Below the pieces are notes generated by a model. That model made no database searches. It was given only the letters and a program-made list of their open reading frames with translations, and was not told the DNA's origin. The position numbers were made by a program, and so were the translations under genes. Of a stretch of DNA of 35,614 nt, positions 1 to 35,614 are shown piece by piece (within the stretch, counting starts at the first letter, position 1; each line of letters opens with the position of its first letter). This DNA is from Brevinematales bacterium (lineage in GTDB: Bacteria; Spirochaetota; Brevinematia; Brevinematales; Thermospiraceae): the NCBI GenBank assembly GCA_013177995.1, contig JABLXN010000018.1, positions 1 through 35,614 of the forward strand. Reading direction: 5' to 3'.

Positions 1-5
1 CTAAA

Positions 6-34
6 ATTATACCACCTCTCCCTCACCCTGTCAA
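6..34 (-). promoter_or_regulatory. Sigma70-type promoter, leftward
   Basis: Read on the minus strand there is TTGACA (29-34), a 17-base spacer and TATAAT (6-11), a perfect vegetative consensus. It points out of the window to the left, so its target gene is not visible. It lies about 70 bases downstream of a second leftward promoter (79-107), so the unseen gene may have tandem promoters. Confidence 0.7.
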
Positions 35-78
35 CTCATCCACGCTTCTCCTGTGAAAAATTTTCCCTTTCGCCCCCT

Positions 79-123
79 ATTTTACCATAGTCCCTCCTCC
101 ATGTCAATGGGCATTTGTCACAA
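79..123 (-). promoter_or_regulatory. Leftward promoter with upstream box shared with 17816-17837
   Basis: On the minus strand TTGACA (102-107), a 17-base spacer and TAAAAT (79-84) form a good sigma70-type promoter. The 22 bases at 102-123, which include the -35 box and the 16 bases upstream of it, are identical to 17816-17837 in front of the large export block. The box contains two TGACA half-sites in direct orientation. It begins 4 bases beyond the last gene's stop codon, so it serves a gene left of the window. Confidence 0.65.
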
Positions 124-126
124 GTT

Positions 127-558
127 TTAGATAATCACCTGTCTCTTTATTCTTACACCAACATTAATGAGACTCGTATACTTTGAACTCCTGATTGATG
201 GAGCGCTACCCGTTGGTACGAAGTAATACTCACACCTATATCCATTAAGATTATAAGTTCTTAAAATAGTTTGAAGCCATTCAAACTTTTGCAAAATATC
301 GTTTCCTTTTGAACCACAATGAACTTCAATAAACACCAACTTTATTCCATTCCTGTTCTGAACACCTACCCCATAATCCCAGTAAGGCTGATTAACATTT
401 TGATGATTTTGAGTATAATAAGCCCTGAAATCCCGTTCTATATGAACACTTCCTAACAGTTTTGAATTTACAACTCTTACCATTACGGAATGATTTCCCA
501 TGGCTCTTAATCCATCATAACAATTAACAAAATTCGGCAATGGTATCTGCTGGCACAT
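127..558 (-). CDS. Small protein of unknown function paired with an ATPase
   Basis: I do not recognise a named family. The protein has 143 residues, no signal peptide and no membrane segment. Its middle reads W60-D61-Y62, about 15 residues of beta-rich sequence, then F76-I-E-V-H80, followed by a helix with K91 and W94. An acidic residue, a beta strand ending in E-x-H and a following lysine are loosely like a PD-(D/E)XK nuclease core, but E-x-K is replaced by E-x-H, so a nuclease role is only a suggestion. The start ATG lies one base after the stop of the upstream ATPase gene, and the ribosome-binding site GAGGGGG lies inside that gene's end. The two are therefore almost certainly translated as a pair. 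It could be an effector, a regulator or a substrate-binding partner of the ATPase. Confidence 0.6.
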   Translation of the reverse strand: MCQQIPLPNFVNCYDGLRAMGNHSVMVRVVNSKLLGSVHIERDFRAYYTQNHQNVNQPYWDYGVGVQNRNGIKLVFIEVHCGSKGNDILQKFEWLQTILRTYNLNGYRCEYYFVPTGSAPSIRSSKYTSLINVGVRIKRQVII

Positions 559-559
559 A

Positions 560-1720
560 TTATTCCCCCTCTACATCCACGACATCAGAAGCCAGATCAA
601 GTGCCCTGTCTGCCACCTCAAGAAGCCCTCCCCATTGACTGCGATCCGTTTCTACCGAAGTATTCAATTCAGAAATATCTACAAAAGTACTCGCCCCACT
701 CTCTAAATCTGCATAATACACCTTTATCTTCTTGGAAAGAATCGTTTCTGCCCATTGTCGCCACAACCTTTGATTATCCATATCAAAAAAATCAATAACT
801 TTATCCACACATATCTCTCTTTTCTTCTCAAAATAAGTGGACAGCAACCTCAAAAACCATGCAATCATCACCACATCAGCAGAATGTGTAGAAATCAACA
901 TCCGGTAACCCCGCGAAATAAGCTCTAACAAAGCGAACATCACCTCCTTTACCGCTTTAGGATGAAGCCCCGTCTCAGGTTCTTCAATAATCACTTCATC
1001 AACATCTTTTCTCTTCCCAGCCCCTGCCGATGGTAGCAAATAGTACAACCCCAGAAGAAGTGGGGTAAACTCTCTCTGCCCCGTTGACCATGTCATGATG
1101 GGAAGTCTCACTCCATCCTTTACTTCCAGCATCAATCGCTTTTGAAGGCGACTTTTATCAATAACTATTTTTTGATGATGGTAGATGGCCTGATCCAGTT
1201 TTTCACGAATCTGTTTTTTGAGTCTTTTTTCCTGCGGAAAAATAGTTCCTTCCACCCCGCCCAGTCCCTGATCTAACAACAAATTAAGGTTATGACTGAA
1301 CTCTCTCATTACAAAAGGATACGAACTATTGTAATTCTTTGAAGGTTCCGGCCACCCACCCCCTACCACTATCACTCTCTGAGCAGGAATAGCAAAAACC
1401 CTGTTTGAAGGCTTTTTTATCTTTCGCTTTTGAACCAGAGCCTCCAGAGAAAACAGTTTCCCATCCATTCTAATGGACGTATCCTTTTGATATGAGAATA
1501 CCCCTTCTCCTAAAAAACCCTGGAGAAACTGTTCCACACTTTCCCTTTGATACCCGCCCTTCTGAAGCGTTTTAACCACATACTCACCACATTGAGAGAG
1601 ATAATACATCTGAAGAAAAATGGTTTTTCCCGAGCCCTGCGGCCCCACCAGAATTGTTAGATCCCCTATTTCTGCTTTAGCTTTTTTAATCGGTGGAAAA
1701 TTCTCAATTTCAAAAATCAT
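560..1720 (-). CDS. AAA/ABC-type ATPase (SMC/OLD-like fold), cytosolic
   Basis: A 386-residue stand-alone ATPase with no membrane segment. Walker A is GPQGSGKT (residues 26-33). A signature-like motif STGQREF lies at about 212-218, Walker B is VIIEEPE (243-249), GLHP follows at 251-254 (D-loop region), and the switch histidine is in STHS (277-280). This order and spacing are those of the AAA_15/AAA_21 group that includes the ATPase halves of OLD, Septu-like and related systems. No TOPRIM domain follows, and the C-terminal 100 residues are unassigned. GGAGG precedes the ATG at good spacing. It lies downstream of a lipoprotein gene by 53 bases and directly upstream of the small 143-residue gene. 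In other bacteria such pairs act in defence or in unknown processes; nothing here decides between them. Confidence 0.85.
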   Translation of the reverse strand: MIFEIENFPPIKKAKAEIGDLTILVGPQGSGKTIFLQMYYLSQCGEYVVKTLQKGGYQRESVEQFLQGFLGEGVFSYQKDTSIRMDGKLFSLEALVQKRKIKKPSNRVFAIPAQRVIVVGGGWPEPSKNYNSSYPFVMREFSHNLNLLLDQGLGGVEGTIFPQEKRLKKQIREKLDQAIYHHQKIVIDKSRLQKRLMLEVKDGVRLPIMTWSTGQREFTPLLLGLYYLLPSAGAGKRKDVDEVIIEEPETGLHPKAVKEVMFALLELISRGYRMLISTHSADVVMIAWFLRLLSTYFEKKREICVDKVIDFFDMDNQRLWRQWAETILSKKIKVYYADLESGASTFVDISELNTSVETDRSQWGGLLEVADRALDLASDVVDVEGE

Positions 1721-1773
1721 AATTTTTCCTCCTTCACTTTTCTCTATCTTATATGAAGCATTTTACACCCCTC

Positions 1774-2739
1774 TCATCTCATCTTTTGCCTTTCTTCCGA
1801 TCTCTTTTCCGCCATAACCGCTGTTCGAATTCTCAGATAACCATTGTACACACCCTGTTGTTCCTTTTTACCAGAAATCGCATCCTTCACAAAAAGATGG
1901 GCTTTCAAAGAATACTCTCTCTCCGAAGATACCACCACACCGGTAGCATGATACAGAAATCTCCCCGTGACTTTCCCGCTTACCTGATTAACCTCTATTT
2001 TCTTAGCCCCAATTAACTCAATATCAAGTCCCAGTCCACGAATCCTGCCATGTACTGTCCCCTCTCGAAAACCAAACTCATCTCTCGAATCCGTCAACCG
2101 CAAAATCTCCTGCCCTTTTATATCCCTTCCCAAGACCTGTACAAAATTTCTTTCAACTTCCTGTTTTCCTTTATCTCTTACAATAACAAATAGATAATTT
2201 TCTACAATACTCCTGAGAACCGCTTCATACATTTGTTCCGCAGGGATATCTCCCCATATCCACTTTGCCCCTCCTATACTCTTACGAATAAGTTGAACCA
2301 TTTCTGACATCTCAGAAATTTTCCCCTCTTTTGAGATCTCAATCGTGGCATCACCTGACACGAGATTACTCAAAACAGTTATTATTCCCCTCAAGATTTC
2401 ATTGGTACCATTATATCGAGTTCTTGCGGTATCTATCTCTATATATTGACCATTCACTACTGTACCATACAAAATACGATCAAAACCCACCCGTACCATG
2501 TAGCCTCTGTCCTTTTCGTCAACTACTCCATACCGAATACGCCAGATATATCGACCAACATTACTGAATACCTTATTTTCTTCCCGAAGAATTCTATCCT
2601 CAAAGTCCATCGAAACATCCTGAAAGAATACCTCACCCCTTGACAATTTTACTTCTGAACCAAAACCATCCATCTCTTTTTCCTTACAACCATATATTCC
2701 CGCCACCATTATTAACCCCACAAAAATCATCTGTCTCAT
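1774..2739 (-). CDS. Putative lipoprotein, unknown function
   Basis: The protein has 321 residues. It begins with a short signal peptide and lipobox IYGC, so Cys18 would be lipidated. The mature part is predicted mostly beta, with a central stretch around residues 150-165 (DATIEISKEGKI) like secreted DUF6263-type proteins, a resemblance I hold only weakly. A strong AGGAGG site precedes the ATG. It is preceded by its own sigma70-like promoter (2766-2794) and followed after 53 bases by the ATPase gene, so it may be co-transcribed either with the whole export block or only with the ATPase pair. Role unknown; the lipid anchor puts it in the periplasm or on the surface. Confidence 0.75.
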   Translation of the reverse strand: MRQMIFVGLIMVAGIYGCKEKEMDGFGSEVKLSRGEVFFQDVSMDFEDRILREENKVFSNVGRYIWRIRYGVVDEKDRGYMVRVGFDRILYGTVVNGQYIEIDTARTRYNGTNEILRGIITVLSNLVSGDATIEISKEGKISEMSEMVQLIRKSIGGAKWIWGDIPAEQMYEAVLRSIVENYLFVIVRDKGKQEVERNFVQVLGRDIKGQEILRLTDSRDEFGFREGTVHGRIRGLGLDIELIGAKKIEVNQVSGKVTGRFLYHATGVVVSSEREYSLKAHLFVKDAISGKKEQQGVYNGYLRIRTAVMAEKRSEERQKMR

Positions 2740-2765
2740 TTTCTCCTCCTTTCTTGCACCATAAA

Positions 2766-2794
2766 ATTATATATCTTTTCTCTTCCTTACGCAA
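2766..2794 (-). promoter_or_regulatory. Internal promoter for the last three genes of the block
   Basis: On the minus strand TTGCGT (2789-2794), a 17-base spacer and TATAAT (2766-2771) lie in the 66-base gap between the SurA-like and the following lipoprotein gene. This could make the lipoprotein, ATPase and small protein a sub-operon that can be expressed without the export genes. Confidence 0.5.
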
Positions 2795-2805
2795 CTTTTT
2801 TCACT

Positions 2806-4008
2806 TCATTTTCCCTTTATGTCTTTTTGCAGCTCTTTTCTCAAAGTTTTCATTCCTTCTTGAACAAAAGTCACCCTGTACTTCTCCAATAACCTCATGC
2901 TCTCTTCTATTTCCCTTTCCCTGCCACCTGTTTGAGAAAAACGCTTCCAGTATTCTCCAAGCACCATTCGCCGGATATAGTCTTCCATATGACTCTTCAC
3001 CTGCTTCTGATACTGAGAAGAGTTCCCTCCATACTTTTTCCCGTACCATACCATCACAAGAAAACGTCTCACAAAAGGCATTACTTTCGCAAATCTTTCC
3101 ACAGAAATTTCTTTTTCCGATGGAGAAAAAGCCTTCCATATGAGCTGAACATCCTTCCATGAGTACTTTCTTCCCCGAACACGGATCACATTTTCAGTTT
3201 CCGGTATCTCTGAAACAACTAAAGGCTTTCCCTGGATCCAGATTTTTCCCCCACGAACAGAAAAGAGAAACTCAGAATTCCTTTCTACCACAGCCCTCAA
3301 AAAACCATCAAGAAACAGGGCCATCCACCCTCTCTCTGCAACTTCTCTGGATGTCTTTTTCACTCCAGGAGAAAGAACAAAAACAGCCATCCACCCATCA
3401 TATACAGGCACTATTTCCCACTCGCTCTTCTTTATTTTTCTTTTCTGTCTTTCAACTTCTTCAACAAGAACAAGATTTTTCATCACCAACTCGCTTTCCT
3501 TCACTTTGCTCTGTTCTTCCCACCATTGAGAAATAGCTTCCTTATCTTTAAGTTCAGCACATATTTTTCTCAAGGTATCTGCCTTTTCTTCCTCAATTCC
3601 TTCAATATACACAGCAAAAGCACCCATCACCTTCCACACTCTCCGTTTCGAAAAATCTTTTTTCAATTTTTGTTCTCCTCCTCGTGCCAGAAGATAAAGA
3701 CGATAACGCACCATTTCATTTTGAATTTTCTCCTGAATATCCGGTTGATTGGTCCAGCCACTTTCCAGTATCTCTCTTTCCCTCAATAACGGCAAAAGAT
3801 ACCTGTCCAGAATAAAACTCTCCAGCTTTTCAGAAGACAAAAAGATCGCAGAGTAACCTCTCAATTCCCGCCAGAAAGGTTTCAACGCGTCAATAGTCAC
3901 TTCATTTTTTCTTCCTTCTACTTCATAGGTCACCAACACCCTCTCCTGTTTCTCACCACAGGCCACTACCAGCAATATCACACCCATACTCAACAAAATT
4001 CGCTTCAT
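2806..4008 (-). CDS. SurA/PrsA-like periplasmic lipoprotein without PPIase domain
   Basis: The protein has 400 residues with a signal peptide and lipobox VVAC (Cys17). The N-terminal half resembles the chaperone module of SurA/PrsA-type foldases: a conserved-looking segment (about residues 60-110) has FILDRYLLPLLRE, then a run of charged helices ending MVRYRLYLLAR. No parvulin PPIase domain is evident, and the C-terminal half is also helical and charged. GGAGAG precedes the ATG. Its place directly after the second RND gene (20-base gap) suggests a chaperone for outer-membrane or exported clients of the same system. The fold assignment is inference from pattern; a plain helical lipoprotein is the alternative. 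Confidence 0.65.
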   Translation of the reverse strand: MKRILLSMGVILLVVACGEKQERVLVTYEVEGRKNEVTIDALKPFWRELRGYSAIFLSSEKLESFILDRYLLPLLREREILESGWTNQPDIQEKIQNEMVRYRLYLLARGGEQKLKKDFSKRRVWKVMGAFAVYIEGIEEEKADTLRKICAELKDKEAISQWWEEQSKVKESELVMKNLVLVEEVERQKRKIKKSEWEIVPVYDGWMAVFVLSPGVKKTSREVAERGWMALFLDGFLRAVVERNSEFLFSVRGGKIWIQGKPLVVSEIPETENVIRVRGRKYSWKDVQLIWKAFSPSEKEISVERFAKVMPFVRRFLVMVWYGKKYGGNSSQYQKQVKSHMEDYIRRMVLGEYWKRFSQTGGREREIEESMRLLEKYRVTFVQEGMKTLRKELQKDIKGK

Positions 4009-4028
4009 TTCTCTCCTCCCTCAAAAAT

Positions 4029-7010
4029 TTATACCTTCTTCTGTCCTCCAGACACGCAAAAACCCAGCGGAAAAACAAAAAGTGAAAACAAAAAACCAGC
4101 CACCATACCACTTACCACCGTAATGGCAAAATTGAACCACACCCCTCTGAACTCAGTAAACAGGAAAGGAAACACTCCTAAAATAGTAGTCAAAGTAGTG
4201 GTAAATAACGATGTCCATACCCCTTCTATACTTTTTGTATAGAGAAGATAGGCATTTGAAAATCTGTTGCGAATTCTCCGCACCTCTTCATACATAAGCG
4301 CACTATTATTGACTACCAGTCCTCCAAGAAACACAAACCCCAAAAAAACGTCCTTGCCAAATTCCACATGAAAAAGCAAAAGAGCAAAAACCGCCCCACA
4401 ATAAGCCACTCCTATAGTCACAAACATCCAGAGAGACTCCCCAATCTGCTCATACAAAAAAACCATTACCGCCAGTACCAGATACACGGCTAAAGCAATT
4501 AAAAATACAAGATAACGGGATTTACCCATTTCTTCCTTCACTTTTTCCCCTACTGTCACAAGAACTGAGGAAGGAAAAGAAACCTTTCGAATGCTTTCTT
4601 CAACTTTTTTCATAACCATTTTTGTATTGGCCTTTGGCATCAACCTTATTCCAAAACCAAGCATCCTCCGTTTATTTTTATGATAAATAACTGAAGGCAC
4701 CTTTTCTCTCTGGATATCAAAAAAATACTGAAGATAATTCCCATTACCCTCAGCATTCAGAAGTTTCACCGTCATTAACTGATCTTTATTCGTCAAAAAC
4801 ATATCACTCTTCAACCTTATATCAACCAGGCCAAGGGGAGAACGGAACTTCGTAGGAATAACCCCATAAAACAGTATTCGAAGATAGGAAACCACATCTG
4901 AAACATTCCAGCCAAGACTTCCAATTCTTACATAATAAGGCACAAGCGTATAGGCTTCAGCCCCTTCTTTAAAATAAAAAATTACATCCCCTATGTTCCC
5001 TGTCGTATAGAGACTATAAGCAACTTCACGAGTATAACGGGGCAAATTTTCAAGATCCTCACTATATACATTCACATCGATCTCTCTCTTTCCCTCACCT
5101 TCCCGGGAAGAACCAAAGTGAAAAATCAGAGAGGTACCCGAGTCCAGCTTTATACTTTCATCAGGAGTCAAAAAATGACGCAGTTTTTCCTCCGAAAAGG
5201 GTTTTTTGAATGTCACCGTGTATTCCACGTGAGATTTCTCTATCTTTGTAGAAAGTTTTTTTACTGAAGGAAGAGACATTATCCATTTTTCTACGGTGGA
5301 GGAAACATCAGAGCAATAGTTCAGGGTAGAACCCGGTGGAAATTCCAGCACCCCATCCAGAACCTGCTGATAAACCAAAGGAGCAGGTCTTATCATCCAG
5401 AGCCACAAAAGTCCACTTAAAACAACAAAACTTCCCACAGCACCCCTAATAAGAGATTTTCTTTTCTCCCAGGCAATGAGAGCCCCTCTTCTCACAAATG
5501 GCCACAAAATGAGTCCTTTATAATGGACATTCTCTACTCCTGGCCTTTGTACACGCCTTCTCAAAAAAAACCACCCGTAAAGACCCGGGGCCAGACCCAC
5601 AGCCATAACAAGAGCTATTCCCAGCATCACAGAGACAACCATCACAAATCCCATATATTCTTTCTGCACCACTATATCACCTGTAAGAACGGGTAAAAAA
5701 GCACTTAGTGTGGTAACAAGAGAAATCACGAGGGGGCTCATCATTCGTTTTGTTTGCCTATATATTCCCATGAAACCAGGGGATGTCTCTTTCATATAAC
5801 TCTCTAACAAAACAAGCATATAATCCACCACCATACCCGCCGAAAGAGCCAGACCACTCAAAACCAGTGGAGTTATCTCAATACCCCCTAAAAACCCTAC
5901 TACAAGAGTAAAAGCAAGAGAAAGTGGAATAATCACAATAACCATGAAAACCTTCCAGAAATTCCGATAAAAAAACCACACAACTCCCCCTACACTTATC
6001 ACAGAAAACAGAGCAGAAATAAAAAACTCTCTCAAGGAACGTCGAATGTCTTCTGTCTGATCAGAGAGAACTTCATACACAAGAGGAAGCCCCTGTGCTT
6101 TTGTTTTTAACACCCGCAGAATATCTTTTCTCATTCGTAGCATGTTTCCACCACTCTCACGATATATATAAAGCCCCACCCATTCTTCTCCATTGTATCG
6201 AAAAATCTCATCCGGTTCCCTATTCGTTATGATAACTTCAGCTAAATCTCTCATCACAAATTCCCCTATCTTCAGTGAGAGCAATTCTTCTGGTGTTTTC
6301 AAACGCATATCAAACGAAAAGGATAATTCTCTTTCTCCCGCTAACAAACGAATACTCTGTTCCACATTATGGACATCAATATATTCCCCCACTCCAGAAG
6401 GCGAAATAGCGACAGCGCTTAACATCTGACTTTTCAAATGATAGAGAATCTCCTGTTGTTTTCCCCCCACAACCCTTACCTCTGCCACACCAGGTAATCT
6501 TTTTACCCATGATACAATTTCCTTTTCCACCCTATATCTCACCTGTGTGAGGGATTCCCCCTCCTTACTCCGCCATCCAATCACCATTACAGGCATATCC
6601 TGGGGATTATACCTACTTACTTCCGGTTCCTGAACATCCGAAGGAAATTGTGAAGCCACCACATCCACCAAAGATTTGATTTCGACAGAACGCCGTCGAA
6701 TATTTTCACCTGGATACAAGATCACATTGATGATTGATTCTCCATCTTGAGATGAAGAACGAATTTCCTTGATTCCCTGAACATGAGATACTGCCTCCTC
6801 AATAGGAAGAGTTATCATTTTTTCAATATAATCTGCATCCTTCCCATAATACTTTACCCTTATTGACACCACAGGCCATTCCACATTAGTAGTATGAGAA
6901 AACTTAAGCCAATACGATAGAAAAAGAGAAAATACTATCAAAATCCCATACAAAAACAGAATACCCCTTGGGTGCTTGAGATGAAAACGAACTACTTTCT
7001 CTACTATCAT
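4029..7010 (-). CDS. RND family transporter subunit (second of a pair)
   Basis: A 993-residue inner-membrane protein of the AcrB/MdtB/CusA superfamily. TM1 is at about residues 15-35, then a large periplasmic loop, TM2-6 at about 330-480, a second large loop and TM8-12 in the last 170 residues. TM4 carries GMVVDYMLVLLE, keeping one proton-relay aspartate (D396) where AcrB has two. TM10 has GLVVNNSALMYEE, with asparagines where AcrB has the relay lysine. The start overlaps the stop of the preceding RND gene by four bases (ATGA), so the two are translationally coupled. The two proteins are clearly different in sequence, which favours a heteromeric pump of the MdtBC kind or two pumps sharing one adaptor. 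The substrate cannot be read from the sequence. Confidence 0.92.
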   Translation of the reverse strand: MIVEKVVRFHLKHPRGILFLYGILIVFSLFLSYWLKFSHTTNVEWPVVSIRVKYYGKDADYIEKMITLPIEEAVSHVQGIKEIRSSSQDGESIINVILYPGENIRRRSVEIKSLVDVVASQFPSDVQEPEVSRYNPQDMPVMVIGWRSKEGESLTQVRYRVEKEIVSWVKRLPGVAEVRVVGGKQQEILYHLKSQMLSAVAISPSGVGEYIDVHNVEQSIRLLAGERELSFSFDMRLKTPEELLSLKIGEFVMRDLAEVIITNREPDEIFRYNGEEWVGLYIYRESGGNMLRMRKDILRVLKTKAQGLPLVYEVLSDQTEDIRRSLREFFISALFSVISVGGVVWFFYRNFWKVFMVIVIIPLSLAFTLVVGFLGGIEITPLVLSGLALSAGMVVDYMLVLLESYMKETSPGFMGIYRQTKRMMSPLVISLVTTLSAFLPVLTGDIVVQKEYMGFVMVVSVMLGIALVMAVGLAPGLYGWFFLRRRVQRPGVENVHYKGLILWPFVRRGALIAWEKRKSLIRGAVGSFVVLSGLLWLWMIRPAPLVYQQVLDGVLEFPPGSTLNYCSDVSSTVEKWIMSLPSVKKLSTKIEKSHVEYTVTFKKPFSEEKLRHFLTPDESIKLDSGTSLIFHFGSSREGEGKREIDVNVYSEDLENLPRYTREVAYSLYTTGNIGDVIFYFKEGAEAYTLVPYYVRIGSLGWNVSDVVSYLRILFYGVIPTKFRSPLGLVDIRLKSDMFLTNKDQLMTVKLLNAEGNGNYLQYFFDIQREKVPSVIYHKNKRRMLGFGIRLMPKANTKMVMKKVEESIRKVSFPSSVLVTVGEKVKEEMGKSRYLVFLIALAVYLVLAVMVFLYEQIGESLWMFVTIGVAYCGAVFALLLFHVEFGKDVFLGFVFLGGLVVNNSALMYEEVRRIRNRFSNAYLLYTKSIEGVWTSLFTTTLTTILGVFPFLFTEFRGVWFNFAITVVSGMVAGFLFSLFVFPLGFCVSGGQKKV

Positions 7011-10000
7011 AACAATATATCTTTTTTCCTCTCGTTTCTTTTAATTTGAAAATAAAGAACAGGGAAAACGACCAGGGTTATCAAGGTAGAAAACAACATT
7101 CCCATCGCAATAGTCATCGTAAGAGGTCGTTGAAAGTCAAAACCCTTCCCCTGTCCAAACGCAAGCGGTAGTAAAGAAAAAATCGTAGTAAGAGAAGTCA
7201 TCAATACAGGGCGCAATCGTATTCCAGATGCCTCGATAATCACACGGGAAATATCAGTCTGAAATAGCCACGATTGAAAGGATTGCTTATAAAATTCCAA
7301 TAAAACAATACTATTATTTACCACCACACCTGTCAGAAGAATAAGCCCCAACATAGAATTAAGATTAAGAGAAAATCCCAGCCAACCCAAGACCATCATC
7401 GCTGGCAAAACAAAAAATACAGCCAAAAGAATCAAAAAAGCATCGCGGAAAGATTCAAACTGAAAAACTAACAAAAGAAAAATCAAAACTACAGATAGAG
7501 ACAGAAGAAGAAATAACTGTTTCATAGAAGCCACCACCTCTTTATCATGCCAGCTTTTTTCAAAAGTCAATATATCAGAAGCGGCTTTCTCCTGAAGCCA
7601 TTTTTCCACCTGCTTAATAGTTTTCTCTCTTGAGGGCAAAAAATCTACCTTCACTATATTTTTTCTATTTTTTCGCTCTAACTTCTTCATTGAATTATAA
7701 TTGGTAATATCTAAAAAAGTTCCAAGAGGAACCATGCCATTTTGCACGGCTACAGGAAGAGCTTTTATAAACTCAATACTACTCATCTCACTTTTCTCTC
7801 CCCGTACTCGAATAGGAATCTCTTCATCGCCACTATAATATATTCCGGCTTCGTTTCCCATCAAAAAACCATTAAGCATCATAGAAACCTGAGATGGCGA
7901 AAGTCCATAACTTGAAATTTTTTCTCGATCTAAACGTATGCTATAAAGCATTTTTTCTTCCACACTCTTTCTTACAAAAGCCGCTAACTGATTGGACCAC
8001 AGAAAATTTACAAAATCCGAAGAAACATCTCGCAGAAAAAGCCTGTTTTCCGAAGAAAATACCACCCGCTGAAGAATTGAGGAACCTGGCACAAGAAGCT
8101 CAAGCGAAAGGGGTTCTCGATACACAACAAACTCAGTTCTTTCAGGAAATATCCTCCGAAAAATGACTCCCAACTTTTTTATTTCCTGCTGAGAGACTTC
8201 ATGAGTAAAACAAAGCCAGAGTTTTGTTTTGTTATTTTCTCTTTCTTCATCTCCCATAGTATAAAATTGTTTTTCTCCTACTATAGCATATACCATCCGC
8301 AGAGAAAGTTCTCGAGAGAGGGATTCAAGGTGGCTTATAAATGAACGTGCATACAAAAAGTTCTGATCAAGAGAAACATCCGGAGATAATTGATATTCAA
8401 TAAGAACAACATCACTCGAAACAGATGGAAAAATCTCCTTTTTCATCCCCAAAAACACAAAAATTCCGGCTATACCTACTACCGTAAACAAACCAATCAG
8501 AAAAACATTCGTTCGTTTTGTCTCCATAAGTGTAGACAAAAACACTTTATATTTCGTTACCAGATCGTTATATATTTCCCATCCTTTCAATCTCTTCGTT
8601 TTTCCCCACTTTTTATAAGTCAAAGTTAACAAAGCAGGAGTAAAAGAAAGAGAAATATAAATAGAGACAAAAAGAGCAATAGTAACTACCATGGCCAACT
8701 CTTTAAATAACACCCCTGCCAGCCCACTACTAAAAACAAGGGGTAAAAAAACAGCCACATTGGTAAGTATGGAATTTATCACCGAACCTCTGACCTCTTC
8801 TATCCCCTTCAAAAAACTCTTCTCTTTGGCTATTTCATCAAAATGATTCATCTCAAGATGACGGGAGATATTTTCTACTACCACAATATTACTATCCACA
8901 AGCATTCCCACTACCAGGGCCAGCCCCTGCATGGAGATAATGTTGAACGAAATACCAAAAAGATACATAAAAAAGAAAGTGATACAAATAGACAGAGGAA
9001 TAATTAACGCCACAACAAAGGAAAGATACCATTCTCTCAAAAAGAAAAAGAGTACCAGCACTGCGAGCCCCATACCGAGAATAGCCGAGATCATGATATT
9101 ACTGAGAGATGACTTCACATCTATATCCTGAGAACTTAATAATCGAAGAGAGAGTCTTTCCGCCAGAATTCTATTTATCTCTGCCACCCGTTCTCTTACT
9201 TTTTCAGAGGTAGCAACCACATTTTTGCCACCTTCAACATAAATATTCAACAAAAGGCTTTCTCCAGATCCAATCAACACACGAGTCGTAACTTCTTTTT
9301 TGCCCATCCGGACCATAGCAACATCTTTTATCTTCACAATACCCCCATTTTTTCCTTTGCCAATCACAATCTCTTCGATCTGAGTGTAGTCCTCAATTCT
9401 TCCTTTTACTTTCAATAAAAGTTCTCTATTTCCTTCGGTAACATATCCGACAGGAAAGTCTACATTGTTATAACTTATCACACTAATCAAATCTTGCAAA
9501 GAAATCCCATAAGCATACAAGGAAGCTAAGTTTACACGAATTTCAACCTCCTTTTCTTCCCCACCTACCATTTCTACCCTTCCCACCCCTTCTATTTGTT
9601 CAATTTGAGGGACAATATTCTTTCTCACATAGTAGCGAATATTATCCCACAAAGTACGATCTTTTATTTCAATTCCCCATTGCATAATAGGCAACGATGA
9701 AGGATCATGCTGAAGCACAACTGGCCGACTGACTTCTTTAGGAAACAGCGCTTTGGCTGCGTCCAATTTCTCTCGAGTTTCGAGATACAATCGTTCCCTC
9801 CCAATATCCCACCGGAAACGAAGAACCACAATCGCCATTCCTTCCTGGGAAGTACTTTCTATTTCCTGCAAACCATTTATAGAAGAAAGAATTTCTTCGA
9901 GAGGTTCCACAACCAGCTTTTCAACTTCGGCTGGTGTCGCATTAGGATAGCCCAGAATAACTGTTACCGTAGGGTAATCTATTTCAGGAAACAAACTCAA

Positions 10001-10099
10001 ACTCAATTGAAAAAAAGCTACTATCCCAAACAGAATCAAGGTAAAACACACCACCAATGAAGAAATTGGATGTTTAACCGAAAATCTTGATATATCCAT
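7007..10099 (-). CDS. RND family transporter subunit, HAE1-like (first of a pair)
   Basis: A 1030-residue inner-membrane proton-driven exporter subunit. The N-terminus (SVKHPISSLVV, then LSLFPEIDYPTV at about 32-45) is typical of the HAE1 branch. TM4 reads GMLVDSNIVVVEN with one relay aspartate (D402) and serine in place of the second. TM10 reads GVVVNNSIVLLEF (924-936), so the AcrB lysine is asparagine, as in many HAE1 proteins outside Proteobacteria. Both porter-domain loops are full length. It is followed by a second RND gene with a four-base overlap, and the adaptor and TolC-like genes lie upstream in the same block, giving a complete tripartite set. A weak ribosome-binding site (GGGAATGG) precedes the ATG. 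Efflux or lipid/lipoprotein export are both possible. Confidence 0.95.
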   Translation of the reverse strand: MDISRFSVKHPISSLVVCFTLILFGIVAFFQLSLSLFPEIDYPTVTVILGYPNATPAEVEKLVVEPLEEILSSINGLQEIESTSQEGMAIVVLRFRWDIGRERLYLETREKLDAAKALFPKEVSRPVVLQHDPSSLPIMQWGIEIKDRTLWDNIRYYVRKNIVPQIEQIEGVGRVEMVGGEEKEVEIRVNLASLYAYGISLQDLISVISYNNVDFPVGYVTEGNRELLLKVKGRIEDYTQIEEIVIGKGKNGGIVKIKDVAMVRMGKKEVTTRVLIGSGESLLLNIYVEGGKNVVATSEKVRERVAEINRILAERLSLRLLSSQDIDVKSSLSNIMISAILGMGLAVLVLFFFLREWYLSFVVALIIPLSICITFFFMYLFGISFNIISMQGLALVVGMLVDSNIVVVENISRHLEMNHFDEIAKEKSFLKGIEEVRGSVINSILTNVAVFLPLVFSSGLAGVLFKELAMVVTIALFVSIYISLSFTPALLTLTYKKWGKTKRLKGWEIYNDLVTKYKVFLSTLMETKRTNVFLIGLFTVVGIAGIFVFLGMKKEIFPSVSSDVVLIEYQLSPDVSLDQNFLYARSFISHLESLSRELSLRMVYAIVGEKQFYTMGDEERENNKTKLWLCFTHEVSQQEIKKLGVIFRRIFPERTEFVVYREPLSLELLVPGSSILQRVVFSSENRLFLRDVSSDFVNFLWSNQLAAFVRKSVEEKMLYSIRLDREKISSYGLSPSQVSMMLNGFLMGNEAGIYYSGDEEIPIRVRGEKSEMSSIEFIKALPVAVQNGMVPLGTFLDITNYNSMKKLERKNRKNIVKVDFLPSREKTIKQVEKWLQEKAASDILTFEKSWHDKEVVASMKQLFLLLSLSVVLIFLLLVFQFESFRDAFLILLAVFFVLPAMMVLGWLGFSLNLNSMLGLILLTGVVVNNSIVLLEFYKQSFQSWLFQTDISRVIIEASGIRLRPVLMTSLTTIFSLLPLAFGQGKGFDFQRPLTMTIAMGMLFSTLITLVVFPVLYFQIKRNERKKDILL

Positions 10100-10123
10100 A
10101 CCATTCCCACACTTTATACGTAC

Positions 10124-11605
10124 CTATTCCAGATTGGTTACACGAAAATAGTACACAAGATCAGATGACAAACTATTAGAATAGTTATCTCTTATCCCAT
10201 TATTTCCTCCCCTTACACGCAGTAAATAAAGAGATTTATCATCAAGAAGTAGGCCATCTATGGTAAATGAAAGTGTCATGGGATCCGGGCCAAATACCAC
10301 ATTCATAATCTCAGGCATGTCACTTCCACTTCCCATCACCCTTTCTATAGAAATATTGCCAAAAATACTAAAAGGGACATAGTTACCATTAAACACCAAT
10401 CGTACAGCCACATTTGTTGTCGACCAACCCATAGGAGGCATCGTAATGGCATTCTCCTCTCCTGGATACCACATATTTGTACTCTGATCATAACAGACAA
10501 AATTCGTAATTCTTAGATAATAAGAAAACTCATTCGAAACAAAAAACTTCTGATAATAGGAATTAGTACTCACATTTCCATATATGTCCTTTATACCCTT
10601 TCGCAAAGACACAAGGTATGTTTCTTCTACATTCCACTTCCCGGAGGGAACAATCCAGAGTCGATTCGATACTACTTCTGTTCTATAACTCACAAAAGGG
10701 AAAATTTCAATCATACTTTCCACCTGATTTTTATCCAGAAAAGAATCAAACCGGAATTCAATTTTCGCGTATTTATCTACATTTGAAATTGCTATAGTAC
10801 CCAAAAGATTACCTCCCCCATTGGTATAAACACCCACCAGATGAACCACCTTGTCTCTCTCCCCCAAAGAAAAAGAAATATTCGTACCTTCTTTAAGCTG
10901 ATGCGAGCTTTTATCCTTTAAGGAATTGGCTACGGTTAAAGTGTAAACTCCCCATTCAACAGAAGAAGGCGAATATACCCTTACCATAGCCAGACTATCA
11001 TCATATTCAATAAAATACAAACTCGAAGGACTCAAAGAGAAAGCGTTTCGTATACTGTCTTCCGAAAGAGATTCTGAAAAAAAGAAACGAACATCTACCA
11101 GATTCGTAAGACTATTTTGTCCATACACAAAAACAACATTGGTAAGAAATGGACGCGTGGCATCATTTCCTATCATGAACTCCCATTCATACCTTTTTTT
11201 CAAATCAACCCCTTGAAAACTTTCTATTCCTCTCTCTAAAGAACAACAAATCTTGCCATATCCCCATGTTTCAAGTGGGATAATTTCAAGAGTACGGGCA
11301 TTTTCTCCCTGACGAATTTTCACACTTATCTCTTCCTCATCCAAACGAGGAATATAAATTCTTTTTACAGTAATTTTTCCCCATACGGTTTCCATCGCCA
11401 CATTGGTATTGAAAACAACTTTAATCACCTTCACATCTGAAGGAGAAGAAACGCTATCCTCACTGGAAGGCCAAACACTTTCTACTCGAAAAGCTTCTAC
11501 CCCTTCTATCTGAGCACAACCTGCCAGATAAACAAAAGTGTTAATTAGTAACAAAAAGATAAAAATAATATTCCCTGGAAGACTTAATCTTATTGCTATT
11601 TTCAT
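10124..11605 (-). CDS. Large lipoprotein with Ig-like (SbsA/Big_5) domains, copy 2
   Basis: The protein has 493 residues. The signal peptide is long, with the lipobox YLAGC putting the lipidated Cys at position 30. The mature protein is beta-rich with repeated Big_5-type features: VESVWPSSEDSV, a strand with KVVFNTNV, a W/L...P turn and a DIYGN or DKSSH motif that closes the domains. At least three such units seem present (about 40-145, 150-255, 260-365), with a divergent C-terminal one. The ATG lies 65 bases inside the end of the upstream paralogue, and GAGGAGG sits at good distance from it, which supports this start. It is probably a stalk or surface partner of the export machine, or its substrate. 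Confidence 0.85.
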   Translation of the reverse strand: MKIAIRLSLPGNIIFIFLLLINTFVYLAGCAQIEGVEAFRVESVWPSSEDSVSSPSDVKVIKVVFNTNVAMETVWGKITVKRIYIPRLDEEEISVKIRQGENARTLEIIPLETWGYGKICCSLERGIESFQGVDLKKRYEWEFMIGNDATRPFLTNVVFVYGQNSLTNLVDVRFFFSESLSEDSIRNAFSLSPSSLYFIEYDDSLAMVRVYSPSSVEWGVYTLTVANSLKDKSSHQLKEGTNISFSLGERDKVVHLVGVYTNGGGNLLGTIAISNVDKYAKIEFRFDSFLDKNQVESMIEIFPFVSYRTEVVSNRLWIVPSGKWNVEETYLVSLRKGIKDIYGNVSTNSYYQKFFVSNEFSYYLRITNFVCYDQSTNMWYPGEENAITMPPMGWSTTNVAVRLVFNGNYVPFSIFGNISIERVMGSGSDMPEIMNVVFGPDPMTLSFTIDGLLLDDKSLYLLRVRGGNNGIRDNYSNSLSSDLVYYFRVTNLE

Positions 11606-12989
11606 CCATTACCTCCTCACCTATATGAAAACGATAATAATTACTCGATCCTACATTATCCAGGTATACCATAAAATTGTTAGAATAAACTGAATCTCGA
11701 GTTAATAAAACTATATCACCTCCCAGAGAAGGATTTCGAGCATCAAGAGGCAGCATTTCAATTTTGAGATTTCCATTCAATAAACTCGTATATTTAATCG
11801 GTTTTGGACCACTGACAAACTCAATTTCTACCAATACTTTCTTGTTTGTCCAATTAGTACTTAAAAAGAGATAGTTTATTTGATCCGAATTCAATAGCTG
11901 ATTCATCACCACATCTACAGTAAGTCGCAACTCTTTTACCCATGGCCTTATTGAGTACGGCCCATCGGTAAAAAACACCATCTCTATCTCATTGGACAAG
12001 GTATACCCATCTTCACTTACCGCACTTTTCTTTACCCGAAATACGTAATTTGTTTCCGATAAAAGAGAAGTATCCCAGTAGACATAGTACAGATTGGTAT
12101 CATTTGTCCTTGGTTCCACAGCAAAATTCAGAGATGGTTCGAATTCAAGAGCATTTTTCAAAGACAAAACATTCACTTTTTTGTTAAATAAAAGATATAT
12201 TCCTTTCATCGTTTTTTCTATACCATGGCAATTATTGGTTATCCTCTCTAACATATTTTCATCCACAAAAGCCCCTGCAAAAACCAATGGTTCAAGAAAA
12301 TCTCCCGGCACAAAACACCATTCATAATCTGTAAGCATTTTTCTGCCGGTCGAACTCCTGGCTTCTTTACCAATCTTTGCTACATAATTAACTCCCCCCT
12401 GGAAGGATTCAAGAGGAAGATATTTCATTACGGTATTATTGTCTTCCCATTCAAAGACACCTCGAATGAAAGGTGTAAGAGAAAAAGCTTTCTGAACACT
12501 ATTGGTATCCATAGAAGAAGAAAATACCACTTTGAGGAAAGAATGCACTGAAAATCCCTGGACAGTATTATTAGTAGGGAATGTTTCTACAACACGAGGA
12601 GTTGCCATCTCCGTTTGATAAAAAAAGTAACTACGAAAAGGGGTGGTCATGGGATTTCCATTTTTATCCTTAACCCCTATTATAGAAATCTTATACATTT
12701 CCCCTACCACTACCTCTCCCATCGGTTCCCACTTTACTCGTTTCTCATCCAACCATTCAAATTTTCCTTTCAACGATACACCGCTTTCTGAAATAAGAGA
12801 AAATCCATCTTCGAAAGTTGTCTCATCAATGGGCTTATTCCACTCAACTATGACAAAAAAATCCCCCCTCTCTCTCACATTACTTCCTTCTCCAGGTAAC
12901 CATGATACAACACGGGGAGGTGTTATCTCTGTTAAAGAGCAAGAAACTACTAAAATACTGATAATTATTCCCACCATTCTTCTTTTCAC
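11541..12989 (-). CDS. Large lipoprotein with Ig-like (SbsA/Big_5) domains, copy 1
   Basis: The protein has 482 residues and starts at GTG with a strong GGAGGGG site. The signal peptide ends in lipobox VVSC (Cys17). SbsA Ig-like units are clear: TPPRVVSWLPGEGSNV opens the first (about 23-128), closed by VKDKNGNPM; ATPRVVETFPTNN opens the second (about 131-235), with VVFSSSMDTNSVQKAFSLTP inside; a third follows at about 250-345. Such domains build elongated periplasmic or surface proteins and adhesins. The 3' end overlaps the next gene, a paralogue in architecture, by 65 bases in another frame. It lies 21 bases after the adaptor gene, so it is co-expressed with the exporter. Confidence 0.88.
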   Translation of the reverse strand: MKRRMVGIIISILVVSCSLTEITPPRVVSWLPGEGSNVRERGDFFVIVEWNKPIDETTFEDGFSLISESGVSLKGKFEWLDEKRVKWEPMGEVVVGEMYKISIIGVKDKNGNPMTTPFRSYFFYQTEMATPRVVETFPTNNTVQGFSVHSFLKVVFSSSMDTNSVQKAFSLTPFIRGVFEWEDNNTVMKYLPLESFQGGVNYVAKIGKEARSSTGRKMLTDYEWCFVPGDFLEPLVFAGAFVDENMLERITNNCHGIEKTMKGIYLLFNKKVNVLSLKNALEFEPSLNFAVEPRTNDTNLYYVYWDTSLLSETNYVFRVKKSAVSEDGYTLSNEIEMVFFTDGPYSIRPWVKELRLTVDVVMNQLLNSDQINYLFLSTNWTNKKVLVEIEFVSGPKPIKYTSLLNGNLKIEMLPLDARNPSLGGDIVLLTRDSVYSNNFMVYLDNVGSSNYYRFHIGEEVMDENSNKIKSSREYYFYLFVTN

Positions 12990-13010
12990 ATTTCCCCTCC
13001 TGGCAAAAAT

Positions 13011-14387
13011 TTATAAGGAAACACCTATAACTTTGATGCCTTCCTTGTACTGAGCCACATTTTCCCTTATCACTCTTTCCCCTTCACTCAAACCAGATGT
13101 CACATACACACGATTTTCTACCACTGAATCAATAACCACCCATCTGCCCACCACAATACCATCACTATTTACTATGTAGACCCTTGCCTGATTATCCTTT
13201 CTCTCCACAATAGCAGAAGCTGGCAATTCAAAAACAGAAATCCTGGTGCCGGCTTCGACAGCCACTACCACAAACATTCCCGGATATACCTCGCTCTGTC
13301 CAGGATAAAAAACACAACGAGCCATAGCCATACGTGTCTTTTCATCCACCAGGGGATATATTCTATCCACACGTGTTTTATAAGTACGCCCACCTACCTT
13401 CGCTTCCACCATGCCTCCAACTTTTACCATATTGATTTCACTTTCAGGTACAGAAAATTCAATAAAGCTTTTGTCCCGATCAATAATGACAAGCAAAGGC
13501 TTATCCGGCAAAGCAATTTCCCCCTCTGTCATATATCGTTCCGCCACTTCTCCATCTGCAGGAGCATAGATAAAAGTATTCTCATATTGCATCTGCAACT
13601 GCTTATAGGTAAGCTGATAAGCTTCTATTTCCTTCTGAAGTTTTTCAAGATTGAGCCGTTCAATTCTTGTATGATACTGCACAAACAATTCTTCATTCTC
13701 CACAAGAGAATCTCCTTTCCATTTACTTCTCAATTCTACTGGCAAATCAGATTTTCTGAATCCAATTTCTCCCGCAAAAAGCTGATCCTTTATTTTCTCA
13801 TAATCGAGTAGGAGCTGTTGATATTGAGTTTCCAGCTGACGATAAGACTCCTCTGAAAACCCTCCCACTTTTACAAGTTCTGCTTTATTTGAAAGTATCT
13901 TCTCCATATTGGCTATTTCAAGCTCTTTTCCTTGCTTTTCCTTTCTTAATACTTCTATTGAACGCAACTTCTTTCTTATTTCTCTCGACGATTCCTCTAA
14001 ACTTTCTTTGGCAATATTAAGATCAAGCTGACGCCTTGCCATTTCATTTTGAGCCTTTTCCATTTCCAGAAGAATTTCCTTATCCTCAAGCTTCACCAGA
14101 AGTTGTCCCTTTCTCACCCTATCTCCTTTCTCAATCTTCAAGGTTTGAATTCTCTCTTTAATTTTTGAATATACGTCGTATTTTTTAGAGAACACCACTG
14201 TCCCATAATACTGAAGCTTACGATTGAGAAGCTGGGATCGTACCACAACCACAGGCGCCTTAGGAAGCAATTCCTTCGTTTCCTGTGTTTGTTTTTTACT
14301 AAAGTAAGAAAAAAATACCCAAAAACTGCTTCCTATTACCAGAATTGAAAATACAATCAAGAGAAACCTTTTCCCTTTCGTCATCAA
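13011..14387 (-). CDS. Membrane fusion protein (HlyD/AcrA-like adaptor)
   Basis: The protein has 458 residues with an N-terminal membrane anchor (about 7-27) and no lipobox. A first lipoyl half follows (about 70-100: KIEKGDRVRKGQLLVKLED), then a long coiled-coil hairpin (about 105-270, rich in E, K, Q, L), the second lipoyl half (FIYAPADGEVAERY), a beta-barrel (FIEFSVPESEINMVKVG) and a membrane-proximal domain ending VTSGLSEGERVI. This is the standard order for RND adaptors. The hairpin is long, which suits docking to a TolC-like channel. The start ATG overlaps the stop of the TolC-like gene by four bases. The adaptor would link the two RND subunits to the outer-membrane factor in this block. 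Confidence 0.95.
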   Translation of the reverse strand: MMTKGKRFLLIVFSILVIGSSFWVFFSYFSKKQTQETKELLPKAPVVVVRSQLLNRKLQYYGTVVFSKKYDVYSKIKERIQTLKIEKGDRVRKGQLLVKLEDKEILLEMEKAQNEMARRQLDLNIAKESLEESSREIRKKLRSIEVLRKEKQGKELEIANMEKILSNKAELVKVGGFSEESYRQLETQYQQLLLDYEKIKDQLFAGEIGFRKSDLPVELRSKWKGDSLVENEELFVQYHTRIERLNLEKLQKEIEAYQLTYKQLQMQYENTFIYAPADGEVAERYMTEGEIALPDKPLLVIIDRDKSFIEFSVPESEINMVKVGGMVEAKVGGRTYKTRVDRIYPLVDEKTRMAMARCVFYPGQSEVYPGMFVVVAVEAGTRISVFELPASAIVERKDNQARVYIVNSDGIVVGRWVVIDSVVENRVYVTSGLSEGERVIRENVAQYKEGIKVIGVSL

Positions 14388-15883
14388 TTTCCCCTCTCTT
14401 TTATATACTCTGCCAAAAGATCCTTAACAGGGTCATCTTTACTGTCTCCATCGACAAAAAGCAACTCTTTCTGAAAGTTCATCAAATCTTCCAGAGAAAC
14501 CACATCCCCCACCAGAAAATAGTATTGATATATATATTGAACTGTCTCGACAAGAAACTGCATCTTTCTCACCCTGGCACTTTGTAAATCCAGGAGAGAA
14601 CGAATATAATCCGTGGCCTTCTCTTCCCCTAAGCGAAACTTTACAGCCTGAATATTCACCTTCTTTTGCATCAAGTCCAGTTCCTCTTCCATGGCCACAA
14701 GTGTCTCAGCATAATACCGCAACTTACGTCTGAGTGTTTTCAACAAACTCTTAGTCTGATAAAGATATTCCTTTCTTTCATTTTCAAGCAAAGAAAGTTG
14801 AAACTCTACACTCTTCCTATCCACAATATAGGTGGGAGCACTCAGCACGCTCATCTGACCTTTAGAATTATAGCTTTTTGATGTATCATCTACATTTCCC
14901 CCTCGGCCTAAAGAAATACTCCCACTATTGACAAAGAGTGGAAAATTTATACTTACCCCTACCATCCAGTCTATCTGAGAAGAAGGAAGAATTTCTCCAG
15001 ACATACTCATGCCCCCACTCACCTTTATCTGGGGAATAAAATTATAATACATCTTGTCCCTCATAAAAACCAGCTGCTGTTTCTTCATGGCCATTTCTTT
15101 CAGTTCAAGAGAACTCTCCATGGCACGATAATACTCTTCTTCTTCCCCTCTTTGTAAAATCATCTCTATCACATTGGTAAGATGATCAATATTTCCCCTC
15201 ATTTTTTCTCTTGAAAAAAGAACCACCCCCTCTTTTTTCAAATTGTGCGCCATCTTTTCAATGACATCTTGATAATTTTCCAGCATCTCTCGCAATTCTC
15301 GTTCTGATTGTTTCACAGCAATACGCCATTCGTAAAGATCGAGTGGTGTTCCTTCTTTTATTTCTAAACTCTTCTCAGCTATGGCTTTTTCTTTTCTCTG
15401 AACATCTAAAAACTCTTTTTTTATCAATATATTTTCTCTCATCAGAAGAAAATCTTTTAAATAAGAAACAAAAAGCCCTAAAAGAAAACTTTTCTCTTCC
15501 TGTTTCAGCTGTACTTGTGCTCTTTCCAGAGAAAACTGTTTCTGTTTTATACCCATAAGCATTTCACCACCAGCAAAAACAAGCTGCTCAACATTAATAT
15601 CACACGAATATATCTCAGCATCATCTCCATAACGCACTATTCTCTGGTTTTTCCCATATCCCACAGAAAGAGAAGGGAAAAAAGCCCGATAATCCGCAAT
15701 CATACTTGATTTTTGAAGCTGAAGAGAACTCCTTTTGTACTGCAAATCCTTTGTGTTATAAAACACGAAATTGACGTAATCCAGAAGAGAAATAAATTCT
15801 TCTCCCCCTTCTCCCCATGCTGGTGCCAAGAAAAGAAGAAAACCACAAAAAGTAGCTCCTAAGATCAGCCTTTTCCTCATCAT
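14384..15883 (-). CDS. TolC-like outer membrane efflux protein
   Basis: The protein has 499 residues. A signal peptide ends near APAWG (residue 24), and there is no lipobox. Two OEP-type repeats are visible: a helical stretch with LQLQKSSMIADYRAFFPSLSVGYG, an outer-membrane beta strand region, long periplasmic helices (about 130-230), and then the second copy beginning FIPQIKVSGGMS with long helices (about 360-450) ending LGEEKATDYIRSLLDLQSARV. The start lies 3 bases after the previous stop with only a weak ribosome-binding site, which suggests translational coupling; an ATG one codon later is also possible. As the only outer-membrane channel in the block it should complete the tripartite exporter. 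Confidence 0.92.
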   Translation of the reverse strand: MMRKRLILGATFCGFLLFLAPAWGEGGEEFISLLDYVNFVFYNTKDLQYKRSSLQLQKSSMIADYRAFFPSLSVGYGKNQRIVRYGDDAEIYSCDINVEQLVFAGGEMLMGIKQKQFSLERAQVQLKQEEKSFLLGLFVSYLKDFLLMRENILIKKEFLDVQRKEKAIAEKSLEIKEGTPLDLYEWRIAVKQSERELREMLENYQDVIEKMAHNLKKEGVVLFSREKMRGNIDHLTNVIEMILQRGEEEEYYRAMESSLELKEMAMKKQQLVFMRDKMYYNFIPQIKVSGGMSMSGEILPSSQIDWMVGVSINFPLFVNSGSISLGRGGNVDDTSKSYNSKGQMSVLSAPTYIVDRKSVEFQLSLLENERKEYLYQTKSLLKTLRRKLRYYAETLVAMEEELDLMQKKVNIQAVKFRLGEEKATDYIRSLLDLQSARVRKMQFLVETVQYIYQYYFLVGDVVSLEDLMNFQKELLFVDGDSKDDPVKDLLAEYIKERGN

Positions 15884-15886
15884 AGG

Positions 15887-16345
15887 TCATTTTTTAGGAA
15901 CATACAAAAGTAAATCCACCGCTTGCTTGATAGCCTTATAGAGACGGCTATTGTCCAGCAAAAATCTTTCATGATAAAAATCCTGAATCAGGTATCCCTC
16001 TATCTTCCCCCTTTGTTCTACACGATAAATCAGAGAGAAGTATTGTTTGTCCCCAAGAAAATTATTTTTCTTTCCAAGAAGCTGTACTTTCAAAACCACA
16101 TCATTTCCATCACTTCGAGAATACAAAGTAAGCCCGGAATTAAGAGAAGCAAGTACAAGATTTTGAAGAAGGATGTTAGAAACTGTATCTGTAGCTACTT
16201 CCAGAATTCCAATATTTTGCATGGATATCTCTATGGCATTCCACCGAGTCCCAGTCCCTCCTGTATACCGCACAATAGAAGGAGACGAACAGGAAAGAAC
16301 TCCACCTACCAGAAAACCCAAGATCATATATTTGATATACCTCAT
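15887..16345 (-). CDS. Small lipoprotein, unknown function
   Basis: The protein has 152 residues. I place the start at the ATG at 16345 because AGGAGG lies six bases upstream and the protein then begins with a proper signal peptide and lipobox VLSC (Cys19); a longer frame from an upstream non-ATG codon would bury this. The mature part has a strand-helix pattern with NIGILEVATDTVSNILLQNLVLASLNSG and ends in a helix. That is loosely like small envelope proteins such as the LptE or DUF799/CsgG-like lipoproteins with an N-terminal 'IGILE..TD.vs..L' pattern, but I cannot name the family. It is followed immediately by the TolC-like gene. Confidence 0.75.
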   Translation of the reverse strand: MRYIKYMILGFLVGGVLSCSSPSIVRYTGGTGTRWNAIEISMQNIGILEVATDTVSNILLQNLVLASLNSGLTLYSRSDGNDVVLKVQLLGKKNNFLGDKQYFSLIYRVEQRGKIEGYLIQDFYHERFLLDNSRLYKAIKQAVDLLLYVPKK

Positions 16346-16381
16346 GATTTCCTCCTTACTTTGCCACACTATCCTCTTTAT

Positions 16382-16930
16382 TTATTTCAAGAGCTTCTGG
16401 ATATACGCAATCTCATCATTCGCATTCCTTATAACATTTGTATACATCAATACCCTCGAAAAATTTTCTACGGCCCTTGTTAAAGCCCCCTTCCTCTTGT
16501 AAATCAATCCTTGATAGTAAAGAGCTAAAATATTGTCTCTATCACGATTCAAAATATGTTGAACCACTTTTTCTGCATCATCAAACATCTGATGTTCTAT
16601 CAGAAATTTCGCATAAAACAATTGTGCGGTTATACTCGCCCCGGGGTGTTTCTTTTTTATCAACGGCTGAGAAAATATTTGAATCGCTTTTGCTTCATCG
16701 CCCAACATAGAAAAGATAAACCCTTGCAAAATCAGCACCTCTACATTTTTCTGATTCATTTTCTCAAGCTGGGACAAAGCCGTTCGAAAATCCCCCGTTT
16801 CCATGAAAAAATAAACGTTATCGATCTGTTTCACATTCTCAGAAGAAACACAGGAGAGAAAAAAAAGAGACGCCACCCAGAACACCAGAAAACCACTTCT
16901 TTTCAAGACCTTGAGAAAAAATTTTTGCAT
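16382..16930 (-). CDS. Small TPR-like lipoprotein
   Basis: The protein has 182 residues from the ATG at 16930, chosen because GGAGG precedes it by about eight bases and the reading then starts with a lipoprotein signal peptide (lipobox LFLSC, Cys27). An in-frame ATG at 16954 lies inside a hairpin and has no ribosome-binding site. The mature protein is helical with TPR spacing: NVYFFMETGDFRTALSQLEKM, ILQGFIFSMLGDEAKAIQIF, and ALYYQGLIYKRKGALTRAVENF near the end. TPR lipoproteins often act as scaffolds in envelope assembly complexes. It sits between two other small lipoproteins at the head of the export block. Confidence 0.78.
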   Translation of the reverse strand: MQKFFLKVLKRSGFLVFWVASLFFLSCVSSENVKQIDNVYFFMETGDFRTALSQLEKMNQKNVEVLILQGFIFSMLGDEAKAIQIFSQPLIKKKHPGASITAQLFYAKFLIEHQMFDDAEKVVQHILNRDRDNILALYYQGLIYKRKGALTRAVENFSRVLMYTNVIRNANDEIAYIQKLLK

Positions 16931-16954
16931 TTTTTTCCTCCATTTTATAGTCAT

Positions 16955-16982
16955 AAAGGGCTCCTCTTTGAAGGAGCCCTTT
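16955..16982 (-). terminator. Hairpin between first and second gene of the block
   Basis: A perfect 10-bp stem, AAAGGGCTCC and GGAGCCCTTT, with an 8-base loop lies between the stop of the first lipoprotein and the start of the TPR-like gene. On the minus strand no long T-run follows beyond the TTT in the stem, so it may be a partial terminator that reduces readthrough or a processing/stability element rather than a full stop. Confidence 0.5.
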
Positions 16983-16997
16983 CGTTCTCTTTATCTA

Positions 16998-17729
16998 TTA
17001 TCTATTTGTCCACAAACCTACATCCTCCAGGACTTCCTGGACCCGAATAAGCCTTGGTACATTGGTTATCTCTTCATATCTCAACCTTACCACATGCCAT
17101 TCATATCCATAGATCATTTCTGGATTTACAATGGCATAAGAAACACGTGACCTGCTTGTCCAATTTTTCACATAATAGTAATTTGAAATGTTGTTACTTA
17201 CAGGATAAACCTCAATCAATCCCTGTTCAGGAACAACCGGCCATGGTATATTTGTCACCTCATGTCCAGGTGGAAATGGTAAATTCGTGACAGGCGACTT
17301 TCCTCCCTCGGGGATAATTGAAACTACCCCACCAAGGGTTACTGTGATATAATAATTATATCCTGCCCGGAAAGTGAATATAGCCGAAGAAGTATTCGTC
17401 AGGCCACGACCATCAATCTCTGTAACAGAAAAGAAATAAGTTCCCGTTGAAGGAATATTCATGACAATTGTTTCTCCACTTTTAGCCTCCCATGACACTC
17501 CTTCGGACCACCCACTTTCATTAGACAGACAAAAATAGGCAGCAACAATCGGTGAGACATCCACCGATATAATAGCAGGAGAAATACCTGAGAAAGAAGC
17601 AGAATCTTTCACAGAAATATACAGATAGCCCTTCTGGCTCTCCGAGACAAAAATATTTTTGTCTGCTGAACATCCACCAAACAACACCGCCAAGAACACC
17701 AACACCAACATCAACACACCACGTTTCAT
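16998..17729 (-). CDS. Lipoprotein, first gene of the export block
   Basis: The protein has 243 residues. The ATG at 17729 has AGGAGG eight bases upstream; a TTG two codons earlier is too close to that site. The signal peptide ends in lipobox LFGGC (Cys20). The mature part is beta-rich and Ser/Thr-rich, with a repeated alternating pattern like a carbohydrate-binding or fibronectin-like fold (about 35-140: GETIVMNIPSTGTYFFSVTEID, then TFRAGYNYYITVTL). A proline-rich linker (about 145-175) leads to a C-terminal part of unknown fold. It is the promoter-proximal gene, separated from the next by a hairpin, so it may be made in excess over the exporter. Function unknown. Confidence 0.75.
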   Translation of the reverse strand: MKRGVLMLVLVFLAVLFGGCSADKNIFVSESQKGYLYISVKDSASFSGISPAIISVDVSPIVAAYFCLSNESGWSEGVSWEAKSGETIVMNIPSTGTYFFSVTEIDGRGLTNTSSAIFTFRAGYNYYITVTLGGVVSIIPEGGKSPVTNLPFPPGHEVTNIPWPVVPEQGLIEVYPVSNNISNYYYVKNWTSRSRVSYAIVNPEMIYGYEWHVVRLRYEEITNVPRLIRVQEVLEDVGLWTNR

Positions 17730-17792
17730 TTTCAATTCCTCCTATGCTTAAAATTAGGATTCTCAATACCACTCACTTCTAAAATTTTTACT

Positions 17793-17837
17793 ATTATAGG
17801 GAAAAAACTATTTTTTGTCAATGGGCATTTGTCACAA
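17793..17837 (-). promoter_or_regulatory. Main promoter of the export block with upstream shared box
   Basis: On the minus strand TTGACA (17816-17821), 17 bases and TATAAT (17793-17798) give a perfect vegetative consensus, about 55-60 bases upstream of the first lipoprotein's start. The -35 box and the 16 bases upstream of it (together 17816-17837) are identical to 102-123. Two TGACA half-sites in direct orientation lie within it, one being part of the -35, as expected for a regulator or activator site. Confidence 0.8.
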
Positions 17838-17919
17838 TTTTGGGGGAAAGTTTTTCTCTTCTCCTCCACATACTAAAAATAAGAAAAACGTATCGGAGGA
17901 AAACACCACCGCCCCTTGA

Positions 17920-18371
17920 GCTATGGCGATGTTTCAGCAAGAAAGGGGCTTTCTGAGACCGCAGGACACCGTAGCTATGACCTTGTTTCAGCTAAACACC
18001 CCATGGGTTAAACGTTTAACCTCTTTTCTACCAACACCCCATGGCCATTGCTATTACTCTGTTTCAGCAAATACACCACCTGGTTAAACGTTTAACCTAT
18101 GTCTACACAAATCCCCTCCCCCTCTGGCTATTCCCCTGTCTCAGCTAACCACCTCATTGGTTAAACGTTTAACCTTTCTCTATAACCCCCCATGGCCATT
18201 GCTATCACCATGTCTCAGCAAAAGGCCCCTTAGTTAAACGTTTAACCAACCTCCATACAAACTCAAGTGGTGGCTATCACCTTGTTTCAGCTAAACAACC
18301 CAGAGGTTGAACGTTTAACCTCACTCTATACACCCCACACGCCTTTGGCTATTCCCATGTTTCAGCAAAAC
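17920..18371 (+). repeat. Tandem array of about 75-bp units (bipartite 20-mer + palindrome)
   Basis: Copies of the bipartite motif GGCTAT-nnCnn-TGTTTCAGC, with GCTAT beginning at 17920, 17974, 18050, 18127, 18201, 18273 and 18348, all point the same way. The last five intervals are 76, 77, 74, 72 and 75 bases. Between successive copies stands a 16-bp palindrome GGTTAAACGTTTAACC at 18006, 18082, 18159, 18232 (one mismatch) and 18305 (one mismatch). The spacer sequences between these two landmarks differ but share CCCCATGG-like and TCTATA-like pieces. No coding potential is apparent. The landmarks are much better conserved than the rest, which suggests protein-binding sites. Confidence 0.9.
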
Positions 18372-18649
18372 CCCCGCGGCTTCGCTTCGGTGGGCTTTTG
18401 GGCAAAAGCAACACAAGAGGTCGCCCCGGGCACCTCCTGCACCCTCACTCCGGAAGGACTTCCCCATTGGTAGTACAAAGATCCATCTTCAAAACCGCAA
18501 AAGCGGCCCGGTGGGTACTGAGCGAAGTCGAAGTGGGGTACAGAAAAAAAAGGGTGATAAAAGCACAGGGCCTTCTGTCACCAGGTCCGCAGGGCTTTCC
18601 CTCCCGCCGGGGCTTCTCTGAGGCCACACCGCAGGCAGGGACGGGGAAG
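18372..18649. other. GC-rich non-coding spacer inside the repeat region
   Basis: About 280 bases between the two repeat clusters, visibly richer in G+C. It holds a small hairpin GCTTTT-GGGC-AAAAGC (18394-18409), another CCGC-AAAA-GCGG (18495-18506), and CTGAGCGAAGTCGAAG (18518-18533) flanked by near-identical GTGGGTAC / GTGGGGTAC. Open frames across it look like chance products of the repeats and have no good start signals. I see no gene. Confidence 0.6.
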
Positions 18650-18836
18650 GGTATGGCGATGTTTCAGCAAAAAGGGCGTGTTTTGAGACCACAGGACCCC
18701 GGGGCTATGACCTTGTTTCAGCTAAACAATCCATGGGTTGAACGTTTAACCTGTGTCTCTAAAAACTCCCCATGTTTCCGGCTATAACCCTATCTCAGCA
18801 AAATCAGGCCCACGAAGCTGAAACATGGTAATAGCC
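18650..18836 (+). repeat. Second repeat cluster: copy of array start plus inverted pair
   Basis: Bases 18650-18752 repeat 17920-18022 at the same internal spacing (two 20-mers 54 bases apart, then the 16-bp palindrome at 18736-18751), an imperfect direct repeat of about 103 bases set 730 bases apart. It is followed by a 20-mer at 18780-18799 and an inverted one at 18817-18836, which together form a stem of about 20 bases with an 17-base loop, like the dispersed hairpins elsewhere in the window. Confidence 0.85.
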
Positions 18837-18895
18837 CCTACCTCCCTCCAGCACAGGTCGGAAGATATTCTCTTGTTCCGCCCAAAGACCCTTTA

Positions 18896-18914
18896 GCTGA
18901 AACAAAGTCATAGT
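18896..18914 (-). repeat. Single inverted 20-mer arm, degenerate at one end
   Basis: GCTGAAACAAAGTCATAG is the reverse complement of the bipartite 20-mer, with the final GCC altered. It lies alone between the last hairpin and the groEL terminator. Confidence 0.75.
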
Positions 18915-18931
18915 CCTCCCTCTCAAACAAA

Positions 18932-18959
18932 AAAAGCGCCCGGACAACCGGGCGCTTTT
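18932..18959 (-). terminator. Intrinsic terminator of groEL
   Basis: A perfect 12-bp stem (AAAAGCGCCCGG and its complement) with loop ACAA is followed on the minus strand by a run of T. It lies about 10 bases beyond the groEL stop. The flanking A and T runs make it usable in both directions. Confidence 0.93.
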
Positions 18960-18967
18960 GCTTTGTC

Positions 18968-20590
18968 TTAGTACATATCTCCCATACCAGGGTTAGGAGC
19001 AGCAACTTTTTCCTTCTCAGGCTTGTCTGTAATCATCACCTCAGTGGTGAGAAGGAGCCCAGCAATAGAAGCTGCATTCTGAAGGGCTGTTCTCTCCACC
19101 TTGACAGGGTCAATAATACCAGCCTTCATCATATCCACCCATTCATTGGTGAGGGCATTGTACCCCATACCACTCTTGGATTCCTTCGCGCGGTGAACAA
19201 TCACAGAACCATCAATACCGGAGTTATCCGCAATCTTGCGCATAGGAGCCTCAAGAGCCCGGCGTACAATCTCAATACCAACCTGCTCTTCCTCATTCTC
19301 TCCCTTCAGACCATCAAGAGCCTTCTGAGCAAGAATCAGAGAGAGACCACCACCAGGAACAATCCCTTCTTCCACAGCGGCTTTGGTAGCGGAGAGAGCA
19401 TCCTCAACACGAGCCTTCTTCTCCTTGAGTTCAACCTCTGTAGCGGCACCCACACGGATCACAGCCACACCACCGGCAAGTTTAGCCAGTCTCTCCTGGA
19501 GTTTTTCGCGATCGTAGTCAGAAGTAGTATCCTCAATCTGTTTCTTGATCTGTTTGATACGAGCCTCAATAGCCTCTTTCTTGCCAGCCCCACTCACAAT
19601 AGTGGTGTTTTCCTTGTCCACCTTGACCTTCTTCGCACGACCAAGATCAGCAAGGGTAGCATTTTCAAGCTTCATACCCTTCTCTTCAGAGATCACCTGA
19701 CCACCGGTGAGAATAGCAATATCCTCAAGCATAGCCTTTCGACGGTCACCAAAGGCAGGAGCCTTCACTGCCACACAGTTCAATGTACCACGGAGCTTGT
19801 TCACAATGAGGGTAGCCAGAGCCTCTCCCTCCACATCCTCAGCCACAATGAGAAGAGGACGACCAGACTGAGCAATCTTTTCCAGAAGAGGCACAATCTC
19901 CTTGATAGAAGAGATCTTCTTGTCATAGAGAAGAATGAAAGGATCATCGAGTTCAGCGACCATGGTTTCAGCATTGGTCACCATGTAGGGAGAGAGATAC
20001 CCACGGTCAAACTGCATACCCTCCACCACATCCACATAGGTCTCAAGAGACTTGGACTCTTCCACGGTAATCACTCCATCCTTGCCCACTTTGTCCATAG
20101 CCTCAGCGATAAACTCACCAATGGTCATATCATTGTTAGCAGAAATAGCAGCCACATCACGGATCTCTTCACGGGTTTCCACCTTCTTGGCGAGTTTCTT
20201 CAGTTCAGCCACGACAGCATCCACCGCTTTGTCAATCCCTTTCTTGATGAGGGTAGGGTTGCTTCCAGCGGTGACGTTCTTGAAACCCTCACGGATAATC
20301 GCATGAGCAAGCACCGTAGCCGTTGTGGTACCATCACCAGCAATGTCATTGGTTTTGGTAGCCACTTCCTTCACCAACTGAGCACCCATATTCTCAAACT
20401 TGTCCTCGAGTTCGATTTCCTTGGCCACGGTCACACCATCCTTGGTGATCGTGGGTGCTCCAAACTTCTTATCAATCACCACGTTGCGACCACGAGGACC
20501 AAGTGTAGCCCCAACAGCACGGGCCAGTTTTTCCACACCAGCCAAAATCTTCTGGTGTGCCTCACTCGAAAACAGTAAGTCTTTCGCCAT
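18968..20590 (-). CDS. groL: Chaperonin GroEL (60 kDa, Hsp60)
   Basis: The protein has 540 residues from the ATG at 20590, the usual MAKD start with GGAGTG upstream; an in-frame extension to 20710 is upstream DNA. It forms the double-ring ATP-dependent folding chamber in the cytosol. Landmarks include [18 protein letters not shown] near residues 29-46, the ATP-binding [11 protein letters not shown] at about 85-95, and the conserved SANND and GGG regions. The C-terminus ends NPGMGDMY instead of the common Gly-Gly-Met repeats. No groES lies beside it, and no CIRCE inverted repeat is seen upstream. Codon use is strongly biased, as expected for a highly expressed gene. It is a single-gene transcript between its promoter and a strong terminator. 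Confidence 0.99.
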
Positions 20591-20623
20591 AGTATCACTC
20601 CTTTTTCTTGAATTTTTGCATAA

Positions 20624-20653
20624 AATATACATATTCCTCCTGAGAATCGTCAA
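20624..20653 (-). promoter_or_regulatory. Promoter of groEL
   Basis: On the minus strand TTGACG (20648-20653), an 18-base spacer and TATATT (20624-20629) precede the groEL start by about 35 bases. No HrcA/CIRCE element is present, so any heat control would have to act in another way. Confidence 0.6.
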
Positions 20654-20725
20654 GTCTAAAAAGACATTCAAGCCTCGGGCTAAAACAGCCGATACCATAA
20701 AAAGAATCATCAGAAGGAGTCATCG

Positions 20726-21640
20726 ATGAAGCGTTTCTCTCTCTTTTTCTTGTGGCTTTGTTTTTCTCCTCTTTTTGCCGAAGACCTCCAGGTAGAACTC
20801 AAATTCTACAAACAGGCGTATAGAATCAACGAAGATATTCCTGTGCAGATTCTCGTGTACAATCTCTCGGATAGGCCTCAGGAGATCTACGTTTCCCCTC
20901 TGGTGTATGAAACCTTTTTCTTTGACATCCGTACTACCAAGAATATCCCTGTCGGACTCCGTGATAACTTTCAGATAACGAAATCTTCGGTACTGTCTGA
21001 TGTGGGACAATTTCGAAAGATTATTCTGATGCCTGGCGAATCCTTCTCCCGCGATATCAACATCAATGAATGGTTTGACCTCTCGGAAGTAGGATACTAC
21101 TCTATCAATGGCCTTTTCTACCGCAGACCAGACCTCACCAATGACGTGCGCCGCTCCTTCACTTACAAGATTCTCATCAAACCCCCTCAGGTCATTGAAG
21201 AAAGTGTGGCCAAAGAAGATCTCCGCCGTCAGGAAGAATTCCAGGCTCTCATGAAGCTTCCCCCCTATGAAGCCATCGCCGACATGTGGGATGCCAAAAG
21301 CAAAAAAGACTGGGAGAGATTTCTCTTCCACATTGATGCAGAAAAACTCATCATGGCCTTTGATGATTACAAAGAAGCCTATCTCTCCGCCAGAACAGGA
21401 CGATATCGCCTCCAGATCGTCGAAGAGTTCAAAAAATACCTTACCGTTCACTGGCAGGACAGAATCCTTCAGTATACCATCAAAGAAGCCACCATCAAAG
21501 GAACAGAAGCCGAAGTGATCTCTGATGTAGAATTTGCTGTACGAAGCCAGAGTTATATCTTACGCTACTACTTCAAACTCTATCAGAATATCTCTGGCCA
21601 ATGGCTTGTGTATGACTACTCTGTCGTAAGGATAAAATGA
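20726..21640 (+). CDS. Secreted (periplasmic) protein of unknown function
   Basis: The protein has 304 residues. It has a cleavable signal peptide ([18 protein letters not shown], cut before ED) and no lipobox cysteine. The N-terminal domain (about 20-155) is beta-rich with an Ig-like pattern ([27 protein letters not shown]), similar to bacterial BsuPI-like or CARDB-type modules. The C-terminal domain (about 180-304) has a helix and curved-sheet pattern that could be NTF2-like ([16 protein letters not shown] at the end). AAGGAG precedes the ATG. It overlaps the following folP by four bases, so the two are translated together, although no functional link is obvious. Promoter elements between it and groEL are weak. 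Family unassigned. Confidence 0.8.
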
Positions 21641-22878
21641 TGACCCTCTATCCCCTTGCTTATCCACGACAAACTATTAAAGATGATATTCTCAGGGTAG
21701 GATGTGATCCCCGTGCCGTGAGTATTTTCGCCTCAAAAAGCGATATTGTGCCTATTTACATTCACGATGTCAAGCCAGCCATGGCCAATATCATCAAACA
21801 AGAAATGCTTTCTCAAAAAGGGGATGCGGTGGTTCACGAGAAAAGTGTGAGTTGTGAGATATCAAAGACGGATGTGATTCTCCTTGGATCTTTTTCCGTC
21901 CTTCGGAACTTCGTCAACAAACTCCGAGCCCACCCCTATCCCACTCTCATGGAACTCACCAATCGTCTTGATGCCCTCCTCAACCACCTCCAGCGACCGT
22001 TAGTAGAACAAACCTCTCCCCACGGTCGGGTTATCTCCTATCATCGTCCGCTGATTATGGGGATTTTGAACACAACCCCTGATTCTTTTTTTGACGGAGG
22101 GAAATATCTTTCCCCTGATGAGGCACTCAAACGGGCTGAACTCATGATACAAGAAGGGGCGGACATCATTGATATCGGGGGAGAATCCACCCGCCCGGGT
22201 TCTGATCCCGTTCCCCTCGAAGAAGAACTCAAACGCACCATTCCCGTTATTGAGAGCCTGCGCAAGCACTTTGATATCCCTCTTTCTATTGATACTACCA
22301 AGGCAGAGGTGGCCAAAAGGGCTATCGAAGCAGGAGCGGATATCATCAATGATATCAGTGGGATGACCTTTGATGAGGCTATGCCCTCGGTACTGGCGGA
22401 AACCCAGGCTATCGGCATCATTGGCCATATCAAGGGTACCCCAAAAAACATGCAACAAAACCCCGTTTATGAGAATGTGATACGAGAGCTTATTGAATAT
22501 TTTGAGGATCGCATCAAGAGTTTAACCTCCTTCAAAATAAAACGGGAAAACCTCATTATTGACCCCTGCATAGGATTTGGTAAAACAGCAGAACACAACC
22601 TCACTATTCTCAAACACACCTCCGCTTTTTGTAGTTTTGGGCTTCCAGTCTTGATTGGTGCCTCTCGAAAGTCAACCCTCGGCAAAATCCTTTCCCCTGA
22701 CAACCCTTTTCCCCCCGAGGAAAGGCTCTATGGAACATTAGCCGCTCATCTCTTCGCCTGGATGGAAGGAGCCTCCATCGTCAGAGTTCACGATATAAGG
22801 GCTCACCATGACATCCGAAAAACCCTTCTCGCCATAAAGAATGAAACCATTTCTGCCGAAAATGATAGTACACGCTAA
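21637..22878 (+). CDS. folP: Dihydropteroate synthase with N-terminal extension
   Basis: The protein has 413 residues. The catalytic TIM barrel begins at about residue 137 with RPLIMGILNTTPDSFFDGG, followed by GADIIDIGGESTRPGSDPV (174-192), DTTKAEVAKRAIEAGADIINDISG, and GASRKSTLG near the end, which are the pterin and p-aminobenzoate binding motifs. It joins p-aminobenzoate to hydroxymethyl-dihydropterin pyrophosphate in folate synthesis in the cytosol. The first 130 residues (VGCDPRAVSIF..., NIIKQEMLSQKGDAVV, TDVILLGS) form an extra domain found in a subset of DHPS proteins and absent from the short E. coli form. The start ATG overlaps the previous stop (ATGA). Nine bases separate it from the downstream peptidase gene. 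Confidence 0.97.
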   Translation: MMTLYPLAYPRQTIKDDILRVGCDPRAVSIFASKSDIVPIYIHDVKPAMANIIKQEMLSQKGDAVVHEKSVSCEISKTDVILLGSFSVLRNFVNKLRAHPYPTLMELTNRLDALLNHLQRPLVEQTSPHGRVISYHRPLIMGILNTTPDSFFDGGKYLSPDEALKRAELMIQEGADIIDIGGESTRPGSDPVPLEEELKRTIPVIESLRKHFDIPLSIDTTKAEVAKRAIEAGADIINDISGMTFDEAMPSVLAETQAIGIIGHIKGTPKNMQQNPVYENVIRELIEYFEDRIKSLTSFKIKRENLIIDPCIGFGKTAEHNLTILKHTSAFCSFGLPVLIGASRKSTLGKILSPDNPFPPEERLYGTLAAHLFAWMEGASIVRVHDIRAHHDIRKTLLAIKNETISAENDSTR

Positions 22879-22887
22879 GGAGATACC

Positions 22888-23940
22888 ATGAGGGACTACA
22901 AAAACTACTTTTCAGGGAAACGTCATACCTCTTTTGAATCCACTTCTCCCGCAAGTGGAAAAAAGTTTCGTTTTTCTTTTTCTTCTCTTTCCTTCAAGGG
23001 TCTCATGATAAGTACAGGGATTCTCCTGTTAGTAAGCCTTGTCCTCGCCTTGGCTGGTATGAAAAGGCTCTCTCATAGTTCTCAAGCTGTCTCTCACATC
23101 GGAACGATGATCATAGAACAACAAATCAAGGATTACCTTTCCCCTCGTGGTCTTGGTGGAAGCGAACCTATCTCCTCCAACGCCAACAAAGATCTCCATT
23201 TTTATTTTTATGAAATCCAACCGGGAGAAAATCTTGCTTCTATTGCAAAAAAACTTGGTACCTCCATGGATAGTCTTATCAGCCTCAACAGTATCGACAA
23301 TGCCCATTTTCTGAAACCAGGCAATAAAATCCTTGTGCCTAATATGGACGGTGTACTTTACGTGGTCAAAAAAGACGATACCCTCGACAAAATAGCCAAA
23401 AAATACAAGGTTTCCGTGGACGATATCCTTGACTATAACGATATTGAAGAGGATGTTATCGGTGCAGGAGATATCCTCTTCCTTCCTGGAGCATCTCTCA
23501 CCGCTGAAGAAAGAGCCAAGGCCTTAGGATATCTCTTTATCAAACCTGTACGTGGGCGATTCACCTCGGGATTTGGTATCCGCATTGATCCCTTCACGGG
23601 AGGACGGGGCTATCATGCCGGCATAGACATCGCTGCCCGATATGGAACTCCCATCAGAGCCAGCAAAGAAGGGCGTGTCACCTTCGTTGGCTGGAAAGGA
23701 GGCTACGGACTCTGTGTTATCATCAAACATCAGATGGGGTATGAAACCGTCTACGGACATCTCGCCAAAGCAACAGTCAAAGAAGGACAATACGTCAATC
23801 AAGGACAAACCATCGGGAAAATGGGAAACACGGGACGTTCTACCGGAACCCACCTTCACTTTGAAGTCCGCCGATACGGTAAACCCATCAATCCAACCCG
23901 TCTGCAGGGGTTAGGAAAAGCCAGTCGAAGATGGTATTAG
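22888..23940 (+). CDS. LysM / M23 (LytM) peptidoglycan peptidase, membrane-anchored
   Basis: The protein has 350 residues. A cytosolic tail rich in Ser/Lys leads to one membrane segment (about 38-57), then two LysM domains (about 106-150 and 156-200, each with YxVxxGDxLxxIA-like motifs) and a C-terminal M23 domain. The zinc ligands appear complete: H243 and D247 in HAGID, H291 in GHL and H324 in HLHFE, so it is probably an active endopeptidase rather than an EnvC/NlpD-like activator. It acts on peptidoglycan cross-links in the periplasm during growth or division. AAGGAG precedes the ATG. It is the last gene of the 20726-23940 operon and is followed by a strong terminator. Confidence 0.95.
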   Translation: MRDYKNYFSGKRHTSFESTSPASGKKFRFSFSSLSFKGLMISTGILLLVSLVLALAGMKRLSHSSQAVSHIGTMIIEQQIKDYLSPRGLGGSEPISSNANKDLHFYFYEIQPGENLASIAKKLGTSMDSLISLNSIDNAHFLKPGNKILVPNMDGVLYVVKKDDTLDKIAKKYKVSVDDILDYNDIEEDVIGAGDILFLPGASLTAEERAKALGYLFIKPVRGRFTSGFGIRIDPFTGGRGYHAGIDIAARYGTPIRASKEGRVTFVGWKGGYGLCVIIKHQMGYETVYGHLAKATVKEGQYVNQGQTIGKMGNTGRSTGTHLHFEVRRYGKPINPTRLQGLGKASRRWY

Positions 23941-23962
23941 GACTCTGTCTTTGTGAGAAACA

Positions 23963-23996
23963 AAAAGGCTTCCCACGATATCATGGGAAGCCTTTT
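23963..23996 (+). terminator. Intrinsic terminator after the M23 peptidase gene
   Basis: A 13-bp perfect stem (AAAAGGCTTCCCA and TGGGAAGCCTTTT) with an 8-base loop is followed by a T-rich stretch, 22 bases after the stop. Its A/T flanks also make it usable for the convergent alkaline phosphatase gene. Confidence 0.9.
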
Positions 23997-24067
23997 GCTT
24001 ATCCAGACATTCTCTCCCAAAAAGCTCTCTTGAGTGCTGTAGCTCTCATACCTATGGAGTGATGTTC

Positions 24068-25210
24068 TCACTTTTGCCTGACCTGCACCAGTTCAATGAG
24101 TTCCTGCCCTACCTCAGTATTATTGAGAATACCCGTAAAATAGTCAGAACCAGGACCATACGCAAGAATGGGTACCATCGCTGCTGTGTGATCCTTGCTA
24201 CTAAAATTCACCCGCACAAATTTTTCTCTCACCCCGCCGGGGATAGAAAGCCCTCCTGTCTCATGATCCGCTGTCACCACCACTAAGGTATTTTTGTCCT
24301 TCTGGGCAAAGGCCAAAGCAGCCTCCACGGCCGTTTCAAAGTCCACCATCTCCGGCAAAAGATTAGTCACATTGTTGTCGTGAGACGCCCAGTCAATCTG
24401 GGATCCTTCTACCATAAGCACAAACCCATTTGTCTCTCCGGCTAAAAGTTCGATAGCCTTTGCCGTCAACTCGCCTAAACTATTCGTGCGCCCCTGAGCC
24501 ACATAGGGAAGAGCCCCATAGGAAAGCAGGGCTAAAACCCTTCGCTGTTTCTGGAGAGCAAAGAAATCCGTTGTATTGGACACCACTCTCCAGCCCCGAT
24601 AAGCCATCCATTGAGCAAGCGACACCATATTTGTCTGAACACCTGCCCACTCGTTATACTTTGCCACCATATCCTCATTGGTGAAACGATAGCCAAAATA
24701 AGAAAGCCCCCCTCCCACCATGATATCCATGGTCTCATTGGTTATCCAGAGAGCAATGGCATTTTCATTGGCGCGAGAGTTCTCATGGGCATAAAAAACC
24801 GCAGGAGTGGCATGGGTTACGGTACAGGTCACCACAAGTCCTGTAGCTTTCTTGGTTTTCTTGGCATACTCCATGAGCGTAGGAAGAACCTCTCCCGTAG
24901 GACTCATAGCAATAAATCCATTCCTCGTTCGCTTGCCTGTGGAAAGAGCTGTCCCACCTGCCGCTGAATCTGTCACCAGAGCATCCTCAGCATAGGTGGT
25001 CATAAGCCCGGTGAAAGAAAACCTCTTCCAAACCTCAGAACCAGAAAGCACCCTCACAGAAAGATGAGAGACACCAAATCCGTCCCCAATGAGAAGAATA
25101 ATATTTTTGGGCGACTTCATCCCCACCGAAGCCGGTGCTGGCGACGTCGCCGTCTTGGCATACACACTCACCACTACTCCCACCAGAAACAAGAAAAGAC
25201 CTTTTTTCAT
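24068..25210 (-). CDS. Alkaline phosphatase (PhoA family), secreted
   Basis: The protein has 380 residues from the ATG at 25210, which has AGGAGG upstream and begins a signal peptide (MKKGLFLFLVGVVVSVYA); an 18-residue longer frame lacks a start signal. It hydrolyses phosphate monoesters in the periplasm. The active-site set is visible: D43 in IGDG, the nucleophile S82 in TDSAAGG, H133 in VTHATP, E268, D273 and H277 in EGSQIDWASHDN, and D315-H316 in TADHETGG. It is shorter than E. coli PhoA (about 450 after processing) but matches other bacterial members. It is single-gene, with its own promoter, and convergent with the peptidase operon. No Pho-box was recognised. Confidence 0.95.
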   Translation of the reverse strand: MKKGLFLFLVGVVVSVYAKTATSPAPASVGMKSPKNIILLIGDGFGVSHLSVRVLSGSEVWKRFSFTGLMTTYAEDALVTDSAAGGTALSTGKRTRNGFIAMSPTGEVLPTLMEYAKKTKKATGLVVTCTVTHATPAVFYAHENSRANENAIALWITNETMDIMVGGGLSYFGYRFTNEDMVAKYNEWAGVQTNMVSLAQWMAYRGWRVVSNTTDFFALQKQRRVLALLSYGALPYVAQGRTNSLGELTAKAIELLAGETNGFVLMVEGSQIDWASHDNNVTNLLPEMVDFETAVEAALAFAQKDKNTLVVVTADHETGGLSIPGGVREKFVRVNFSSKDHTAAMVPILAYGPGSDYFTGILNNTEVGQELIELVQVRQK

Positions 25211-25243
25211 CACTTCCTCCTTGTCCTTCTCTGAAACTCTCTG

Positions 25244-25273
25244 ATTATACAGCAAAACCCTCAAAAAAGCGAA
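25244..25273 (-). promoter_or_regulatory. Probable promoter of the alkaline phosphatase gene
   Basis: On the minus strand a perfect TATAAT (25244-25249) is preceded by only a poor -35 (TTCGCT, 25268-25273, 18-base spacer). A weak -35 is what one expects of an activated promoter, but no clear PhoB-type direct repeat was seen. Confidence 0.5.
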
Positions 25274-25323
25274 GATTTTTCATGTTTTGTTACCTTCAAA
25301 AAATCCCGTTCTCACTTTTTCCC

Positions 25324-25968
25324 TCAAGTTCCAATGCCATATCTTTTCAGATGGTTCACAAGATTTTCTACTTTTGCTCTCACATCTTCTGCTTGCGTAA
25401 TCTCTGTAACAAGACACACCGTCTTTGCCCCTCGTGAGAGTACTTCATCAATGTTATGTTCTTTGATACCCCCAATAGCCACAAAAGGAAGCGGTATATG
25501 GTTTACCACATACTCGAGATAAGAAAGTCCAACTGGACCCTCGGGATGGATTTTTGTCTGTGTAGGAAAAATCGGCCCTACCCCAATGTAATCCACCACC
25601 CCACTCTCAAGGGCTTTCTGAGCCTGCTGCGGACTATGCGTCGAAAGTCCTATCATTTTGTTTTTTCCAACCAGTTTTCTGACCACTTCCGGAGGGATAT
25701 CCTCCTGACCTATATGAACCCCATCCGCCTCACAGGCTATAGCCAAATCCACCCAATCATTGACAATAAAAAGAACATCCGCCCTCTTTGTCATCTCTCG
25801 AAGAGAACAACACTCTTCATACTGAACCCCACGAGGTTTGTCTTCCTTCTCCCGATACTGCAAAATCCTCACCCCACCTTCAATCATCTCTTTGGCTACA
25901 TCAAGAAGAGGTCGCCCTCCACAGAGTTTTTCTGTCACAATACCATAAATACCCTCAGGAAGCCTCAT
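25324..25968 (-). CDS. thiE: Thiamine-phosphate synthase
   Basis: The protein has 214 residues, the usual length, and is cytosolic. It couples the pyrimidine and thiazole halves of thiamine to give thiamine phosphate. Conserved motifs are LQYREKED (36-43), NDWVDLAIACEADGVHIGQED (70-90), the IGLSTHS segment and GVGPIFPTQTK, and GGI near the C-terminus. It is the third gene after a STAS protein and a small membrane protein, overlapping the latter by 14 bases. There is no thiamine (TPP) riboswitch upstream and no other thi gene nearby, so it seems to be expressed with unrelated neighbours. Confidence 0.96.
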   Translation of the reverse strand: MRLPEGIYGIVTEKLCGGRPLLDVAKEMIEGGVRILQYREKEDKPRGVQYEECCSLREMTKRADVLFIVNDWVDLAIACEADGVHIGQEDIPPEVVRKLVGKNKMIGLSTHSPQQAQKALESGVVDYIGVGPIFPTQTKIHPEGPVGLSYLEYVVNHIPLPFVAIGGIKEHNIDEVLSRGAKTVCLVTEITQAEDVRAKVENLVNHLKRYGIGT

Positions 25969-26413
25969 CCCGCACCTCCACAGGAATATGAAATTGCTTC
26001 GCTATTTCTTGCAAAAAAGTATACTCCTTCTCCGAAAGAACCCCCACCTTCCAGAAAAGAGTGTTTTCCTCAATCCCAAAGAAATACGTAACACGTGGTT
26101 TTCCCTCCCATGTTTTGTGAAGAAGAGGAGAAAAGACAAAACGGATATCCTCAAAAGACCACGACACAAACTGAAATAACCATCGACGGAAAACCCGCTT
26201 GCAAGAGGGATCTACCGTCCACAAAGGGGTGGTAAACACCTCCCAAAAACCTATCCCGAGGAGAATCCCCCACACTAGAAGAGCATACCAGGAAAGAGAC
26301 GCTACATTCTTCTCATACCACAAGGCAAGCCCCACCACAAATACCCCGAATCCTACCCACATCATCTGCTTCCAGCGAAGAAGAGATGGGTAGGACCATG
26401 GTCTCAGGAGCAT
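25955..26413 (-). CDS. Small membrane protein, unknown function
   Basis: The protein has 152 residues. Two membrane segments (about 17-33 and 41-58), joined by a very short turn, are followed by a soluble C-terminal domain of about 90 residues (a W-rich strand pattern, then VGVLSEKEYTFLQEIAKQFHIPVEV). The topology looks like a membrane hairpin with a small cytosolic PH-like domain, but I cannot name a family. The start overlaps the STAS gene by ten bases and the end overlaps thiE by 14, so the three genes are translated as one unit. Confidence 0.75.
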   Translation of the reverse strand: MLLRPWSYPSLLRWKQMMWVGFGVFVVGLALWYEKNVASLSWYALLVWGILLGIGFWEVFTTPLWTVDPSCKRVFRRWLFQFVSWSFEDIRFVFSPLLHKTWEGKPRVTYFFGIEENTLFWKVGVLSEKEYTFLQEIAKQFHIPVEVRDEAS

Positions 26414-26739
26414 TGGGCGATAGCCTCATCCTCAGAACTATAGATATCAAAGAAAGCCCGGAGTCGACTGATATCCAGAACCTTCAGAATAGTCTCCTGC
26501 GGATTCACAAGAGCGAGTTTCCCCCCCTTTTTTGTGACCGTCGTTCTGGCATACACCAGTACCCCTATGCCCGAACTATCAATGTAAGGGGTTTTTTCGA
26601 GATTAAACACAAGGTTGTAGATGCCCTTCCCGAAAATCTCATCAAGCGTTTGACGAAACTTCCCCGCATGGTAGAGATCAAGGTCCCCCCACAATCGAAT
26701 GACCATAACATTTCCTTTCTGTTCAGTACCGATTTCCAT
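26404..26739 (-). CDS. STAS-domain anti-sigma factor antagonist (SpoIIAA-like)
   Basis: The protein has 111 residues, a single STAS domain. It has the typical IRLWGDLDLYHAGKFRQTL start, a central VFNLEKTPYIDSSGIGVLV with the phospho-acceptor serine (S56 in DSSG), and an amphipathic C-terminal helix. Such proteins bind an anti-sigma kinase (RsbW/SpoIIAB type) when unphosphorylated and thereby free a sigma factor; in spirochaetes many sit in wider partner-switching circuits. No kinase or phosphatase gene lies nearby, so the partner is elsewhere. It is the first gene of the operon with the membrane protein and thiE, under a strong promoter with a palindrome at the -10. Confidence 0.93.
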   Translation of the reverse strand: MEIGTEQKGNVMVIRLWGDLDLYHAGKFRQTLDEIFGKGIYNLVFNLEKTPYIDSSGIGVLVYARTTVTKKGGKLALVNPQETILKVLDISRLRAFFDIYSSEDEAIAQCS

Positions 26740-26761
26740 GAGTCTCCTCCACGTTGGTTAT

Positions 26762-26790
26762 ATTGTATATACAATCACCATTTTTGTCAA
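26762..26790 (-). promoter_or_regulatory. Promoter of the STAS operon with palindrome over the -10
   Basis: On the minus strand TTGACA (26785-26790), 17 bases and TACAAT (26762-26767). A perfect 14-bp palindrome ATTGTATATACAAT (26762-26775) covers the -10 and the adjacent spacer and could be an operator. Confidence 0.7.
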
Positions 26791-26840
26791 GAAAACTCAC
26801 ATTTTGAGGAGAAGACGAGGGGAAACTGAAAAAAAGAATT

Positions 26841-26895
26841 GGCTATGACTTTGTTTCAGCAAAAGCCCCTCTGTAGCTGAAACAAGGGAATAGCC
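26841..26895. repeat. Dispersed inverted pair of the bipartite 20-mer
   Basis: The left arm (26841-26860) GGCTATGACTTTGTTTCAGC and the right arm (26876-26895) GCTGAAACAAGGGAATAGCC can pair over 20 positions with mismatches only at the variable places; the loop is 15 bases. It lies between the copA terminator and the STAS promoter. Confidence 0.9.
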
Positions 26896-26907
26896 TTTTT
26901 CCAAAAC

Positions 26908-26939
26908 TGAGACCTTTGCACGAATGTGCAAAGGTCTCA
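26908..26939 (-). terminator. Terminator of the copper ATPase gene
   Basis: A perfect 14-bp stem (TGAGACCTTTGCAC and its complement) with a 4-base loop is followed on the minus strand by GTTTT. It lies about 67 bases after the copA stop; the T-run is short. Confidence 0.7.
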
Positions 26940-27005
26940 AACTACAAAAAACGTGTCTTCTCCCTTTTTTACCACCATCTTTTAGTAAAAACATCCAATA
27001 GAAAA

Positions 27006-29252
27006 TCACATGTAGCTATTTACCTCATCCTCAGCTAAACCTTTTGAGAGACCTTTTGTTTTCCTTCTCAACAAGAGTGAATTCATCACTACACTCACGG
27101 AACTCAGAGCCATCGAGACCTCAGCCACCACAGGGTGCAGGTTTCCTGTCATAGCAAGGGGAATAGCCAAAACATTGTAGAAAAAAGCCCAGAAAAGATT
27201 CTGCTGAATCTTCTGAAATGTCATCTTAGAGATAATAAACGCCCTATATACACCAAGAAGACTCCCACTTACCAGGGCCATATCGGCCGCTTCTATAGCC
27301 ACATCAGTTCCTGTCCCTATGGCTATCCCCACATCAGCCTGTTTGAGAGCAGGAGCATCATTGATACCATCACCAACCATGGCCACCTTATGACCACCTG
27401 CCTGTATTTTCTGAAGAAGAGAAATTTTATCTGCTGGGAGAAGTTCGGCATAAAACTCATCAATACCCAGTTCTTCGGCTATTGACTTTGCCGTAATACG
27501 ATGATCCCCCGTGAGCATCACAGTTCGAATCCCTTTGTCGTGCAGAACTCTGACCACCTCACGAGCCTCATTTTTCAAAGAATCAGCAAGAGCAAAACCC
27601 CCGACGAACTTCCCATCATATCCTATGGCTACTATTGTCATACCCTGATGAGAAAAAGATTCCATACGAGCCTCATCCTCAGGAGAAAGCAAAATTTTCT
27701 CCTCCCTCAGAAACCGAAGACTCCCCACAACCACAGAACAACCCTGATACCACCCCTTCATTCCCTGTCCTGGAATATTCTGGACCCCCTTTACTCCCCC
27801 TTCATCAGAAGAAGAAAAATACCCCTTCTCTGAGAGAAATACCATGATAGCTTTCGATAAGGGATGCGTGGAAAGACTCTCCATAGCCCACGCTAATTCA
27901 AACAGAAGTGAAGGATCTTTCGCAACCACCTCTCTTACCACAGGCTTTCCTATGGTAAGCGTCCCTGTTTTATCAAACACAATCGTATCTATCTCCCTCA
28001 TCCGCTGAATAGCTTCCCCATTTCGAATAAGCACTCCCAGAGAAGCCGCCCTACCCATACCCACCATAAGAGCCGTGGGAGTGGCAAGTCCCAGGGCACA
28101 GGGACAAGCAATCACTAACGTCGCTAACGCCGCAAAAAGAGCCTGTGACACCATCCCTCCCGTTTCTCTCATCCCCGGCAAAAAAAGCAGTGTTCTCATG
28201 ACCTCTGGAAATAACAGCCATGCCACAAAAGTCACAAGAGAAAAAACCAGAATTACAGGCACAAAAAGAGCGGTAACCCTATCCACTGCCTGCTGGAAAG
28301 GAACCTTTGAAGCCGTGGCATTTTCCACCATACGGATAACCTGAGAGAGAAAGGTTTCTTCCCCAACCTTCTCAATCTTTACCTTGATTACACTATGAAG
28401 ATTAATGGTAGCCCCTATCACTTGCTCACCAACGCCTTTCTCCACAGGGAGAAATTCTCCCGTCACCATTGATTCATCAAGAATGGCACTTCCCTCCACA
28501 ATGACCCCATCAGAAGGAATTTTCTCCCCAGGTTTCACCAAGACAATATCCCCCTTCTTGAGCTCAGTGATAGGAATGTCCTGTATTCCATTCGCCACCA
28601 CCAGATGAGCCTCTTTGGCCCCAAGTTCGACAAGTCTTCGTATCGCCTCTCCTGCTTTTTTTGTAGCGGCCTCTTTGATATAATTGCCAATATGGTGAAT
28701 AGCCATAATCATGGCCCCAATCACTGAAAAATCCTCTATCTCAAAACGGAAAAACCGCAAAACCCCCGTAGCAAAAGAAGCCATCGCTCCAATCCCAATC
28801 AGAGCATCCATGGTAAAAACAAAATTCCTGAAAGAGAGAAAGGTCCGACGAATCACAGGAAAACCAAAAACAAAAATAACCACCCCACTCCCCACCAGAT
28901 CAATAACCATCCCGAGAGAATGGGGAAAAACATCGATGTGAAAAACCATCGCAAGGAGCATCTTTACCATTAAGGGAAGAGTCACTACCCATGAGAAAAG
29001 AAGACGCTTTCTCTCTTTTCGGAGAGAAAGTTCTTCTTTTTTCTTTTCAGCGACAAGATCATACCCTGCCTTCTTCACCACCTGAGCAAGAACAGAAAAA
29101 GGAACCTCCTTCTTGAGAGAAAGCCTTGCCGTCTTCGTTCCTAGATCAACAACCACCGAATGTACCCCTTCCACCCCCTGAAGAGCGCTTTTTACAGTCT
29201 GGGCACAACTCGCACAATGCATGCCCTCGACTTTGTATTTGACCTCTGGCAT
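27006..29252 (-). CDS. copA: P1B-type copper-transporting ATPase
   Basis: The protein has 748 residues and pumps Cu(I) out of the cytosol across the inner membrane at the cost of ATP. One N-terminal heavy-metal domain carries the CxxC pair (C13, C16 in GMHCASC). Then follow membrane helices, the actuator TGEF (264-267, where TGES is usual), the CPC ion-binding motif (C383-P-C385), the phosphorylation site DKTGTLT (D427), the HP motif STHPLSKA, and [10 protein letters not shown]. The last two helices hold YN and MxxSS, which with CPC is the Cu(I) signature. Only one metal-binding domain is present. It has its own promoter; no CsoR, CopZ or other copper gene is beside it. Confidence 0.97.
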
Positions 29253-29296
29253 AGACTTCCCTTTGTTTTATACTCTACTATTTCAGTAGGCAATTA

Positions 29297-29325
29297 AGTA
29301 TACTATCTCCGTGGTTTTTCGTCAA
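29297..29325 (-). promoter_or_regulatory. Promoter of copA
   Basis: On the minus strand TTGACG (29320-29325), 17 bases and TATACT (29297-29302). A short inverted repeat CTACT-n5-AGTAG (29275-29289) lies just downstream near the expected transcription start and could be an operator. No MerR-type long spacer is present. Confidence 0.65.
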
Positions 29326-29410
29326 GTTTTGAAAAGTCCCCTTTTTCGAAAAGGGGTGTGAAAAATATGCCCCTTTCTACTCTCAGATTTACCCCATTCC
29401 ACACCATCAC

Positions 29411-29466
29411 GGCTATTTCCTTGTTTCAGCAAAAACCTCCTCACAAGCTGAAACATCGTCATAGCC
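29411..29466. repeat. Dispersed inverted pair of the bipartite 20-mer
   Basis: The left arm (29411-29430) GGCTATTTCCTTGTTTCAGC and the right arm (29447-29466) GCTGAAACATCGTCATAGCC form a 20-bp imperfect stem with a 16-base loop. It occupies the middle of the 328-base gap between the divergent copA and plsC promoters; apart from these promoters I see nothing else in that gap. Confidence 0.9.
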
Positions 29467-29514
29467 ATCCTCTCTTCTTCAAAAAAACACCCACCCCCTC
29501 ACTCACTTGAAACC

Positions 29515-29543
29515 TTGCAGTTTTTTTCTCTTTCGTGTATAAT
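29515..29543 (+). promoter_or_regulatory. Promoter of the plsC-trpS-scpAB-pheA operon
   Basis: TTGCAG (29515-29520), 17 bases and TATAAT (29538-29543). It also shows that the plsC coding region cannot start as early as the open frame does at 29515. Confidence 0.75.
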
Positions 29544-29580
29544 GATATTCTCAAAGAAATCAGGGGATAGGAGAGACCAC

Positions 29581-30324
29581 GTGAAACGTCTCATTGGATT
29601 TATCTACGTAGGAATAGCCAATCTCTCATCGTATGTTCTCAGTTTGACGCTTACCATTCTTCTCACCCCGATCGCTTTTATTCTTGCCCTGTTTGGGATG
29701 AGTCGATCTATTTTAGCCATCACACGCCTCTGGGCAAAACTTCTTTTTCTTTTTGCCCTCCGTCCAGTCAAGGTAAAAGGACGAGAACTCGTCGATTTCT
29801 CCAAACCCTACCTCATCCTGATAAACCATGCCAGTATGTTTGATATTCCCCTTCTTTATGCCGTCTATCCCGGCAAAATCCAGTGGATATCCAAAGAGTC
29901 CATCTTTTCCATCCCCCTCTGGGGAAAAATTATGCGAGAACTTGGGTGTATCTCTATGGAAAGAGAAAAACTCAAGTCCGCCAAGGCATCCCTTGAAAAA
30001 GCCATCCAGGGGGACAAAAATGCCTCTATTGCCATGTTTCCAGAAGGCACAAGAACCCCCCACGGACAGATCCAGCGTTTCAAGCGAGGCTTTGTTTATA
30101 TCTTCAGGAATACTTCCTATGATATCCTTCCCATCACCTTCAATGGACTTTTTTCCTTTTGCCCCAAGCATCGGTTTGCCGTCGATCCACGCCAACCAAT
30201 TGAAGTTATCTTTCATCCTCCTTTGAAACGAGAAACACTCCTTGAGAAAACAGATGAAGAGATTATAGAGATCGTCCAGCAGAGTATAGCCAGAGACTAC
30301 CGGGGAGTACCATGCTCGAACTAA
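29581..30324 (+). CDS. plsC: 1-acyl-sn-glycerol-3-phosphate acyltransferase
   Basis: The protein has 247 residues from the GTG at 29581, which has AGGAGAG upstream; the earlier in-frame ATG lies in the promoter. The enzyme adds the second acyl chain to lysophosphatidic acid, giving phosphatidic acid at the inner membrane. One or two membrane helices (about 8-60) precede the acyltransferase core: H83 and D88 in NHASMFD (the HX4D catalytic pair), GKIMRELGCISMERE, and FPEGTRTP (153-160), with a later PI(T) motif (ILPITFNG). It overlaps the next gene by 13 bases and heads a six-gene operon. Confidence 0.95.
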   Translation: MKRLIGFIYVGIANLSSYVLSLTLTILLTPIAFILALFGMSRSILAITRLWAKLLFLFALRPVKVKGRELVDFSKPYLILINHASMFDIPLLYAVYPGKIQWISKESIFSIPLWGKIMRELGCISMEREKLKSAKASLEKAIQGDKNASIAMFPEGTRTPHGQIQRFKRGFVYIFRNTSYDILPITFNGLFSFCPKHRFAVDPRQPIEVIFHPPLKRETLLEKTDEEIIEIVQQSIARDYRGVPCSN

Positions 30325-30944
30325 AGGAATTTCTTTCCATTTTTGACGTGCTGGTGAACGAATTTCGCATCATCAATGACCACTTTGAGGCCAATGCTCA
30401 CTCTACTATTGAAGATTATGATAGTATCTTCCACAGATGGAGACAGGACATCCAGCGTCGCTTTCGTCAGGTGGTTATTGCTCATCGCTGGGCTACGGAC
30501 CAAAAACTCATTCTCCAGAACACCCTCTTTTTTATTGTTCGCTATGGACAGACCTACAATTGTGAGGTGAAGTATCTTTTCACTCCTCAATTTCGACAGG
30601 GTTTTGGAAATCTCCTTCGTGAGGCCCTTGACGCCCTTATAGAGAGTCTTTTTCGGTTTCAGGTTTTTGTGATCACCTACAAGGCGGATCATGATACCAT
30701 TGAACATACCGAGTTTGAGAAAGAGTTTCTCGAGTGGAAAAAGACTCTCTACAAACAGGCAGAGGTGTATGCTGTTGACTTTCTCTGGGCTGATAACTCT
30801 CATACTTCTCAGGAAAACTCACAAGAAAATATCGTAGAACTCACCCTGTCGCAAAAAGACAATGTGGTCTTTTTTGTTCAATACGACCTTGATAACCCTC
30901 CACCTCTCATCAAAGAAATTCAGGTGGAACAGGATATTTCATAG
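30312..30944 (+). CDS. Conserved-looking protein of unknown function
   Basis: The protein has 210 residues, soluble and predicted mostly helical, with acidic and aromatic residues spread along it (DYDSIFHRWRQDIQRRFRQ, LLREALDALIESLFRFQVF) and a beta-type C-terminal stretch (VELTLSQKDNVVFFVQYDLD). No signal peptide and no motif that I recognise. The start lies 13 bases inside plsC with GGGGAG upstream, and trpS follows after 15 bases, so it is a real member of the operon. Function unknown. Confidence 0.7.
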   Translation: MLELKEFLSIFDVLVNEFRIINDHFEANAHSTIEDYDSIFHRWRQDIQRRFRQVVIAHRWATDQKLILQNTLFFIVRYGQTYNCEVKYLFTPQFRQGFGNLLREALDALIESLFRFQVFVITYKADHDTIEHTEFEKEFLEWKKTLYKQAEVYAVDFLWADNSHTSQENSQENIVELTLSQKDNVVFFVQYDLDNPPPLIKEIQVEQDIS

Positions 30945-30959
30945 AAAAGGAGAAAAGAT

Positions 30960-31970
30960 ATGCGAATCCTGAGTGGTATCCAACCAACCGGCTATCTCCA
31001 CTATGGGAACTATTTTGGAGCCGTGCGCAACTGGGTCAGACTTCAAAATGACCCCAAAAACGAAACCTTTTATTTCATCGCTGATCTGCATGCTCTCACC
31101 TCCAATCAAGCAGGATACAAAACAGAGGTTCAGGTGTATATTGAAAACTTGGTAGTGGACCTCTTGGCCTCTGGTATCGATCCAGATAGGTCTGTTCTCT
31201 TTCTTCAGTCCGATGTACCAGAACATAGTGAACTCTTTGTGATCCTTTCTATGCTTTCTCCTGTCTCCTGGCTGGAGCGTAATCCAACCTACAAGGAAAA
31301 GATGGAAGAAATCAAGGGAAAGGACTTAGACAACCTTGGCTTTTTGGGATATCCCGTTCTTCAAACGGCCGATATTGCTCTCTATGAAGCCACCCATGTT
31401 CCTGTCGGCAAAGATCAGGTGCCTCACCTGGAAATTAGCCGGGAGATTATCAGAAGGTTCAATACCACCTACAATACTGATGTGCTTGTGGAACCTCAAC
31501 CCCTCTTCTCCGAGGTTCCTAAACTGAATGGTCTCGATGGCCGAAAAATGTCCAAATCCTACAACAATGCTATTTACTTAGCTGATGACCCGGACACCAT
31601 CAGAAAAAAGATTATGTCCATGATTACCGATGTCAAACGCCCCAAAAAGACTGATCCCGGACATCCTGATGAGTGTCTTCTGTTTCCTTTCTACGCTGTC
31701 TTCTGTCAGGACCAAAACCGTATTGAGGATGTACGCAAGCGCTGTATGGCCGCAGAACTTGGTTGTGTCGAAGACAAAAAACAGATGGCAGAAATTATCA
31801 TCGACTATTTTGCTGATTTTCACAGAAAACGGCAGGAGATCCTCTCCAAAAAAGGGATGGTAAACGAAATCCTTGCCGAAGGAGCCAAAAAGGCCCGTGC
31901 GGTAGCCAAGGCCACCATGGAAAAGGTTCGCGCCGCCATGGGAATGGCAACCCACAGACGATATGAATAG
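30960..31970 (+). CDS. trpS: Tryptophanyl-tRNA synthetase
   Basis: The protein has 336 residues, typical of bacterial TrpRS, a class Ic enzyme that charges tRNA-Trp in the cytosol. The N-terminal GIQPTGYLHYGNYFGA (6-21) holds the HIGH-equivalent. DLHALTS follows (42-48), and the KMSKS loop is intact (196-200 in GRKMSKSYNN). A strong AAGGAG site lies upstream. It is third in the operon and is followed after nine bases by scpA. Confidence 0.98.
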   Translation: MRILSGIQPTGYLHYGNYFGAVRNWVRLQNDPKNETFYFIADLHALTSNQAGYKTEVQVYIENLVVDLLASGIDPDRSVLFLQSDVPEHSELFVILSMLSPVSWLERNPTYKEKMEEIKGKDLDNLGFLGYPVLQTADIALYEATHVPVGKDQVPHLEISREIIRRFNTTYNTDVLVEPQPLFSEVPKLNGLDGRKMSKSYNNAIYLADDPDTIRKKIMSMITDVKRPKKTDPGHPDECLLFPFYAVFCQDQNRIEDVRKRCMAAELGCVEDKKQMAEIIIDYFADFHRKRQEILSKKGMVNEILAEGAKKARAVAKATMEKVRAAMGMATHRRYE

Positions 31971-31979
31971 GAGACAACG

Positions 31980-32726
31980 GTGATTGGTATTATCCACCGG
32001 GGATACACTCTTCACATCGCTAACTTCGAAGGACCTCTTGATCTTCTCCTTGAACTCATTCAGGAGAATAAACTCCAGATTACCGAGGTCTCTTTGTCTG
32101 CTGTCACCGACCAATATCTCAGCTATCTCCGCACCATGCAACTCTTCAATATCGATATTGCTTCAGAATTTTTTGTCGTCGCTGCTACCCTCGTCTATCT
32201 CAAAACCAAATATCTCTTGCCAAAAATGAGCACAGAGGATGAAGAAGAACCTCTAACGGAAACAGAGCTTTTAGCAAGGCTCCGAGAATACAAAAAATTT
32301 CGTTACCTTGCCCGCCAGTTAGAAAAGATCGCTGAAGAAGGAGACATCTACTATTCCCGTGGATATATTCCTGATCCCATCGAAGGAAAATCCCACAGGG
32401 TACGAATCCAGCACACCCTCTATGTTGGAGATCTTCTCCAGAGTCTCTATCGATACAAAGGGGCCTTTATACGAAAACCTATTCCTATCAAGCGGCGTGA
32501 GGTAAGAGTAGAAGAAAAGATGGAAAAAATCATGCAAAAGGTTTACCAGGAAAAGATGATCCGATTCAGCCAGATCGCTTCCGAAGAACCTACCAAAGTA
32601 GATAGAGTAGCCAGTTTTCTTGGAGGGTTAGAACTCTCTTTCCGACAGAAAGTCCTCCTCAAACAGGTCAAAATATTCACCGATATTTATATCCATCTCA
32701 GAGAACAACAGGGAGTTGAAGTATGA
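31980..32726 (+). CDS. scpA: Segregation and condensation protein A
   Basis: The protein has 248 residues and starts at GTG with AGGAGA upstream. It is the kleisin subunit that bridges the heads of the SMC dimer in chromosome condensation and segregation. The N-terminal FEGPLDLLLELIQENKLQI is the family signature, followed by VAATLVYLKTKYLLPK, and the C-terminal winged-helix part binds the SMC head (about 175-245). It overlaps scpB by four bases (ATGA), the usual coupling. The SMC gene itself is not in the window. Confidence 0.97.
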   Translation: MIGIIHRGYTLHIANFEGPLDLLLELIQENKLQITEVSLSAVTDQYLSYLRTMQLFNIDIASEFFVVAATLVYLKTKYLLPKMSTEDEEEPLTETELLARLREYKKFRYLARQLEKIAEEGDIYYSRGYIPDPIEGKSHRVRIQHTLYVGDLLQSLYRYKGAFIRKPIPIKRREVRVEEKMEKIMQKVYQEKMIRFSQIASEEPTKVDRVASFLGGLELSFRQKVLLKQVKIFTDIYIHLREQQGVEV

Positions 32727-33364
32727 GCCGATCACTCTTTTTGAATAAAACCTACTCAAGACAGGAACTCCATGGGCTGGTTGAGGCTATTCTCTTTGTC
32801 CATGGAAAGGCCTTTGATAAACAGGAACTTGCTTCTGTTTTAGACCTTGGTCTCGAGGATGTGGAAAAACTCATCGAGGAAATGAATACCCACTACAAAG
32901 AAAATAAGCGTGGGCTTACGATTATTCCTGTGGCCGGCGGGTATCAACTCGTTACCAATCCCCATTATTATCAGGAAATGAACGAACTCTTTGGTAAACG
33001 AAATGAGAACAAACTCCCCCAATCCGCTCTTGAAACACTCGCTATCATTGCCTACAAACAACCTATCTCCAAAGAAGAGATTGACAAAATCCGGGGGGTC
33101 TCCTCTTCACGAAGCCTGAACACCCTGCTTGCCCTCAAACTGATTACCATTTCGGGGGCAAGTGATGACGTTCTTCAAACCCCTCTCTACATCACCACTG
33201 AACGATTTTTGGAGTTTTTCCGCATCAATAGTCTCGACGATCTTCCTTCTCTCTCCCAACTTGAATGGCAGAATATAGAATCTGAGGAAATAGACATACC
33301 AGCAGAAGAAGTTTCAGAAGAAACTGAACCAACCGAAAATCACGAACCACATCTTTTTTCTTAG
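32723..33364 (+). CDS. scpB: Segregation and condensation protein B
   Basis: The protein has 213 residues. It is a kleisin-binding dimer made of two winged-helix domains: ELHGLVEAILFVHGKAFDKQELA in the first, and SALETLAIIAYKQPISKEEIDKIRGVSSSRSLNTL in the second (about 100-135), the most conserved part of the family. A C-terminal tail of about 40 residues is acidic (EEIDIPAEEVSEETEPTE) and is unlikely to be folded. It is coupled to scpA by a four-base overlap, and pheA follows after 16 bases. Confidence 0.97.
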   Translation: MSRSLFLNKTYSRQELHGLVEAILFVHGKAFDKQELASVLDLGLEDVEKLIEEMNTHYKENKRGLTIIPVAGGYQLVTNPHYYQEMNELFGKRNENKLPQSALETLAIIAYKQPISKEEIDKIRGVSSSRSLNTLLALKLITISGASDDVLQTPLYITTERFLEFFRINSLDDLPSLSQLEWQNIESEEIDIPAEEVSEETEPTENHEPHLFS

Positions 33365-33380
33365 ACAAAGGAGGTGGCCT

Positions 33381-34454
33381 ATGCCAAGAGATATAGAAAC
33401 CATTAGACAGAGTATTAACCAGATTGATGAGGAGATTGTAAAGCTTTTAGATCAGCGAGCTGAACTGGTCAAGGAAATAGGTGAATACAAAAAAAGCCAG
33501 AATATTCCCGTCTACCATCCTGAAAGAGAACAGGAGGTGAGAGACCGTGTCCTGGCAGCCTCAAAAGGCATCTTTCCTCAGAAGGCTCTCATGCAGATCT
33601 TCACTGAGATTATGTCCGCGGCCCGTTCTCTTGAAGAGACTCTGCGTATTGCCTACTTAGGCCCAGAGGGCACCCACACAGAACAGGCGGTTATACGCCA
33701 TTTTGGCACATCAGTCGAACTTCAGTCCTTTCAGACCATTCCTGATGTCTTCCGGGAGGTGGAAAATGGCAAGACCCATTTTGGGGTCGTCCCTATCGAA
33801 AACTCCCTTGAAGGGACTGTGAATATCACCTTAGATGAGTTTGTAGATTCTCCCCTCCAGATTGTAGGAGAAACCTACCTTTCCATCCATCACTGTCTTA
33901 TGGCCAATGTCGGGAGTCTTTCAGAAATCAAAAGAGTCTATTCTCATCCCCAGGCATTTGCCCAGTGTCGACTCTGGCTTGAGACCCATCTTCCCAATGT
34001 GGAAAAAATCGAAACATCCAGCACGGCCAAAGCCGCCAGTATGGTTCCCTGGGATAAGTTTTCAGCGGCTATTGCTGGTCCCTTGGCCGCCGAAAAATAC
34101 GGTCTAAGAATTCTTGAAGCCAACATCGAAGATAACCCTGAGAATTACACCCGCTTCTGGGTCATTGGTCAGGCCGGTGTTCCTATACAAAATCCTAACA
34201 AAACCACTATCCTTGTTTCTGTAAAGGATAGGCCCGGGGCCCTTTTGAAGCTTCTTTCTCCTTTTCAGGTGTATGATATCAACCTCTCCAAGATCGAATC
34301 CCGCCCATCGAAAAGGCGTCCATGGGATTACCTTTTCTTCATCGATATTGATGCAGGGATTCATCAAAAAGGCCTCTCCAAAGCCTTGGAAAAGGTGAAA
34401 GAGGATGCTGTTTTTGTAAAGGTCTTGGGCTCCTATATGAAGGGAACCCTGTGA
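33381..34454 (+). CDS. pheA: Chorismate mutase / prephenate dehydratase (P-protein)
   Basis: The protein has 357 residues and three domains: an AroQ chorismate mutase at about 4-85 (IDEEIVKLLDQRAELVKEIGEYKK), prephenate dehydratase at about 88-270 (AYLGPEGTHTEQAV, NSLEGTVNITLD, and catalytic T257-R258 in ENYTRFWV), and a C-terminal ACT domain (274-350). The ACT carries GALL and ESRP (306-309), the phenylalanine-binding signatures, so feedback inhibition by Phe is expected. It makes phenylpyruvate from chorismate in the cytosol. GGAGG precedes the ATG. It is the last gene of the operon, ended by a terminator hairpin. Confidence 0.97.
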   Translation: MPRDIETIRQSINQIDEEIVKLLDQRAELVKEIGEYKKSQNIPVYHPEREQEVRDRVLAASKGIFPQKALMQIFTEIMSAARSLEETLRIAYLGPEGTHTEQAVIRHFGTSVELQSFQTIPDVFREVENGKTHFGVVPIENSLEGTVNITLDEFVDSPLQIVGETYLSIHHCLMANVGSLSEIKRVYSHPQAFAQCRLWLETHLPNVEKIETSSTAKAASMVPWDKFSAAIAGPLAAEKYGLRILEANIEDNPENYTRFWVIGQAGVPIQNPNKTTILVSVKDRPGALLKLLSPFQVYDINLSKIESRPSKRRPWDYLFFIDIDAGIHQKGLSKALEKVKEDAVFVKVLGSYMKGTL

Positions 34455-34482
34455 GAGATGTTTAGCTAAATATCTCTCTTTT
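34454..34482 (+). terminator. Terminator after pheA
   Basis: A near-perfect palindrome, AGAGATGTTTAG then CTAAATATCTCT (one G-U pair), overlaps the end of pheA and is followed by CTTTT. It ends two bases before the -35 of the rplM promoter. Confidence 0.65.
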
Positions 34483-34483
34483 C

Positions 34484-34512
34484 TTGACAAAAATCTGGAA
34501 GTAGTGTATAAT
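34484..34512 (+). promoter_or_regulatory. Promoter of rplM-rpsI
   Basis: TTGACA (34484-34489), 17 bases and TATAAT (34507-34512), a perfect vegetative consensus as expected for ribosomal protein genes, 32 bases before the rplM start. Confidence 0.9.
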
Positions 34513-34544
34513 ATACTTCCAATTTATGGCGTGAGGAGAAACAA

Positions 34545-34973
34545 ATGAAGACCTTTGTGCTGAAAGCTAAAGATATCAAACGAGAATGGTACGTGATAGA
34601 CGCTGCTGGCCAGCCTGTTGGTCGAGTAGCGGCAAAGGCTGCCCATATCCTGATGGGGAAACATAAACCTACCTACACCCCCCATTTAGATAATGGTGAT
34701 TTTGTGGTGATTATCAATGCTGGGAAGGTAATGCTCACCGGACGCAAACCAAAAACAAAAATTTACTATCGTTATTCCGGGTATGTTGGTGGAATGAAAG
34801 AAGCCACCTTCTTAGAAATGATCCGCCGCAATCCTGTTTATCCCCTTCAGAAGGCCATCAAAGGAATGATGCGAAAGAATAAACTTGCCAAGAAGATGGT
34901 AAAAAAACTCTACCTCTTCCCCGGCAGTGAACATACTCTCAAGAATGTGACCCTCAAAAAGATTGAGTTGTAA
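34545..34973 (+). CDS. rplM: 50S ribosomal protein L13
   Basis: The protein has 142 residues, full length. The N-terminal WYVIDAAGQPVGRVAAKAAHIL and GKHKPTYTPHLDNGDFVVIINA, then YRYSGYVGGMKE, are the conserved L13 blocks; it binds 23S rRNA early in 50S assembly. GAGGAG precedes the ATG, and rpsI follows after 12 bases, the usual L13-S9 pair. Confidence 0.99.
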   Translation: MKTFVLKAKDIKREWYVIDAAGQPVGRVAAKAAHILMGKHKPTYTPHLDNGDFVVIINAGKVMLTGRKPKTKIYYRYSGYVGGMKEATFLEMIRRNPVYPLQKAIKGMMRKNKLAKKMVKKLYLFPGSEHTLKNVTLKKIEL

Positions 34974-34985
34974 TCGGAGGATATC

Positions 34986-35381
34986 ATGGCACAGAAGAAA
35001 ATCTACGCTACCGGTCGAAGAAAAACCAGTGTGGCTCGTGTCTTTTTGACCCCCGGGGGAAAGGGCAAGTTCACGGTAAACAACAAGGATGTTGAGGCTT
35101 ATTTTCCCTCTTATTATTATGAAACGGTTTATCATGCCCTCAATCTCACTGAGATGAAAGGCAAGGTGGATATCTATGCTACAGTAAAGGGTGGTGGTCT
35201 TACCGGTCAGGCTGAAGCCCTGAGACACGGAATTGCCCGTGCTCTTGATGCTTATGACAAGGAAAAATTCCACAAACTTCTCAAGGAACACGGTCTTCTC
35301 ACCCGTGATGCTCGTATGGTGGAGAGAAAGAAATACGGTCTCAAGAAAGCTCGCAAATCTCCTCAGTACTCCAAGCGTTAA
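34986..35381 (+). CDS. rpsI: 30S ribosomal protein S9
   Basis: The protein has 131 residues. It carries [18 protein letters not shown] at the N-terminus, [10 protein letters not shown] in the middle and the basic tail [16 protein letters not shown], whose last residues reach the ribosomal P-site. GGAGG lies upstream, and a strong terminator follows 15 bases after the stop. Confidence 0.99.
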
Positions 35382-35396
35382 AGATGGTATCAAACC

Positions 35397-35425
35397 AGGC
35401 CGATTCTTACGAATCGGCCTTTTTT
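35397..35425 (+). terminator. Terminator of rplM-rpsI
   Basis: A perfect 10-bp stem AGGCCGATTC / GAATCGGCCT with loop TTAC is followed by a run of at least five T. Confidence 0.95.
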
Positions 35426-35486
35426 ATTCTTCGCTGGAAAAGCGGTGTGGGGAAAGGAGGGGAAGAAAAAGTTTAAAATATAACAT

Positions 35487-35541
35487 GGCTATTTCCTTAT
35501 TTCAGCTAAAAGCCCCCTTTTGCTGAAACATGGGAATAGCC
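35487..35541. repeat. Dispersed inverted pair of the bipartite 20-mer
   Basis: The left arm (35487-35506) GGCTATTTCCTTATTTCAGC and the right arm (35522-35541) GCTGAAACATGGGAATAGCC have a 15-base loop. It lies just past the rpsI terminator. Confidence 0.9.
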
Positions 35542-35586
35542 AAAGTGCAAACTCGGTGCGTGTCCAGAGAAAAAGCGGTAGGTTTT

Positions 35587-35606
35587 GCTGAAACAAAGTC
35601 ATAGCC
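35587..35606 (-). repeat. Single inverted 20-mer at the right edge
   Basis: GCTGAAACAAAGTCATAGCC is a perfect right-arm copy. Its neighbours may continue beyond the window, so it could belong to another array like that at 17920-18836. Confidence 0.85.
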
Positions 35607-35614
35607 AAAGCCGG

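Follow-up and report, generated by a model that had tools for sequence, protein, structure and literature searches.

The intergenic region between a lipoprotein-like gene and a chaperonin gene of a Brevinematales bacterium carries a dense array of short repeats, which raises the question of what kind of element this is and which proteins might recognise it. The window, i.e. the whole stretch of 35,614 nucleotides that was analysed (contig JABLXN010000018.1), belongs to a genome of 2.38 Mb in 57 contigs (G000), about a quarter to a third of which was read as stretches; gene calls were ORF-based. The main repeat is a 20-mer, B (GGCTATnnCnnTGTTTCAGC), present in the window in 19 copies with up to 3 mismatches versus 0.15 expected from dinucleotide shuffles. 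The array itself (17919-18915) contains ten copies on the plus strand (17919-18799) and two on the minus strand (18817 and 18896), as the first-pass annotation had it, although a second component that alternates with B had been missed there. This is a palindrome of 16 bp, P (GGTTAAACGTTTAACC or one change from it), six copies of which occur in the array with a period of about 75 bp. The start-to-start layout, with direct and inverted B shown as > and <, is > 54 > 33 P 43 > 33 P 44 > 33 P 41 > 32 P 40 > 33 P 42 >, X (277 bp), > 54 > 33 P 44 > 37 < 79 <. Thus, P starts 32-33 bp after the start of B, and successive P are 73-77 bp apart inside the first array. The layout of the second unit (> 54 > 33 P 44 > 37 <) recurs in the genome (e.g. 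L228, L229 and L231). The segment X recurs beside B arrays elsewhere in G000, at many loci, is G+C-rich and possibly forms a hairpin; no convincing match to it was found in the stretches of the sister species (G002). The coordinates of all features are given in Table 1.

Table 1. Repeats, genes and regulatory sites of the window
Feature	Position	Strand
First B/P array, seven B (17919, 17973, 18049, 18126, 18200, 18272, 18347) with five P between	17919..18366	+
P palindrome GGTTAAACGTTTAACC, probable LacI-family operator	18006..18021	.
P palindrome, exact	18082..18097	.
P palindrome, exact	18159..18174	.
P palindrome AGTTAAACGTTTAACC	18232..18247	.
P palindrome GGTTGAACGTTTAACC	18305..18320	.
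X, dispersed repeat segment separating two B/P units	18372..18648	+
Second unit: B 18649, B 18703, P 18736, B 18780, inverted B 18817	18649..18836	+
P palindrome GGTTGAACGTTTAACC	18736..18751	.
Inverted B, exact	18817..18836	-
Inverted B, one mismatch	18896..18915	-
Solo inverted B pair (> 15 bp <)	26841..26895	.
Solo inverted B pair (> 16 bp <)	29411..29466	.
Solo right-end unit of gene-bearing element (> 65 > 35 <)	35487..35606	-
Lipoprotein-like gene, downstream of the 17793-17821 promoter, no Pfam match	16998..17735	-
Consensus sigma-70 promoter of the lipoprotein-like gene, TTGACA-17-TATAAT, 12/12	17821-17793	-
Terminator hairpin after the chaperonin gene, usable on both strands	18932..18959	.
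Chaperonin gene (Cpn60/GroEL-type)	18968..20710	-

The array does not lie between two terminated transcription units, as had been supposed. Both neighbouring genes are on the minus strand, so that the right end of the array faces the chaperonin terminator and the left end is on a promoter side, 98 bp from the promoter at 17793-17821 and upstream of it. The nearest named record of the chaperonin is that of Spirochaetes bacterium GWF1_51_8 (75% identity). A 27-mer (TTGTCAATGGGCATTTGTCACAATTTT, minus strand, region 17815-17841) includes the -35 box of the array-side promoter and is identical beside two B arrays of G002 (L122:2238-2264 and L126:2074-2100), where the neighbouring genes look unrelated; it is possibly the site of another regulator. 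An Rfam scan of 17600-19000 gave seven matches, all of them under the gathering scores.

Genome-wide, B occurs in 351 copies with up to 2 mismatches (182 plus 169), versus 0 and 1 for the reversed control. In an unbiased sample of 400 kb the central C was invariant (46 of 46 copies), and the four bases around it vary, as the first-pass annotation had it, but not freely, position 8 being mostly A and position 11 never G. The copies are strongly biased towards intergenic DNA: 49 of 53 (up to 1 mismatch) lie outside ORFs of at least 180 aa, which span 84% of the unbiased sample, and the remaining four are inside two ORFs overlapping repeated DNA. B recurs in three settings: in inverted pairs that stand alone (> 14-18 bp <), in B/P arrays and in units that surround a gene. 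The array studied here is one of dozens of such clusters dispersed over the genome. Outside the array, the window contains inverted pairs at 26841/26876, 29411/29447 and 35487/35522; the last belongs to a unit (35487-35606) that is almost the same as the right-end sequence next to an IS1595-type gene in L164, i.e. it shares its ends with a gene-bearing element, as MITEs do.

High copy number, extragenic location and inverted doublets are features of REPIN and BIME elements, and one explanation is that B is a REP-like sequence moved by a RAYT (Y1 transposase). Hundreds of extragenic, species-specific inverted pairs, their higher-order clusters and the presence of a partner gene are in line with this (compare PMC3116915), but PF01797 (Y1 transposase) has no match in the genome, while the control genomes do match, and the partner gene is multicopy and derived from IS1595. 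The inverted pairs also lack covariation at their inner positions: 74 of 136 variable-position pairs were formed versus 77.8 in shuffles, so the test for hairpin selection was negative, although the outer blocks could still pair. Mobilisation by a RAYT is, hence, highly improbable. Since the inner positions do not covary, each 20-mer is probably read singly, as duplex DNA. The exact inverted-pair pattern was searched for in named genomes and was found in none.

The conservation of the repeats was assessed by aligning the array region to 27 other stretches, which gave 126 alignments of at least 90 bp picked by overall similarity. The fixed positions of B were 91% identical and P 93%, versus 64% for the inner positions of B, 79% for X and 61%, 65% and 70% for the B-P, P-B and B1-B2 spacers, respectively; BLAST seeding somewhat favours conserved stretches, but the contrast within copies is nonetheless large. 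The view of B as a two-block, protein-target-like site and not a repeat decaying at random is borne out by these values. The sister species has its own version of B (GCTATTACCnTGTTGCAGT-like), in hundreds of copies that are mostly direct at about 36 bp. In the third genome of the genus (G001), B is scarce and never accompanied by P, though the IS1595-derived gene is present; because its contigs break near repeats, this B count is a lower bound. No B above chance was found in genomes outside the genus, and viral contigs gave seven single matches and no arrays. To the letter, the conservation does disappear in relatives, an outcome that the first-pass annotation had named as a refutation, but the way in which it does so, with a separate version of B in the sister species, is informative. 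Another sequence, GCTCTCGATTTGTTTCACC, has many exact recurrences across the G002 chromosome (C1, e.g. 18302, 37334, 168946 and 171474) and seems to belong to an unrelated insertion sequence.

A gene accompanies the repeats. The arrays of G002 repeatedly contain an ORF of some 265 codons with the IS1595 zinc ribbon, in 13 intact copies (92-100% identity) and fragments; G000 has three full and three partial copies, of which at least two run to contig ends, and G001 has two copies. All intact copies of G002 (13/13) and G000 (3/3) have the layout <B gene B> with B pointing outward, as is expected of terminal inverted repeats; the left B of one G002 copy (L176) is damaged. The distances between B and the gene are nearly fixed: in nearly all G002 copies the left B is at -147 to -149 and the right B at about +168 to +185, and in G000 the left B is at -118. 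Endpoints of homology fall within 1 bp of the GG edge of B in 417 of 1272 cases, part of which is expected for inverted pairs; this resembles ends of the Merlin/IS1595 type, a conserved terminal 5'-GG being known for Merlin, the eukaryotic relatives (PMC8101967). It is this position of B at the gene ends that suggests its binding by the encoded protein. These data also bear on the reading of B as the site of a host nucleoid or chromosome-organising protein, into whose arrays the gene would merely have inserted. The intergenic location of hundreds of copies and the near-regular spacing of the G002 arrays might be explained in this way, but the gene-side B are fixed in orientation and nearly so in distance, B is absent beyond the genus, and B and the gene differ together between species, which makes this reading quite improbable.

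The zinc ribbon (PF12760) was recognised with E values of 2.5e-11 to 5e-16 (7.9e-10 in one copy), and is the N-terminal feature of the IS1595 family. The IS1595 profiles match the protein at its two ends only. For all copies of the genus, only positions about 112-153 of the DDE_Tnp_IS1595 profile, its last 40, match, nearly all below the cut-off, so that the DDE domain was not recovered; NF033547 scored 34-63 bits versus a cut-off of 75, and a profile-profile alignment with canonical IS1595 relatives covers residues 5-116 only. The canonical motifs DET..GGK, TD...GY and NGIE.FW were sought in the protein and not found, its core being shortened. The first catalytic aspartate may be represented by IECD/VEID, but in two of the copies associated with arrays this candidate position is N or T. 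An HIH (HUH-like) motif was weighed as another possible catalytic site and set aside, as nothing past the letters themselves supports it. AlphaFold predicted the zinc ribbon and the HTH confidently, and residues 128-228 with scores below 50; as the C-terminal half is poorly predicted, the loss of the catalytic fold is an argument from sequence. The protein is under purifying selection: dN/dS is 0.11 over the 13 G002 copies, none of which has stops, and 0.14-0.16 for the G000 copies.

The three genomes of the genus yielded no canonical IS1595 relative, and no viral relative of the protein was found; the plasmid relatives among the matches listed were ordinary IS1595 transposases with less than 30% identity. 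G001 encodes a second, divergent IS1595-derived gene with no B nearby (C29, L170:4109-4909), the probable counterpart of which in G000 (C39:9963-10199) looks truncated; it could be a retained single-copy relative. An order-level relative (G007 C63, L185) seems to be without the DDE motifs and has the C-terminal GCR signature; no array was seen around its gene.

The repeats might simply be the remains of an ordinary IS1595-type insertion sequence and its MITEs, with a divergent active transposase and with P having hitch-hiked on one ancestral copy without any role in the array. The protein's zinc ribbon and its C-terminal signature, the GG of B facing outward at the gene ends and the many gene copies of G002 favour this, and purifying selection is expected of active transposases as well. 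In the IS1595 family, however, 8-bp duplications are usual (PMC8101967); at 54 clusters of the form >...< no 8-bp target-site duplication with at least 7 of 8 matching positions was detected, 0.36 being expected by chance. Along with this, the canonical DDE motifs are missing from a shortened core, P is conserved as strongly as B whereas the flanking spacers decayed, and the geometry of P differs between two species. We therefore consider this explanation unlikely, though less so than the other alternatives. The earlier thought that B could be the terminus of a known MITE or IS is, hence, partly upheld: B has an outward edge and brackets an IS1595-derived gene, but the catalytic motifs are unrecognised and target-site duplications lacking.

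The palindrome leads to a different protein. Exact P is found 38 times in G000, 27 times in G002, 4 times in G001 and in none of 38 other relatives, and its core is the same across species, whereas B diverged. All three species of the genus have a pair of P about 1.12 kb apart, without B, and between them a gene of a LacI-family regulator (PF00356, PF13377), single in each of the genomes and without a counterpart in ten further genomes of the order at an E value of 1e-60. Across species the regulator shows 74% and 55% identity, its DNA-binding domain being almost unchanged, and its nearest solved structures are CcpA (3oqm, 8.7e-45), LacI and PurR. The second P of the pair is located between the regulator gene and a GH31 glucosidase gene in 3/3 species. 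P also occurs at a GH13 amylase gene, in G000 with B 140-210 bp off and in G001 free of B, and in G002 it precedes the phosphoglycerate mutase gene, lying upstream; all four sites of G001 are B-free. Because P flanks the regulator in three species and lies at the GH31 and GH13 genes, it is probably the operator of this regulator, and its retention at the regulator's own gene across species is as expected of LacI-family operators.

Most P of G000 are, at the same time, tied to the repeats: 33 of 37 exact copies have a B within 60 bp, an offset of +31 bp centre to centre, or about three helical turns, accounts for 25 of the offsets, and P-P spacing in the arrays is 73-78 bp. Among the 20 exact P examined in G002, 14 adjoin B, at -34 and -56, between two GG ends, and P beside B is found there also on both flanks of the IS1595-derived gene. 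The unlike geometry of B and P in the two species suggests a separate capture or the reshuffling of an older unit, and the spacing in G000 may be inherited and not selected. Since the gene-bearing elements of G000 are without P, the family does not need it. The half-site of P (GTTTAACC) and the right block of B (GTTTCAGC) match at 6 of 8 positions, so that P could be derived from a pair of B blocks that face each other.

P contains GTTRRRY and RYYYAAC, which resemble core-site heptamers, and together with the tandem periodicity of 75 bp this may recall an attC array like those of integrons, or other sites of tyrosine recombinases. There are, however, no cassettes, the profile TIGR02249 gives only partial, Xer-type matches below the cut-off (two Xer-type genes), and the LacI-family regulator already explains P; this is the least probable of all the explanations considered. 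The proposal that B is the site of a host recombinase is not supported either, the integrase profile matching only ordinary genes of XerC/XerD type. B adjoins both Xer genes, but a link to them was rejected as these genes sit in ordinary contexts.

Taken together, we favour, with a probability of roughly 0.6, the reading that the array belongs to a mosaic repeat family particular to the genus, in which an IS1595-derived protein recognises B and P is an acquired operator of a host LacI-type regulator. The array would be a non-autonomous member of this family, and the protein encoded by gene-bearing members would recognise B at terminal and subterminal positions. Most likely this protein would bind B, including the inverted pairs 14-18 bp apart, by its zinc-ribbon/HTH half. 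P would be the operator of a regulator that controls alpha-glucan metabolism and, probably, central carbon metabolism, picked up by the repeats; if the regulator binds P also inside the arrays, two proteins would occupy neighbouring DNA. As the repeats carry P, extra operators would be scattered between genes, where they may titrate the repressor, enable P-P DNA looping or bring nearby promoters (e.g. 17793-17821) under the influence of the regulator. A selfish-looking repeat appears in this way to spread a control switch of the host's sugar metabolism. The repeats could have been spread by trans-mobilisation by the protein, by a lost active ancestor or by recombination between B copies. A point against this reading is that the protein, so far as its motifs can be recognised, does not look like a catalyst that could have multiplied the repeats.

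A bolder version, which we put forward tentatively and with less than even confidence, is that a catalytically silent IS1595-derived binder partners REPIN-like repeats, and that the repeats of two species separately took up the same carbon-regulator operator, spreading a host regulon with the two proteins side by side. If true, bacterial repeats would disperse binding sites of a host transcription factor, here at dozens of sites in three comparable genomes, that of the sister species being in one contig, and the REPIN-RAYT arrangement would have arisen independently from a DDE-type family. The literature searched on operators carried by bacterial repeats contained nothing close.

Several known systems share parts of this organisation. 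LacI-family (CcpA/LacI/PurR-like) regulons also have a palindromic operator with a central CG, located at the regulator's gene and at glycosidase genes; unlike in these regulons, most operators of G000 are inside dispersed repeats and are not single promoter sites. IS1595 insertion sequences and their MITEs, as well as Merlin, have in common with the family the zinc ribbon, the C-terminal signature, outward GG ends and a gene between inverted copies of the ends. They differ in that here the DDE motifs are unrecognisable in a protein of about 260 residues, 8-bp duplications were not seen and the ends are arrays of a 20-mer. The REPIN-RAYT and BIME systems of Pseudomonas and E. coli are similar in having hundreds of short extragenic repeats, inverted pairs with short spacers, mosaic clusters, species-specific versions and a transposase-derived partner gene. 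The partner here is, however, IS1595-derived and multicopy in place of a Y1 (HUH) enzyme, hairpin covariation is absent and LacI-type operators are embedded. The array is, thus, best read as belonging to a BIME/REPIN-like mosaic repeat family, in which an IS1595-derived partner would take the place of RAYT and host operators would have been acquired.
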